NCBI GenBank assembly: GCA_029555205.1 | Contig: JAKPTB010000036.1 | Coordinates: 1-64,000 of the forward strand | Direction of reading: 5' to 3' | Length of the DNA stretch: 64,000 nt | Source: Bacillota bacterium | GTDB lineage: Bacteria; Bacillota; Desulfotomaculia; Desulfotomaculales; Pelotomaculaceae | Shown: piece after piece, positions 1 through 64,000 of the stretch | Position numbering within the stretch: position 1 is the first letter of the stretch | Layout of the letters: each line of letters starts with the position of its first letter | Notes under the pieces: model-generated | The model's input: the letters and a program-made list of their open reading frames with translations, nothing else | Databases searched by the model: none | What the model was told of the DNA's origin: nothing | Translations under genes and position numbers: made by a program

Positions 1-307
1 GTCTTACTTTTGACACAGGCCAACGACTAATAATTGACTCCCAACCATCTTCAATCCCTTTACGTAGTTCGTCAATCATATCAACATGAATACTCTTCCA
101 CCAATCACAAAACATTTCAAAAATCCCATCATCATTTATAAAAGCCGTTCTCAATAGTATTTGCTTTATTTCTTCTTTTGTCAGTTTTTGGTGGCGCCAT
201 CCTTTAAAGACCTTTTGCTGTAAAGATTTGGTATTTTTTATTAATGCTCTAAGTGTATTAAGTTCTGAACTGTCTATGATATTTTGTAGAATCTCCGCTC
301 GGTCCAT
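1..307 (-). CDS. hypothetical protein, 3'-truncated by window edge
   Basis: Reverse complement reads MDRAEILQNIIDSSELNTLRALIKNTKSLQQKVFKGWRHQKLTKEEIKQILLRTAFINDDGIFEMFCDWWKSIHVDMIDELRKGIEDGWESIISRWPVSKVR..., open to base 1; GGGAGGG upstream of the ATG at 307. Confidence 0.65.
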   Translation of the reverse strand, partial: MDRAEILQNIIDSSELNTLRALIKNTKSLQQKVFKGWRHQKLTKEEIKQILLRTAFINDDGIFEMFCDWWKSIHVDMIDELRKGIEDGWESIISRWPVSKVR

Positions 308-1276
308 AAAGGACCCTCCCAATCAATAATTTATAAAAAGGGTGAAATTGGTGTTGGTGATATTCCTTTAATTTATTTAATTTATATTTAATCTTTAATA
401 TTTCATCAACAAATAATGATGACCTAATTGTATACTTTTACCTATTTCGTCATTATCCTGCATAACCATGCGATTTTTTGAAGTTTTCTGAAATTACATA
501 ACCCACACTTAGGTCTGTACTTACTGTGGTAAGGGTGAAGGAGATGGAAGCTTCACTCCAGCTCCACAAAGCTCCGCTCACCTGCGGCTCTTTTACGCCT
601 GGCACGGTGGTCTCTTGAATCCTCTCGGCTAGGGCAGACAACTGGACAGACTCCGCAGTATCGTTTATGGGTCTGGTCGTTAGATTTCCAAGCCTCCGCG
701 GATCCTGTAAATACCATGCTTTACAGTTATACCGCTGAGCCGCTGCTCCTAAGGTGCGCTAACATAACTTGCGGCACACCTCAGGAGCCCTTTACTTGCT
801 ACACTCCTGGAAGGCTACATCTTCCTGGAACTGCCGTCCCCAAAAAGCGCCGCGCGCGTGGCCGGTCCGCTTCCGGGTCAGGCCTCTGCTTGTCCGGGCC
901 GGCCACACTGCGCTCAGCTGTACCTCTCCGACAAAGCCATCATCCACCCGAAAACTGGCTGCCGCCCAGAAAAGCTCAACCCCAACCCCCCAACCCCCCG
1001 CCCCAATCATGGGGCCGGAGGGCTTTAACGTGCGGCGCAGCTGTGGTTAAAGCCGCCTCCCTGGCCTCCCATTGTAACGCAGCTCCGGCCCCCGCTCGCA
1101 TGCCGGCTCGCGTGGGCCTCCCGGCACGCTGTCAAGGGTAAAGCCTGCGCAAAAAAATTCTCTACAGCCAAACCTTATGGGCCGCATTTTTTTGCTCCGG
1201 CCCTGCGCTGTCGCTCCGGCCCTTGACAGCGCGCCGGACGCTGCGTCGTGCGCAAAATAAAAGGAGGCGGTTTCAG

Positions 1277-1606
1277 GTGAAAGGCATTCTGGCGAGAGTA
1301 GATGAGGGCAGGTTGGGCCGGGCGGTGGCCGGCCTTGTGCAGCGCAGCCTGGTGGTTGAGGAGGTTGTGCGCGATGGCGGGTCTATCCGCGCCCGGGTGC
1401 GCAGCACCGGCGTCCGTGGCGTGCGGGTGCACAGCGTGGGCCTTACGGTGGTCGGGCGCGGCCACGGGGTTTTCTGCGGCTGCGAGGACTGGCGGCAGCG
1501 GGGTATAGTTTGCAAGCATATCGCTGCCGTGGCGCTGCACGAGCTGGGTGCCCGGGCCAACGCCCGCAGCACCCGCAGCATGGTGGGCCTGCTTCTGCAG
1601 TTGTAG
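1277..1606 (+). CDS. small stand-alone SWIM zinc-finger protein
   Basis: Motif FCGCEDWRQRGIVCKHIAAVAL matches the SWIM CxC...CxH pattern; AAGGAGG upstream of GTG at 1277 (ORF track start 1223 probably too early). Confidence 0.65.
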   Translation: MKGILARVDEGRLGRAVAGLVQRSLVVEEVVRDGGSIRARVRSTGVRGVRVHSVGLTVVGRGHGVFCGCEDWRQRGIVCKHIAAVALHELGARANARSTRSMVGLLLQL

Positions 1607-2011
1607 GGGGCTGCGGCCCCTTTTTTTGGTCGGCGCCCAGTGCAGCCGGGCGGCAGCCCGCTCCAAATGGCGGCGTTGCCGCCAACAGCGAGCCGGGCAG
1701 TTGCACGATCCAAAGGCCGCAGTTACTGCCGTATCGCAGGCAGGGCAGTTGTCGCCGTACGCAGAGCGGGAGCGGCTACGCCAGACGCCTTGTCAGCTGC
1801 CGCTGTACCGCAGGCCGGGCAGCCGCCCGGCCAGGAATTTCCGCCGTTGGCAGCCAAAACGGAAGCCGGGCTTTCCGCCCGCCTTTCATCGAACAGGCTC
1901 CGCTCCGCGCACATCGGCGGTTCCCACCTCAGCGCTCCGCTCCGCACAACAGCCTCCAGCGTGCGGCATCCTCCGGAGACATATTAGCGGCAACGTGTAA
2001 CCTGGCTGCAC

Positions 2012-2055
2012 GGTCTCGCCAGTGCACCCAAAAAACGAGCACATCTGGCGAGACC
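2012..2055. repeat. perfect 11-bp inverted repeat GGTCTCGCCAG-N22-CTGGCGAGACC
   Basis: Arms 2012-2022 and 2045-2055 are exact reverse complements. Confidence 0.8.
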
Positions 2056-2347
2056 ACGGGGGTTTTGTCGCAATAATCCGGGATGCGAGGATCTTATGGC
2101 CGGCCGCGGTCCAACTACCGGCAGCTTGCGCCTGCCGGGATGGCCTGAAGTTGGGCTCAGCTGCGCCTATGTATAACATGCGCAGTATGATGGCTTACTA
2201 CCGCAGATGTAGGCTGCAGCTTATTAGTCGGCACAGGCCGGGGGTGCTCCAGCGCCTAGCTGCTGCCAATTACGGGGCCGCCTTAGCCGCTACCTTTGTA
2301 CACAACACCTGAACAATTGTCACCAACCTATTGAATAACCCGGTCCT

Positions 2348-3145
2348 TTATAAGCGTACATCACCTATATTCTCCAACTTGTAGTGCTCACAGGATTTCC
2401 AAGGCATCTCACATTTTAAATGTGGTTTTATCGTTCCTTTATTGCCGTCGTATTCGTAATAAAGGGTTTGGACATCACATTTTTCCGTCCAGTTCATAAG
2501 CAGATTCATAGCTATACCTACTGCGGTCGAGGCAAGAACTCCATTTGACCAAATTACCTGAGGTCTGAATCCCGCAGCACCGTATCTCATTGCCTCCTCT
2601 GCAAGAACAGACTCATTCAGAAATCCGTAGCATTTCATACAGGGAAACCCCGGAATGCTTGCAATGACCTGACCGGACATTCTTGGCGGCTCATTATCTA
2701 CCTTTTTTACATCCATGCCGATATCAATATAAGGTATTAACGACCGCCTGGTATAAGCCTCGAGTTCAGCGCGGTTTTGATAACCATCCAGACAACCGAA
2801 AATGATATCGCACGGTTTCAGATAGTCGGGTTCCTCCTGCCACCTTCTGTTGACCTTGGTAATGACGGCATCAGGTACTAGCCCTCGTATGAGCCTTACC
2901 GCTATTATCATTTTTGACAATCTCAGCTCAACATCGAGTTTCGTAGCACCAACAAGGCGATTTAAGTTGGTATCCTCAATTTCATCGTAATCATATAGGA
3001 CATAGTGTTTGAACCCAATATGAGCCAGTTGCTGAACAATTTGTGAGCCCCCGCCTCCGAGTCCGACAATCCCGATTAAACAATTTTCAAGTACGTCATC
3101 CAAACTCTCCCCAAGAAATGATTGGCGATTATTTTGTACACTCAC
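2348..3145 (-). CDS. E1-like ThiF/MoeB-family adenylyltransferase of a ubiquitin-like system
   Basis: GIVGLGGGGSQIVQQLAHIGFKHYVLYDYDEIEDTNLNRLVGA nucleotide-binding motif; CxxC pair CMKC and later Cys residues. Confidence 0.9.
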   Translation of the reverse strand: MSVQNNRQSFLGESLDDVLENCLIGIVGLGGGGSQIVQQLAHIGFKHYVLYDYDEIEDTNLNRLVGATKLDVELRLSKMIIAVRLIRGLVPDAVITKVNRRWQEEPDYLKPCDIIFGCLDGYQNRAELEAYTRRSLIPYIDIGMDVKKVDNEPPRMSGQVIASIPGFPCMKCYGFLNESVLAEEAMRYGAAGFRPQVIWSNGVLASTAVGIAMNLLMNWTEKCDVQTLYYEYDGNKGTIKPHLKCEMPWKSCEHYKLENIGDVRL

Positions 3146-3644
3146 TGCTATGCCCCCCTATCCAATCATATTGGAGCGGCAAGCCCACAATTGTATAACG
3201 GAAAATATCCAGATAAGCTTCTTTCCCTGGAAACCATACCCGGGCCATCATTTTGTCGTTACTCAACAGCAGAAAACCGTGGGGCATTTTGGAGTCGGCA
3301 TTTCTAAATGACCGTAATAAGTTCGGGTGGTCTGCTAAATCGTCCCGGCTGAACCTTGGAAATCCACGGCCGGCATGAATATGAGCATGGAGAATACCCT
3401 CCCGGTTTTTGCCAGCCCGCTTCATGGCCAGTGCTATACCACGATGATCGATCCGGGCTCCGACTGTCATATCTTCAATATAAAATTCATCCGGGACCGG
3501 CTCATACCCGGTAGCAACCAGAACCGCACCGCCGGCGGGTTTTATAAATATATAACCCACCCGTTCATAGGCAAAGGGGTGGGAGCGACGTAAGTCGCTC
3601 CTCATTTCTTTGTGAACTGCATCGGTCATTCGCAACTGCATCAT
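3129..3644 (-). CDS. JAB/MPN-domain metallopeptidase (deubiquitinase-like)
   Basis: HAHIHAGRGFPRFSRDD resembles the JAMM HxH...S..D motif; overlaps the E1 and E2 genes. Confidence 0.85.
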   Translation of the reverse strand: MMQLRMTDAVHKEMRSDLRRSHPFAYERVGYIFIKPAGGAVLVATGYEPVPDEFYIEDMTVGARIDHRGIALAMKRAGKNREGILHAHIHAGRGFPRFSRDDLADHPNLLRSFRNADSKMPHGFLLLSNDKMMARVWFPGKEAYLDIFRYTIVGLPLQYDWIGGHSSECTK

Positions 3645-3982
3645 GCCACCATCCCCCTCAAATGGCTCATAATCATATTCATCAGGGGCATATCCTTAAT
3701 ATTATTGTACGAAAAAGCATACCATTGCACTCCGAGTATTAAAAATTGTCCATTCCAATTAACCTGTTTCGTGGTTTGGATACGTTCTTTGAAGAACAAT
3801 CGTGATGTATAGCCGCTGTGAGTTTGGGGACAAAGAAGCGCATCGGTTATTTCAGGTGTGCATCCCGGGGGCATTTTTAGCCCCGGGATATATAGATAAA
3901 CATGCCCGCCTTCTTCAAATTCCCGAACACCTGGACCAAATTGTGCCTTTAATTCCTCAAGTTGCTCTTCCGGGTATATCAT
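3641..3982 (-). CDS. prokaryotic E2-like protein (E2 family E type)
   Basis: MIYPEEQLEELKAQFGPGVREFEEGGHVYLYIPGLKMPPGCTPEITDALLCPQTHSGYTSRLFF...; ATG at 3982 preceded by AAGGGGG; lies between Ubl and JAB genes. Confidence 0.75.
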   Translation of the reverse strand: MIYPEEQLEELKAQFGPGVREFEEGGHVYLYIPGLKMPPGCTPEITDALLCPQTHSGYTSRLFFKERIQTTKQVNWNGQFLILGVQWYAFSYNNIKDMPLMNMIMSHLRGMVA

Positions 3983-3995
3983 CTTGCTGACCCCC

Positions 3996-4286
3996 TTAGG
4001 AAGAACAGCCGGACGGCGCACAGGACTTAAAACGTTCTCCACCTTTGATGGTGACGGCATCATTATCGTTTAAAGGTACTTCGTAATTCGGCATCTGATA
4101 AAGAATATCGGTTGCGGGAACATTGCCGAGAGCTTTAATCTCAGCCACCGTTTGACGGCCACGGTGTATCGCTACCGCTTCGTCATTGACATAAATCGTG
4201 ACCATATTTTTCCCATGATTATCATTATGGCTCCCAGTTCCTTTGAACTCTTCATGCTCGCGATTAGTGTTTTCTTTTCCCGGCAT
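3996..4286 (-). CDS. ubiquitin-like (multiubiquitin-family) protein, single Ubl domain
   Basis: VTIYVNDEAVAIHRGRQTVAEIKALGNVPATDILYQMPNYEVPLNDNDAVTIKGGERFKSCAPSGCSS resembles the bacterial multiubiquitin beta-grasp pattern; operon context. Confidence 0.75.
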   Translation of the reverse strand: MPGKENTNREHEEFKGTGSHNDNHGKNMVTIYVNDEAVAIHRGRQTVAEIKALGNVPATDILYQMPNYEVPLNDNDAVTIKGGERFKSCAPSGCSS

Positions 4287-4523
4287 AGTTAAATACCTGA
4301 CCTTTCATTAATATTTGGGCTTTTAGTCAGGAAATTAACTAAAATTTCCGTAACTTGGCACAAGTCCGGAAGGAAATACATAAAATACGGCGAACATTAA
4401 TATACTGACGTAGTCCACCAAAGGGAAACCTGTTTATCTGTGAGTTTCCCCCGGACTTGGCGGGATAGCAGGGTTACCCGACCTTTCTATCCGCTTAGCA
4501 GCTTTCAAACTTGGTAAATTCAC

Positions 4524-4566
4524 AGTAAAAAGAGCATCGGCCAGGATGTTCTTTTTACTTTTTTAA
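4524..4566 (+). terminator. strong intrinsic terminator
   Basis: AGTAAAAAGAGCATC-ggccag-GATGTTCTTTTTACT stem followed by a T run (TTTTT). Confidence 0.75.
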
Positions 4567-4732
4567 TCTCTGCGAAGCATACCACCCCCTTCATTTTTTT
4601 GGAAACCTCTTTGCCAATCTCATTATAAACTGGAAATATTTTTTTTGTAAAGTTATATTATCAAGTATACAATTTTTGTTTTTATGTATATAATAATATA
4701 TAATTTAAATATTTTTAAAGGACGGGGGGTTT

Positions 4733-5884
4733 ATGGATCAAAAAATAATCGGCGCAAACCTTCGCCGGATTCGTGAGGCAAAGGGATTGAGCCAATCCCA
4801 GGTAGCAGAGCTAGCCGGGATTTCAAGGATTGCTTATCGAAACATCGAAAACGGCAATTCAACCCCAAAAGTATCAACCTTACAGAATATTGCTTCAGGT
4901 GTTGATGTAAAGCTCCAGGACTTGTTCGTTCCGGTCCGCACCTTAAAGAGAGTCAGATTTCGATCATCTAAAAAGATGAATAGCAGGGACAATGTTTTAA
5001 CCGAGGTGGCACGGTGGCTGGATGATTTTAATTACCTGGAAGAATTGTTGAACGACAGAAACGAATATCTATTTAAAGCTCTCGCCAAAAAGTTATATTC
5101 GATGCCCGATGGTGTTGACAAAGCTAAGTACGCAGCACGTGAGGCAAGAAAAAAGTTAAAGCTTAATGATAAAGAGCCAATCCGCGATATTGCTGGTCTG
5201 CTTGAATCGTGCGGAATAAAAGTGTACCCTCTAAGCCTTGTGTCGGATGGTTTCTTCGGTTTATCTGTTGCTGAGGAGGATGGAGGTCCTGCTATTATCG
5301 TAAATGTTTGGGAAAGAATTTCCGTTGAGCGATGGATTTTCAGCGCCGCTCACGAACTCGGCCATTTGCTTCTCCATCTTGACGCCTACGACGCTGATGA
5401 AAGTGCTGAAGACGACGCCCAGGAGATTGAAGCAAATGTCTTTGCTTCCCATTTTTTGATGCCGGAAGAAGCTTTTAATTCGGAGTGGCACGATACTCGC
5501 GGCTTGCCCCTTGTCGATCGAGTGTTTAAAGTAAAGCGGATATATCAGGTTAGTTACAAGACTGTCCTATACCGTCTTTCTGAAAGTTTAGGAAATTCCA
5601 TTTGGGGGAAATTCTATAGCGCATATAAGCAGAGAACCGGCAAGACATTAAGCATCACGGATGAACCGGAAGCCTTGTCCCCGGATAAATTCCAAAAACA
5701 ATCGCCGGAAGCACTGCGTTCCCAGGAACCGGACTCCCTATCACCATCACACTTTATGGAAGATCGTTTATCAAGACTGGTTCGTAAAGCTATTGAAGAA
5801 GATGAAATCACCATGAGCCGTGGAGCAGAAATTCTCAGGCAGGAACTGGAAACAATGCGGAATATTGTTTCTTCATGGGTGTGA
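4733..5884 (+). CDS. XRE-family HTH + ImmA/IrrE metallopeptidase
   Basis: N-terminal HTH (IGANLRRIREAKGLSQSQVAELAGISRIAYRNIENG); AAHELGHLLLHLD HExxH and EIEANVFASHFLMP. Confidence 0.92.
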   Translation: MDQKIIGANLRRIREAKGLSQSQVAELAGISRIAYRNIENGNSTPKVSTLQNIASGVDVKLQDLFVPVRTLKRVRFRSSKKMNSRDNVLTEVARWLDDFNYLEELLNDRNEYLFKALAKKLYSMPDGVDKAKYAAREARKKLKLNDKEPIRDIAGLLESCGIKVYPLSLVSDGFFGLSVAEEDGGPAIIVNVWERISVERWIFSAAHELGHLLLHLDAYDADESAEDDAQEIEANVFASHFLMPEEAFNSEWHDTRGLPLVDRVFKVKRIYQVSYKTVLYRLSESLGNSIWGKFYSAYKQRTGKTLSITDEPEALSPDKFQKQSPEALRSQEPDSLSPSHFMEDRLSRLVRKAIEEDEITMSRGAEILRQELETMRNIVSSWV

Positions 5885-5888
5885 ATAA

Positions 5889-6389
5889 ATGGAGAGAAAA
5901 AGGATTCTGATATTAGATGCTAACACTCTCATTGATTACTTAGAATGCGACAGGACAATTATAAAATTGATTTGTCGCTATGTAGGTCAAATATATTTAG
6001 CTACTCCTGTCTTAAATGAAATTAATGAAATTGATGAGGACGGTTGTATTGAAATTGGAATCAAGTTGTTGGGACCCGAATTGGAACAGGTTATGTCTGC
6101 AGCAGCGAGAAAAGGTCCTTTGTCTTTCCAAGATAATTTATGTTTAATTCTTGCCAAAGAACATGGTTTGACATGTGTGACAAATGACAAAGCTTTAAGA
6201 CGTGCATGCGAGCTTCAAGGTGTGCCACTGATTTGGGGGATTGAGCTGATTTGTATATTGGTGGAATCCGGCGGGCTGCCTGTTAAACACGCACAGAATA
6301 TTATTTTAACAATTCAAAGGAATAATCCGAAATATATCACAGACAGTATCGTAAAAAGTGCCTTTAAAAGATTAGGAATCACCGTCTAA
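5889..6389 (+). CDS. PIN-domain protein, probable toxin partner
   Basis: LILDANTLIDYLE N-terminal Asp motif, SFQDNLCLILAKEHGLTCVTNDKALRRACE C-terminal acidic motif; 4 nt after the preceding stop. Confidence 0.85.
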   Translation: MERKRILILDANTLIDYLECDRTIIKLICRYVGQIYLATPVLNEINEIDEDGCIEIGIKLLGPELEQVMSAAARKGPLSFQDNLCLILAKEHGLTCVTNDKALRRACELQGVPLIWGIELICILVESGGLPVKHAQNIILTIQRNNPKYITDSIVKSAFKRLGITV

Positions 6390-6870
6390 TTTTCCCGGCT
6401 TAACGATTACCCGGCGGCTTACTCTGTGGCTTTTGATGGCATCGGCACCTGATGCAAAGCCCGGTCAATACAGGAAAAGTTAATCTTGCCAGATCTAAAG
6501 AGGTTAATAATGTGTACCACTGTTCACACGTTACGTGGCTACCTACGGCTGGCAGATGCCCGCTTTATTCTTGCCGGACACTGAAAAGACGGGCGGTTGC
6601 CCGCCATCGTTTCTGTTGCACACGGTTCCTTTCCAGGCAGGAACAAAGTGGCGCAGCTGCGTCCGGTACCCCGGCAGCTGCTGTGGTTGGCAAGTTGGCG
6701 GCAGCTGCCGCCCGGGTGCCAGCCAGATCCAACAGGATGTTGCATCAATGGGCGGTGTACCCCCGCACGCATCTGGGAGGGTACCTATGCCGGCATGATT
6801 TGGCATGTCGGCGCTTACAGGGCAAGCGCCTCAGCACGGTCTCGGTGTAAAGTGATGGTCTCAAATATAG

Positions 6871-6919
6871 GCCCGCTCCACCTGTCATTCGCGGCTTGCA
6901 AACGCCAGGTGGAGCGGGC
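6871..6919. repeat. perfect 14-bp inverted repeat GCCCGCTCCACCTG-N21-CAGGTGGAGCGGGC
   Basis: Arms 6871-6884 and 6906-6919; related to the stem-loop at 14630-14662. Confidence 0.85.
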
Positions 6920-7006
6920 ATGTAAAACTCTATGCCCCTGTGTGCGGATAAAGTAAAGTCAGCCCTCCGACACCAAAAAAGTCAGTAATGACAAGGGTTT
7001 GAGCCG

Positions 7007-7105
7007 AACGTGGATTTGTGAAACGTTCGGCTTTTGTTATGGAAACGTATAGTTGAAACGTATATGGAAAAAACGTTTGGTGGGTGAACGTGTGTGTAGA
7101 AACGT
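7007..7105. repeat. seven (A)AACGT repeats spaced mostly 13-15 bp
   Basis: AACGT starts at 7007, 7022, 7044, 7057, 7072, 7087, 7101. Confidence 0.75.
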
Positions 7106-7418
7106 ATGTGTGATTCAACAAGATGTCCTGCAAAAAACGCAGGAGGTTGACATTATGGCAGGACACCGGAGAACCACTATGGAGATCGAAGAGGTTACCC
7201 CTACCCCGAACCGTCCAGGAGGCAACAACTGTAATTACTTCCGAGGAATTGACTATGCAAATGCGGCTCCCCGATGTGCCTTGGAACAAGGTTCTTTTGT
7301 ATCGGCGTTTGCCAACCAAGGCGAGCGTCTCTGGGTCATTACACAAGAGCATTATTTCATACATTTTTCTCTACCGCTTTTATTGTTAAACATAATCAGC
7401 GGTTGCAATCTATACTAT

Positions 7419-7448
7419 AAAAAAAACCCCCGCAAGTACTTGCGGAGG
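7419..7448 (-). terminator. intrinsic terminator of DUF2284-like gene
   Basis: Minus strand: CCGCAAGTACTTGCGG palindrome then GGGTTTTTTTT. Confidence 0.75.
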
Positions 7449-7474
7449 CAAGATGATATACTTTCATTTGATTA

Positions 7475-7972
7475 CTATTCAATCAACACCAAACCATAAT
7501 AGTTCCCATTACATTTCTTGTCTTGTACAACCGCAATAGGGAAACCATTTTCCTTGACTGTTGCATATACATCAATTCCACATGCTTCCATTGATGGCCT
7601 TGCCTCTTTGGGGTGTACACATTTCTCGGGATTGCAAGTTTTACATAACGTACAGGGTCCACATCCAAATCCGATAGCCTTATAATATCCAGACAAAAAA
7701 ATTTCTCTTTCAATTTTTAGAACAATATTTGATGGATCACTGTTATTGCCGTGTATAAGCAAAGCCACCTTATAGCAATCAATAATTTCTTGTGTTTCTT
7801 TAGGTGTTGGTGTATTGGGTGGACAACAGTGGAACCTTCTGTATCTGCAGCCATATAAGCATTTCATCCTAACCCATGCGGCAGTTTTAATAGTTCTAGT
7901 ATCAATTATTTTTGCATCATCGGCACCAAGTTCTTTGGCTAAATCTACAAACTTCGATAAATCATCAGTCAT
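7475..7972 (-). CDS. DUF2284-like Cys-rich putative metal-binding protein
   Basis: Cys motifs CLYGCRYRRFHCCPPNTPTP and CGPCTLCKTCNPEKCVHP. Confidence 0.85.
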   Translation of the reverse strand: MTDDLSKFVDLAKELGADDAKIIDTRTIKTAAWVRMKCLYGCRYRRFHCCPPNTPTPKETQEIIDCYKVALLIHGNNSDPSNIVLKIEREIFLSGYYKAIGFGCGPCTLCKTCNPEKCVHPKEARPSMEACGIDVYATVKENGFPIAVVQDKKCNGNYYGLVLIE

Positions 7973-8269
7973 AATATATCCCCTCCAATGTTGTCAAATA
8001 GTTTTAAAATTTGCTGCCCATTGTTGCTATTCAATCAATTTAATAGAAAAACCTCCTTCATCCCTTATAATCAAAAGGATAAATGATATAAGCTATATAG
8101 TGATTAAAAAGGCGATTGTTTTAATCATAAAATCCATCTTATGTAAATGGAATCCCATACCGCGAATAATTGATTTAATTTTACATTAAATTATAGCAGC
8201 TAACAATGTTTAGTATTTCTTTTGTAGAAAAAAAGCTAAAACCTTTGATGAACCTGAGGAGGTATAAAT

Positions 8270-8458
8270 ATGTCGTTAAATAAAGTTAACCGGGATTTAA
8301 CTTCCAGGGAGCAGGCCGTCCCCGACTGCATCCCAACCGGCCACGCCAACGCCGTGACCCGCCGTCGCCTGGCCCGGATGGCCTGCCTTGATGACCGTTT
8401 GATCCGCGAGATCATCTACCGCCTGGTGGTGGAGCGGGGCTGCGAGAATCTCAATTAA
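8270..8458 (+). CDS. small uncharacterised protein (62 aa)
   Basis: GAGGAGGTATAAATATG: consensus SD with good spacing; no recognised domain. Confidence 0.6.
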   Translation: MSLNKVNRDLTSREQAVPDCIPTGHANAVTRRRLARMACLDDRLIREIIYRLVVERGCENLN

Positions 8459-8600
8459 GTTGGGGGGATTATTAATTTTGCAAATCTAATTTTTGAAATT
8501 TAGTACATTCTGCCAGCAGAAAACCGGCTGCCGGAAAAGGTATTTGCAGGCAGTTTGAAGAAAATTACTTCCCACACAAGTAATTCAGGAGGTCCTAATC

Positions 8601-9239
8601 ATACACAGCTACTATTTATTTATCCTGACAGCTCTGGCCGCCGCTATCCTGCCGGGCGCCGACTTTGCTATGGTTACCAAAAACACGCTGACGCTGGGGC
8701 GAAAGGGCGGACAGGCTACAGCTCTGGGTATTGCCTCGGGCCTTTTGTTCCACAGCGCGGCTGCAGTCCTCGGACTGTCGGTTATTATCGCTAAATCAGC
8801 GTTTTTATTTGGGCTTGTCAAGTATGCCGGCGCTGCTTATCTGTTCTATATCGGCATGAGCACATTGCTTTCCCGGGTACAAGGCGATATCTCGCCCGCT
8901 ACTTCGGATAAGCCCGCAAAAGTCCCTGCCGGGGAAGACAGCTTTAAGACCTGCTTTGCCCAGGGTACACTTACAAATATATTAAACCCCAAGGCAGCCA
9001 TTTTTTATATGACACTTTTACCGCAGTTTGTCGACCCGGCAAAAGACTCTTATCTGCAGCTGACTATATTGGGCTTGACCTCCGTAATTATAGTTTTAAT
9101 CTGGTTTTTGTTTTTGGCCGGCGCTCTCGACTACATCCGGGTCTGGTTCGGCAAACCAATGTTTAGAAGTGTTTTTCAGCGGCTTACCGGTCTTCTACTT
9201 ATATCGTTCGGTGTGAAGCTTGCTCTGGAAAAACAATAA
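8601..9239 (+). CDS. LysE/RhtB family transporter
   Basis: In-frame HSYYLFILTALAAAILPGADFAMVTKNTLTLGRKGG... is the expected family N-terminus and starts upstream of the ATG at 8670; SD AGGAGGT at 8587-8593. Confidence 0.85.
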   Translation: MHSYYLFILTALAAAILPGADFAMVTKNTLTLGRKGGQATALGIASGLLFHSAAAVLGLSVIIAKSAFLFGLVKYAGAAYLFYIGMSTLLSRVQGDISPATSDKPAKVPAGEDSFKTCFAQGTLTNILNPKAAIFYMTLLPQFVDPAKDSYLQLTILGLTSVIIVLIWFLFLAGALDYIRVWFGKPMFRSVFQRLTGLLLISFGVKLALEKQ

Positions 9240-9251
9240 AGTTCAGTATCT

Positions 9252-9290
9252 TTATAATATTACCTACAATATTACCTATAATATTACCTG
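9252..9290. repeat. three tandem copies of ~12-bp AT-rich unit (a)taatattacct
   Basis: tataatattacct-acaatattacct-ataatattacct. Confidence 0.8.
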
Positions 9291-9515
9291 GTGCAGATTA
9301 ACAAAACAGCAACCATAATGCTTATCATTATTCAACCATTGACGGCTGTGCGAAAAATCCTTATTTGCCCCGGAAATATGAGTTACCTGGCTGGTTGCAC
9401 TCGTGCTTAAATACTGCACAAAACAAAATTTAGGTTATTTTAAGCTTGTTTTCATCTTATCTTCAGAAAATAAGGCTATACTACAAATCAAATAATAAGA
9501 AAGAGGTGGTTCTTC

Positions 9516-10148
9516 TTGAGAACAGGTAAGTGGCGGGTAGGTGGTTTCTTGCTGGCACTTGTCCTGCTGGTTGGAGCCGTGACAGGTACTGCATTTGCCA
9601 CAACAGACCAACAGGCTGATTCGCCGGTGGCAACCCTTTGCCAGGATTTTGTGGCGAAACTGGCTGCCAACCTCGGTATAGACCAGGATGAATTAAAAAC
9701 TGCAATTGATACCACCAAACAGCAGATGCTCGACGAAGCAGTGCAGCAAGGCAAAATTACGCAGGAACAGGCTGACAGAATAGCAGCCCGTAAAGGTGGC
9801 GGTTTCTGTGGATTCAACTTCAACGATGGTAGAATGGGAAACAAGGGCAAAATGGGCATTGAAGGCAGGCCAGGCGGCCGCCAACTTGATGACGTAGCTA
9901 ACATTCTGGGTATAACCAGCGAGGAACTTAAAACTGAACTGGAGTCAGGTAAAAATATACAGGATATCCTGAGCGGGCACGGCCTGACGGTAGAGGAATT
10001 CAAGCAGAAGATGCAGGAACAAAGAGAAGCACAAATTGCCCGGGACGTTGCTGAGGGCAAGATTACCCAGGAGCAAGCCGACAAAATGCTGCAAAACAAA
10101 GGACCGCGCTTTAACCGTTTCAATTGTGAATTAAGAGATAGCGAATAA
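9516..10148 (+). CDS. secreted protein with repeated short helical units
   Basis: Signal peptide, then duplicated (E/Q)GKITQEQADR/K motifs; acidic/Gln-rich. Confidence 0.75.
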   Translation: MRTGKWRVGGFLLALVLLVGAVTGTAFATTDQQADSPVATLCQDFVAKLAANLGIDQDELKTAIDTTKQQMLDEAVQQGKITQEQADRIAARKGGGFCGFNFNDGRMGNKGKMGIEGRPGGRQLDDVANILGITSEELKTELESGKNIQDILSGHGLTVEEFKQKMQEQREAQIARDVAEGKITQEQADKMLQNKGPRFNRFNCELRDSE

Positions 10149-10191
10149 CTGCAATAAATAACCAATGCTAACGGAGGTTTGCAGGTATATG

Positions 10192-10230
10192 AAAAGGGTT
10201 GGGGGTGTAAAGCTCCCGACCCTTTTTTGC
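10192..10230 (+). terminator. intrinsic terminator
   Basis: GGGTTGGGGG-tgtaaag-CTCCCGACCC-TTTTTT. Confidence 0.75.
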
Positions 10231-10636
10231 CCGGATGTTCAAGATTCTGTCAGGTCTATTAGCTGTTGATAGCACTTTTTAAAGGCCAGCCGTCAAATAT
10301 AACTTAACAATTCTATAATCAGCAGGTTCAATTCCCCGGAGGGTTGCTTATATTACCTAATTACTTACCTATTACCGGGAGTGCCCTTTAATCTTTTCTT
10401 TTTACATGTTAATAGGGACTTTTATTTTGATTCTAAAAAAAATAAAAGGTTTGAAACCCAATAAGTAGAATATATATGATCATGTTAACAAAAAATGTTC
10501 TAATAACACTTCTTGAGATGATTTATTAAATTATATAATAAATAACTAAGTTCACCCAACCTCATCATATATGCTCTTTATATGAGAAAATTTAATAAAT
10601 ATACATGTAAGAACATAACAAAAAGGGGTGGCACAA

Positions 10637-11248
10637 ATGAATTTAAGCAGCATTATTAGGGAGCGGCGGAGCATACGTAAGTACCAGGACAAAGATATCC
10701 CCCGGGAGATTCTGAATGAACTGCTTGAGGATGCACTCTGGGCGCCGTCGGGTACGAACAGGCAGAACTGGTACATTTATGTTGTCAAAGGCGAAAAGAA
10801 GGAAAGGCTGCTCGAAAGCATGAAACAGACCAGCAGGGCTATAAAACCTAAACTGGAAAAGCTGTTTTCGGAAGAGATAGTTAACAGCACCATTAGTTTT
10901 ATCAACAACCTCGGTGGCGCTCCGGTGCTGCTGCTGGTCTACATGCCGAAACACACATATGATCTAAGTAAGGACATGAGCTTATCAGAAAGGTATAAGA
11001 TTGAGTACGACCGCTTTACCAATACACTGAGCGCGGCTGCTCTCATCCAGAACATCCTGCTGCTGGCCAAGGAAAAAGGACTGGGTACCTGCTGGTTGAC
11101 TGCCCCCAAGCTCGCAGAAGAACGAATTAATGAAGAAATGGGCATTACAGACATGGAGCTGGTTTCTCTAGTTACCATCGGTTATCCTGATCAGGACCCG
11201 CGTGCCCCCAGAAGAAAGGGCGAGAAAATTCAATGGATTGGCTATTAA
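10637..11248 (+). CDS. nitroreductase family protein
   Basis: MNLSSIIRERRSIRKYQDKDIPREILNELLEDALWAPSGTNRQNW; AGGGGTGG SD. Confidence 0.92.
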   Translation: MNLSSIIRERRSIRKYQDKDIPREILNELLEDALWAPSGTNRQNWYIYVVKGEKKERLLESMKQTSRAIKPKLEKLFSEEIVNSTISFINNLGGAPVLLLVYMPKHTYDLSKDMSLSERYKIEYDRFTNTLSAAALIQNILLLAKEKGLGTCWLTAPKLAEERINEEMGITDMELVSLVTIGYPDQDPRAPRRKGEKIQWIGY

Positions 11249-11258
11249 ACAAACAGGG

Positions 11259-11294
11259 AAACGGCTCACCATCTGTGGGCCGTTTGCTTTTTTG
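11259..11294 (+). terminator. intrinsic terminator after nitroreductase
   Basis: AAACGGC...GCCGTTT followed by GCTTTTTT. Confidence 0.75.
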
Positions 11295-11561
11295 AAAGCC
11301 CTTCAAAAAACATAAGCTCTTAACCCAACACAAAACATGAAAAACATCATAATTGCATGGCATGACATGGTGAGCTGTCCCGGTAAAAAACAATCTACTG
11401 ATTCTCATTGCCCGGCAGCCGGGATTTATTCATTAACTGAATAACACTGTAAAGCCCTGTAAAAAATTTGACGGATCCCTGACATTGATCATATCTCCAG
11501 AAATCCGTCATAAAAAACAATATCAGGTTGCTTTGATCTACAAAAACGTTGCCGGCGCAGT

Positions 11562-11753
11562 TCAGGCCTCCAATATATCGGCAACATCAGTAATATTAAG
11601 TTCAAGCATTTTTATCATCGCACACATTCTAACAACGTTCATTTCAACACATTTAATGTCACAAGCGCAGCCCAATTCTTTTAAAGTTTCCGCTTCCCTT
11701 TTAATACTGGCAATAAGATCAGCCATTTCACGGATTTTGGTTTTCTCTATCAA
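11562..11753 (-). CDS. small uncharacterised Cys-containing protein (63 aa)
   Basis: TTG start with AGGTGG upstream; MIEKTKIREMADLIASIKREAETLKELGCACDIKCVEMN... Confidence 0.55.
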   Translation of the reverse strand: MIEKTKIREMADLIASIKREAETLKELGCACDIKCVEMNVVRMCAMIKMLELNITDVADILEA

Positions 11754-11770
11754 AAGGTATCGCCACCTTT

Positions 11771-11824
11771 CTGTAATTACTTCCTGAGATCTTTAATCTG
11801 TAATTACTTCCTGAGATCTTTAAA
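11771..11824. repeat. 27-bp tandem duplication across the stop of the downstream-listed CoA ligase
   Basis: ctgtaattacttcctgagatctttaa(t/a) repeated twice. Confidence 0.95.
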
Positions 11825-13129
11825 ACGCCTGGCTTTCACCTGATACCTGGGCAGGGAACCATAAGGGTGACTTTCATAATTGAAATTCAGGTTGGTCTTT
11901 ATTCTCAATATTTTGGCCAATTCGACCTCCACTTCTTTTTCCTGCCCCTCATAACCTGGCGCCAACTCATATTTCAGGATAATCCTGTCTATTTCCCCAT
12001 TCTTTTCAACAACTAATTCATATTCGTTACCTAGCTGAGGCATACTGCGCACAGCCTCTTCCACCGATACTGGACTAAATAGTACACCCTTAACTTTTGT
12101 GATATGGTCAATACGGCCTTGAATCCCGCCCTTGAATACGCGGTGTGTGCGGCCGCAGGCACATTTGTCTTCACTCCACATAGCCACGTCTTTGGTGTCG
12201 TAGCGGACGCATGGCTGAGCCATCCGGTCAAAAGCGGTAATGACCACCTTCCCAAGTTTATTAGGCTCTTCAATAGGTTCCCCGGTTTCCAAATCCAGTA
12301 GTTCGGCCAGGAAAAATCCCTCGTTAATATGCAAGCCACCCGGCTTATAGGCACACTCGTATCCCCAGGCGCCCATTTCCGTCGCGCCGATATGGTCGTA
12401 GACATTGCAGCCCCAGGCGTCTTCCATCCTTTTTTTGGTGGTGGGTACGCTTGCACCCGGTTCACCCGCGCACAGGATTTTCTTGATCCCCAACTCTCTC
12501 GGATCCATGCCCAGTTTGCGGCAGGTATCCGCCATGCCAAGAACATAAGTAGGGGTAGCCATAAAAGCGGTGGCTTTGAGCTCTTTCATCTTCAATATTC
12601 TTTCTTCGGTGTTGAGCAGGGCCCCTGAGACAACCTCGCAACCGATTTTTTCGGCTGCATAGTGGCCGGCCCAGTATGCAATAAATACATTGTAACCAAA
12701 TGGAAAGAAAACCCTGTCAGTATTCCTGAATCCCATGGCCCACAGGAACTGGCACCAGGTTTCGGCCCACCATTCCCAGTCCTGCCAGGTATCAGGCTGA
12801 ACTATCGGCTGCCCCGTGGTACCGCTGGTTTGATGGTAAACTGTTACCTCTTCCAAAGGCACGCAAAGAGAATCGCCGTAAGGCCACGGCTCCTTAAACT
12901 GTGCCTTCCGGTAACTTTCTTTTTCCAGCATCGGGACTTTCCTGATATCATCCCACGTTCTGACATCTTCGGGAGTAAATCCGGCCGCATCATAGATTTT
13001 CCGGTAGAGTTTGGATTTGTCGTACACCCACTTCAATATCCTTTTAAACTTAACCAACTGCAGTTCTCTCAGCTTTTCCACCGGCATGGTTTCCAAAACT
13101 GGATTCCAATAGATATCTACACTTTGCAT
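11804..13129 (-). CDS. phenylacetate-CoA ligase-like (PaaK family) adenylate-forming enzyme
   Basis: YHQTSGTTGQP, GEPGASVPTTKKRMEDAWG, DHIGATEMGAWGYEC. Confidence 0.9.
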   Translation of the reverse strand: MQSVDIYWNPVLETMPVEKLRELQLVKFKRILKWVYDKSKLYRKIYDAAGFTPEDVRTWDDIRKVPMLEKESYRKAQFKEPWPYGDSLCVPLEEVTVYHQTSGTTGQPIVQPDTWQDWEWWAETWCQFLWAMGFRNTDRVFFPFGYNVFIAYWAGHYAAEKIGCEVVSGALLNTEERILKMKELKATAFMATPTYVLGMADTCRKLGMDPRELGIKKILCAGEPGASVPTTKKRMEDAWGCNVYDHIGATEMGAWGYECAYKPGGLHINEGFFLAELLDLETGEPIEEPNKLGKVVITAFDRMAQPCVRYDTKDVAMWSEDKCACGRTHRVFKGGIQGRIDHITKVKGVLFSPVSVEEAVRSMPQLGNEYELVVEKNGEIDRIILKYELAPGYEGQEKEVEVELAKILRIKTNLNFNYESHPYGSLPRYQVKARRFKDLRK

Positions 13130-13725
13130 GTAGCCACCTCCAATTTGGTTACTTCCATTAATAAAAAAGCAAGTGTATATGTAAGACCCCCGCTCTTTTT
13201 TACATTATAGTAAAATTACCATACAGGTTGTTTTATTATAATAGTTAGCTCGTTCGAATATTTAGGATTATACTGACCCATTAAGCAGTGTAGCAGGCCT
13301 ACGAATGGAACATTAATCTAATGACAAATAATTTCCATCTGGTGAATCTGATGAATTTTAATATATTTTCTAAATAATGAAGATTTGTTGTCAATACAGT
13401 TAATATCTACTAATACTCCTACGAAAGGTGGCCACTATCCGCTGTTTATTATCTGGGTTTGCTTATTAGCTTGTATATTAAGGGGTTATATGCATTAAAT
13501 TCTAATACGCAAATTTAGAAAGAAAAAATACAAATTAGAGCTATCTTCGCAGAAAAAACTAGCTTATAATAGAATTTACTATTAAATTTCACACTGACAA
13601 AAAAACTAAAATCTCAGTCAGAAAAATAACACTTGACTTCAGTTAAGAACAAAGTCACATCAGAGCATGAAACTTTTTTCACTATTTCTGCCTAGTTTTC
13701 ATATTACATTATTAAATAAAAATTT

Positions 13726-13768
13726 TGAAATATGTGTTTGCGATTGCATTAATAATCAATACTAATAA
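13726..13768 (-). promoter_or_regulatory. conserved upstream element, copy A
   Basis: TGAAATATgtGTTtgcGATTgcATTAATAAtcaatactaataa; see finding. Confidence 0.65.
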
Positions 13769-13796
13769 AAAACCGGCCTTGTCTTAAAGCCGGTTC
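13765..13796 (-). terminator. intrinsic terminator
   Basis: Minus strand AACCGGC-tttaagacaag-GCCGGTT-TTTTATT. Confidence 0.75.
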
Positions 13797-14039
13797 CGGA
13801 CTAAGAGTGCTTCAAACCACACAAATAGCGAACACCGGTAAATGTAACCGGTGGACCTATTTATTAGATTTTATAATTTTTCTAGCGAAATTTTCTTTTC
13901 TGTTTCATCGAACAAACTATCTTATATTATTTTCCATTGAATTTTCGTTAGAACAGCATTCCATCTTGAATTGTTAAAAAGTACATATTAAGACTCCTAT
14001 TATTTTATCAGAAACCGGCATTTTAAAGAACTTGAAAAT

Positions 14040-14411
14040 CTAACCCTTCTTCAGAATGACTACCTCGTCACCATCATTCACTGCATTTAAATCACTCAGC
14101 TCGCCTTCTATACGCCCGAACACATTGACAGCGCTGGCCGCTCTGATTTCCTTACCTCTACTGACCGGCGTCGGCCCGAAGAAAATACAAAAGGCATTAC
14201 CAGTAGGCCAGTAACCCAAATCACCCCTGGAGACCACATCGGAAGCAGCGGACTCAAGGCCGGCCTGGACAGGTATCCTGAAGTAAATTTCCTCGCCCCA
14301 GCGGTTGGCTGCTCCCTTTAGCGGAAGGGCCTGGTAAATAAGATTTCCCGTGGGGGTATCGTAAATGGTAGCCGCCCAGGAAAAGGAACCGGATTTGATT
14401 ATGACTTCCAT
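14040..14411 (-). CDS. cyclophilin-like fold protein (TM1367/DUF369-like)
   Basis: GEEIYFRIPVQAGLE...VSRGDLGYWPTGNAFCIFFGPTP. Confidence 0.85.
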   Translation of the reverse strand: MEVIIKSGSFSWAATIYDTPTGNLIYQALPLKGAANRWGEEIYFRIPVQAGLESAASDVVSRGDLGYWPTGNAFCIFFGPTPVSRGKEIRAASAVNVFGRIEGELSDLNAVNDGDEVVILKKG

Positions 14412-14629
14412 AAGTTTATTTCACTCCTTTTAAGATCCAAAAATCTTATATTTAATCTTACCATACTCGCAGCGGATATTAATCCTGCCCCGGCTCAAAA
14501 AAACCCTGTTTACCGTAAATTTCAGTAAATTATGTTAATAGTCATTTAATGACCTGAATTCTCACGATACATTGTCGCTTAGTCGCCCCGGCCAGTTCGA
14601 ACAGTAAAAATACTTAAGCTAATACAATA

Positions 14630-14662
14630 GCCCCGCTCCATCTGTCAATCCAGGAGCGGGGC
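14630..14662. repeat. stem-loop repeat, GCCCCGCTCC-N13-GGAGCGGGGC
   Basis: Perfect 10-bp arms; shares CCCGCTCCA(c/t)CTGTCA and GGAGCGGG with 6871-6919. Confidence 0.75.
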
Positions 14663-14747
14663 ATTCCATTAAGATGTATGCCTCACAACCAACAGGCAGG
14701 CCTAAACAAAAAAGGCTGGAACCCGGGAGCCGGCCGGGTTCTTAGCT

Positions 14748-15230
14748 TTACTGCGGATTATACATCCCGTTTTGCTGCATGTAGTTAAAGAGCCCTTCAC
14801 CGTGCTGCTGTTCTTCCTTCTGGATATGCTGCAAAGCCTGGCGAACCGGGGCATTTGCAGATTCAAAAATTGCTGTGTCGTAAGCGCTGGAAACAAATTT
14901 TTCGGTCATCAACATGTCGGTGCAGAGGGCGGCGTCCCCCTGGCCAGCCATTCCCGCCTGGGGACGGCTTTGTAATTGCTGATCCTGGATCTGTTGGCCT
15001 TGCTGCTGAAAACCCTGATTACCGCCAGGCATGGGTTGTTGCCCCTGAAGAAGTTGGTTGATGGTATTATAGTGCTGCTGTTCCTGGGACGCATACTGAT
15101 TGAAAAGCTGTTTAAGCTGAGGGTCTTTGGCCTGCCGGGCGTAATTGGTATACTTCTGGATACAGATCTCTTCGTGCATCTTTTGATCCTCGAGGAGTGT
15201 TCTTTCCTTCTGGGTTAATTGCAAATTCAT
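14748..15230 (-). CDS. spore coat protein, CotF family
   Basis: LTQKERTLLEDQKMHEEICIQKYTNYARQAKDPQLKQLFNQYASQEQQHYNTINQLLQ. Confidence 0.88.
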   Translation of the reverse strand: MNLQLTQKERTLLEDQKMHEEICIQKYTNYARQAKDPQLKQLFNQYASQEQQHYNTINQLLQGQQPMPGGNQGFQQQGQQIQDQQLQSRPQAGMAGQGDAALCTDMLMTEKFVSSAYDTAIFESANAPVRQALQHIQKEEQQHGEGLFNYMQQNGMYNPQ

Positions 15231-16522
15231 CTTGATTCCTCCTTTATTATTATGCTCTCAGAGTTATTTTGTCTAGGAGGCTCAGGATTATTCGCAAATA
15301 AGCCGGACAGTTCTCCTCCTGCAACCGGAGCCGCAAAAAGATGGGATCCCGGGACAACCAGGGAACCCGGAAAGTCATCTCTCTTAGTCGGCATCCCCTG
15401 TCTTTCCAGCTCATTCAGTACATTCAGGATATCGTCAACTACCGTCTCGGCAGCTCCGGACCTTTGCAGCGACCTTACTGACGCCCTCATCCGGGACATT
15501 TTTTCCCCGTTTGATAAAAGTTCCGAGACTTGCCTGTAGAGTTCCCCGGTCTGGTTGACAACAACAGCGGCCTTTTTCCGTGCGAAATAAAGGGCATTAT
15601 CCCTCTCCTGACCGGGAACCGGACGGAAAATGGCAATGAGAAGCTGTGCGGCAACTGCCTCCGAAAGGGTAATACCTCCTGCCTTTGTGATTATACAGCA
15701 GGCGATTTTCATTAATTCGTGAATGTCTTCTATAAAGCCATAAATATGAATTGACCTGCAACCATGAAAAGTATTCTTCAATAGTTTTTCCATGGTTTTG
15801 TCCTTTCCGCAGACCACAGCTATTTCAGTATCAGGTATCTTCAAGATGCTCCGGCAGATTTCATTTATTTTATGCAGCCCTCCATAGGCGCCGGACATCA
15901 CCAGAATGGTTTTTTTAGCCGGGTTCAACCCGTATTTTTGGTGCAGTCCGGGAATGTCAGGAGACCGGTTGAAGGTTTCCCGCAGGGGAATACCGCTGAC
16001 CTTGATTCGCTCCGGAGGAATTCCCGCCTTGACCATCTCGTTTTTTAAATCGTCGGAGGCCACGTAGTATTTAACAATTTCAGGCTGGATCCAGCGGTGG
16101 TGCAGGGTAAAATCAGTTATTACAGTGAAAGTGGGAATATTGACACCTGTTTTTCTGAGGAAAGCAGACATGGCTGGATGGGGAAAGGTGTTGATCACCG
16201 CGTGAGGCTTTTCGGTCATGATGATCTCTTCCAGCTTTTTTAAACCGAAGGACATCATCAGCCTGGAAAATAACGTATCTGGCCCCATTTGCCTGCTGCC
16301 GTAGTAAAGCCAGCCGTAAACAAAAGGGGCTATGTAGTAACTTTTCAAATACATATACCGTGTAATCGTATTTATAACAGGATGGGCTTCCCCGATAAAA
16401 TCCACAATCTTAACATTTTCTATCCCCCTGCTTTGAAAACATCTTTGCAGAACGCGGGATACCTGGACATGTCCCTCACCGTAGCCTGCTGAAAGGACGA
16501 GTATTCTAAGACTTCTTGACAA
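15227..16522 (-). CDS. MGDG synthase/processive diacylglycerol glycosyltransferase-like GT
   Basis: ILVLSAGYGEGHVQVSRVLQ, VSGIPLRETF, MSGAYGGLHKINEI, CIITKAGGITLSEAVA; TTG start. Confidence 0.85.
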   Translation of the reverse strand: MSRSLRILVLSAGYGEGHVQVSRVLQRCFQSRGIENVKIVDFIGEAHPVINTITRYMYLKSYYIAPFVYGWLYYGSRQMGPDTLFSRLMMSFGLKKLEEIIMTEKPHAVINTFPHPAMSAFLRKTGVNIPTFTVITDFTLHHRWIQPEIVKYYVASDDLKNEMVKAGIPPERIKVSGIPLRETFNRSPDIPGLHQKYGLNPAKKTILVMSGAYGGLHKINEICRSILKIPDTEIAVVCGKDKTMEKLLKNTFHGCRSIHIYGFIEDIHELMKIACCIITKAGGITLSEAVAAQLLIAIFRPVPGQERDNALYFARKKAAVVVNQTGELYRQVSELLSNGEKMSRMRASVRSLQRSGAAETVVDDILNVLNELERQGMPTKRDDFPGSLVVPGSHLFAAPVAGGELSGLFANNPEPPRQNNSESIIIKEESR

Positions 16523-16819
16523 TTACTTCTAACACTCCCGTTATTTACTTCCCGGGACCAGGTAAGAGCAGGACCGGGTCTGACGCAGCCGGACTTAAGC
16601 CTGTCCGCCTGCCGCCTGTCCGTCTATTGATGCTTAAAGGATTTGAGCGCGGTCCTGGTCTGAGTTTTCCTGCTTCGTCCAACTCCAATATATAAATATC
16701 CCAAAAACTAATATACAATACCATTGCCCGTTAAGGCCGTATTACTCCCGGACCACCCGGAATCTCAACCAGGCAGCCATTTAATTATAAAGGGCTCCGG
16801 GCTGCTTATTCTCTCCTCC

Positions 16820-16922
16820 GAGAATAGATATTTTAATCCTTCGTGGTGCCGCTAGCGGCATGGGAACTACCCTTAAAATAGACATTTTTATCTCTCTGCA
16901 GGTGCCACGCCAGCGGCATTGG
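16820..16922. repeat. two diverged copies of a ~45-bp repeat also present at the start of the adjacent ABC ATPase gene
   Basis: GGTGCC(g/a)C..AGCGGCAT cores at 16845 and 16901; third at 18114. Confidence 0.7.
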
Positions 16923-17011
16923 ATGCCTAACAGGGAATTCCAAATTTAATTCCGGAAACATGGCCGCCGGCGTCGATGCGCCAGAGGGACAAGCCGGATA
17001 ATTTCTTACCC

Positions 17012-18097
17012 TTACCCTTTTACACCAAGCAATAAGATGTTCTTACCGTTCTCATACTTATACTGAATACTGTCACACCTGCTCTTGATCAGGATTATCC
17101 CGAGATCATCCTCCTGTTCACCCTCTTCAAGGGGATTTGCGGGCTCCCCTGCGCTTTCAAAGATAAATTCCAACCGGTCGTCTTTTTCTGAGTAAGCCAG
17201 GGACAGGGTAATATCCGAAAAATCCCTCTGCAGCCCAAGCACTTCTTCTGCCAGGAGCAGGATATTGTGACATATTTTTCTAGATAAGAAGTGTTTTTCA
17301 CAAAACGCTTCGATTTCCGCGTTCAAGGCGTATAAATCGTAATCTTTGCTGGTAATCCGGTAGGTATACCTGCGCACCCTGTTAATAAATTCCCTGGTTT
17401 TTTCCCCCTGGGGGTTCTCAAAGATCTGCTCTGGCCTACCCTCCTCGTAAATAATTCCTTCGTCCATGTATAACACACGGTTTGAGATATTGCGGGCGAT
17501 TTCCATTTCATGGGTGACAATCACCATGGTCATACCCTCTTTGGCAAGACGGCGGATCACGGCCACGACCTCGCTGGTCATTGTGGGATCCAGAGCTGAT
17601 GTGGGCTCATCAAAGAGTATGACCTCGGGCTCCATGGCCAGGCAGCGGGCTATGGCCACCCTTTGCTTCTGCCCGCCCGATAGCTCGTCGGGAAAGTTGG
17701 CAGCCTTTTCGGCCAGCCCCACCAGCTTTAACAACTCCATGGCTTTAAGCTCTGCTTCAGCTTTGCTTTTACCCAAGAGCTTGACAGGTCCAAGGGTGAG
17801 GTTATCCAGCACGGAAAGATGATTATAAAGATTAAAGGACTGAAAAACCATCCCAATTCTTTGCCGTATTTTGGGTATATTCGTGGTCTTGGCCAGTAAA
17901 TCAATATTATTAAAAAATATTCTGCCGCCGCTGGGCATTTCCAGTAAGTTGAGGCAGCGCAGCAAGGTGCTTTTACCTGTACCTGAAGGCCCTATGATGG
18001 ATATGATCTCGCCTTTTTCGATGGTGGTGGATACGTCCTTCAGCACCGTCAATTCTCCAAAGCTCTTACTGAGATGTTCTATCCTGAAAACAGACAT
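17012..18097 (-). CDS. polar amino-acid ABC transporter ATPase with C-terminal HATPase-like domain
   Basis: Walker A GPSGTGKS, signature LSGGQKQR, Walker B VILFDEPTSALDP; extra ~120-aa C-terminal region. Confidence 0.9.
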   Translation of the reverse strand: MSVFRIEHLSKSFGELTVLKDVSTTIEKGEIISIIGPSGTGKSTLLRCLNLLEMPSGGRIFFNNIDLLAKTTNIPKIRQRIGMVFQSFNLYNHLSVLDNLTLGPVKLLGKSKAEAELKAMELLKLVGLAEKAANFPDELSGGQKQRVAIARCLAMEPEVILFDEPTSALDPTMTSEVVAVIRRLAKEGMTMVIVTHEMEIARNISNRVLYMDEGIIYEEGRPEQIFENPQGEKTREFINRVRRYTYRITSKDYDLYALNAEIEAFCEKHFLSRKICHNILLLAEEVLGLQRDFSDITLSLAYSEKDDRLEFIFESAGEPANPLEEGEQEDDLGIILIKSRCDSIQYKYENGKNILLLGVKG

Positions 18098-18146
18098 TTT
18101 TCATCCTCCTGCCGGTGCCGCGACAGCGGCATGAATGTTTATCCTG

Positions 18147-19754
18147 TTATACCTGTTGCAGCCTCGTTCTGCGTTTTCTCTTTGGGTCAGTCCTGATTCC
18201 GATATAGTCCAGGATCAGGGCCAGCAACCACGAGAGAAGGAAATAAAGCACGGCCACCATAATAAGTGGGAAAAAGGCGTCATAGGTGCGGCTCCTGATA
18301 ATATCGCTGGCTTTGGTCAAGTCCTGCACAGCTATATAACCCACCACAGAGGTCATCTTGACAAGGGAGATAAACTCACCCTTGTAGACTGGCAGCACAT
18401 GCCTGAGGGCCTGGGGCATGATAATATAGATAAATGCTTGTACCTTGGTAAAACCTGCGGCAATTCCTGCTTCCTTTTGGCCTTTATCCACGCTTTCAAT
18501 AGATGTTCTGAACATTTCAGAAACATAAGCCGCAAAATTAGCCCCAAAGGCTATAATGGCTGCAAAGACCGGGTTAACGTTAACTGAAGCAAAAACTACA
18601 TAAAAGACGATCATAAGCAGCACCAGCACAGGGGTCCCCCGCATGATGGAGATGTAAAACCTGCTTATGTCAACCAGGATTCTGTTTTTACTCATGCGCA
18701 TAAAACAAACCAAAGCACCCAGCAATGTACCAAAAACAACGGCAACCATTGAGATGAGGGCTGTAATCTTCAAACCGTCAACGATAAGCAAATAGCGTTT
18801 CTCACGGATAAGGTTATTATGAAAACTGTCAGCAATTTTTTGTAAAAACGATGCAGTAGCTGCCGCATCTGCCTGTTCATCTTCATAGCTGGCGATATTC
18901 TTTTTCAGAGCAAGGAAAACTGACTTTCCATCAATATAGCTGTCCGAAAAGTTGATTTGCTTGCTCCTCTCCTCAGTAATCGCTATGCCGTCGGCAATCA
19001 TGTCAACCTTGCCGGAACTAAGGGCAGCGATAAGAGAGCTAAACTCCATTGTAATTATTTCCATGGGCAACCCCTCGTGGGCCGCAAATCTTTTAAGCAT
19101 TTCAATATCAAAACCCACATACTGCCCGTTCATAACGGCAACGTAGGGCAGATCCGCCACCGCAACCCCCAGGATTATTTTTTGCCCCGTGCCGTTATTA
19201 GCGATCTCCGGCATCACCGCTTTCTCGGGATCGTTTTCGAACCACCGGTTGTACATTTCGTCAAAGGTTCCGTCAGATTTGATTTTTTTTAGAAAGTTAT
19301 TGAATTTTTCACGTAAGTCCGGGTTGTTTTTATTAAAACCAATCCCGAGGGGCAAGGACAGGGCATCAGCCGTCAATATACCTATGTCACTATTACCTGG
19401 ATTATTAAGAATCACCTTTGCGCTTATATAGTCAAGCATGGCCACGTCGATCCTGTTTGTTTTCAGGGAGAGGATCATATCGGCGGTGGTGTCATACCTG
19501 AAGATCTTCGCCTGGGGGTAGTTTTGCGCAACAAAGGCGTCATGGACTGTTCCCGTAAAAACACCCACCCGTTTGTCGGCTATGTCGTCTAGGGTTTTTA
19601 ATTTTGCGCCGTCATTCCCCTGGGCAGGCGCTGCAAAGGCTTTCCCGCCCCAAAGCATTGTTGATTCCGGAACATTTTTGTCCCCGCCGGTGTATCCTGC
19701 GCCAAATATTAGAACAAGTGAGATCAACACCAGTATGTATGCTTTGCTGCTCAT
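18147..19754 (-). CDS. amino-acid ABC transporter substrate-binding/permease fusion
   Basis: Two SBP segments followed by a permease with EAGIAAGFTKVQAFIYIIMPQALRHVLP. Confidence 0.9.
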   Translation of the reverse strand: MSSKAYILVLISLVLIFGAGYTGGDKNVPESTMLWGGKAFAAPAQGNDGAKLKTLDDIADKRVGVFTGTVHDAFVAQNYPQAKIFRYDTTADMILSLKTNRIDVAMLDYISAKVILNNPGNSDIGILTADALSLPLGIGFNKNNPDLREKFNNFLKKIKSDGTFDEMYNRWFENDPEKAVMPEIANNGTGQKIILGVAVADLPYVAVMNGQYVGFDIEMLKRFAAHEGLPMEIITMEFSSLIAALSSGKVDMIADGIAITEERSKQINFSDSYIDGKSVFLALKKNIASYEDEQADAAATASFLQKIADSFHNNLIREKRYLLIVDGLKITALISMVAVVFGTLLGALVCFMRMSKNRILVDISRFYISIMRGTPVLVLLMIVFYVVFASVNVNPVFAAIIAFGANFAAYVSEMFRTSIESVDKGQKEAGIAAGFTKVQAFIYIIMPQALRHVLPVYKGEFISLVKMTSVVGYIAVQDLTKASDIIRSRTYDAFFPLIMVAVLYFLLSWLLALILDYIGIRTDPKRKRRTRLQQV

Positions 19755-20020
19755 GTTCCACCCCTCAGCAGTAAAGTTTTATTCGTAATCCGGGACCGCT
19801 GCCGTAAAGTTCAACCATCCAGCAGTCATAGGCAGGATCAGCAGGCACCCCTGCCCGCCTTCGATACTGAAAAACGCTTTTTCGTTTTTCAGTCCTTCAA
19901 GTTGGTAGCGCAATGGATTTAAGTAACAGAATGATAATTTGACTGTTTAGAACATATTTCCTGCATGGGTGTTTAGAGTCAATTAAATTTTTACAACTAT
20001 TGAACCAGAAGCAAAATTGG

Positions 20021-20067
20021 TGTTTAACGTCTTAAACGTCTTAAACGTCTTAAACGCCTTTAACGTC
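20021..20067. repeat. 9-bp tandem repeat (ttaaacgtc) overlapping a gene 3' end
   Basis: tttaacgtcttaaacgtcttaaacgtcttaaacgcctttaacgtcc. Confidence 0.9.
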
Positions 20068-20406
20068 CAACAAAGCCCTGGCATCATCGGCGTCCTCAGG
20101 TCGAACCTGAATTTCTACCAGTGAGTTGAAAGCACCGCTTTGCACAGGCAGAATACCCTGAATCAGCTCATTCCTGGCAAAATATTTGATGCCGGCCCCG
20201 TCCAGGATGGACTTGACCACTGCCAGGAGCCCGGCATCGGCTGTTGCAAAAACCGTAACGGGTTTAGAATATCCCGGTTTCAGTTTTGATTCACTATTCT
20301 GTGCCGGTTGATGGTCCTGGGCTAATTCTTCGACCAGCGCTTCCCGGCACCCTGGACATTCCTTGATACCAGCAACATATTCGTAGCGGCACTTCGGACA
20401 GAACAT
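20050..20406 (-). CDS. zinc-ribbon protein with DUF2007-like domain
   Basis: MFCPKCRYEYVAGIKECPGC; C-terminal VEIQVRPEDADDARALLD. Confidence 0.8.
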   Translation of the reverse strand: MFCPKCRYEYVAGIKECPGCREALVEELAQDHQPAQNSESKLKPGYSKPVTVFATADAGLLAVVKSILDGAGIKYFARNELIQGILPVQSGAFNSLVEIQVRPEDADDARALLDVKGV

Positions 20407-20877
20407 CCCTTAAAACCCCCCTTCAGTAAAAAGAGCTTTATATAATCCCCGGTCATTTGAAATAATTAGAAATAAAGCCAGGCTATGTATTTAAGACAGG
20501 CATGGATTAATTCTGTTATTGTTATTGAAAAGAAAATAAGCCCTTGCCATATATGATTTCCACCAGACCCGGTTAATACCTTTACCCTCTGGTAATTACT
20601 TTAGACCAATCTGATCAACAGCCGTATCTATAGTGAACTCCTGCGGGAATAATACCTTTGGTTTTCAACTAAATGCGCTCAAAATTATGGTTTGCCATAG
20701 GAGTTGAAAGCCCGGCCGTCGTAAATTACCAGGACGGCCTGTTGACAGTCAAATGAATGTCCCTGGTAATTAAAATACCGCTTTATAAAGACATCTTTTA
20801 TGGTTGTTCAACAGCGCCGGACATTTAAGATCAGGATACCTTTCAACAATAATATGTAATGTTTAAGGAGATGAAGT

Positions 20878-21642
20878 ATGGTAAAAGATCTGTTTAATTT
20901 AACCGGCAGGGTGGCCCTGGTAACCGGCGCGGGACAGGGTCTGGGCAGGGCCTATGCCGAAGCGCTGGCGGATGCAGGCGCAGCCGTGGTTTGTCTGGAC
21001 AGGAATCAGGCGGCAGCCGCTGAGACCAGGGAGATTATTACGCAAAAAAATGCCCTGGCCGAAGCAGTCCAATGCGATGTAACCGATCCGGCCGGTGTCA
21101 GGGAAGTACTGAAAAGCATCAAAAACCGTTATGGCCGGCTGGACATCCTCGTCAACAACGCCGGTGTGGAAATTGCCGAGGACTTTTTGGATGTTACTCC
21201 GGAACACTACGATCAGATCATGGCCGTAAATTTAAAAGGCCTGTTCTTTATGGCCCAGGAAGCAGCCAGGTATATGATTGAGCAGAAGAGCGGGAAGATC
21301 ATCAACCAGGGGTCCCTGGGCAGTTTTATCGGCCTGAGTGGTTCAGCTGTATATTGTTCTTCCAAAGGCGGCGTCCTGCTTTTTACCAGGACCCTGGCCC
21401 TCGAACTGGCCAGATACAATATTCAGGTTAACGCCATTGCCCCCGGTTATTTTCGGACAGGCATGACCGAACCCTTTTTCCAGGATCCGGAGCACCGCAA
21501 ATGGATCGAAGAGCGGATCCCTGCCGGAAGGGTGGGCACAGGGGAGGATCTGGCGGGAACAGTAATTTTTTTGGCCAGCGACGCTTCCAATTATATTACC
21601 GGACAGACCATTGTCGTGGACGGCGGATGGATGGCCGGTTAG
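20878..21642 (+). CDS. SDR-family oxidoreductase (FabG-like)
   Basis: VTGAGQGLGRAYAEAL, NNAG, YCSSKGG; AGGAG SD. Confidence 0.92.
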   Translation: MVKDLFNLTGRVALVTGAGQGLGRAYAEALADAGAAVVCLDRNQAAAAETREIITQKNALAEAVQCDVTDPAGVREVLKSIKNRYGRLDILVNNAGVEIAEDFLDVTPEHYDQIMAVNLKGLFFMAQEAARYMIEQKSGKIINQGSLGSFIGLSGSAVYCSSKGGVLLFTRTLALELARYNIQVNAIAPGYFRTGMTEPFFQDPEHRKWIEERIPAGRVGTGEDLAGTVIFLASDASNYITGQTIVVDGGWMAG

Positions 21643-21811
21643 CTTTATTAAAAAGTAAAACTATTTCTACCTTACCTATTGCTGTATGCTCATTTTGTTA
21701 TTATAATTTTATTAATATTATTGCCATGCCAATTATTTTTGTAGCAAGTTTTGCAATATAAACCTGGAAATCTCTTTGTTTAATATAACAACTAAGAAAG
21801 GAAGGGATTAA

Positions 21812-22951
21812 ATGCTAAAATTATCTGAACAGCAGGAGATGATGAGAAAAGTAGTAAGGGACTTCGTCGAAAAAGAAATAGCTCCCATTGCCAGGCAGAT
21901 TGACGAAGAGGATACCTGCCCCGTTGAGCTGTTTCAAAAAATGGCCCCGCTGGGCATCAACGGAGTTTTTGTGCCGGCCAAATACGGCGGCGCAGGCCTG
22001 GGCTTCACCGAAATGGTCCTTGTAGTCGAAGAAATAGGCCGGCATGCCGCAGGTCTAGCCCTGGGCCTGGTGGCCCATTACATGGGTGTCTACGCAATCA
22101 TGACCTGGGGCAGCGAAGAACAAAAACAGAAATACCTGCCCATCATCTGCTCCGGAGGCTTCAGCGGCCTTTCGGTAACCGAACCGGGAGGTGGCTCGGA
22201 CTTTGCGGGGCAAAAATCAACCGGCCAGCTGGTGGACGGGGAATGGGTTTTAAACGGCCGCAAGTGCTTCATCACCAACTCCCACTGCATGAGCGTCAAT
22301 GTGGTAACGGTCCGTACCGGGGAAGACGCCAAAGGACGCCCTCAAATATCAGCTTTTATTATTGAAGGGGACACTCCTGGGCACACTCCCGGCCGGAAGG
22401 AAAAAAAAGCGGGCCTCAGGGGTTCCTATACCGGTGAAATCATTCTGAACAATGTCCGGCTGACTCCAGACAATTTACTGGGCAAACCGGGTGAGGGCGC
22501 TAAAATCAGCCTCGGTACCCTGGGTGAAATGGGCAGGGCCGGGACCGCCGCGGCTGCCCTGGGAATTCTGCGGGGCTGCCTGGAAGAATCGGTAAAATAC
22601 GCCAGGGAACGGATTATTTACGGAAAACCCCTTTCCAACCTGGTCAATATTCAGTTGATTATCGCGCAAAACCGCACCGATTACGAAGCTGCCCGGCTTT
22701 TGACCTATAATGCCGCCGGGCTGAAGGATGCGGGCAAACCATGTACCTCTGAAGTTTCCATGGCCAAGTTCTTCGCTACCGAAGCCTCCGTCAACGCTGC
22801 CAAACGGACAATGGACCTGATGGGCGCCTACGGGGTGATCACTGATTATCCGGTCAGCCGCTTCCTGAGGGATGCGGTAACAACCATTCCTGCCTGTGGA
22901 ACTTCCCACATCATGCAGGTTATTATTGCCGGCGCTGAATTAAGAAAGTAG
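21812..22951 (+). CDS. acyl-CoA dehydrogenase
   Basis: GLSVTEPGGGSDFAGQKSTG, RERIIYGKPLSNLVNIQ, MDLMGAYGV. Confidence 0.93.
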   Translation: MLKLSEQQEMMRKVVRDFVEKEIAPIARQIDEEDTCPVELFQKMAPLGINGVFVPAKYGGAGLGFTEMVLVVEEIGRHAAGLALGLVAHYMGVYAIMTWGSEEQKQKYLPIICSGGFSGLSVTEPGGGSDFAGQKSTGQLVDGEWVLNGRKCFITNSHCMSVNVVTVRTGEDAKGRPQISAFIIEGDTPGHTPGRKEKKAGLRGSYTGEIILNNVRLTPDNLLGKPGEGAKISLGTLGEMGRAGTAAAALGILRGCLEESVKYARERIIYGKPLSNLVNIQLIIAQNRTDYEAARLLTYNAAGLKDAGKPCTSEVSMAKFFATEASVNAAKRTMDLMGAYGVITDYPVSRFLRDAVTTIPACGTSHIMQVIIAGAELRK

Positions 22952-22974
22952 TTTCCCGGCGAAAGGAATCTTCT

Positions 22975-23769
22975 ATGAATATAGCAGTCTGTGTAAAGCC
23001 GGTCCCTGATCCCGGCCATTATAACAGAATAACCATCAACCCGGAAACAAAACTGCTGGACCGCAAAGGGATCCCCGTGATTATAAATCCGGTTGACAAA
23101 AACGCCATAGAAGCCGCCCTCCAACTGAAGGAACAATTCGGGGGAAAAGTTGTCCTGGTCAGCATGGCTCCGCCGGATACCGTGGAAACACTTAAAGAAG
23201 CCCTGGCCATGGGAGTTGACGAAGCCTACCTTTTAAGCGACCGGGCCTTTGCCGGATCCGATACCCTGGCTACAGCAAGAATTTTAGCCGCCGGCCTGAA
23301 GAAAATAGGCCAACTGGACTTGATTCTGACCGGTTCAGAAAGCGCCGACAGCGGTACAAACCATGTGCCTTCCCAACTGGGCGAGTTACTGGGGCTTCCC
23401 CACCTGAACCACATTACGGAATTGAGCCTGGAATTGCCTGTCCTAAAAATGAAAGCAAAAATTGAAAACGGTTATGTTGAATATGAGGGCAGTCTTCCAA
23501 TGGTCCTGGGCGTTGCCAGGGAAATCAATACACCCCGCTACACTACCCTGATGGGTGTAGTCATGGCTCAAAACAAGCCCTTCACCATCTGGGCTCTGAA
23601 CGACCTGGGGCTCGATCCGGCCGGGACCGGTTTGTCCGGGTCTCCCACCCAACCCGGGGACCTGCACTTCCCCCGGCATGGACGAAAAGCAGAGATCCTT
23701 AAGGGTGAACCCGAAGCAATTGCCGGAAAGATTATCGCCATTCTGCGAAGCGCGGGGGTACTCGCCTAG
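22975..23769 (+). CDS. etfB: electron transfer flavoprotein beta subunit
   Basis: MNIAVCVKPVPDP, GSESADSGTNHVPSQLGELLGLP. Confidence 0.93.
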   Translation: MNIAVCVKPVPDPGHYNRITINPETKLLDRKGIPVIINPVDKNAIEAALQLKEQFGGKVVLVSMAPPDTVETLKEALAMGVDEAYLLSDRAFAGSDTLATARILAAGLKKIGQLDLILTGSESADSGTNHVPSQLGELLGLPHLNHITELSLELPVLKMKAKIENGYVEYEGSLPMVLGVAREINTPRYTTLMGVVMAQNKPFTIWALNDLGLDPAGTGLSGSPTQPGDLHFPRHGRKAEILKGEPEAIAGKIIAILRSAGVLA

Positions 23770-23784
23770 GAAAGGAGAATTAAC

Positions 23785-24792
23785 TTGCCTAATCAGCCTG
23801 GTTCGGTTTGGGTAATAGCAGAAAAAAGCAGGGATAAAATTGCCGAAGTAACCCTGGAGCTTTTGGGAAAAGCCCGGGAAATCGCAGCTCACAGAGGCAG
23901 CCCCCTGACCACGGCCGTACTCCCGGGCAAAGAGGCCGGCCTTTCGGCTGCAGAACTGATCGCCCACGGCGCGGATCAGGTTATTCTGATTGAAGACCCG
24001 CGGCTGGAGCCTTACCAGAACGATATCTACGCCCTTGTGCTGGAAGAACTGATTAAAAAACACCGCCCGGAGATTGTCCTTTTCGGGGCCTCCTACCAGG
24101 GCAGTGAACTTTCCGCTACAGTTGCGGCCAGGCTGCAAACAGGGCTTTCCGCCCACTGTATAGATCTGAAGATAGATGACCGCAAAGGGCTCGTTCAAGT
24201 GGTTCCTGCCTTTGGAGGTATGGTTTACAGCGAGATTCTCTGTCCTGAAGCGCGTCCCCAAATGGCCAGCGTCAAACCCGGGGTTTTTCCAAAACCGGCA
24301 AGGGACGCTGCCCATACCGGTACTGTGCTCAAAGAGAGCGCAACTGTACTGGAAGGTTATCAGTCACCCCTCAAGGTTGTTCGCGTTGTCCAGCGGCAGC
24401 CGTCGGAACTTCCTCTGGAAAAAGCTGAAACCATAGTCGTGGGCGGCTGGGGCGTGGGACCGGACATGTGGGATAATCTCGAACAGCTAGCCGGAGAACT
24501 GGAAGGGGCGGTGGGCTGTACCAGGCCTGCCCTTGACGAGGGCTGGACCAGAGGCGAACACACCATGATCGGGACCAGCGGAAAAACTGTACGGCCCCGG
24601 GTTTACCTGGGTTTTGGAGTTTCCGGCTCAGCACACCATGTGGTTGGCATGAAAGACAGCGGTGTAGTCATCAATGTCAACAATGACCCTGAAGCCCCGG
24701 TCTTTCAAGTTTCTGACTACGGCGTAATAGCTGATGCCCGGGTAATTCTCCCGGTGCTGTTGGAAAAAGTAAGAGAACACAAAGGAGTCTGA
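23785..24792 (+). CDS. etfA: electron transfer flavoprotein alpha subunit
   Basis: VVGGWGVG, TSGKTVRPRVYLGFGVSGSAHHVVGMKDSGVVINVNNDPEAPVFQVSDYGVIAD. Confidence 0.93.
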   Translation: MPNQPGSVWVIAEKSRDKIAEVTLELLGKAREIAAHRGSPLTTAVLPGKEAGLSAAELIAHGADQVILIEDPRLEPYQNDIYALVLEELIKKHRPEIVLFGASYQGSELSATVAARLQTGLSAHCIDLKIDDRKGLVQVVPAFGGMVYSEILCPEARPQMASVKPGVFPKPARDAAHTGTVLKESATVLEGYQSPLKVVRVVQRQPSELPLEKAETIVVGGWGVGPDMWDNLEQLAGELEGAVGCTRPALDEGWTRGEHTMIGTSGKTVRPRVYLGFGVSGSAHHVVGMKDSGVVINVNNDPEAPVFQVSDYGVIADARVILPVLLEKVREHKGV

Positions 24793-24933
24793 ACAGTTTA
24801 TTGTCGCCGCGTTACAGGAGGGCTGAAAAAAACTTTATAGCCCGGGCAAGGCTGAATTCCGGCTTATTACCGGCTTCCGGCCCGGGAGCAGCTCTCTTAT
24901 TTTTTAACGCGGGAATGTTGGTGCTGAACAAAC

Positions 24934-24962
24934 AACCAGCTATGCTGGTTGATCTTTTTTTC
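24934..24962 (+). terminator. intrinsic terminator after etfA
   Basis: AACCAGC-tat-GCTGGTT-gatcTTTTTT. Confidence 0.8.
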
Positions 24963-25018
24963 AGCAGATTTTTTACATAACTCTTCATCAGACCGTTGCT
25001 TCCTGTCCGGTGTACTCT

Positions 25019-26011
25019 TTAAATCCTGGGTTCATAAAAAACTTTATTGTTATTCCACAATTTCCGGACCTTGTCCAAATGCCGCAAATGCTCCAGGTGG
25101 GACATAGTTTCCCCGGTGGCAAACCATTTTTGCTCCAGGGGAAACTCTTCCCAGGAAGAATAGTTTAAATCCCAGGTGATCCGGCCGGCAACCTGATAGG
25201 CGCTCATCATGCCCTCATTTAGAACGTCCAGGACTTCACCAAGCCTGTTTTCATAATGCTTTTTAAGTTCTTCTATCCTCCTGTGCACATCTCTCATAAT
25301 CCCCCTGTGGCCCGGCAAAACAAGGCCAACATCCATTTTGTCAACTTTATCCAGGCTTTTCAAATATTCGCCCAGGGGGTCTGCTAACCCTTTATAAAAC
25401 ATGGTTATATTAGGAGTAATATCCTCCAGGATATGGTCACCGGAAATGAAAATTCTACACTCAGGTTCATAAAGACATAGATGTCCCGGCGTATGGCCGG
25501 GGGTTTCTACACAGATAAAGCGGTAAGCACCTACCTCTATGAGATCGTTTTCTTTAACAGTAGTGAAGGCCGGCACTTTATCCGGGCTGTATTTTTGGCC
25601 GGGGAGCCTGAGCATATCCTTGCTGTATTCCTCCAGCGGAAATCCATAGGAAGCCGCATGGGCCCGGTTCTCAGCCCAGTAGGCAGGCGACTGCGACCAT
25701 TTAATACGTTGCGCGTCCACTTCACTGCAATACACTACCGACTTTTCGCCGGCAACAGCAGAGACAAGCCCGCTGTGGTCGGCATGCATATGGGTGATAA
25801 AGATATCCGTCCTTTCCAGATCCGTTCCCAGTGTACCCAGGCCGTTTAACAGGGCTTCCCTGCACTCTACCCGGTTAAAACCTGTATCAATAAGCAGGTT
25901 TCTCTTCCCGCCTTTGACAAAATAACTGTTTAAAACCTTGAGGGGGTTGCCCGGCAAGGGCACCTCAATTTTATAAATATTAGACAGAATTTCTTCAACC
26001 ACTTGAACCAC
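25019..26011 (-). CDS. MBL-fold metallo-hydrolase
   Basis: HMHADHSG, CVETPGHTPGHLCLYE, SGDHILEDITPN. Confidence 0.9.
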   Translation of the reverse strand: MVQVVEEILSNIYKIEVPLPGNPLKVLNSYFVKGGKRNLLIDTGFNRVECREALLNGLGTLGTDLERTDIFITHMHADHSGLVSAVAGEKSVVYCSEVDAQRIKWSQSPAYWAENRAHAASYGFPLEEYSKDMLRLPGQKYSPDKVPAFTTVKENDLIEVGAYRFICVETPGHTPGHLCLYEPECRIFISGDHILEDITPNITMFYKGLADPLGEYLKSLDKVDKMDVGLVLPGHRGIMRDVHRRIEELKKHYENRLGEVLDVLNEGMMSAYQVAGRITWDLNYSSWEEFPLEQKWFATGETMSHLEHLRHLDKVRKLWNNNKVFYEPRI

Positions 26012-26061
26012 TCTCCCAACAACACAAATAGATATGGGTTACTTTTATCAGGTATTTAAGA

Positions 26062-27144
26062 TTAAGGAGAGGTTTTACCTGCCCGTGCTTTTGACAGTAC
26101 CCAAAGTAAAAAGGGTATTCCATATTCTAAAGGAATACTGTATACAGGCCAAATAGACGATGCGAAATATGATTCTTCAATAACATTTTGATAAATGTAT
26201 ACAGAAAGCGCTGTTATAATGACACCCACCGGTATAACTATAGAACTGTATTTATTTAAACCCAGCAACTGTCCCAGGCCAAAACTAAATGCATAATAAC
26301 AAACAACAAATTTTACAAACATAATTAAGTACCAGTTAATTGTAAGCATCATTTGCACAATAAAACTGGCCGGGACTTCCCCTACAACTTCTAATGCCGG
26401 ATAAACATATCTTGCACTACCATATACCCCGATTACTGTTATTGAACGAAGGATGGCCAGGGCCAAGATCGCAAAGCCGATTAATACACCCAGCATGGCA
26501 AATTTTTTTATTTTTTTTGAATCAATATGGGCAAAGATCATGGCAAATATCGCAATCTCACCAAAGGGAAATGATGCTGTAATAATTGCTGCTCTTATTA
26601 TTGGTTTCAGTGTGGTTCCCAGGAATGGTAACATACGGGAGAAGTCCGCACTGGATATAACCATGACGTTTATAATCATAAAAAAAGTTATTACCAATGT
26701 TACAATTATAAATGTTACCCTGGTGATAACTTCGATCCCGGACCTTACAGCAAAAGCGGCAATTATTGCCACAATTGCCTGAATAACTACTATCGGGGTT
26801 CTGGGTAAAACTGCTAAGCCGATGAAATCTCCTGTATTTCTAAGAACCAGGACAGTCAGATGAAAGACCAGCCAGAGGTAAATAATACTAACTAATTTTC
26901 CCATATACGGCCCGAGTATTTCATCACTATACTGGATTAAGGTTTTACCCGGGAATTTGCTTTGCAAAGAAGACAGCATAAAAATCAAAAGAAAGGAAGG
27001 CAACATTCCTAATAAAAGAGCGATTATTGCGTCCTGTCTCGCAAAGGCTATAACAGCTGTGGGTATTAGTAATAAGGCAGTGCCGATTATAAAGCCGGAG
27101 ATCACAACCATAAAGTTAATCTGAGAGATATACTGGCGGCTCAT
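26062..27144 (-). CDS. GerAB-type endospore germination permease
   Basis: Multi-TM protein, ISQINFMVVISGFIIGTALLLIP...; APC/GerAB-like. Confidence 0.85.
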   Translation of the reverse strand: MSRQYISQINFMVVISGFIIGTALLLIPTAVIAFARQDAIIALLLGMLPSFLLIFMLSSLQSKFPGKTLIQYSDEILGPYMGKLVSIIYLWLVFHLTVLVLRNTGDFIGLAVLPRTPIVVIQAIVAIIAAFAVRSGIEVITRVTFIIVTLVITFFMIINVMVISSADFSRMLPFLGTTLKPIIRAAIITASFPFGEIAIFAMIFAHIDSKKIKKFAMLGVLIGFAILALAILRSITVIGVYGSARYVYPALEVVGEVPASFIVQMMLTINWYLIMFVKFVVCYYAFSFGLGQLLGLNKYSSIVIPVGVIITALSVYIYQNVIEESYFASSIWPVYSIPLEYGIPFLLWVLSKARAGKTSP

Positions 27145-27343
27145 ATCTTCATCTTTTCCTAAATAAAAAGGATATTTTGTTTGACGGACAACCCGTCATT
27201 CATATTTTACTTAAAAACGATAAAGATATACCAAGAGCCTTTTTGAATGAATCAGTTAACTCTTCTTCTTTTGATCCCGGCTGATTGATTTTTTGGGCAG
27301 CAATAAATCTACAAGGGTTATCTCCAGCAGTTTATAATCTCTG

Positions 27344-27628
27344 TTATTCAGAGGAGTTATTTCCAGGCAGTATGACTAAAGGAACGCTTTTCGGCCTGCG
27401 TTTTTTCCATACCCTGTCCCCACAGGAGAGGCAAATTATGATCATACTGCCCCTGTTGGTCCTGATAATATGCCGGCGGCTGTGAAAACCACAAACTTTA
27501 CAGTAAGAGCCTTCTTCGGTGAAGTATTCCATTATTTTTTTTTCCAGGACATTAGTGAACGGGTTTCTAAAGACCTTGTTATTAAAGAAAATCGCCAGGT
27601 CTCTAGAGTCGACAACTTGACCATACAT
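27344..27628 (-). CDS. hypothetical protein with C-terminal zinc-ribbon-like CxxC pairs
   Basis: MYGQVVDSRDLAIFFNNKVFRNPF...CKVCGFHSRRHIIRTNRGSMIIICLSCGDRVW; internal start favoured over 27820. Confidence 0.5.
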   Translation of the reverse strand: MYGQVVDSRDLAIFFNNKVFRNPFTNVLEKKIMEYFTEEGSYCKVCGFHSRRHIIRTNRGSMIIICLSCGDRVWKKRRPKSVPLVILPGNNSSE

Positions 27629-27972
27629 TGTTAATTTTACGCTCCTTTTATGACACCCTTTGTTTAATCCCGGCGAATCCATTGACGGATCAGCGCCTGA
27701 TCTACAAATTTGTCCGGTAACCAGCCGGCTGACCGGCCATACCGGTTCCATTCCCTGGCTTTGTATTACATTGTGAGGGCCCGGGTATAAATAAACCGGC
27801 TCCTGGCTAAATAAGCACAAGCTTTAGCTGATGTTAATCATAGTTGCTCTTTCTGCATTAGCCTGTTCCAGCCAGGAGCCTTTCTTTCCAGAGTATTAAA
27901 CTAAATAAATTAATATATCAAAGCATCTGTATTGTTACGATTTGTACTAAAGCGCGGCAAGGTGCAGTATAT

Positions 27973-29346
27973 TTAACTTCCTGACACTCCCTGGCTTCTG
28001 AGATCCCGGAAGCGCTTTGCTTTTAGTTCATATACTGGAAGCGTCCCCGGCGGCAGTATTTCCACAGACATGTTAACCATAAAAGACAGTTGCAATGTCT
28101 CAGCCACCTTCTTGCGGATATTCTCCCACTGGCTTGGGTCTATATCTTTATTCGGCTCTACTCTAACTTTGATCTCATCCATTCCCCTTCCATTTTTTAT
28201 TGCCAAATACTCATAACTATCGGAGCATTCTTTGATTCCCCGGATTACGTTTTCTATTCCCGCCACTGATACACAAACTCCCCGCACCTTGATGATATCG
28301 CCCGTGCGTCCGCTAAAACCTTTAAATATGCTGAGCGTTCTGCCACACTTGCAGGAAGTCTCTGTATCAATGCCATTAACAATATCCCCAGACTCGAACC
28401 TGATACAGGGGTGCGATTTTCCTACCAGATCGGTAAGAACCAGTTTTCCGGATTGTCCAGGCTTAACAGGCTCATTGGTCTCCGGATCCAGTACCTCACA
28501 GTACAGCAAATCCTCGTTTATATGACCTACTCCTTCTTCACAGGTCCAGGCCATATACTGTGTCTCCTGTGTTCCGGCAAAATCGAATATTTTGCTACCC
28601 CATGCTTCTTTAAGACGCAAACCGGTATTTGGAATGGACATGGCACCCGGTTCACCACCTGTAGAGATAACCCTGACCCCAAGCGTCCGGGGATCGATAC
28701 CATTATCCTGGGCCACTTTGGCTAAATGCAATAGATATGTGGGCGTCCCCATGAGCACCGTTACACCCAGTTTTTTTATCATTTTAATACGCATCAGGCT
28801 GCTCCATGTTCCACCCGGAATCACCAAAGCGCCCACCAGATGCTCGCAAGCGTCGTAGGAGGCAGCAAGTCCCATAAAAGGTGTGAAACCAAAGGCAACA
28901 TGAACTACGTCTCCCTTTCTAATGCCTGCGGCCCAGACACTCCGCACTGCGCCTTGACAATAGACCCCAAAGTAATCTTCCTCGGTAAATGGAATAAGTA
29001 CAGGTTCACCGGTAGTTCCTGATGTCATACCTATACGAATGAATGGTCCGCGCCCGGGAACCTGCATCATTCCAAAGGGTGGATTTTTTTCCTGGCTTTC
29101 TCGAATTTCTTCCTTTTTTAAAAAAGGTATTAGCCTGATATCCTTAAGAGTTTTTAATTTTTCCGGAAAGAAGCCGGCATTTTGCCACTTTTCGCGATAA
29201 AAGGGACTCTTCTGCCATAAGTAATTAACTTGCTCTTTCAATCTTTCTAATTGAAGCTTCTTCATCACACTTCGGGGCATTACTTCAGCTGGTGACCAGT
29301 ACTTGTAATCAACTTCAGTAGTCTGTCTAACCCCTGTCATAAACAT
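27973..29346 (-). CDS. phenylacetate-CoA ligase-like (PaaK family) protein, second copy
   Basis: MTSGTTGEPVLIPF, STGGEPGAMSIPNTGLRLKEAWG, DFAGTQETQYMAW. Confidence 0.9.
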   Translation of the reverse strand: MFMTGVRQTTEVDYKYWSPAEVMPRSVMKKLQLERLKEQVNYLWQKSPFYREKWQNAGFFPEKLKTLKDIRLIPFLKKEEIRESQEKNPPFGMMQVPGRGPFIRIGMTSGTTGEPVLIPFTEEDYFGVYCQGAVRSVWAAGIRKGDVVHVAFGFTPFMGLAASYDACEHLVGALVIPGGTWSSLMRIKMIKKLGVTVLMGTPTYLLHLAKVAQDNGIDPRTLGVRVISTGGEPGAMSIPNTGLRLKEAWGSKIFDFAGTQETQYMAWTCEEGVGHINEDLLYCEVLDPETNEPVKPGQSGKLVLTDLVGKSHPCIRFESGDIVNGIDTETSCKCGRTLSIFKGFSGRTGDIIKVRGVCVSVAGIENVIRGIKECSDSYEYLAIKNGRGMDEIKVRVEPNKDIDPSQWENIRKKVAETLQLSFMVNMSVEILPPGTLPVYELKAKRFRDLRSQGVSGS

Positions 29347-29847
29347 ATAATAAACATCTCTCTTTCTCTTTTTGAATTATTCCGTATCAAGTCGCAAAAT
29401 CCCCTGATAGAGTTGTCATTATACCTTTTTATTCACCAGCTAATTAATCGGTCTAAAGACTTAATCCATTATATTCAGCATGATAACTATTGCCTGGCCA
29501 ACCTTTGTCACTTATTTCACTTGAATAGGCATAGCAAATTATTCATTGCGCTGCAATAGACATTCCTCCCTGAGTCACTTTCTTCACATGTTAAAGGCTA
29601 TTTCGCTTAGTTACTCCCGGGATTCAACTATTTTCTGAGCATAAGCAGGATTTTAATTGCAAGTAGCTCATACAGTATTTAAGTACAGGAAAACATTGAT
29701 TTTCACTATAATGACTCCTTACCCGCCAAACCTCAAGAATTTTAGTTTAATCCATTGCATACCTCCTATTTGCATGCAAAATATTTCTTTATATCGTAAT
29801 TTCCAAATCCTTGTTTTTTATCATATTACCACTCTTATATGAATTAT

Positions 29848-29892
29848 TGAAATATATGTTCGCGATTATATTAATAAGTATTGATAATAAAT
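29848..29892 (-). promoter_or_regulatory. conserved upstream element, copy B
   Basis: TGAAATATatGTTcgcGATTatATTAATAAgtattgataataaat. Confidence 0.65.
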
Positions 29893-30292
29893 ATCAATAA
29901 ATGCAGGCTCCCTATCCATAGAAACCTGCCATTTCGAAACATAAGTTTGAGTATGGACATTATATGCTCAGACAATAATAATTAGGAATACGCAGCAAAA
30001 TTTTAGGGAATGTAACTATACAGTAAAAAGTGTAGCCTATACTAAAAAATATAGCATCAATGTCATATTATGGTTGGTTCATATTTAAAATACGCTTTAA
30101 ATACAACAAATCTCCTTATTCCATTTAGGGTTGGGAGATTTGTTCGCAACATAATATAGATTCGTTTTTTTGTCTTCATTTCAGGAGTATTGATAAGAAA
30201 GTAGTTATAATTTATGGGACTCACAATTGAAACAATTTTGCAAATATTTGCATAAACTTAATACCTATCAAAGATGATTATTAATAATTCTT

Positions 30293-31288
30293 TCAAATTA
30301 GTTCAAAGTATATTACTTCCTCACTGTCAATCTTCCTGGCCATATTTTGGTTACACAAGTAGATTAAATAACTTGCCGCCACACACCCGGCAAAATACTT
30401 TAGAAGCACGGGTAACTGTTCCCAGGATGCATATTCTACATCCCATGTTATTTTGCTGGCTACCTGATATGCATTCATTCTTGATTTATCACCTAAAATA
30501 CCCAAAACCTCGTTAAGTCTAATTTCGTGATGCTGTCTTAGTTCATTAACCCTTGCCTTAACATTATTTATAGTTTTCCCGTGGGCCGGCAGAGCAAAGC
30601 TTATATCCATTTCAGCAATTTTATCAAGGCTGTCTAAATAATTTCCCAGGGGATTTGCAGACCATTTTGTGATTTTCACAGTTGGAATAATTTCATCAAG
30701 AATGTGATCACCGCAAATCAGAAACTTTTCGTTAATTTCATAGAGGCACATATGTCCAGGGGAATGTCCGGGAGTTCCCACACACTTAAATTTATAGTCC
30801 CCCACCTGGAGAAGGTCGTTTTCCCTGACAATGTGAAACAATTGCACTTTACCCATATTATGTTCTCTTGCAGGGTGTTCGTAAATAGCCTGATAGACTT
30901 CCCCCAGGGGGAATCCATGCATTAATAACAATTTTTGCATCTCGTTCAAGAACTCAGAAGTACCGGTGCAGTTCGGCACACAGCAGTTAATGAGGTGAGC
31001 GTCTAAATTGCTGCAGTATACCTTTGTAAGATCATTGGCTAAAACCGGGATCAGGCCGGAATGATCAACATGCATGTGGGTTACAAATATTTCTGTTTCT
31101 TCCAGTTTGACGTTCAGGCTTGCAAGCCCTTCAAGCATTGCTTTTTTGCATTCCTCATGATTTAATCCCGTATCTATGAGCAGGTTTCGTTTCTTGCCCT
31201 TAATCAGGTATGAGTTTAAACAAGTTAAGGGGTTTCCGGGCAGGGGGACTTCTATAATATAAATATTTGGCTGAACTTCTCTAACCAT
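30293..31288 (-). CDS. MBL-fold metallo-hydrolase, paralog of 25019-26011
   Basis: HMHVDHSG, CVGTPGHSPGHMCLYE, CGDHILDEIIP. Confidence 0.9.
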   Translation of the reverse strand: MVREVQPNIYIIEVPLPGNPLTCLNSYLIKGKKRNLLIDTGLNHEECKKAMLEGLASLNVKLEETEIFVTHMHVDHSGLIPVLANDLTKVYCSNLDAHLINCCVPNCTGTSEFLNEMQKLLLMHGFPLGEVYQAIYEHPAREHNMGKVQLFHIVRENDLLQVGDYKFKCVGTPGHSPGHMCLYEINEKFLICGDHILDEIIPTVKITKWSANPLGNYLDSLDKIAEMDISFALPAHGKTINNVKARVNELRQHHEIRLNEVLGILGDKSRMNAYQVASKITWDVEYASWEQLPVLLKYFAGCVAASYLIYLCNQNMARKIDSEEVIYFELI

Positions 31289-31373
31289 AAATGGTCAACT
31301 CCAATCAAATATTTATTAAATCTAAGATCAAAACCTGGTATTATGTCTGATCTTACCACCACTAAACAAATAA

Positions 31374-31420
31374 TGTGAAATATATGTTAAGGATTGAATT
31401 CATTATTATTACTTATTAAT
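31374..31420 (-). promoter_or_regulatory. conserved upstream element, copy C (weaker)
   Basis: TGTGAAATATatGTTaagGATTgaATTcATtAttattacttattaatg. Confidence 0.5.
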
Positions 31421-31452
31421 GTCCCAGGCATTCTTCAGCTTAAAACGGCTGA

Positions 31453-33318
31453 TTATTCTTCCCGGACATATACCCATTCCCGGGCCTCAAAGTAGCGCTG
31501 CAGTACTGCGTTGATCACATCCCGCTGTAATGGTGGTTTTATGCCTGATTTTACAGGCAGGGGTTCATCGTAAAAACGGTCGGGGAAAACATATTCCTCT
31601 ATTTTCTCGCCCTCCCGCAAGTTGAATTGATGCTGAAGATCCCATATAATGGAAGATATCTTCATAACCTCCTCTACGGTATAAGGATGACCGGTTAAAG
31701 CTGTCAGGGCCCTGGCATAAAACCCGGGTCCCAGTGCCCTGTGGACGGGCGGTCTGATGCAAAGGCCTGTGGAATTAATAATCGTAATCAGGTCCTCAGA
31801 GTATTTGGCCATCCTGGGGATATCAACTTTAGACGGAGGGTCGCCGAATATTTCCTTCTTTAGAGCTTCCGGCATATCCAGGTCATTTATGAGCTCCCCG
31901 GAAACGGAGATCTTTTCTTCAAAGGGATTAATCACCCCACCCAATAAATTATCCACCGGCGATCTGGTGCGAAGATGGTCCCCGCACCTGGTATTGGTAA
32001 GGTACCCCAGCATCCAGACATCCCATTTTCCCCTGGGGTCTCTAACGGGCATCTCTACTCCTTTAATCTGCATGGCATAATGACCACTGCCGGGGATCTT
32101 CGCCGAGGCCCTTTTAATCCCCTCGGCAAGCAGGTCGCCTACACCTTTTCTGTTACCAATGCTATCTAAGAGCCTGTAGATACCCGGAAAATCGCCCCAT
32201 GTATCAGGGACTTCCCTTCCGAATTTGCCCAGCAGGCCGTTCTGGTTAGCTTCTATGGCAAATGCCATTACACCGGAGGCAGAAATAACGTCCATACCAT
32301 ATAAATTGCATAACTCAGCACATTTAAGCATTTCAGCGTTTTCTTTAATACCCAGCTTGGCTCCGAATTCCAGAAGAAAACTCACTTCCAGCCCCTTATA
32401 CTCATATCCCCGGTATTTCCCGCTCTTAACATTTGTCCAGTGGGTACAGGCAATGGGGCAGGAGAAACAGGCCAGGTCCTTTTCTTTATATCCTTTTTCG
32501 AACACCTTGCGTCCCCGGGTTTCCTCCCAGTCATCAAATGAACCGCAAGTGAAATTATACCCGGGAAGCGCTCCGATTTTATTGTACGGGTCGGCAACCA
32601 CCATACTGCCGTAGCGCTTGGTGTACCCGAAGGATTCATGGTTAATGACCTTTTTAAAGGCTTCAGTCATGATCCCGGCAAAGCGGCGGCGGTCCGCCAC
32701 CCTGACTTCGCCTGTTCCACGAACAGCAATAGCCTTTAAATTCTTACTTCCCATTACAGCGCCCAATCCTGTCCTGCCCCAGGCACCGTGGTAATTATTC
32801 TGTACTGAAGCAAAACGGACGAGTTTTTCCCCGGCCGGGCCGATGCTGGCAACCTGAAAATCTTTTCCTTTTTCCTTTCTAATCCGGTCCACAGTTTCAC
32901 GGGTATTCAAACCCCAGAGATGGGTTGCATCCTCAATCTTAACCCGGTCATTATCAATAGTCAGATAAACCGGCGCCGGACTCTTCCCTTTCAACACAAT
33001 ATGGCTGTAACCTGCGAATCTTAATGCCGCTCCCCATAATCCCCCGCTGTTGCTTGTACCGAACCTGCCGCTCAAGGGGGATTTGGCGGTTAGTTCAGTG
33101 CGCGCGGCGGTTGGCAGCAGGGTTCCTACAAAGGCGCCGGCGCCAAAAATCAGGTTGTTCTCCGGTCCGAGGGGATCTATACCGACCGGGTTGAGGTCAT
33201 ACAATAATCTTGTATTTACCCCCACACCCCCCAGAAAATCCCTGTGTAGCTCGGTTGCGTCTTCAAAATTGATCGTCTTTTCGGTCAGATCAATTATAAG
33301 TAACTTAAACATCCTCAC
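31453..33318 (-). CDS. tungsten-type aldehyde:ferredoxin oxidoreductase family
   Basis: AARTELTAKSPLSGRFGTSNSGGLWGAALRFAGYSHIVLKGKS; SCPIACTHW; RTRSPVDNLLGG. Confidence 0.93.
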   Translation of the reverse strand: MRMFKLLIIDLTEKTINFEDATELHRDFLGGVGVNTRLLYDLNPVGIDPLGPENNLIFGAGAFVGTLLPTAARTELTAKSPLSGRFGTSNSGGLWGAALRFAGYSHIVLKGKSPAPVYLTIDNDRVKIEDATHLWGLNTRETVDRIRKEKGKDFQVASIGPAGEKLVRFASVQNNYHGAWGRTGLGAVMGSKNLKAIAVRGTGEVRVADRRRFAGIMTEAFKKVINHESFGYTKRYGSMVVADPYNKIGALPGYNFTCGSFDDWEETRGRKVFEKGYKEKDLACFSCPIACTHWTNVKSGKYRGYEYKGLEVSFLLEFGAKLGIKENAEMLKCAELCNLYGMDVISASGVMAFAIEANQNGLLGKFGREVPDTWGDFPGIYRLLDSIGNRKGVGDLLAEGIKRASAKIPGSGHYAMQIKGVEMPVRDPRGKWDVWMLGYLTNTRCGDHLRTRSPVDNLLGGVINPFEEKISVSGELINDLDMPEALKKEIFGDPPSKVDIPRMAKYSEDLITIINSTGLCIRPPVHRALGPGFYARALTALTGHPYTVEEVMKISSIIWDLQHQFNLREGEKIEEYVFPDRFYDEPLPVKSGIKPPLQRDVINAVLQRYFEAREWVYVREE

Positions 33319-33673
33319 TACCTCTTTCTTTTACCAGGGCTTTACTGGTACAGTAGGTTGCACAGAGGCCGCATTTTTTACAACCCTGTCCAATAATAAT
33401 TCTATAACTGTTTTCTGCCAGAACGCTGTTTTCTACTGTTACAAAAGAAGATGATGGTTGAAAACTGCCTTCGTTGGCCCAGGAACAAATCATTTGGCAA
33501 ATACGGCATCCCGTACAGTTTTTTTCGTTAATATTTATCCTCCACTTCACGTTAAACACCTTCCTGCAGGAAAAGTTCACATTAAAAGATGAACGGACAG
33601 ATTTTATTCCACCGGCCAAACTTTGCACATTTAATCCTTTTTCGCAACAAATAAGCAAATCCATTGAAAACAT
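33305..33673 (-). CDS. 4Fe-4S ferredoxin-like subunit
   Basis: CTGCRICQMIC and CKKCGLCATYC; true start probably internal near KWRININEKNCTGC. Confidence 0.8.
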   Translation of the reverse strand: MFSMDLLICCEKGLNVQSLAGGIKSVRSSFNVNFSCRKVFNVKWRININEKNCTGCRICQMICSWANEGSFQPSSSFVTVENSVLAENSYRIIIGQGCKKCGLCATYCTSKALVKERGSEDV

Positions 33674-33895
33674 AATGATAATTTCCAGAACCGGAGATAA
33701 AATGTGTTAAAGATATGATCTCTATATGAGAAGGCCTCTTTTTTATCTTAACATCATAAAATAAAGAAGATAAATATTATATTGAAATTACACTGATTAT
33801 CCTGGCTAATTAATCAAAACTTAATTCATTTAAAGAAATTTAACTGAGCATTACCGGACAAGCCCTGAACAAGATCATCCAGGACAATTACCTGC

Positions 33896-35227
33896 CTATC
33901 TCTTGTTGCTTTTGCGCCAGATACCAAGTTTTTGGGCGCTTTTGATCAGTGCTTCCCGGTAATCCGGATGAGCGATAGCTATCAAGGCTTCCGCCCTTTG
34001 CCAGAGGGCTTTGCCTTTAAGGGAAGCGATCCCGTACTCCGTGACCACACAGGGCGCAATGCCGCGGTGAATGGTCACGGCTGAACCTGGCTCGAGGGTC
34101 GGCCTGATCCGGGAGAATGTCTTGCCGCCTTTGCTGCAGGTAGAACTCATGCAGATAAAGCCCTTTCCCCCCTTTGAGCGGAAGGCGCCCTGGGCAAAAC
34201 AGATGGCGCCGCCGGTACCGCTGATCTGCCTGCTGCCTGAAGACTCCGAATTTATTTGACCGTAGAGGTCCACATCTATACAGCTGTTAATTGAGACAAA
34301 CTTGTCCAATTGACCGATTACACAGGGGTCGTTGGTATAATTTACGGGCATAAAAAAACACATGGGGTTGTCGTTGATAAAATCATAGGTTTTCTTTGTG
34401 CCAAGGGCTATTGTGGCAACTATTTTATATCTGTCAATATTTTTTCTTGCGCCGGTAATGCAGCCTTTTTCTACCATGTCCACCATTGAATCTACAAACA
34501 TCTCCGTGTGTATACCAAGGTCTTTTAGCCCAGAATTTGCAATCATTTCACCCACTGCATTGGGCATGCCTCCGATACCCAACTGCAGACAGCAGCCGTC
34601 TTCCAGTTGCTCAATAATTATTGAGGCAATCTTTTTGTCAATTTCACCCGGCCTGACAGAAGCTAACTCAGCAACCGGGTAGTCAGCTTCCACAACATAG
34701 TCTACTTTGGAAATATGAATGGATTCCTCCTGGCCGAGACAGCGGGGTATCCTGGGATTGACTTCAAGGATTATTTTTTTAGCCTTTTCACAGATGGCCA
34801 TGGTGTGCGAAACCTGGGGTCCGAAATTAAAAAAACCATGCCTGTCCATAGGTGTTGCCGCAATCATGGCAACGTCAACGTCAATATATTTGCGGTAGTA
34901 TTCAGGCAGCTCATGATAAACAATGGGCATATAAGAAGCCAGGCCCCGATCACTCAGTTTGCGCTCATAGTTGCTGAAATGCCAGCCGTTATAGATAAAA
35001 TGTTCCCCGTCCGGATCAACCTTAACAACTTCCGGAAAACCTGTAGCACGTGTGGTGCTGCGAATTTTTACATCCCAAAGCTCATCTTTACGGGCAGCCA
35101 AAGCCCGGTCCAGTACGACTACGGAGCCGGAGAACGACCCGTATTCTACCCAGTCACCCGGTTTAACAATTTTTACAGCTTCTTCAGGCTTTACAAGTTT
35201 TCTCTGGTATTCTTCCACGAAACTCAA
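33896..35227 (-). CDS. acetyl-CoA hydrolase/4-hydroxybutyrate CoA-transferase family
   Basis: QLGIGGMPNAVGE, HTEMFVDSMVDMVEKG, GSGGSRQISGTGG-like and ITEYGIASL-like motifs. Confidence 0.9.
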   Translation of the reverse strand: MSFVEEYQRKLVKPEEAVKIVKPGDWVEYGSFSGSVVVLDRALAARKDELWDVKIRSTTRATGFPEVVKVDPDGEHFIYNGWHFSNYERKLSDRGLASYMPIVYHELPEYYRKYIDVDVAMIAATPMDRHGFFNFGPQVSHTMAICEKAKKIILEVNPRIPRCLGQEESIHISKVDYVVEADYPVAELASVRPGEIDKKIASIIIEQLEDGCCLQLGIGGMPNAVGEMIANSGLKDLGIHTEMFVDSMVDMVEKGCITGARKNIDRYKIVATIALGTKKTYDFINDNPMCFFMPVNYTNDPCVIGQLDKFVSINSCIDVDLYGQINSESSGSRQISGTGGAICFAQGAFRSKGGKGFICMSSTCSKGGKTFSRIRPTLEPGSAVTIHRGIAPCVVTEYGIASLKGKALWQRAEALIAIAHPDYREALIKSAQKLGIWRKSNKR

Positions 35228-35328
35228 GACAATTCACTCCTTAAGGATAGAAGCAGTAGTAGAATTTAAAATTGAATGGTCTTACCGGCAAAATGGTAAT
35301 ATTCCTGGAAGTAATTGCAGCCAGCGAT

Positions 35329-35383
35329 CAAATAAGAGAGACACAAATAAGAGAGACAGGTTATCGTCTCTCTTATCTTTTTC
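35329..35383. repeat. 15-bp tandem repeat plus stem-loop (possible terminator)
   Basis: caaataagagagaca x2, then ATAAGAGAGAC-aggttatc-GTCTCTCTTAT-CTTTTT. Confidence 0.75.
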
Positions 35384-35498
35384 AGATTATTCCGGTTAAC
35401 CGTTTTTCATCCCTTTGCCTTAACCGATCCATTTTTTCTATCCTCAAAGCCCGCCGGACTCCTTTACAGATGACAATATTTCTCAACTGCTTCTGACC

Positions 35499-36653
35499 TT
35501 AGCCGGGCTGGACCCTTGATCTCAACTTTTCAATAATCCCGGGCATTATGTCGATAAATTCGTCCACATCTTTTTCCTTGTTAGCCATGCCCAGGGTCAG
35601 GCGCAGCGACCCGTGTGCCATTGTACGCGGGATACCCATAGCCAGGAGCACGTGCGACGGGTTCACAGAGCCGGTGCTGCAAGCCGAACCGCTGGAGGCA
35701 GCCACACCGTGCATATCCAGGTTTAAGAGCATAGTTCCCCCGTCAATATATTCAAAAACGAAGTTAACGTTATTGGGCAGGCGCTGGGTCGGGTGTCCGG
35801 CCAGTTTGACATGGTCAATCCTTTCAGTAATTCCTTTGATCAGTTTATCCCGTAAAACAGTTAGACGGGCACTTTCCTCCGCCAGATTCCTGGCAGCAAG
35901 TTCAGCAGCTTTACCCAGGGCCACTATGCCCGGGACATTTTCTGTTCCAGGCCGGCGCTCCCGTTCCTGGCCGCCGCCAAAATTATAAGGACGCCAGGTG
36001 ATGCCCTGTTTGATATAGAGAGCACCGATCCCTTTGGGCGCATAAATCTTGTGGCCGGATATGGAAAGAAGATCTACTTTCAGCTCGTTCACGTCAACCG
36101 GTATTTTACCCATGCTCTGTACCGCGTCGGTATGAAACAGGATCCCTTTTTTCCGGGCTATTTCCCCTATTTCAGATATGGGTTGAATAGTCCCCACTTC
36201 GTTGTTGGCATGCATAACTGTAATCAAGATCGTGCTGTCCTTTATAACCCCTTCCAAGTCCTCGGGATTGACCATACCGTAACCGTCCACGGGTAAAACA
36301 GTCAGCTCGAAACCTTCTTTCTCAAGGGCTTTGCAGGTATTCAGTACTGCATGGTGCTCCACAGCGGTGGTGATAATATGGTTGCCTTTTTTCCTGTTGG
36401 CGTAAGCAGCTCCTTTAATCGCAAGGTGGTCAGATTCTGTGCCGCCGCTTGTAAAAACGATTTCTTCCTTTTTTGCTCCGATACTTTCCGCAACTCTAGA
36501 CCTGGCCGCATCAACCGCCTTTTTAGCTTCCCTCCCGAAGGAATGGATACTGGATGGATTGCCGAAAATACCTGTTACACAACGAAACATTTCTTCGGCA
36601 ACTTCCGGGTGAACCGGCGTAGTGGCGCTGTGGTCAAAATATATTTTACTCAT
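35499..36653 (-). CDS. cysteine desulfurase, NifS/IscS family
   Basis: MSKIYFDHSATTPVHPEV, HTDAVQSMGKIPVDV, SGHKIYAPKG, SSGSACSTGS. Confidence 0.93.
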   Translation of the reverse strand: MSKIYFDHSATTPVHPEVAEEMFRCVTGIFGNPSSIHSFGREAKKAVDAARSRVAESIGAKKEEIVFTSGGTESDHLAIKGAAYANRKKGNHIITTAVEHHAVLNTCKALEKEGFELTVLPVDGYGMVNPEDLEGVIKDSTILITVMHANNEVGTIQPISEIGEIARKKGILFHTDAVQSMGKIPVDVNELKVDLLSISGHKIYAPKGIGALYIKQGITWRPYNFGGGQERERRPGTENVPGIVALGKAAELAARNLAEESARLTVLRDKLIKGITERIDHVKLAGHPTQRLPNNVNFVFEYIDGGTMLLNLDMHGVAASSGSACSTGSVNPSHVLLAMGIPRTMAHGSLRLTLGMANKEKDVDEFIDIMPGIIEKLRSRVQPG

Positions 36654-36809
36654 TTTACCCTCCTAAGTTGCCCTGCCCAATCATATCCCCGGTAATCCTG
36701 CAGGATCCAGCCGGAGAAATATCAGCATGAGGCATAAGAATGTAAACGCCGGCTTGGATAACCAGGAACACCCATTCTTAAAGCCCTTGAAATAGATCAT
36801 CAAGCGGGA

Positions 36810-37961
36810 TTAAATTTCTTCCGTATTAAAAATCCCGGCAAAGGTTGTTACCGGTTCAATAAACACTTCCAGGGTTCCTCCACAGGACATGCCTTCAGCT
36901 GCAGCTATGTCCGCAGTCATGGACACCCTGTGAACCCGGGGAACACCCTCATCAATAACATCCAGCGCCTGAAGGCGTACTTCCGATTCACCGCAGCATC
37001 CGCCGCCGATTGTTCCCAGGGTGCGTCCGTCCCTGTATACCAGCATTCTCGCGCCTGCTTTACGGGGTGTTGAGCCCTTTGTCCTAAAAATTGTAGCCAG
37101 CGCCGCAGGCGTTTTCTCAAGAGCCGCTCTAATGGCTGCTTGCAGCGCATCCTTATCAGATGCGGAGGGCAGCTCACTGTTGTTTACCCGGGAGTCCTTC
37201 GGGGTACAGCAATCCACTAAAGAAACGGCGCTCCCGCCACGACGCTCCTTGACCAATTCAGCTGCAATACATACCGCAATCTCAGCTGGTGTTTGCGCTC
37301 CTATATCCAGACCTATGGGCATATGAACCTTCTCAATTTTCTCCATTTCGATTCCGTCTTCGAGGAGCTGCTCCCTGATTGCTTTCACCTTGCGCCTGCT
37401 GCCGATCATACCCAGGTAAGCTACCGGATACCTGATCACCCTGCGCAAACAATCCATATCATTCATGTGTCCCCTGGTAGCAATCACAACACTGGAGGCA
37501 GGCCCCAGTTTCAGATAGTTTTCTACTTCATCAAAGCTGCAACAGATAGTTTTGTAAACCCCTGTAAAGCGTCCAGGAGATGCAAAATCGGGACGGTCAT
37601 CAACCACTGTAACACGATAATCCAGCAAGTTGCCTATATTTGCCAGTGGCTGAGCGATATGCCCCCCGCCAAATATGATCAATTCGGGAGTCTCCAGAGT
37701 GGGATCAATCATAACAGTGGCACTTTGCTCCGGTTTGTCCGGGTTAACCAGGTTGGCCACCGCAAACATTCCGTTATACTCCCTGGCCCGGACCAATTGT
37801 TCTACCTGCTTTTCGAGCCAGGTCAGGTTAAGGCTCCCCTTTTTCTCCGAGCCTTCGTTTATCAGCATTAATTTTGCTCCAAGCATGTCTTCTCCCAGGT
37901 TTTCCTGTCCTATTACGGTGACTATGGTATTTCCCTGCTGCAGGTTGATTTCCATATTCAT
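36810..37961 (-). CDS. XdhC/CoxI family molybdoenzyme maturation factor (permuted/duplicated architecture)
   Basis: IIFGGGHIAQPLANIGNLLDYRVTVVDDRP precedes ATIFRTKGSTPRKAGARMLVYRDGRTLGTIGGGCCGESEVRLQAL. Confidence 0.88.
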   Translation of the reverse strand: MNMEINLQQGNTIVTVIGQENLGEDMLGAKLMLINEGSEKKGSLNLTWLEKQVEQLVRAREYNGMFAVANLVNPDKPEQSATVMIDPTLETPELIIFGGGHIAQPLANIGNLLDYRVTVVDDRPDFASPGRFTGVYKTICCSFDEVENYLKLGPASSVVIATRGHMNDMDCLRRVIRYPVAYLGMIGSRRKVKAIREQLLEDGIEMEKIEKVHMPIGLDIGAQTPAEIAVCIAAELVKERRGGSAVSLVDCCTPKDSRVNNSELPSASDKDALQAAIRAALEKTPAALATIFRTKGSTPRKAGARMLVYRDGRTLGTIGGGCCGESEVRLQALDVIDEGVPRVHRVSMTADIAAAEGMSCGGTLEVFIEPVTTFAGIFNTEEI

Positions 37962-38423
37962 TACCTCCTAAGGTCTAAATCCAGCAACATTCAGCTGCTC
38001 TGTTTACTTTTCGAAGATACACAAGCTTCTCACTTAAAGTAAAAAAAATATTAATAAATAATTTTCATCCAGCACACCCATAACAACATGACAACACATA
38101 CACTGGCGAATAGCCCTGGATTCAACGTACTTGACCCGGCCGGCAGAGCTGCCGCGGCATTTATTATATCCTCTTCGCGGTCAGCCATTCTCTTAAAAAT
38201 ACTGGTAGATTTTTGTCAGGCACCGCAACCCGTCCCGGCGCCCAACCGGGATAACCCCCGGAAAACCTTAAAGCTATTTATTTTTTTCCTGCTTATAAAC
38301 TCCACAACCGGTAATTAGAGCATATTTATAAGGATCTGTTTTTGGAATTACAAATCAACAGTTTTGCAGAGGTAATGACTTTAAAGATTCTACGGCAAGA
38401 ATTAACCTGGGTATAATCTAATA

Positions 38424-38451
38424 GGTGAGAGACGATCGCTCGTCTCTCACC
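38424..38451. terminator. perfect 12-bp stem-loop at the 3' end of the hydroxylase operon
   Basis: GGTGAGAGACGA-tcgc-TCGTCTCTCACC; no strong T tract. Confidence 0.6.
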
Positions 38452-38486
38452 CAGCTGAAGTATCCAGAGCTTTTAGCTTTTAAGAT

Positions 38487-40853
38487 CTATTTCTTTTCAT
38501 TCTTTTCTTTCAGAGCACGCCATACCTTTTCATAGGTAATCGGCAGTTCCTTCATGCTGACTCCCATGGCGTCGTAAATAGCGTTGGCAACTGCACCCAT
38601 AGTCGGGGTGGTAGCGCCTTCCCCAACTTCCTTCAAGCCGTAAGGTCCGTTGGGTTCCCAGCTGTCGTCCAGGGTCAGGGACAGCACCGGAGGCATATCC
38701 AATGCGGTGGGCAGACGGTATTCAGCAAAGTTTCCGTTTAACAGTTTGCCGGTCTTCTTATCAAAGAGGACTTCTTCCCAGATGGTCTCGCCGATGCCCA
38801 TGTAGAAGGCGCCGTGAACCTGGCCGTGGAAGAGTTTCGGGTTGATGATTGTGCCGCTGTCGTGAACGTCCCAGGTGTCGACACATTCAATTTGACCGGT
38901 TTCCATGTCAACTTTCACTTCAGCAATCTGGGTCGCGCTGCTGTATGCCGGTGAAGTACCAACCGCTGCGCCTTTGTGGTTGCCGCCCAGTTTGCCGGGG
39001 TGGTACCAGCCGCGGCCGATCAGGACGCCCTTGGTCACAAAGTACCTGCGGGCAACTTCTTCAAAGGTCAGGGTTAAGCTCGGCTCTTGCTTGACATAAA
39101 CGATGCCTTCTTTTACATCCAGATCATCGGGTCTTAACTCGCGATTGCCGATATAAGCCCAACCTTCCTTGATTTTACCCGTTGCTCTGAACATTTCAAC
39201 GGCCTGCTCAAGAATTTTCTGCTTGATGTCTTCTCCAGCTCTCTTAATAGCCCAGCCGGCCATCAGAGTCTGCCTGCTGGCGTAAGCGCCGAAGTCCAGG
39301 GTGGCAATGTCGGTGTCCCCTGCATACATCTTGCATTTTTCGTAGGGGTAACCCATCGCTTCAGCAGCCATCTGCAGCAGCACAGTGTCGCTGCCCTGGC
39401 CGATATCAACAGCCTGGGAGTATACAAAGGCCTGGGTCCCGTCATCATAGATTTTGATCATGCCCACGGAGTGCGGCAGGTCGGTCCGGTACTGGCAGAA
39501 GCCAGCGCCTGTAACAAAGCCGCCGTTGCCGACGCCGATGCCACGGCCGACGCCCAGCTTGCCCCTCTTTTCCTTCCAACCGGAAGCATCCCGGGCCATT
39601 TCGTTGGCAGCTCTCAGGTTGTACGACTTTACTTCATACCCGGCCAGAGTCACGGTATTGGCCTTACGGGCGTTAATCAGACGCATATCGATGGGGTCTA
39701 CACCGATTGCTTCGCCGATCAGGTCAAGGTGGTGCTCAAAGGCAAACCTGGGCTGCGGCTGACCGTGACCCCTCTGGGCTCCGCAGGGAGGCAGGTTGGT
39801 TACATAACGGTAGGCGTCAAACTGGTAGTTTTCAAAATCGTAAAGCACACCCAGCAGGGAACCTGCATAGTATGTTGAGGCAATGCCCAGACCTGTGTAG
39901 GCGCCGCCTTCCAGGACTGCTGTATATTTGTGGCCTAAAATCTTCCCGTTCTTGTCCACACCGGTTGTAAGCGTCATGGTGATGGGGTGACGGCCACGGC
40001 CGTTCAGGAAGGTTTCCTCATGGTCGTAGAACATCTTAACTGGCTGACCTGTTAGTCTGGACAGGATAACTGCGGCGAAGTCCAGGCCGGTGGGGTCTAA
40101 TTTTCCTCCAAAACCTGCGCCCACATGGGTCTTCAGGACGCGCAGGTCGCCCATCTTCATGCCCAGCACCCGGGCCAGGTGATACTGAAGGTAGTGAACT
40201 GACTGGCAGGAGCTATAAAGGGTTGCCTTATCTCCATCCCAATAGGCGACTGAGCAGTGGTTTTCGATGAAAGCATGGTAGGTACGCTGCCCCTGGAAGA
40301 CGTCGGTGCGGACATAGTAGGCGTTTTTGATAGCCTCGTCCGGATCGCCGAACTTGTGGTGGATCTCGGTGTTGAGGTTGCCCGGGTACTCTTCGAAGAT
40401 TTGGGGAGCGCCTTCTTTTTTCGCGTCCTCAACTGTAAATACCGCCGGCAGTTCTTCATATTCCACTTTGATCAGCTTGAGTGCTTTATAAACAGTTTCT
40501 TCGTCAACGGCACAAATGGCGCCGATTTTATCGCCATTATACCTTACCTTTTCAATACAGAAAATGTTTTCGTCAAAGCGGGCGGGGCTGAGACCAAACC
40601 TCATTGAAGGAACGTCTTTGGCGGTAATGATGGCTTTTACGCCCGGCAGTTTTTCCGCTTCGGAGGTGTCAATATTTTTAATAATAGCATGGGCTACGTT
40701 GCTGCGAATGAGCTTACCGTAGAGCATATTGGGAAACTTCAGGTCGGCGGTGTATTGAGCACGGCCGGTTGTCTTTTGATACGAATCGTTTCTATCAAGG
40801 CTTTTGCCTACATAAGAGAATTCTCTTTTAACTTTAACGCTCATCACCCTCAT
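38487..40853 (-). CDS. xanthine dehydrogenase family molybdopterin-binding subunit
   Basis: TGRAQYTADLKFPNMLYGK, GAGFGGKLDPTG, PYGLKEVGEGATTPTMGAVANAIYDA. Confidence 0.93.
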   Translation of the reverse strand: MRVMSVKVKREFSYVGKSLDRNDSYQKTTGRAQYTADLKFPNMLYGKLIRSNVAHAIIKNIDTSEAEKLPGVKAIITAKDVPSMRFGLSPARFDENIFCIEKVRYNGDKIGAICAVDEETVYKALKLIKVEYEELPAVFTVEDAKKEGAPQIFEEYPGNLNTEIHHKFGDPDEAIKNAYYVRTDVFQGQRTYHAFIENHCSVAYWDGDKATLYSSCQSVHYLQYHLARVLGMKMGDLRVLKTHVGAGFGGKLDPTGLDFAAVILSRLTGQPVKMFYDHEETFLNGRGRHPITMTLTTGVDKNGKILGHKYTAVLEGGAYTGLGIASTYYAGSLLGVLYDFENYQFDAYRYVTNLPPCGAQRGHGQPQPRFAFEHHLDLIGEAIGVDPIDMRLINARKANTVTLAGYEVKSYNLRAANEMARDASGWKEKRGKLGVGRGIGVGNGGFVTGAGFCQYRTDLPHSVGMIKIYDDGTQAFVYSQAVDIGQGSDTVLLQMAAEAMGYPYEKCKMYAGDTDIATLDFGAYASRQTLMAGWAIKRAGEDIKQKILEQAVEMFRATGKIKEGWAYIGNRELRPDDLDVKEGIVYVKQEPSLTLTFEEVARRYFVTKGVLIGRGWYHPGKLGGNHKGAAVGTSPAYSSATQIAEVKVDMETGQIECVDTWDVHDSGTIINPKLFHGQVHGAFYMGIGETIWEEVLFDKKTGKLLNGNFAEYRLPTALDMPPVLSLTLDDSWEPNGPYGLKEVGEGATTPTMGAVANAIYDAMGVSMKELPITYEKVWRALKEKNEKK

Positions 40854-40860
40854 CCTTTCC

Positions 40861-41367
40861 TTATTTCTTTTCAGCCGCGTCTAAAACGGCCTCAACAATA
40901 TTGACATAACCGGTGCAACGGCACAGGTTACCGGCTATGGCCTCCCGCACCTCATATTCGGTCGGACTGGGATTTTCGTTAAGCAGGGCTCTGGATGAGA
41001 TGATCATGCCAGAAGTGCAAAAACCGCATTGGAATGCTGCATGCTCGATGAATTTTTCCTGTACGATGTCCAGTTCTTCGCCGTCAGCGATTCCCTCAAT
41101 AGTTGTTACCTCACGACCGTCTACATCAACAGCCAGGATCAAGCAGGAGTTGACAGGCTTGCCATCCAGCATAACGGTGCAGCAGCCGCAGTCTCCCAGT
41201 TCGCAGCCCTTTTTAGTGCCGATCATATCCAGTTCTTCACGCAGGAAATTTACCAGCAGGGTGTTGGCTTTAACCACCTTTGTATATGGGGTACCGTTAA
41301 CATCGATGGTTACCAGATAACGCTTAATTCCATCTTTATCAACAACGCAGTTAGCCATTCTCCACAT
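40861..41367 (-). CDS. xanthine dehydrogenase family 2Fe-2S subunit
   Basis: GTKKGCELGDCGCCTVMLDGKPVNSC, CGFCTSGM, GNLCRCTGY. Confidence 0.95.
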   Translation of the reverse strand: MWRMANCVVDKDGIKRYLVTIDVNGTPYTKVVKANTLLVNFLREELDMIGTKKGCELGDCGCCTVMLDGKPVNSCLILAVDVDGREVTTIEGIADGEELDIVQEKFIEHAAFQCGFCTSGMIISSRALLNENPSPTEYEVREAIAGNLCRCTGYVNIVEAVLDAAEKK

Positions 41368-41375
41368 CTCCTTTC

Positions 41376-42242
41376 TTATACATGTCCCTCGTCGATAGCT
41401 TTACGCAGTGCCCGCTTGGTAAAGATACGTACCAAGTCAGTGCGGTATTCCGCCGATGCCCGGATGTCGGAGATCGGTTTGCATTCGCCGGAAGCGATTA
41501 CACCGGCTTCGGCCAACAATTCGTCACTAACTGTCTTACCTTTCAGGAATTCTTCGGTTTTCTTCGCCCGTACAGGAGTGGGGGCAACTGCGCCAAGGGC
41601 TACACGCGCATCTTTAATAACATTGTTTTCAACTTGAACAGCTACAGCTACACCGACAACAGCCAGGGCGCCTGATTTCCGCAGTCCGAATTTAATGTAG
41701 GTGCTTCCGGTCATCTCCTGGTCGGGGATAACTACTTCAGTGATGATCTCGTCCTGAGCCAGGACAGTCTTGCCGGGGCCCGTGAACAGGTCTTCCATGG
41801 CTACAGTGCGCTCTCCATTAGAACCCACGAGTTTAACGGTTGCATTAAGAGAAATAAAAATCGGAGGCAGGTCAGCGGAAGGCACAGCGTTACTGATATT
41901 GCCGCCTACTGTACCGACATTACGCACCTGATTGTGTGCCATTTGCTTTGCCGCATTCGATACAGATGCATATTTTCCCTGCAAAACTTCAGACTTGACC
42001 AAATCGTTATGGGTAGCTCTAGCTCCAATAACTACACCTTTACCAGGTACGTATTCAATTTCTTTCATACCCAGATTCTTGGTGGAAATAAGAACTTCCG
42101 GAGCCAATACCTCTTTTTTCATTTTAATAATGATGTCAGTTCCACCGGAAAGCAACTTAGCCTTTTCTCCAAACTGTGTCAACAACTTGCAGGCTTCCGC
42201 AATATTTTCCGGAGCGTAGTACTCAAAATCTGGTAGATACAC
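41376..42242 (-). CDS. xanthine dehydrogenase family FAD-binding subunit
   Basis: YYAPENIAEACKLLTQFGEKAKLLSGGTDIIIKMK, VGGNISNAVPSADLPP. Confidence 0.94.
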   Translation of the reverse strand: MYLPDFEYYAPENIAEACKLLTQFGEKAKLLSGGTDIIIKMKKEVLAPEVLISTKNLGMKEIEYVPGKGVVIGARATHNDLVKSEVLQGKYASVSNAAKQMAHNQVRNVGTVGGNISNAVPSADLPPIFISLNATVKLVGSNGERTVAMEDLFTGPGKTVLAQDEIITEVVIPDQEMTGSTYIKFGLRKSGALAVVGVAVAVQVENNVIKDARVALGAVAPTPVRAKKTEEFLKGKTVSDELLAEAGVIASGECKPISDIRASAEYRTDLVRIFTKRALRKAIDEGHV

Positions 42243-42940
42243 TTTTTCTCCTCCTCTTTTTAAATAATAGTTAACTGTACTGGAAACACTTCAGCCTCTA
42301 TTATTACATTTATTATCTTTCTGCATCACCCTCCTCGCAAAATATACAGCATAACCACATTTTAACAATTTGCTTTTATTGACCCATGCTGAAGGACCGG
42401 ATTCAATCCTTCAGTATAAAAATTTTTCACAAGATTTGCATCCAAAAATATATTATATTAGGATTAGTTCGATCCTTCAGTATTCAAACTTTTAGGTTCG
42501 GTCCAACTTTAACATTGTATACAACATATGCAAACTATAATTTGTGAAATTCTAAAATGGCTAATAAAAATACGAAGATAAAAGGGTTATACACCATTAA
42601 AAACCCAGGCCAGCCTTTTCTTTTATAAGATCCATGGGTTTTAAAACACTTTTTATGGAGTAATGTCCAGGTAACATTTATTTCATTTATTGCAGCATAA
42701 ATACAGTTATCCAATATATTGATGCTAAACTGGTGCTAAGATTTAAAGGAAATTTTGTTTTGAAATATTTATGTTAATTATATGTTGGTGGAATAGCGAG
42801 GACCAACAGTGTAAATTCCCATTGTGAACAATTATGATGTTAGCAATCAGCTTGTCTGTACATTCACGTATTAAGATTAAATTATCATCTATACCAGCAT
42901 CCATACTTGAGCATTTTTATTTTAACACTTGAAAATAAAA

Positions 42941-42989
42941 CAGTGAAATATACGTTAACGATTGTATTAATAAGCTATGCTAATTAATA
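42941..42989 (-). promoter_or_regulatory. conserved upstream element, copy D
   Basis: cagTGAAATATacGTTaacGATTgtATTAATAAGCtatGCTAATTAATa. Confidence 0.7.
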
Positions 42990-43648
42990 GCAGCTGGCAA
43001 TAATGGTATTTTTTTCATAACCTTGTTTCTCAAAATATGTCATCAACTTATCTTCAAATAGAAGAAAAAAACTTCTTAAATGATGGAAGCAGCACTAACT
43101 TTACATAAAACAGATTATTCTAAAGTGGCTTGAATTGGGTGATTCAACCAGACGTTCCTTGGAATTAACACGGGCAATATTACCGCCTAAACCAGGTCGT
43201 AATTTATTAATCAAAACACAATTCAAAAAATTGGGGAATTTTATTTCACTTATCCCGGCAGCAAAAAAATATCCAGTCTTTCTTCAATAAAATGGTGAAA
43301 AAGGAACTGAAATGATATTGACGGAAATCAGACCGGGAGGAGGTAAATTTTTTAGTCTTATTTATGGTTATGGCTGGTTGACGGCGGTCTCGCAAAAACA
43401 TCCAAAAACATATATTTAAAATTTATTAATGTAAAAAGTAGTATCAATAATAATTATCTCTAAAAACAAAAAGTTACCATTTACTATTCTGTTTTTCTAA
43501 TGTATTATAGAAGAAAGTTTAGACACAGTATCTTTCCCCGGATTGGAATTCTTCTTTGCTTAATGGAGAAAGGCTTTTGCTGTGTTCCGCACCTGGATAA
43601 ACGAAGCCTTACGGTAATCATTACGCTTACGAAATAACCGTCCCCGCT

Positions 43649-43700
43649 GATTAATAAGAATAGCTTATTAATCTAATCTCTAACAAATATTTCATTTATT
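43649..43700 (+). promoter_or_regulatory. conserved upstream element, copy F, containing a perfect palindrome
   Basis: GATTAATAAG-aatag-CTTATTAATC; reverse complement continues TGAAATATttGTTagaGATTagATTAATAAG. Confidence 0.75.
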
Positions 43701-44036
43701 TCGTTTTCTGGTGTAAAATAGTGTAAAATGAAATAATGGAATATTCTTAATGTACTAATTAATTATTAGTATATATTTCTTTCAATAATTACTATATTTT
43801 ATACTACTATAAAGGAGTTTGGTTATTAAGTAACTTAATGTAAATAAGTGTCGAATAATATATATAATGAAAGGTAGCGTGATTTATTTTGAACTAAAAA
43901 TATTAATAATAAAATCCTTGGCGAACTATTATTGAGTTGAAACTGTTTTGAAATGCTGCTAAACCATGTTCTGAAGTTCCCGAACAGTGGAACAAAGCTG
44001 TTTACGCCAGCTTTTACACACACAGGGGGAGATATC

Positions 44037-44996
44037 ATGGAAATGCATCAACTAGAATATGTGCTTGCTGTAGCCAAGCACAATAATTTCACACGTGCTG
44101 CAGAAGAGATAAGAACATCACAATCATCACTATCCCAGCAGATTGGTAAGCTTGAAAATGAATTGGGAATAAGTTTATTTATGAGAACAACCCGATCTGT
44201 ACAGCTTACACCGGCTGGGGCAGAGTTTGTCACACACGCCAAACGAATCATGGCTGAAGTCGCCAAAGCCCGTTTATGCATAAATGAATATGTGTCCATT
44301 GAAAAAGGCAATCTTACATTAGGAGTTATAGCCGTAGTTGGGCATTCCAACATCCCGAAGTTAATCGTGTCATTTCAAAATAATTTCCCCGGAATAAAGA
44401 TGACTCTCATTGAGGAACAGTGTGAAGAGCTCTTGCGCATGCTTCATGCTTCTAAGATTGATGTGGCTATCTGTCAGATAGCTAAACCAGACCCCAATTT
44501 TCAGTTTTATCCCCTCCTGAACGATAAAATGGTTCTGGTAACCAATCATACGCACCCCCTGGCTAATAGGAAATCGGTTGACATCAAGGAACTGGAAAAC
44601 GAGAAGTTCATTCTGACTCCCCCCACTTCAGGCCACTATATGGATTTCCAAAATGCCTGTCAGGCTGCTGGTTTTGCCCCCAAAGTCATCGTGAGTTGTG
44701 CCATAGTTAAGACAATGCTGGGATTGGTTCGGGAGGACCTTGGCGTTACAGTTCTATCTTCACATGTTGTGGCAGCGGAACGGGACCCCAACATCAGAAT
44801 CATACCGATAACACCTACAATACACAGAAGAACTGTTCTTGCTGTACGCAATAATGATGATTTACCTCCAACATTAAAGGTATTCTTAAAGTACACGTCA
44901 CAATGGATTAATACACAGAATTCAGTGACAGAACAGCCCAAAGTCACAGCAATGAATTTTAATTCCGAATTGCAAAGATTCAGGCCGGCCCTATAA
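44037..44996 (+). CDS. LysR-family transcriptional regulator
   Basis: MHQLEYVLAVAKHNNFTRAAEEIRTSQSSLSQQIGKLENELGISLFMRTTRSVQLTPAG; GGGGGAG SD before ATG 44037. Confidence 0.92.
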   Translation: MEMHQLEYVLAVAKHNNFTRAAEEIRTSQSSLSQQIGKLENELGISLFMRTTRSVQLTPAGAEFVTHAKRIMAEVAKARLCINEYVSIEKGNLTLGVIAVVGHSNIPKLIVSFQNNFPGIKMTLIEEQCEELLRMLHASKIDVAICQIAKPDPNFQFYPLLNDKMVLVTNHTHPLANRKSVDIKELENEKFILTPPTSGHYMDFQNACQAAGFAPKVIVSCAIVKTMLGLVREDLGVTVLSSHVVAAERDPNIRIIPITPTIHRRTVLAVRNNDDLPPTLKVFLKYTSQWINTQNSVTEQPKVTAMNFNSELQRFRPAL

Positions 44997-45075
44997 AACA
45001 CTAACAACACAGAATAAATAAGGATTTAATAAGTGAATATATGCACTTGATCATAATAATGATCAACTAATAATT

Positions 45076-45100
45076 AAGCCTGAAGAGAAGGCTTTTTTTT
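45076..45100 (+). terminator. intrinsic terminator after LysR gene
   Basis: AAGCCT-gaagag-AAGGCTT-TTTTTT. Confidence 0.8.
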
Positions 45101-45195
45101 GTCCATTTGTCCAGTCCAGGTTTCATATATAACAACAGCATCGGGCATGATTATAATATGGGTTAGACTTCGCCCTGCCGGACGTACTATTAATA

Positions 45196-45221
45196 GAGGG
45201 TGGCTTCTTAAAGCCACCCTC
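45196..45221. terminator. perfect 11-bp stem-loop between convergent genes
   Basis: GAGGGTGGCTT-ctta-AAGCCACCCTC. Confidence 0.6.
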
Positions 45222-45370
45222 TTAAAGTCCCGTCATTTAGTCAGCTAGTGTCATTATTTACCTGGGGTTTAGCTTTTCGCCCAATTCCACCTCTTCTATG
45301 ATCATAAATTAGTCACTTTCCATAATTAAGCGGTATCGCGGTATCAGGCAAGGTACATCAAACCTTGTTT

Positions 45371-46807
45371 CTAACCGAACATGCCAATTGAAATCCAATA
45401 CGGAACCGCAATGGCCAGGGTGATCAGACAGGCTACGCCATAAACCAGGCCGTAGGTGCTGAGCTGTCCCGGTGTCCAGGATCTTTCCTTGGCCAACGCT
45501 TCCGAAACCAGAGCGAACATGTTTGTATAGCTGAGGAAGAAGCAGTTAGCACCCATGATGAACAGTCCGAGCCATACCAGCGGATTGATCCCGTAGTTGG
45601 CCGCTATCTCCGGCAGAATCGGTACAAAAATAGCAAATGTGGGCACAAACACAGCTACGTCAAAGAACCTCAGGATAAAGAACAAGATTATTATCGAATA
45701 GCAAAATACCCATGGACTCGATGTCAAGGGTGCAATTACCGGTACTAATACACCGACTAACCATTTAGATACGCCGGTAGCTGCAAAAACAGCACCGAAA
45801 CTCATGGCCACACCGATGAATATTACCAGGTCCCAGCTGATCCCGGAGCCGATTTCCGTGCCTTTAATGACACCAAATATTGTTAGAAGGAATAGTCCTG
45901 CCAGCACGGTTGCTCCGTCCGGAATGCCGTGTATCTTGTTGGTAAAGAACATCAGGAAGCAAATTACCAGAATTATTGCGCTAATAATTTCTTCCCTTTT
46001 CCACGCGCCAAGATTTTTGTAGGCTTCTTGGAAATACTCTTTTTTCAAGGTTATAGGCTCATCCGGCCTTATAGCGAAAAACCCGCCTACGATAAGCAAT
46101 ACAGTCAAAACCAGGGCGGGGATGAGCATAACCTGTAAATACGAACTAAAGTTCATTAGTCCCTTTAACTCCGGAACAGCCTCATACATACCCAAAAGGA
46201 TCGGGCCGTGCAGGGAGCCGGTAAGCCAGCCAGTACCCGGCACAAGAGCCATAACCCAGGCGGACAATAGAATTAAGGCGCTGCCCTTGGACTTCAAACT
46301 CAGATTGCAGGCCTCAATTACACTGACAGCGATAGGTACGATGATCACGCAACGCACCGTAATGGAAGGCGTGAGTGCCGAAAGGGCCAAACCGATGATT
46401 ACAAATGCCAGGATCAACATTGGGTAAGACGGGTTGAACAACTTCATTACCATGAAGCCGATCCTTTTACCCAGACCTGTCTTAATCAGTACAAACCCGA
46501 AGAACAGAGCCGGTATCAATGTCCACAGGGCACTGCTCACGAACCCTGAAAAAACAGTTGCCGCGGGAATTTTTAGAGCCAGTGTGAACAGTAAGAAAAA
46601 CATACCTGCTACTGATTGTGGTATAGCACACGGCTTAAATATCCACAAGCCGATGGTAACAATCAAGGCAAATAGCACCAGGTGTCCCTGCGGGGGCAAT
46701 GCCGGCACCCAGGGTTTGGCAATAGCCACAATAAGACCAATTGCGAGCATCACTAAAAATAGCAGATCAGTTACTTTAAATTTCGTCCCAGATGCTGCTG
46801 TTGACAT
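45371..46807 (-). CDS. DASS/SLC13-type anion permease
   Basis: ~12 TM; SALTPSITVRCVIIVPIAVSVIEA, hydrophobic repeats typical of the ArsB/NhaD/DASS fold. Confidence 0.8.
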   Translation of the reverse strand: MSTAASGTKFKVTDLLFLVMLAIGLIVAIAKPWVPALPPQGHLVLFALIVTIGLWIFKPCAIPQSVAGMFFLLFTLALKIPAATVFSGFVSSALWTLIPALFFGFVLIKTGLGKRIGFMVMKLFNPSYPMLILAFVIIGLALSALTPSITVRCVIIVPIAVSVIEACNLSLKSKGSALILLSAWVMALVPGTGWLTGSLHGPILLGMYEAVPELKGLMNFSSYLQVMLIPALVLTVLLIVGGFFAIRPDEPITLKKEYFQEAYKNLGAWKREEIISAIILVICFLMFFTNKIHGIPDGATVLAGLFLLTIFGVIKGTEIGSGISWDLVIFIGVAMSFGAVFAATGVSKWLVGVLVPVIAPLTSSPWVFCYSIIILFFILRFFDVAVFVPTFAIFVPILPEIAANYGINPLVWLGLFIMGANCFFLSYTNMFALVSEALAKERSWTPGQLSTYGLVYGVACLITLAIAVPYWISIGMFG

Positions 46808-47067
46808 GTGCGTGTATTCCTCCTCTCAGGTTTAAAGCCATTTTGATTAACTACTTCTAAAAATCAAGGTGACTTCGTCTTTTCTCTATAAAATCACCTC
46901 ACTTAGAACGTGATTAGGGTGGACCCGTCTCTATCTCTGCTGTCCACATCAATCACCTTCCGCGCTCATCAGGGCTCTTGCAAGCCCCATTAAAGTACGA
47001 ATCACCAGCCAATAAAGATTCATGTACCTCCTGGGGCTTTGCAAACCCAAATCCTTGTATTATTTGT

Positions 47068-48651
47068 TTAGCCTTTGGCAGCCAATATCTCTTTGAGCTT
47101 GCCCCACTTAGGCTGGAATATTTCCCTGGGCATCTCTTTTAAATCGGGGGAAATCTCCGGCCTGAAGCCCATATGGGCAATAATGTCCTTTTCCACGTCC
47201 ATGCCCGGCGCAATTTCCACCAGAGTTACCTTGCCGTCGATCAGCTTGAATACGGCGCGCTCGGTAACATAGACCACCTCTTGACCTCTCAGGGCAGCGT
47301 ACTTTCCGCTGAAGGTGACGTGTTCATTGGCCTCGACAAACTTCTTAATTTTGCCTTCTTTCAAGATCTTGATTGTGCCGTCTTTAACCTCATATTCAGC
47401 CCCGCCTGCGGTTAAGGTGCCGCAGAAAACGGCCTTCTTGGCGGATGATGAAATGTTGACGAATCCGCCCGGCCCCACTACCTTGGGTCCGAACTTGCTG
47501 ACGTTGATGTTGCCCTCGATATCGCACTGGGCCATACCCAGGAAACACATATCCAGTCCGCCGCCGTCATAAAAGTCAAACATATTGGCGTGGTCGACGA
47601 TAGCGTCAGGGTTGATGGCAGCCGGGAAATCCATACCTTTGGCAGGCACGCCGCCAAAGGCGCCCAACTCGATGGTCATTAACAGGTCGTCGCTGACGCC
47701 CTCTTCCGCAGCCACAGCGGCAACTGCGTCAGCCATCCCGATGCCCATGTTGACACAGGCGCCGTTCCTCAGTTCCAATGCCGCCCTGCGGCCGACAACC
47801 TTGCGCTCATCAAGAGCCATGGGCTCGAGGGCTGCCAGGGGCTTTCTGATCCGCCCGTCAAATGCAGGCTCATTTAAGGTGACTCTTGTCTGCAGGTGAT
47901 TTTCCGGTTTGGCCACAACGATGTAGTCCACCAATACGCCCGGCACTTTCACAGCCTTGGGATTGAGTGTTTTGGCTTTGGCCAGGTACTTAACCTGGGC
48001 AATGACAATGCCGCCATTCCTTTTTGCCGCCATGGCCTGGTGCAGCGCTTCCAGGAACAGAGGCTCTTCATCCATGGTCATGTTGCCGTCTTCGTCGCAC
48101 GTGGTGCCGCGGATCATGGCAACATCAATTTTAAAGGGCTTAAAATACAGATACTCTTCTCCCTGGAAATTAACCAGTTCTACCAGGTCATCCGGGGTGA
48201 TGTCATTAACTTTGCCACCCTCCCGGCGGGGGTCCGCATAGGTGCCCAATCCAACCTTGGTGAGTACGCCCGGCTTGCCGCCGGCCATCTGCCGGTATAA
48301 ATGGACCATGATGCCCTGGGGGAACAGGTGGCACTGGACTTTATTTTCCAGAACCAGTTTGCCCAGCATGGGAGCTTCGCCGATATGTCCGGCGGTGTGC
48401 CTTCTGGACATTCCTTCGTGGCCGACGTGGTTCATTCCCCTGGTCTTCCAGTCGCCGCAGCCGCAGCTGTGTGTGTTCCAAAGATCCCGGGGATGCCCGG
48501 TTTCCAGGAAACTCTTTTCCAGGGCAATAGCCAGCTCTTCAGGAAAGCCGCACAAACCAGCTGTAGTCCATGATATACATGCACCGTCTTTCACTAACTT
48601 GCCAACCTGGTCCGGGGTAATTACCTTCGCCATAATCTCTACTCCCTTCAA
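47068..48651 (-). CDS. acyl-CoA:acetate/3-ketoacid CoA-transferase (propionate CoA-transferase-like)
   Basis: VGLGTYADPRREGGKVN, GTTCDEDGNMTMDEEPLFLEALHQAMAAKRNGGIVIAQV, TIELGAFGGVPAKG. Confidence 0.92.
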   Translation of the reverse strand: MKGVEIMAKVITPDQVGKLVKDGACISWTTAGLCGFPEELAIALEKSFLETGHPRDLWNTHSCGCGDWKTRGMNHVGHEGMSRRHTAGHIGEAPMLGKLVLENKVQCHLFPQGIMVHLYRQMAGGKPGVLTKVGLGTYADPRREGGKVNDITPDDLVELVNFQGEEYLYFKPFKIDVAMIRGTTCDEDGNMTMDEEPLFLEALHQAMAAKRNGGIVIAQVKYLAKAKTLNPKAVKVPGVLVDYIVVAKPENHLQTRVTLNEPAFDGRIRKPLAALEPMALDERKVVGRRAALELRNGACVNMGIGMADAVAAVAAEEGVSDDLLMTIELGAFGGVPAKGMDFPAAINPDAIVDHANMFDFYDGGGLDMCFLGMAQCDIEGNINVSKFGPKVVGPGGFVNISSSAKKAVFCGTLTAGGAEYEVKDGTIKILKEGKIKKFVEANEHVTFSGKYAALRGQEVVYVTERAVFKLIDGKVTLVEIAPGMDVEKDIIAHMGFRPEISPDLKEMPREIFQPKWGKLKEILAAKG

Positions 48652-49119
48652 AAATAAACATATAATCTAGAAAACAACCCTGTAACAAGCCTTTAAACAT
48701 AGAAAGAACAAGATAATGAAAGTAATCTTATTCCCTAATAAACATCTCACCTGCCTTTCTATACAGTATAATTAAACTTGAACACTCAGGCTCAAATTTA
48801 ATTATGAATCCAGTAACTTACCACTAATAGTCTGGAGTTGTTAATTATTGATAACAGTTGCATAATAATTAAACTAACCCCAAACAATTTTGATAAGATT
48901 GATAAATTGTATAGCTATTTGTGATTAAAATATTTATTATAATTATTTTGATTAATAAAAAATAAAGATAAAAAAGGAATCTATCACTAAAAATGGGCTC
49001 AGCATCCATTACTAAACCTGTAAAGATCTGTGCCCAATTTACTTAACCATAGCAGATAGTTTTTAGCCTACTCACCCTTCTTATAAAGTATTTTTATTTT
49101 AACATCTGCATATAAAAAA

Positions 49120-49167
49120 AGTGAAATATGCGTTAACGATTAAATTAATAAGTTAGGCTAATTAATA
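49120..49167 (-). promoter_or_regulatory. conserved upstream element, copy E
   Basis: agTGAAATATgcGTTaacGATTaaATTAATAAGttagGCTAATTAATA. Confidence 0.7.
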
Positions 49168-49479
49168 CAATTTTTCACTCTATGATAATCCTCCTGATTT
49201 TGATGACTCAATACAAAGTCTGGATATTTTTCCATAGCCAGGTCTTTTTATGGCGAACTTTTTATTTTTTAGCCCGGGTGCGTTGTTCTAAAGGGTTAAC
49301 CTGAAACTCAAATAAATTGATTTGAAAAAAAAGAAAATTATAAGAGGAAGCGCAATTTCCAGCGCATAGGGTTTTATTGAGGAGTTTGAGGAGGAGTTAA
49401 TGAGGGGGTAATCCTGGGAAACCATCAGAAAATCAGGAACTTAAGACATATCGGGGGAGTGGTGGCCAAATGGAGGAGT

Positions 49480-50079
49480 TTAATTCTTGTATTTACTTTT
49501 AAACATTTCATAGGTTTCCGGAGTATCTATATCAAAGATTGCCGATTCATCTTGCACCGGCAAATACTCTACCCTGCTCCCAAGCTGTTTCAGTACTTTT
49601 CGCAAGCCTTCATCACCTTTCAGCGCTGCCGCCTCCGCCCTCAAAGCGCAGTCAAGAATAACAGGATGACCGGGCTTACCCTGGTAAACCGGACGCAGGG
49701 CCAGACAGCTTCTTTTTTTAAACTCATCAATCACCATGTTTATCAGTGATGCTGAAATGAGCGGTTGGTCAGCCATAAACACCAGAAAAGCTGATGCGCC
49801 GGCATTGATTGCTCCGGCCCCCAGGGCCAGGGAGGTGCCCTGCCCCTGTGCATAATGGGGGTTAAACAGAATTTTTGCCGGCAACTCGCCAATTGCGGCC
49901 CTTATTTCCTGCTCCCTGTGACCCGTCACAACCAGCACTTCATCCACCTTTGATGCCAGTACATTTTCTGTTACTATTCCAACCATCGTCTTGCCGCCTA
50001 ATTTGAGTAGCTGCTTGGGAATGCCCATGCGGGAAGACAGCCCTGCGGCTAAAATAATTGCTGAGATCATTTTTATCAA
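49480..50079 (-). CDS. mocA: MobA-like NTP transferase / molybdenum cofactor cytidylyltransferase
   Basis: AIILAAGLSSRMGIPKQLLKLGGKTMV. Confidence 0.87.
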   Translation of the reverse strand: MIKMISAIILAAGLSSRMGIPKQLLKLGGKTMVGIVTENVLASKVDEVLVVTGHREQEIRAAIGELPAKILFNPHYAQGQGTSLALGAGAINAGASAFLVFMADQPLISASLINMVIDEFKKRSCLALRPVYQGKPGHPVILDCALRAEAAALKGDEGLRKVLKQLGSRVEYLPVQDESAIFDIDTPETYEMFKSKYKN

Positions 50080-50834
50080 TACTCCAGGACATCCAGCACA
50101 GGTTTTACTCCTTTTGCCGAACCCAGGAGAACCTTTCGTATTTTTTTGCTTAAGAGCAACCCGCCCAGGCGGCGCCCCTCAGCGGGATTTTTCAAACAAT
50201 CCAGCTTGTTAATAAAGGGTACAACCTTTGCTCCTGAAGGGCAGTCCCGCAGCAATTCTTCCGGATGAGTAATTAAATCTGCTATTATTTCAGGGTCAAT
50301 TAGAGAACCCATTTTCCGCCCTGTCCGTTTAGAAACAATTTCGCTGCGGTGCACATATTCGTCATCCAGGGGTTTACCTAAAACATCAGCACCGATTACA
50401 ACCACCAGCACAGTGGTTACACCGGGGATAACCGGCTCAAAATCCAGATGCCCCTTTAGTGAACGCCCCTTTGAGCCATCTGCCTCAACCAGGACATAGT
50501 CCGCATATTTTGTCAGCATATTCAATTGACCGCCTGTTATCCCGTCTACTTTATTATCCTTCAAAAGCTCCGAGCCTACCACAGGTATTAAGCCTGACTG
50601 GAGATAGCCGGCCAACTCCTTTTCCTCTTTTTCCTTCTGTTCATCCTCTCCCAGCAACAATAACGGATATTTGTCCGGCAAAGGCCTGTATATTTTTGTT
50701 GTCGTCGTAATAACAACTTTCTTTTGAAGGGCCAGTTCCCCGGCCAGACGAAACATGAGGGTGGTCTTGCCACCCCCTCCCACCAGGGAAATAATTTCAC
50801 TTCCTTGAAGACCCATGGCCCTGCTGATATTCAT
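50076..50834 (-). CDS. yqeC: YqeC-like selenium cofactor biosynthesis protein
   Basis: EIISLVGGGGKTTLMFRLAGEL, VLVEADGSKGRSLKGHLDFEPVIP. Confidence 0.85.
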   Translation of the reverse strand: MNISRAMGLQGSEIISLVGGGGKTTLMFRLAGELALQKKVVITTTTKIYRPLPDKYPLLLLGEDEQKEKEEKELAGYLQSGLIPVVGSELLKDNKVDGITGGQLNMLTKYADYVLVEADGSKGRSLKGHLDFEPVIPGVTTVLVVVIGADVLGKPLDDEYVHRSEIVSKRTGRKMGSLIDPEIIADLITHPEELLRDCPSGAKVVPFINKLDCLKNPAEGRRLGGLLLSKKIRKVLLGSAKGVKPVLDVLEY

Positions 50835-50854
50835 AGGCTTTTTTCCTTTACTTA

Positions 50855-51670
50855 TTAACTTTCCTGCGTGGCCAAAAAGTGAAACACTGCTTCCAATACC
50901 CCGCCGCCTACAGCCAGCGCCTTGTCCGAAATAGTAGTATACTCGGCATCCTCTCGTGGATCAATGTCACCAATCTTAGTACCCCTGGGCACCCGGACGC
51001 CTTCTTTAAGCATCCCTCTGATTAATCCGGATATTCCTGCCCGGACTGGCTCTGTATCCACGTAGGCCACCACATCGCCTTCTTCCACCAGTTCCCCGAT
51101 GGAGCGGCAGGGTCGCATGGTCCCGTCCACCGGCGCTTTCAGGAGCCTGCCCCAGGTATGACCATCGATAGACCCCGGAATGCCTGTGTCCGGGATGGCG
51201 CCGCCACTGTAAATTACCCGGCCCAGGCGGTGCCCCCTGCAGGTTTCGATAACTGCATCGACATCCACTCCGGCTGTAAAGCCAGGACCCAGTCCAATCA
51301 CCAGAGGAGCGTCATTGATGGTGGTACCCAGGTTCCGCTTGGCTATTCTGGCATCCACCACCACTGTGGGGCGCAGTTGCTTAATCACCAGAGCTTCCGG
51401 GTCAACCATTACAGGTATGATCCTGTTCTTTAGCAGTTCCAGGGCCTGTTCCACAGTTTCAGCCAGACGGGCCTCAACTCCCTCAACAATGGCGGATCCT
51501 TCCCAAACCGCCCTGGCAAAGGATACCGTTCTCCTGACCACCAGGGGCCGGCTTATTTCGGTCATAAGCACGTCCAGGCCGCATTTAAAAAGACGGTAGG
51601 CAACGCCTGAGGCAAGGTCGCCGGCACCCCTGACAACAACCAAAGGTTTATTCTGGTTCGAGTATTTCAC
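50855..51670 (-). CDS. yqeB: YqeB/EF2563-family selenium-dependent molybdenum hydroxylase system protein
   Basis: VVVRGAGDLASGVAYRLFKCGLDVLMTEISRPLVVRRTVSFARAVWEG. Confidence 0.88.
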   Translation of the reverse strand: MKYSNQNKPLVVVRGAGDLASGVAYRLFKCGLDVLMTEISRPLVVRRTVSFARAVWEGSAIVEGVEARLAETVEQALELLKNRIIPVMVDPEALVIKQLRPTVVVDARIAKRNLGTTINDAPLVIGLGPGFTAGVDVDAVIETCRGHRLGRVIYSGGAIPDTGIPGSIDGHTWGRLLKAPVDGTMRPCRSIGELVEEGDVVAYVDTEPVRAGISGLIRGMLKEGVRVPRGTKIGDIDPREDAEYTTISDKALAVGGGVLEAVFHFLATQES

Positions 51671-51702
51671 AGCTTATTTAAACCCCCTGGTTCCGTTTAG
51701 TA

Positions 51703-52746
51703 TTAACACGAGCCTTTACCAAAGGTACAGTTGGGATAATTACACTGGGGACACGCCCTGCAGAGCCCGCCATGGCCCAGGGCTACAATATCCTTCCGGG
51801 TTACCCTTTCACCAGCCAGAAGCCTGGGCAGCAGTAAATCTACAATGGTTATCTTGAAAAACATCCCGCAGGCCGGTATGCCCATAACAGGCACATCACC
51901 AAGATAAGCCAGCATAAACATAGCCCCGGGAAGCGCGGGTGCGCCGTATTTTACTACTTCGGCCCCGGTAAGCTGAATACCCTTGGGGGTAACGTCATCG
52001 GGATCAACGGACATGCCTCCTGTGACAATGATAATATCCGCCCCGTCCCCGGCCATTTTTTTGATTTTGGCAGCAATTACCTCCGCGTCATCGGGCGCGT
52101 AATCAAGGCCCAGGACGCTGGAGCCGAAAGCTTCTACTTTTTCGGTGATGACCGGTCCGAAACCGTCCCGGATCCGCTTTTTATATACTTCGCTGCCGGT
52201 AATGACAGCCCCGACTTTTAGTTTCCGGAAGGGAGTTACTTTTATTACCCAGCCCGCCTCCCGGCAGATGTTTTCAGCTGTTAAAACCGTCTCTTCGGGA
52301 ACTACCAGGGGTATTACCTTTGTTCCCGCCAGCAGTTCGCCTTTTTCTACAACTGTATTGTTGGGCAGGGTGGATAAGATTACGTCGGGCAAATCGTTGA
52401 GTTTTTCCAGGGCAGGTACATTAATTTTCAACAGCCCGTCGCAACCGGCGAAAAGATTCACCCGGCTTTCCCTGGGTTCGGTCCAGGTCACATTGGCGCC
52501 TGCAACAGCCTCTCCCAAACGGATACCGGCTGCATCCTCATGGACGTCACCCGGATCAAGTTCCAGGATATAGATGTTTTCCTTGCCCATCTTCAGAAGT
52601 TCTGGAATGTCTTCTTCCGTGATAATGTGACCTTTCTTAAAGGGGGCTCCCTTAAACTCCCCCCTCACCACCTGGGTCAGATCATGACTGAGTATATTTC
52701 CTACTGCATCCTCAACTTTAACTGCCTGGATCTTCATTGCCTTCAC
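51703..52746 (-). CDS. MoeA-like molybdopterin-binding protein
   Basis: AVITGSEVYKKRIRDGFGPVI, IIIVTGGMSVDPDDVTP, LPGAMFMLAYLGDVPVMGIPACGMF; C-terminal Cys cluster. Confidence 0.88.
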   Translation of the reverse strand: MKAMKIQAVKVEDAVGNILSHDLTQVVRGEFKGAPFKKGHIITEEDIPELLKMGKENIYILELDPGDVHEDAAGIRLGEAVAGANVTWTEPRESRVNLFAGCDGLLKINVPALEKLNDLPDVILSTLPNNTVVEKGELLAGTKVIPLVVPEETVLTAENICREAGWVIKVTPFRKLKVGAVITGSEVYKKRIRDGFGPVITEKVEAFGSSVLGLDYAPDDAEVIAAKIKKMAGDGADIIIVTGGMSVDPDDVTPKGIQLTGAEVVKYGAPALPGAMFMLAYLGDVPVMGIPACGMFFKITIVDLLLPRLLAGERVTRKDIVALGHGGLCRACPQCNYPNCTFGKGSC

Positions 52747-52990
52747 CTCAGCATGCCATTTATTTTGGAACAGGTAAATTAAATTAATGGTTTTTCGCCG
52801 TGATATTGCGCGTATATGTTTACACCCGGATACTGTCTGTACCCGAGTGCTCTATATAAAAAGAATACAAATACATTTTATAATAGTAATATATAATTGC
52901 TTGCTTAGGCAACTACTATTATATATAGTGGTATGTTTAAAAGTCAAGACTAATTATTTTACCTGAACCGGCTGTTTTATGGTTCAAGTC

Positions 52991-53461
52991 TTATTTTGAG
53001 GCCGGAATATCCTTGCCGCCCGCGGGCAGCACGCGACTTACAAAAATACCCCTACCACTGCAAATATTCTTATGACTTCCAGACTTTATGATACACTCGG
53101 TCAGGATTATGGTACTGCCCCTGTGGACGATCCGGCCCTCGGCAGTTAATTCATCACCAACACTGGGCTTGCCAAGGTAATTAACCGTTAATTCAGCGGT
53201 AACCGCCTGAAGACCAAGGGAACGTACTGCGCCTCCCATGCAAGTGTCCGCCATTGTGGCCAAAACACCCCCGTGGATCCCATCTGTGTAGTTTTTACAC
53301 TTGTCCTCCAATAATAAAGAAAGGCGGCAATAACCCTCGGCAAGACTGTCAATTTTTATACCCACCCATTCAGCAAAAGGACTCATCCGGTATTGACGGA
53401 AGATTTCCTCAACATTGGCGGAAGTGCTTATATTTCCCCTGGTTTCTTTATTTAGCTGCAT
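52991..53461 (-). CDS. PaaI-type hotdog thioesterase
   Basis: KNYTDGIHGGVLATMADTCMGGAVRSLG; start MQLNKETRG preferred (GGGGAG SD). Confidence 0.85.
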   Translation of the reverse strand: MQLNKETRGNISTSANVEEIFRQYRMSPFAEWVGIKIDSLAEGYCRLSLLLEDKCKNYTDGIHGGVLATMADTCMGGAVRSLGLQAVTAELTVNYLGKPSVGDELTAEGRIVHRGSTIILTECIIKSGSHKNICSGRGIFVSRVLPAGGKDIPASK

Positions 53462-53528
53462 TTTATCACTCCCCAACCCGGAAAGGGCGCCGAAAATGTT
53501 TCCAGCAACAAGCTTCAGTTTTTGTTCT

Positions 53529-54080
53529 CTAAGGGCTCGTATTGGCACAAACAGCTTCCGTTGTTAATTCTTTAATAATTTGCTGTAAAAACTTTTCTTC
53601 AGCTTCACGGAAAAAAATCAAATTCCTTGACACAGCGCCCTCCTTAAAATCCCTGGGGTTGGAAGCAATTTCTCTCAACCTCCTGAGATTTGCCTTGCCT
53701 CTGGCAAGCCTTTGCTTTAAACAACCGGCTATTTCCTCAGGTGATAAAAGGTCGGAAGTTTCAAGACCGACAGTGAGGTCAAAGTAAAGCCACTCGAAAC
53801 TGGAAAGAAGCTTTTTAGATGCTTCTTTCAGGGCTATTTTACCTGCTTCTGTAATATAGTATCTTTTCCTGTCGGGCATTCTGCCTTCCTTTTCCCTTTT
53901 AGAATAAACCAGTTCCCTCTCCTCAAGTCTTTTTAACACCTGATAGATGGAAGCCACCCCAATCCTGACCCATTTCCTCATGTCCCTACTGTCAATTATT
54001 TTGTCAATTTCATAGGCGTAGGAGGGTTTTTCATTTACAATACTGAGCAAAATTACCTCAATATTCGATAATATTTGCAC
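53529..54080 (-). CDS. PadR-family transcriptional regulator
   Basis: ILLSIVNEKPSYAYEIDKIID...WVRIGVASIYQVLKRLEERELV...RKRYYITEAGK. Confidence 0.9.
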   Translation of the reverse strand: MQILSNIEVILLSIVNEKPSYAYEIDKIIDSRDMRKWVRIGVASIYQVLKRLEERELVYSKREKEGRMPDRKRYYITEAGKIALKEASKKLLSSFEWLYFDLTVGLETSDLLSPEEIAGCLKQRLARGKANLRRLREIASNPRDFKEGAVSRNLIFFREAEEKFLQQIIKELTTEAVCANTSP

Positions 54081-54327
54081 ATTGTTTACCCCCTTAATAC
54101 AGAATTCTTACATCTTAAGAACTAAGTACCTTTAGTATATTATATAGTAGTATGCTTAAAAAATAAATACCCTTTAAATAAATAAAATGGTTTATCCTGA
54201 CATTGGTTTGTTTTGCATGTTAAAGTCTCGAAATTCCAAATACCAGCATGTTTTTAGACGATTCGAATCTGATTTGAGGGTTACAAAATACCAGCCGTAA
54301 GATCAAGATTTGATTTTTACTGATCAT

Positions 54328-54356
54328 AAAAAAGCAGGGGTTAATACACCCTGCTT
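54328..54356 (-). terminator. intrinsic terminator of PPIase gene
   Basis: Minus strand AAGCAGGG-tgtattaa-CCCCTGCTTTTTTA. Confidence 0.8.
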
Positions 54357-54475
54357 GTTTATGATCGGTCCCATGGAAATATAACAAACCCGTCATTCCC
54401 AGCTGTGTACCTCAAAAGCAACAGGGCCTGCCCCTGTTAAAAATTAGAACTAACGGGCAGTTTCAACCTCATTTC

Positions 54476-54907
54476 TCAACTCTCAACAATAGTGACTTTA
54501 TTCATCCTGTCACCCTGATTAATTTTGTCTACCACATCCATACCTTCAATGACTTTGCCGAAAACGGTATGCACACCGTCAAGATGAGGCTGGGACTCGT
54601 AAACAATAAAAAACTGGCTTCCGCCGGTATCGCGGCCCCGGTGAGCCATGGAAACGGAACCACGTTCGTGCCTGTGCGGGTTTCCCTTGGTTTCACAGGG
54701 AATGGTATAGCCCGGGCCACCGGTTCCATTACCGGCAGGACAGCCCCCCTGGGCTACAAACCCCTTGATCACACGATGAAATGAGAGTCCGTCATAAAAA
54801 CCCTCATTAATCAGTTTTTCAAAATTAGCTACAGTACCCGGCGCCTCCTTTTCAAATAACTCTATTACGATATTTCCCTGATCCATTTCGATGATTGCTT
54901 TTTTCAT
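54476..54907 (-). CDS. cyclophilin-type peptidyl-prolyl isomerase
   Basis: [50 protein letters not shown]. Confidence 0.95.
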
Positions 54908-55003
54908 TCCGGTTCCTCCTTTGTGTTTCAGTTAATAATACCACTTATAATACGGCGATGCTATACAGAATTAAAAAACAACGGCTTCAAGAGGGCCGGG
55001 GTT

Positions 55004-55507
55004 TTATTCCGACATCCTTTTATGTTTCCGGGCTATTTCCGGAAAGAATTTTTCAATCATTTCCCTTACCCTTTCAATCCTGTCTCTAACTTCCCTGCTG
55101 TAGAACAATACCATTTCCCTTACCGGTGTCTCACCCCTGATAATTAAGGCCAGGTTGTTTATTCCGGCAACTTCGTCATGATTAACTATCCAGCGGTACA
55201 GTTCCATTAATTCGTATATTAGCTTTTGATGTTTTACTGGACTGAAGAAATTGCACCGTAGCATTATTTCCAGATTATGCAGGTGAATCCTGATTACCCA
55301 AAGATCGTCTTTAATGAATAAATCCTTATTGCCAATACATTGCGTTTCATTTAAAAATTGAAGCAACACAATTTCCTTGAATTTTTTTTCTTTATATATA
55401 TCGCTTGCCCTGAAAAGCGACCAGGTTAAAACACCGCCCAGCAGGGCAATAATAATCTGGTGATATTCCACTAAGGTTTTGAGAAGGTAACCGGGCAAAT
55501 CCAACAC
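55004..55507 (-). CDS. hypothetical membrane-anchored protein
   Basis: N-terminal hydrophobic segment then soluble charged region; ORF coding composition. Confidence 0.6.
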   Translation of the reverse strand: MLDLPGYLLKTLVEYHQIIIALLGGVLTWSLFRASDIYKEKKFKEIVLLQFLNETQCIGNKDLFIKDDLWVIRIHLHNLEIMLRCNFFSPVKHQKLIYELMELYRWIVNHDEVAGINNLALIIRGETPVREMVLFYSREVRDRIERVREMIEKFFPEIARKHKRMSE

Positions 55508-55674
55508 AATTCCACCGTTGTTGTTTTTTGCACATAGAAGCAGTTATGGCATATCCCTATTATACCCTGGAATTTTTTTAAAATGCCAAAACCGGCCGGT
55601 TTTTCTTTGGCCTCAGTCCACCCTTCACTTCCGGCCTTGCCCTGGCTGATATTTTATTCGAAAATTTATCCGGA

Positions 55675-57144
55675 TCAGGATATTTCCTTTTTATAGTGCC
55701 GGTCTTTTTTTTCCCGGGGCTGGTCAAATTCCTGGGGCATCAGGTCCTGAGCCTGGATCAGGCGCGTAGCTTTATCCACAAGATCCGGAACTTCGATGCC
55801 GGCGCCCGTAGAAGCGCCCAGTTCCTTGAATTTCCGGGCTGTTACCAGAACCCTCCGCTCAAGTGTGCCCACGGCCTTATTATAGGCCTCCACAGAATGA
55901 TCCAGACCTTTTTTTAAATCATGGAAGTGGCCGGTCAGGTTTTGAATACGTTCGTACAGTGTTTTCCCCAGACTGCTGATAGCCTGGGCGTTTTCAGCAA
56001 TTTTTTCCTGTCTCCAGCCGTAAGCCACTGCCCTCAGCAGGGCAATTAGAGTCGTGGGGGTTGCCAGGATCACCTTCTGTTCGACACCAAATTCAATAAG
56101 GGCAGGGTCTTGTTCCAGAGCAGCGCTGAAAAAAGTCTCCCCGGGCAAGAACATTACGGCAAACTCCGGCGACGGCGCAAACTGCTCCCAGTAGGCCTTG
56201 CTGCCCAACTGGGAAAGGTGGGTCCGGATCTGCCTGGCATGGTCTTTTAGTTTCGCTGCCCTCTCAGTTTCATCCCGGGCGTCCAAAGCTTCCAGATAGG
56301 CCTGCAGGGGGGCTTTGGAATCAACCACGATATTCTTACGGTTGGGCAACCGGACGATCAGGTCCGGGCGCAAACTGCCGGGTCCGGATCCGGCGGACTC
56401 CTGCTGATGAAAATCGCAATACTCCACCATTCCGGCCAGCTCGACAACCCGTTTCAGCTGGATTTCCCCCCAGCGGCCCCGGACCGACGGCGACCTCAAG
56501 GCCTTGACCAGATTTGCGGTTTCAGTCTGCAGCCTGGCCTGGCTGGAAGACATCAATTTTACCTGTTCTGTAAGGCTGGCATAAGCATCTATGCGGGATT
56601 TTTCAAGATCCTGAATTGTATTTTCAACCTTTTCCAGGGATTCCTTGAGCGGCTTAATCAGTTCGTCAACAGCTTTTTGCCTGGCCTCAAGGTCGCCCCT
56701 GGCATGGTCCTGAAATTTCTCCAGAGTTGTTTGCGCCAGTTCCAGAAAAGCCCGGTTGTTGCTCTTGAGGGCATCGGCGGACAGGGCTTTAAATGCGTCA
56801 GTAAGCTGCTGCCGCGCCTCCTCCAGGAGAGCCAGTTTCCCTGCTGCCCCCCTGCGCTCTTCCTGCAGCTTTGCTTCTAGTTCCGATACTTTTTTTGTCT
56901 CCTCTATGTACTGAATTTTAAGACGTTCGACCTCGCCGGCATGGTTTGTAAGAACTGCCCTCAGCTCAGCGAGCTGTAAATCCCTGCCCTGGATCCGCTC
57001 CTGGAGAACCGCGCACTCAGCTTCCACCTCTGTCCTGGATTTTAAAGCCTGCTGGAGCCTGCCCCGGAGCACCAAATAGACAGCCAGCCCTCCTGCCGAA
57101 AAGCCCGCCGTTAGAAACAGCAATACATCCATCCTGTTTTTCAC
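55675..57144 (-). CDS. rmuC: RmuC-family DNA recombination protein
   Basis: N-terminal TM, coiled coil, [42 protein letters not shown]. Confidence 0.93.
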
Positions 57145-57380
57145 TCCGCCTTTTAATAATTCTTAAAGTTTTTTATAACCGGTGTATGAAAAATTTTTTC
57201 CGGTTAAAAATATTTATTATGCACAAATATCCAAAAAACATTTAAAAAATTCTTTAAATTTTTATCCGGATCTTCACTGCCTGATTCTTTCACTTGCAGG
57301 AACTAATGGAAGGTATGTCAAATACACAATAGTCCTAAGTTACAAACAAGGTCAATACATAGCAAGGGTGGAGGGACCAG

Positions 57381-58841
57381 ATGTTAGTTAATCAACTTAT
57401 CTTACGGGGCGCAGCCGGTAAAGCTGCCCTGCGCGAAAAAGAGGCGATTTACAGTTATGCGCAGCTTCAAGCCCGGACAGGCAGTTTTCGGGATTATTTA
57501 TATGCCCGGGGAATCCGGGAAAGGGATAACGTCGCCCTTTTTGCCAAAAACTCGGCTGATTTTATTATCAGCTATATGGCAGTAGTCAGCCTGGGCGCCG
57601 TGGTGGTACCGCTCAACACAATGCTGACCCCCCGGGAAATCGCCTTCATTTTGAAAGACTCCCGGGTCAAGCACATCATCACAGATAAAAAACTGGATTT
57701 AGCCGGGCAGTATCAGGACGGCCAGCTGCCGCCGGAACAGTTGTTAACCTCCCGGATCAACCAGGAAGTGAACAGGGCAACCTATCCGGCCGCCCCCGAA
57801 ATCCCTGTCCGGGAAACAGCTCCCTGTGTAATCCTGTATACATCCGGCACCACAGGCCGCCCCAAGGGCGCCCTGCTGTCCCACCGCAACCTGGTTAGTG
57901 ACGCCCGTTCATTTTCAGCAGTCACAGGGGCCCGCACCGATGATAACTTTCTCTGCGTGCTGCCGATGTTTCACAGCTTCGGCTGGACCTGCTGCGTGCT
58001 TACAGCCCTTTTCAACGGTGCTTCCCTGACCATCCTCGAATCCTTCCAACCCAGGGAGGTAATCGCAACAATCAAGGAAAAGGGTGTCACCGTAGTCATG
58101 GGCGTACCGGCCATGTACGGCTTTTATGCTTCAATGGCCACGCCCGCTGATCTGGCCGGGGTGCGTTTGTTTGCTTCGGGCGGTGCTTCCCTGCCCCTGG
58201 AGATTCTGAACATCTTCTACGAAAAAACCGGGAAACGGGTTATTGAAGGATACGGCCTCTCTGAAGCCTCTCCTGCCGTTTGCTTCAATCCCATGCACGC
58301 CACAAAACCAGGCTCAGTGGGCCTGGCTCTCCCGGACGTGGAAGTAAAGGTAGTTAAGGATGACGGAAGCGAAGCCGCTTGCCGGGAAGTAGGTGAACTG
58401 ATCGTCCGGGGGCCAAACGTCATGCTGGGCTACTACGGCCTGCCCGATGAAAGTGCCGAAGCCCTCAAGGACGGCTGGCTCTATACCGGCGACCTGGCTT
58501 ATCGCGATGAAGAAGGTTATATTTTTATCGTAGATCGCAAAAAGGATATAATCATCGTCAGCGGCCTCAATGTCTATCCCAGGGAAGTGGAAGAGATTCT
58601 CTACCAGTACCCTGCCGTGAAAGAAGCGGCCGTAATCGGAAAGCCGGATAAAAAACGCGGTGAAATTGTCTGCGCCTACGTAGTGGTTAAAGAGGGCCAG
58701 AAATTAAATAAAAAGGACCTGATTGTCTTCCTCAAGGCCAACCTTGCTTCTTACAAACTGCCCAGGGAGATTATCGAAATGGAAGCCTTGCCCAAAAATG
58801 CCACGGGGAAAATTCTTAAAAAAGAATTGCGGGAATTCTAA
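57381..58841 (+). CDS. long-chain fatty-acid--CoA ligase-like AMP-binding enzyme
   Basis: ILYTSGTTGRPKGALLSHRNL, GYGLSEASP, GWLYTGDLAYRDEEGYIFIVDRKKDIIIVSGLNVYPREVEE. Confidence 0.94.
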   Translation: MLVNQLILRGAAGKAALREKEAIYSYAQLQARTGSFRDYLYARGIRERDNVALFAKNSADFIISYMAVVSLGAVVVPLNTMLTPREIAFILKDSRVKHIITDKKLDLAGQYQDGQLPPEQLLTSRINQEVNRATYPAAPEIPVRETAPCVILYTSGTTGRPKGALLSHRNLVSDARSFSAVTGARTDDNFLCVLPMFHSFGWTCCVLTALFNGASLTILESFQPREVIATIKEKGVTVVMGVPAMYGFYASMATPADLAGVRLFASGGASLPLEILNIFYEKTGKRVIEGYGLSEASPAVCFNPMHATKPGSVGLALPDVEVKVVKDDGSEAACREVGELIVRGPNVMLGYYGLPDESAEALKDGWLYTGDLAYRDEEGYIFIVDRKKDIIIVSGLNVYPREVEEILYQYPAVKEAAVIGKPDKKRGEIVCAYVVVKEGQKLNKKDLIVFLKANLASYKLPREIIEMEALPKNATGKILKKELREF

Positions 58842-58902
58842 ACAGATCAGGTTAATCAAAAAAAGCACTGATGCCGTGCCTGGTTTTTCCCGGTTAACGG
58901 TA

Positions 58903-59193
58903 TTAGCGCTTTTCTTTCTTTTCTTTTTCTTTGATTTCCTGTCTTGATTGCCCTTCCATCCCCTTCTTAGCTACCCAGGCATGCTTGCAGTCCAGGCACC
59001 TCCACGAACTCTTGCCAATTAGGACAAAAAATGAAAAAAGAAGAATTATTCCCGCTAAAAACCAGAGCGGTGGAAACCTGGTTGCCAGCCAGACCAGGCA
59101 TCCTCCACTGGCAAGGAGGGTCAGGAACATGGACCAGGAGCTGATTTTTTGCACATTAATGGAGCCACAGCGTGGACACCGGGACAAAACCAC
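58903..59193 (-). CDS. hypothetical protein, two zinc-binding CxxC pairs flanking TM segments
   Basis: CPRCGSINVQK...two TM...CLDCKHAW. Confidence 0.65.
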   Translation of the reverse strand: MVLSRCPRCGSINVQKISSWSMFLTLLASGGCLVWLATRFPPLWFLAGIILLFSFFVLIGKSSWRCLDCKHAWVAKKGMEGQSRQEIKEKEKKEKR

Positions 59194-59454
59194 TACCTCC
59201 TGTTTACAGTTTAAAACCGCATTTCAAGTAAACAAAACAATACTCCCGGGAGGCTGAATCAGCCGGTAGAAGAATAACCCAGGTAATTTTATCATATTTC
59301 GCGAAAATAATCTATTGATGAAAATCGTGATAAAAACCGGCACTGCATCTTTTCCAGAACGCCGGCGCCCGGTTTTAAGATTACACAGCCGGGTTAGTAA
59401 CTCAGGATCTTAATCATTCAGTTAATGTTTCCCTTGGTTTCAGGAGGACATTAT

Positions 59455-59733
59455 ATGTATACCAGGCAATCCCCCGTCCTGACCTGCGCTTGCTGCGGCT
59501 ACAGGGGCACCATGAAATTCCTTGTTAATTACTGCGAAAGGGACCTGGAAACGTTAAAAAGCCCCTGCGGCTACCTGGTTCATAACATTTTACAGCCCTG
59601 GGGCGTTGCCTACGAACTCTTACAGTGCCCGTCATGCGCCACAGTCCTTTTAATCAAAATTGAATGGCATGACGCCTGGGAGCCGGAAGACTACATTGTG
59701 ACGGTTTTGTACCCCAATTGCCCCGGCTCCTGA
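59455..59733 (+). CDS. hypothetical small Cys-rich protein
   Basis: CACCGYRGTMKFLVNYCERD...LQCPSCATVLL; CAGGAGG upstream of ATG 59455. Confidence 0.6.
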   Translation: MYTRQSPVLTCACCGYRGTMKFLVNYCERDLETLKSPCGYLVHNILQPWGVAYELLQCPSCATVLLIKIEWHDAWEPEDYIVTVLYPNCPGS

Positions 59734-59771
59734 TCCTCCCCGGCCAAAAAACAAGGTCTGAAGTTAAACTT

Positions 59772-59942
59772 TTAAAAGCTCTCCCTGAAATAAAGGGCAT
59801 AAACCGCCAGGGCCATGGTAAAGGCAGCCAGCATAAAAATTCCAACGGCCCCCCGCCGGTACCCTTTTTTCAGGGCCCACTGCCCGTAGGTAAAGGTGTA
59901 GTAGCTGACGACCAGGGGAACAATGAGCAGGAACCATTTCAT
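59772..59942 (-). CDS. 56-aa two-TM protein, candidate D-subunit of a Ger receptor operon
   Basis: MKWFLLIVPLVVSYYTFTYGQWALKKGYRRGAVGIFMLAAFTMALAVYALYFRESF*; start overlaps the GerC stop; absent from ORF track. Confidence 0.75.
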   Translation of the reverse strand: MKWFLLIVPLVVSYYTFTYGQWALKKGYRRGAVGIFMLAAFTMALAVYALYFRESF

Positions 59943-61237
59943 CCCTGTCCTCCTCCTCTGACAGGCATGGTTTTTAACTGGAGCCCGGTTCTCCGGATCC
60001 GGCTGTGGACCGTCACATTCACTTCAGCCTCCGGGTAATGATCAAGCCAGCGGAATTCTTCCCAGGCTGATAATGTCCAGAAATGATGCTTGACCTTCTC
60101 GCCGAAACCGATGATGTCAGACCTGAACTCCTCCTGGGTGCGCCGGATTAATTCCTGGCATCCCCGCTGGATTTCAAGGGAAACGGCTTCCTCCAGAACA
60201 GCTTTATTTTCTTTAGTCTCATAGTCAATACCGCTCATAATCCCGATAATTTCCGGCTCCAGGTAGATCTCAACATCAATGGCCACATTCCCTTCCGGGT
60301 CAATCTCCGTCCTGATTTTTGGGCTGCGCGCCTGTTTTACCAAAAGTGCCACCACTTCCGGTTCGGCCGCCAGGGGATCCGCTACTGTCAGTTTACCCTC
60401 ACGGAATTTCCCCTGGAGCATCAGAAGGTATCTTGCCTCTTCCCCCCCTATGACGCCCACCATCCGATCCCCCCGGAACACCGCGTTTCCTATGATCTGC
60501 GCCGGATTCCCCCCTCTGACGGGCACCTCCCCGGCTTTGTAATCACCCAGGACATGTCTCCCGCCGTCCCCTGCCGCCGGTGCGGCAGTTCCCCGGCCGC
60601 CCTCCCGGATTGCCACCAGGGGGCTAGTCCCCTCCACTGAAAGGGCCTTTAACTCATTGTAAAAGTGCACAAGCAGGGTACTGGCGTAAAGACCGTGGTC
60701 CCCGCTAAGTTCCCTGATCAGCTCAAACTGTTTGGTGGGGCTTAGTTCCAGCAAAGGCTTGTTCTTTTCAATAAAATCCCTGGCGCTCCCCCTGCTGACC
60801 AGGACCAGGGCTGTTCCCCGCAGCTCGCGGTAGCGGAGCAGGGGAAGCAGCAGATCGTGCAGCCCTTCCCTGGCCAGTTCTTCCGAAATAATATAGGCTT
60901 TGGTGTGCAGAAGCGACAGCTTCCGGTCGACGCTGGTGTCGAATAAGTTCAGGGAGGGAATAACAGCGCTGCTTTCTACGCTCATGATCACCGTACTGCC
61001 AAGGCCTCCCTCACCGGCGCTGCCGCCGCCGGAAGCGCCGCCGGCGCCTGCCCCGGCTATGTTCTGGGGATTGGCAATGCTGATGGTTACCAGATACCTG
61101 TCCTGTTCCCCCCGGTCTATGCCGATGGACAATATATAGGCTACTTCGTCCGTCTCCCGGCTGCCCCAGCATCCGCCGGCTGTGAGCACAACCATCAATG
61201 TAAGAAGACAGAGGACCAGGATCCTAACTGCCGGCAC
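59939..61237 (-). CDS. Ger(x)C family spore germination lipoprotein
   Basis: LTAGGCWGSRETDEVAYILSIGIDRG lipobox and GerC pattern. Confidence 0.93.
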   Translation of the reverse strand: MPAVRILVLCLLTLMVVLTAGGCWGSRETDEVAYILSIGIDRGEQDRYLVTISIANPQNIAGAGAGGASGGGSAGEGGLGSTVIMSVESSAVIPSLNLFDTSVDRKLSLLHTKAYIISEELAREGLHDLLLPLLRYRELRGTALVLVSRGSARDFIEKNKPLLELSPTKQFELIRELSGDHGLYASTLLVHFYNELKALSVEGTSPLVAIREGGRGTAAPAAGDGGRHVLGDYKAGEVPVRGGNPAQIIGNAVFRGDRMVGVIGGEEARYLLMLQGKFREGKLTVADPLAAEPEVVALLVKQARSPKIRTEIDPEGNVAIDVEIYLEPEIIGIMSGIDYETKENKAVLEEAVSLEIQRGCQELIRRTQEEFRSDIIGFGEKVKHHFWTLSAWEEFRWLDHYPEAEVNVTVHSRIRRTGLQLKTMPVRGGGQG

Positions 61238-62285
61238 GTCGGCCCCTCCCCCTCAACCAGTAAAATGCCAGCACAAGGACCGGGATTAAATAGCTTGGAA
61301 CCAGGGCAAAGGGCCTCAGGAAAACTAAATCCAGCCTGACCGAAGCGGGCATATCCAGCGGCAGCAGGCTGAATATGAACATAACCAGGCCCAGGGGCCA
61401 GATCAGCGGACGATAATCCGGCAGCTTCAGCAACCTGGTCAGGGAAACCGTGGCCCCGTAAAGGGTGAGGGCGATCTTCAGGGCTCCCGCCACGCTCCAG
61501 ATGATTACAAAGACCGCATCAACCCGCTGAAAGAATCGGCCCAGATAGATCAGCCTGGCCAACTTGTAGAAAGGCAGGGTAAACTCGGTCAGGGATTGGT
61601 AATGAATGGTCATGGTCAAGGTTAACATAAGCGCCACCCCAAGCCCGTATGCTATCAGCATGGCCCGGAAGCCGATGCTGCGGAACTTCCCGGCTCCACC
61701 CATGGCCTGGACCAGCACCGCCGCCAGGATAATTTCAGTGACAGCGGCGGTGCTGAGGGAACCATTCCCAAAAACCCGGAGAGGTCCCGTGCCCAAAAGG
61801 GGAAAAAGGTTATCCAGGTCGTACTGGGGGATCATGGCCAGGAGGAGGAGGGCAATACCCCCCAGCACGTACAGGTAGGAAAGACGGGACGTCCGGGCCA
61901 GGGCCTCGATGCCCAGGTAGGCTCCTGCCAGGCCCATGGCCAGAAACGACACAGTGACAACGCTGACGGGTGTTTCGGGCAGGGCGGTAATAATCATGGC
62001 CTCGGCGAACTCCCTTGTAAACAGGGCACCTACGGCTAAAAAGAAGGAGACGGTAACAAGATTAAAAACCGTACCCAGCACCGGCCCGAAAACCTCTTCG
62101 GTAATTTCAATGATGGTTTTATCGGGATATTTATTTAAAATAACCGACATCACGTACACACCGGCCAGGGCTATGACCAGTCCTCCCGGCAGCGTCAGCC
62201 AGGCGGCTGTTCCCCCAATTTCAGCAAGACTTCTAGGGTACGGTAAAAAAAACCTGGCGATGTTGGAGATGGCCAGCAGGATCAC
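61224..62285 (-). CDS. GerAB-type endospore germination permease
   Basis: Multi-TM; between gerA- and gerC-type genes. Confidence 0.9.
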   Translation of the reverse strand: MILLAISNIARFFLPYPRSLAEIGGTAAWLTLPGGLVIALAGVYVMSVILNKYPDKTIIEITEEVFGPVLGTVFNLVTVSFFLAVGALFTREFAEAMIITALPETPVSVVTVSFLAMGLAGAYLGIEALARTSRLSYLYVLGGIALLLLAMIPQYDLDNLFPLLGTGPLRVFGNGSLSTAAVTEIILAAVLVQAMGGAGKFRSIGFRAMLIAYGLGVALMLTLTMTIHYQSLTEFTLPFYKLARLIYLGRFFQRVDAVFVIIWSVAGALKIALTLYGATVSLTRLLKLPDYRPLIWPLGLVMFIFSLLPLDMPASVRLDLVFLRPFALVPSYLIPVLVLAFYWLRGRGRRAGS

Positions 62286-62317
62286 TGCCTCTGCCGGTCC
62301 GAAACTGCCTTCTTTGA

Positions 62318-64000
62318 TTATCTTCGATCACCCCTGTCCTTCTTAAGCCAGGTCCTGGAGACTCTTGGCGCCCGGGTTACATCCTGGGGATTGACGTAAT
62401 CGGGGCGGCTTTCGTGAAAGAAAACCGGCAGCCGGGTGACTACATCAGCCCCGGCTGCCGTCCGGGGACCGGTTGGGACGAGATAGGGAACTCCGAAGGA
62501 CTTCAGATTCGCCGTCAGCAGGACCTGGATAAAAAGACCGATGGAAATCCCGAAAAAGCCCAGCGTGGCGCCCAGGGCAATGTAAATAAAGCGATAAATG
62601 CGCGTGGTAAAAGCCAGGGAATAGTAGGGAATGGCAAAGGAGGCCAGCCCTGTTACGGCCACAAGGATGACCAGGATGGGGCTGACGATGTTGGCCTGCA
62701 CAGCGGCCTGACCCAGGATCAGAGCGCCCACGATACCGATGGTGGTGCCCATTACGCCGGGTACGCGCAGCCCGGCCTCACGGATAAACTCCAGGGCAAA
62801 CTCCATCATCAGCACCTCCATGATCGAGGGAAAGGGTACCCTTTCCCGGTTTCCGGCAATGGCCAGGAGCAGTTCCGTGGGTAGCATTTCGTGATGGAAG
62901 AGGACCAGGGAAAGATATAACCCGGGCAGCAAAAAGGAAACCAGAAAGGAGAGAGCCCGAAGGTAACGGATATAGGTCCCGAACTGCCAGCGCCTGTATA
63001 CTTCTTCCCCTGTGTGAAGCTGTTCGTACATGGTGGAGGGAACAACCAGGATAAAGGGGCTCCCGTCCACAATGATGGCCACTTTCCCCTCTATGATCTT
63101 TGAGGCTACCCTGTCCGGGCGTTCCGTGGCCAGAGTGGTTGGGTTCAAACTGTACGGGTGGTCCTCGATGAACTGCTCCAGGACACCGCTGTCCGCAAGG
63201 TAGTCCACCTTGACGCCCTCAATGCGCCTTTTCACCTCGGCAACCAGATCCGGGTTGGCCAGGTCCCGCAGGTACATGACGGCAACGTAGGTCCTGACGC
63301 GGTTACCCACCGTCAGTATTTCCGTGGTGAGCTGCTCGCTTTTCAATATTTTCCTTATGAGGGACGTATTAGTGCGCAGGGTTTCCGTAAAGGCCTCCTG
63401 CGGCCCGTTAATTGTCTGCTCGCTCTGGGGTCTTTCAACAGTGCGGTGCTCCCAACCCTTGGTTTCCACCAGCAATGCCTGGCCACAGCCTTCCAGAAAA
63501 AGGGCCGTATCCCCATAGTTTACACCGTCTAAAACCTCACGAAAGCTGGTAGTCACCGAAACCTGGTTGCCGGGCATCAGGCTATCCTTAACCAGGTCAA
63601 CAAGTTTTACCCCGCCGGCCGGGGAAGCCTGCCCGGCAAAGGCCATCAAGGCCTGAAACAGGAGGTCCTGGACAACCTTGTCCGTCAGGCCGTCGACAAA
63701 AACAGCGAAGCACCGGACCGGGGGAACCGTATTTATTGTGAAATCCCTGATGATTACATCTTTATTGCCGGGCAAACCATATAACTGGCTGATGGACTTC
63801 CTGTTTTCCTCGAGGGAAGCACTGACCTGCCCGTCCTCTGCAGCCTTCTGGGCGCCGGTGCCGGAGGAGGGAACGGGCTTCCGGAAAGAACGGCGGCTTT
63901 TTCCTCTTTTGTTCTGGTCCGCAGTCCCTTCGTCCCCTTCGCCGGACACCTGATTCTGCCCGTCCTTCCCGGCCTGCTGCTCAACCTTCCCGTCCTCTTT
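62318..64000 (-). CDS. GerA-type spore germination protein; 5' end beyond window
   Basis: KVAIIVDGSPFILVVPSTMYEQLHTGEEVYRRWQFGTYIRYLR; frame open to base 64000 (KEDGKVEQQAGKDGQNQV...). Confidence 0.93.
   Translation of the reverse strand, partial: KEDGKVEQQAGKDGQNQVSGEGDEGTADQNKRGKSRRSFRKPVPSSGTGAQKAAEDGQVSASLEENRKSISQLYGLPGNKDVIIRDFTINTVPPVRCFAVFVDGLTDKVVQDLLFQALMAFAGQASPAGGVKLVDLVKDSLMPGNQVSVTTSFREVLDGVNYGDTALFLEGCGQALLVETKGWEHRTVERPQSEQTINGPQEAFTETLRTNTSLIRKILKSEQLTTEILTVGNRVRTYVAVMYLRDLANPDLVAEVKRRIEGVKVDYLADSGVLEQFIEDHPYSLNPTTLATERPDRVASKIIEGKVAIIVDGSPFILVVPSTMYEQLHTGEEVYRRWQFGTYIRYLRALSFLVSFLLPGLYLSLVLFHHEMLPTELLLAIAGNRERVPFPSIMEVLMMEFALEFIREAGLRVPGVMGTTIGIVGALILGQAAVQANIVSPILVILVAVTGLASFAIPYYSLAFTTRIYRFIYIALGATLGFFGISIGLFIQVLLTANLKSFGVPYLVPTGPRTAAGADVVTRLPVFFHESRPDYVNPQDVTRAPRVSRTWLKKDRGDRR

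Follow-up and report, generated by a model that had tools for sequence, protein, structure and literature searches.

A Bub-Type Ubiquitin-Like Operon Divergent to an HTH-M78–PIN Gene Pair and Preceded by a Putative Leader RNA in a Bacterium of the Desulfotomaculales

The window, i.e., the whole stretch of 64,000 nucleotides analysed here, lies at the start of contig C77 in a genome of 2.96 Mb in 173 contigs, and it carries a small operon for a ubiquitin-like protein (Ubl), an E2-like protein, a JAB peptidase, and an E1-like enzyme. This locus is probably a Bub-type conjugation operon under the control of a divergently transcribed HTH-M78 gene, with a leader RNA serving either as a further layer of control or as an RNA of its own. 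The four-gene core is already known as a kind of operon, while the regulatory setting, namely the HTH-M78 and PIN genes, the back-to-back promoters, and the leader RNA, is new, and the whole locus is regarded as a regulatory variant of a Bub-type operon. The first-pass annotation correctly linked the genes to the bacterial multi-Ubl/E2/JAB/E1 neighbourhoods of Iyer, Burroughs, and Aravind, among which they match operon type 6e of Iyer et al. Its view of the cassette as an under-described system has to be given up, since the same kind of operon was described as type 6e in 2006 and named Bub in 2025–26. Nor did it register the HTH-M78–PIN pair or the leader RNA.

Gene Organization of the Locus

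Inspection of the open reading frames reproduced exactly the four minus-strand genes proposed earlier, with their coordinates (Table 1), a 13-nt gap between the Ubl and E2 genes, and the subsequent overlaps of 4 nt (ATGA) and 17 nt. Such a four-gene arrangement is far beyond chance. The ATG of the E2 gene is preceded by a Shine–Dalgarno-like AAGGGGG sequence, and the longest mechanical ORF for this gene starts at 4063. Folds, motifs, and profile matches uphold the identities of the genes as Ubl, E2-like, JAMM, and ThiF-type E1. Among the genes scanned around the operon, there is neither a CD-NTase nor an E3-like gene, and only one Ubl domain is encoded, as had been noted before. The supposed spore-forming lifestyle is consistent with the presence of Spo0A in the genome.

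Approximately at positions 650–2340, the window bears a GC-rich block (up to 67% GC versus about 45% in the surroundings), which includes a SWIM zinc-finger ORF (1223–1606, plus strand). DNA related to this block (76–83%) is also found on contig C100 of the same genome.

Table 1. Positions of genes and predicted regulatory elements (window numbering unless a locus is named).
Feature	Position	Strand	Description
E1-like adenylating enzyme (BubD-like)	2348-3145	-	265 aa, GTG start, ThiF fold
JAB/JAMM metallopeptidase (BubC-like)	3129-3644	-	171 aa, ATG start
UBC-fold E2-like protein (BubB-like)	3641-3982	-	113 aa, ATG start
Ubl (BubA-like)	3996-4286	-	96 aa, ATG start, single beta-grasp domain
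Putative structured leader RNA	4296-4499	-	five helices over about 200 nt; immediately ahead of bubA, ends near its ribosome-binding region
Leader copies in related loci	L011:2299-2492; L012:3615-3806; L013:3187-3377; L109:4158-4363; L110:5785-5978; L115:3795-3987
Conserved hairpin	4524-4559		15 bp; between promoter and leader; fits terminator consensus on the plus strand
Putative bub promoter	4622-4651	-	TTTACA-18-TATAAT, 11/12; similar spacing and -10 in relatives
Operator-like element	4658-4672		TTATCAAGTATACAA; beside/overlapping the divergent promoters
Putative HTH-M78 promoter	4666-4694	+	TATACA-17-TATAAT, 10/12
Fused HTH + M78 (ImmA/IrrE-type) peptidase	4733-5884	+	HELGH at 207-211
PIN-domain protein (VapC-like)	5889-6389	+	PF01850 E 1.9e-4, just short of the cut-off

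Relation to Known Ubiquitin-Like Operons

Type 6e operons were described from proteobacteria, cyanobacteria, and actinobacteria as having one to three Ubl repeats, JAB and E1 without rhodanese, and a Cys-less E2/RWD-like protein, sometimes encoded by a separate gene between Ubl and JAB+E1; the E2 branch was called probably inactive (PMC1779556). The window operon has one Ubl domain, a Cys-less UBC-fold protein, and a JAB gene adjacent to an E1 gene without rhodanese, which agrees with this description. It differs in that JAB and E1 are separate genes, Ubl is single, and the Y protein (DUF6527) is missing, though this metal-binding protein is counted here as optional in 6e/Bub rather than defining. 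On the basis of the 6e description and of the comparison with the Bub operon of Citrobacter, the operon is filed as Iyer type 6e/Bub-type and placed in a branch whose UBC-fold protein stands alone, whose JAB and E1 are not fused, and which lacks DUF6527. Bub operons, cited to Gong 2025 and Ye 2026, have been counted at 544, and phage protection by them is stated as not shown (PMC13373217).

All four domain classes are shared with the Citrobacter BubAB–BubCD–DUF6527 operon (PDB 9ea4, 9ea5, 9ea8, 9eae, 9eav), in which, unlike in the window, Ubl is fused to E2 and JAB to E1, DUF6527 is present, and CapK/CapS-like genes lie upstream. No homologue of the Citrobacter DUF6527 protein was found in the window region or in any other locus searched. 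Alphaproteobacterial plasmid operons of Methylovirgula, Bradyrhizobium, and Methylocystis (L004–L009) likewise consist of four unfused genes arranged as in the window and, in most cases, have divergent HTH and ImmA/IrrE genes. Their Ubl is a three-domain protein of about 235 aa, separate genes encode HTH and peptidase, the C-terminal tail of E1 is longer, and the short intergenic region leaves no room for a leader RNA.

Membership in type II CBASS (Cap2/Cap3) was rejected because E2 and E1 are not fused and because a scan of the genes surrounding the operon revealed no CD-NTase. The PADLOC E1–E2 models match only a short stretch of the E1 of the window operon.

Ubl

The match of the window Ubl to Multi_ubiq in Pfam (E 0.0055) falls short of the cut-off. 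Searches of PDB sequences with phmmer/hmmsearch gave nothing significant for the window Ubl and E2, whereas three-Ubl relatives do match solved multi-ubiquitins; hhalign of the same two proteins against two-sequence Citrobacter profiles recovered no match either. Structure prediction (AlphaFold with a PDB search) yields a beta-grasp fold for the Ubl, as had been proposed: the model has a pLDDT of 78 overall and about 90 in the domain, and its top PDB matches are bacterial multi-ubiquitins (Z 9.3–8.7) and Citrobacter BubA (Z 7.7).

The protein ends in CAPSGCSS, in accordance with the family motif F-x-S-...-P-x-G-x-S-S. In approximately 82 sequences compared, Gly at position −4 is found in 77, Ser at −2 in 75, and Ser at −1 in 73. 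The crystallised Citrobacter BubA is labelled 155–229, and in the close homologue from L091, residue 229 is Gly, with an E2-like domain following shortly after in the same chain, which supports processing after Gly. By analogy, BubC would cut the window Ubl after the equivalent Gly93.

UBC-Fold Protein

The E2-like protein of the window has no Pfam match on its own, and a homologue search with this protein alone gave no match in 100 relatives or in genome contigs. The UBC fold anticipated by the first-pass annotation is predicted by AlphaFold and PDB search. The AlphaFold2 model, built on 48 E2 homologues, has a pLDDT of 95.6, and its best PDB match is chain C of 9eae (Citrobacter BubCD–BubB; Z 12.1 over 109 residues). 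The next match is the Tsg101 UEV domain (Z 6.4), and true E2s score lower.

No invariant Cys is present among 84 homologues of the UBC protein. The segment from strand 4 to helix 2, which holds the Cys site of E2 enzymes, is free of Cys in the window protein; 22 of the 84 homologues have Cys there, but only at scattered positions. Cys51, present in 49 of them, was considered as a catalytic residue and rejected: in the model, it falls between strands 3 and 4, and the other 35 homologues lack it. As the protein has no conserved catalytic Cys, a textbook thioester relay through it appears unlikely from the sequences, and it would serve as a scaffold or work via a non-thioester intermediate. Ye et al. 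reportedly describe an unusual intermediate, which is taken here as a lead only.

The first-pass annotation referred to the Bil pathways, and these proved to be the wrong comparison. It is very improbable that the operon is a Bil-like antiphage system tagging phage structural proteins via classical E1~Ubl and E2~Ubl thioesters. The set of Ubl, E2, JAB, and E1 is indeed common to both, the UBC fold is present, and Bil operons (BilABCD) are established defence systems (PMC13373217, PMC11354881). However, the CEHH motif of BilB supplies a catalytic Cys, and BilD comprises an inactive and an active adenylation domain plus a Cys domain (PMC11354881), while the window encodes a UBC protein without a conserved Cys and a one-domain E1, so that the catalytic Cys residues of the Bil E2 and E1 have no counterparts here; besides, no other structure comes close to BubB as a match. 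Formal membership in Bil was rejected on the same grounds, namely the lack of a conserved E2 Cys (CEHH) and an E1 that is a single ThiF domain of 265 aa.

JAB Peptidase and E1

The window JAB has no Pfam match on its own, but all JAMM residues (E27, H88-x-H90, S99, and D102) are present and are invariant or nearly so across 87 homologues. The hhalign probability of the window-type JAB against Citrobacter BubC is 96.

The 265-aa E1 is recognised as ThiF (Pfam E 1.1e-26), and a domain search of the protein revealed neither rhodanese nor a second E1 domain. Its best PDB sequence match is Citrobacter BubCD, and hhalign of the E1 profile against BubD gave 99.8; in the E1 tree, a very long branch lies between the branch of the window and Citrobacter BubD. 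The conserved Cys residues are C168, C171, C251 (with H253), and the core residue C111 (numbering without the start codon), of which the CxxC...CxH set (C168, C171, C251, H253) is a probable zinc site. What had been called a complete conjugation/deconjugation cassette is complete as to the four gene classes, but its textbook sense is doubtful given a UBC protein without a conserved Cys and an E1 whose conserved cysteines are confined to the probable zinc ligands and C111.

The features of E1 bring up another reading, in which Ubl, E1, and JAB form a sulfur-carrier or cofactor system of the ThiS/MoaD kind, with Ubl being adenylated, thiocarboxylated, and used in biosynthesis. E1 resembles ThiF, MoeB, and TcdA, keeps the probable CxxC/CxH zinc site, and has no conserved free catalytic Cys. 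Little credence can be given to this reading, as a UBC-fold partner is encoded in nearly every locus, there is no rhodanese or sulfur gene, the G-x-S-S end of Ubl needs processing, and the best structural matches of Ubl are multi-ubiquitins and BubA. With a single small Ubl, a UBC protein free of a conserved Cys, and JAB and E1 on chains of their own, the operon represents a minimal Bub-type system suited to reconstitution.

Distribution of the Operon

A genome scan with the E1 alignment gave 147 relatives, from which 80 loci were kept (81 with the window), and the gene profiles for the locus survey were built from the plasmid relatives. All four genes are found in 76 of the 81 loci, with the strict Ubl-E2-JAB-E1 order by ORF start in 74, and JAB and E1 are fused in 21. 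A short Ubl ORF (no more than 135 aa) occurs in 20 of the 81, about a quarter, and hence the single Ubl of the window is ordinary.

The nearest full loci belong to two Syntrophomonadaceae MAGs and to a contig binned as Fermentimonas, with E1 proteins 72% identical to that of the window. The latter contig falls in the Syntrophomonadaceae MAG clade and may be misbinned. E2 is rare and patchy in the order and phylum of the host, being present in one of 113 genomes of the order and in two of about 400 sampled in the phylum. No E1 relatives were found in viral contigs and phage records.

Three loci (L014 from Cohnella panacarvi, L084, and L072) contain JAB and E1 with no recognised Ubl or E2; in L084, an ORF for a TonB-type outer-membrane receptor occupies the position expected for Ubl/E2. 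In many alphaproteobacterial Bub loci, an S8 peptidase is encoded downstream of the operon (L004, L005, L045, L047, L050, L051, L053, L061, L065, L066, and L085), with an ATP-binding protein also annotated in L004 and L005. The S8 peptidase is a possible further partner.

Divergent HTH-M78 and PIN Genes

The fused HTH-M78 protein encoded divergently to the operon is RmrA- and CapP/CapH-like according to PADLOC and is a probable repressor/sensor. About 48 of 89 loci, roughly half, have HTH/M78-type genes close to Ubl, which is in line with the 219 of 544 Bub operons accompanied by CapW or by CapH and CapP (PMC13373217). An HTH repressor and an M78-type peptidase divergent to an immune-type operon are also what characterizes the CapH+CapP arrangement, though in the window the two are fused in one protein and followed by the PIN gene.

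The PIN gene is conserved together with HTH-M78 in relatives. The same gene architecture as at 4733–6389 is known for VapBC52 of M. tuberculosis, which consists of a fused HTH–IrrE antitoxin and a PIN toxin and in which ssDNA triggers self-cleavage of the antitoxin (PMC13273310). Unlike in VapBC52, the pair in the window is divergent to a Ubl operon, and the M78 loop that leads from HELGH to the third ligand contains no Cys, the only one being Cys160. Consequently, no sign of the "cysteine switch" known from reports on VapB52 and CapP is discernible here, and the pair resembles VapBC52 without being filed as one.

This likeness raises the question of whether HTH-M78 and PIN form an independent toxin–antitoxin module merely located beside the operon, with the operon controlled otherwise, e.g., by the leader RNA. 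Such independence would fit the VapBC52-type architecture and the occurrence of HTH-M78 (with or without PIN) apart from Bub in several relatives, and it deserves consideration, albeit as a rather doubtful reading. The Syntrophomonadaceae MAGs and G127 retain the divergent layout, unrelated HTH/peptidase pairs stand at the same position in many distant loci, and the pair recurs in G036 in divergent orientation to a different Ub-like operon (E2–E1 fusion and JAB). Furthermore, the putative promoters are back to back over a conserved element: TTATCAAGTATACAA is conserved upstream of HTH-M78 homologues both with and without Bub. Control of the operon by the HTH-M78 protein is, hence, the favoured reading, and the locus may provide a testable link between HTH-M78 DNA-damage sensing, an RNase toxin, and protein tagging.

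A Putative Leader RNA

Between the predicted bub promoter and the Ubl gene, the window and six related loci (Table 1) share a presumable structured leader. The alignment of these seven sequences, all from one clade, has 96% of cells paired and eight pairs with two-sided changes; its covariation score was reached by none of 500 shuffles, and the structure collapses to 28–50% paired in slid registers (one-column slide). A covariance model strongly matches the window, G047, G006, G127, and the three MAG loci; the matches in G085 and G191 are weak and partial, and each lies next to the same HTH-M78 gene. The only leader match in a viral contig (L122) was rejected as a separate instance because it is the same locus as G047. 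The leader is found in a single copy per genome and only at related loci, and it is kept in L110 although the Ubl operon is gone. A search of Rfam revealed no matching family, and the leader thereby brings an unexplained component, regulatory or RNA, into a ubiquitin-like system.

Conserved promoter DNA or the remnant of a mobile element might mimic such an RNA. The small, single-clade alignment would agree with this, as would the modest z-scores of single-sequence folding (−2.3 and −1.3), but the explanation is unlikely in view of the two-sided changes, the degree of pairing, the shuffling test, and the collapse of slid registers, as well as the location of the leader downstream of the predicted promoter and its confinement to one copy per genome, always at this locus.

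Possible Mode of Action

Under the Bub-type reading, BubC would process the G-x-S-S end of Ubl by cutting behind the conserved Gly(−4), and BubD would adenylate the exposed Gly. BubB, devoid of a conserved catalytic Cys, might dock on BubD and hold the activated Ubl in place for its transfer onto a nucleophile of the target, either directly or via a non-thioester intermediate, and BubC might also take Ubl off its targets. The HTH-M78 protein is supposed to bind between the back-to-back promoters and repress both; ssDNA arising from damage or phage infection would activate its peptidase, and cleavage of the repressor part would release the PIN RNase along with the Ubl operon. The leader RNA could provide a second layer of control or act by itself. 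Conjugation, induction by DNA damage, and phage defence are functions proposed for the locus by analogy with its relatives.

Loss and Replacement of the Operon in Relatives

In relatives whose HTH-M78 proteins are 72–84% identical to that of the window, the Ubl operon is eroded, absent, or replaced. G047 retains Ubl and 22 residues of E2, while in G127 Ubl, E2, and JAB remain, with a transposase-like sequence at the expected place of E1. Only the leader is left in G006, and part of the leader and the E1 tail in G191. In G036 (L113:4085-7792), HTH-M78 and PIN are divergent to an E2–E1 fusion, a JAB gene, and a PDC-M11B-like ORF. Eroded or replaced operons beside a kept HTH-M78 gene fit the idea of a stable controller–PIN core with an exchangeable Ubl operon. 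Such relatives may be viewed as natural experiments in which the repressor, PIN, and the leader outlast the conjugation genes.

It is tempting to go further and suppose, tentatively, that the locus is a dual-output defence switch, in which HTH-M78 would sense ssDNA and release the Ubl operon together with the PIN RNase, while the undescribed RNA of about 200 nt would gate the operon or be a working part itself (e.g., a target or decoy of PIN), with repressor and PIN as the stable core and the Ubl operon lost or replaced.

In G127, the transposase-like sequence (L115:5132-5455) directly follows the JAB gene, and bubD is missing. One more conserved element is a 54-aa ORF (MAKNTG..GTWVKRD..TGRFMD..GG.PFKGV.KE) without a Pfam match, which in three Bub-remnant loci occupies the stretch separating HTH-M78 from the leader and is also present in a distant Bub locus (L109:4463-4624, minus strand; L110:5526-5687; L124:4901-5062; L080:1829-1987). 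In the window, it is reduced to a 5-codon ORF at 4563–4580.
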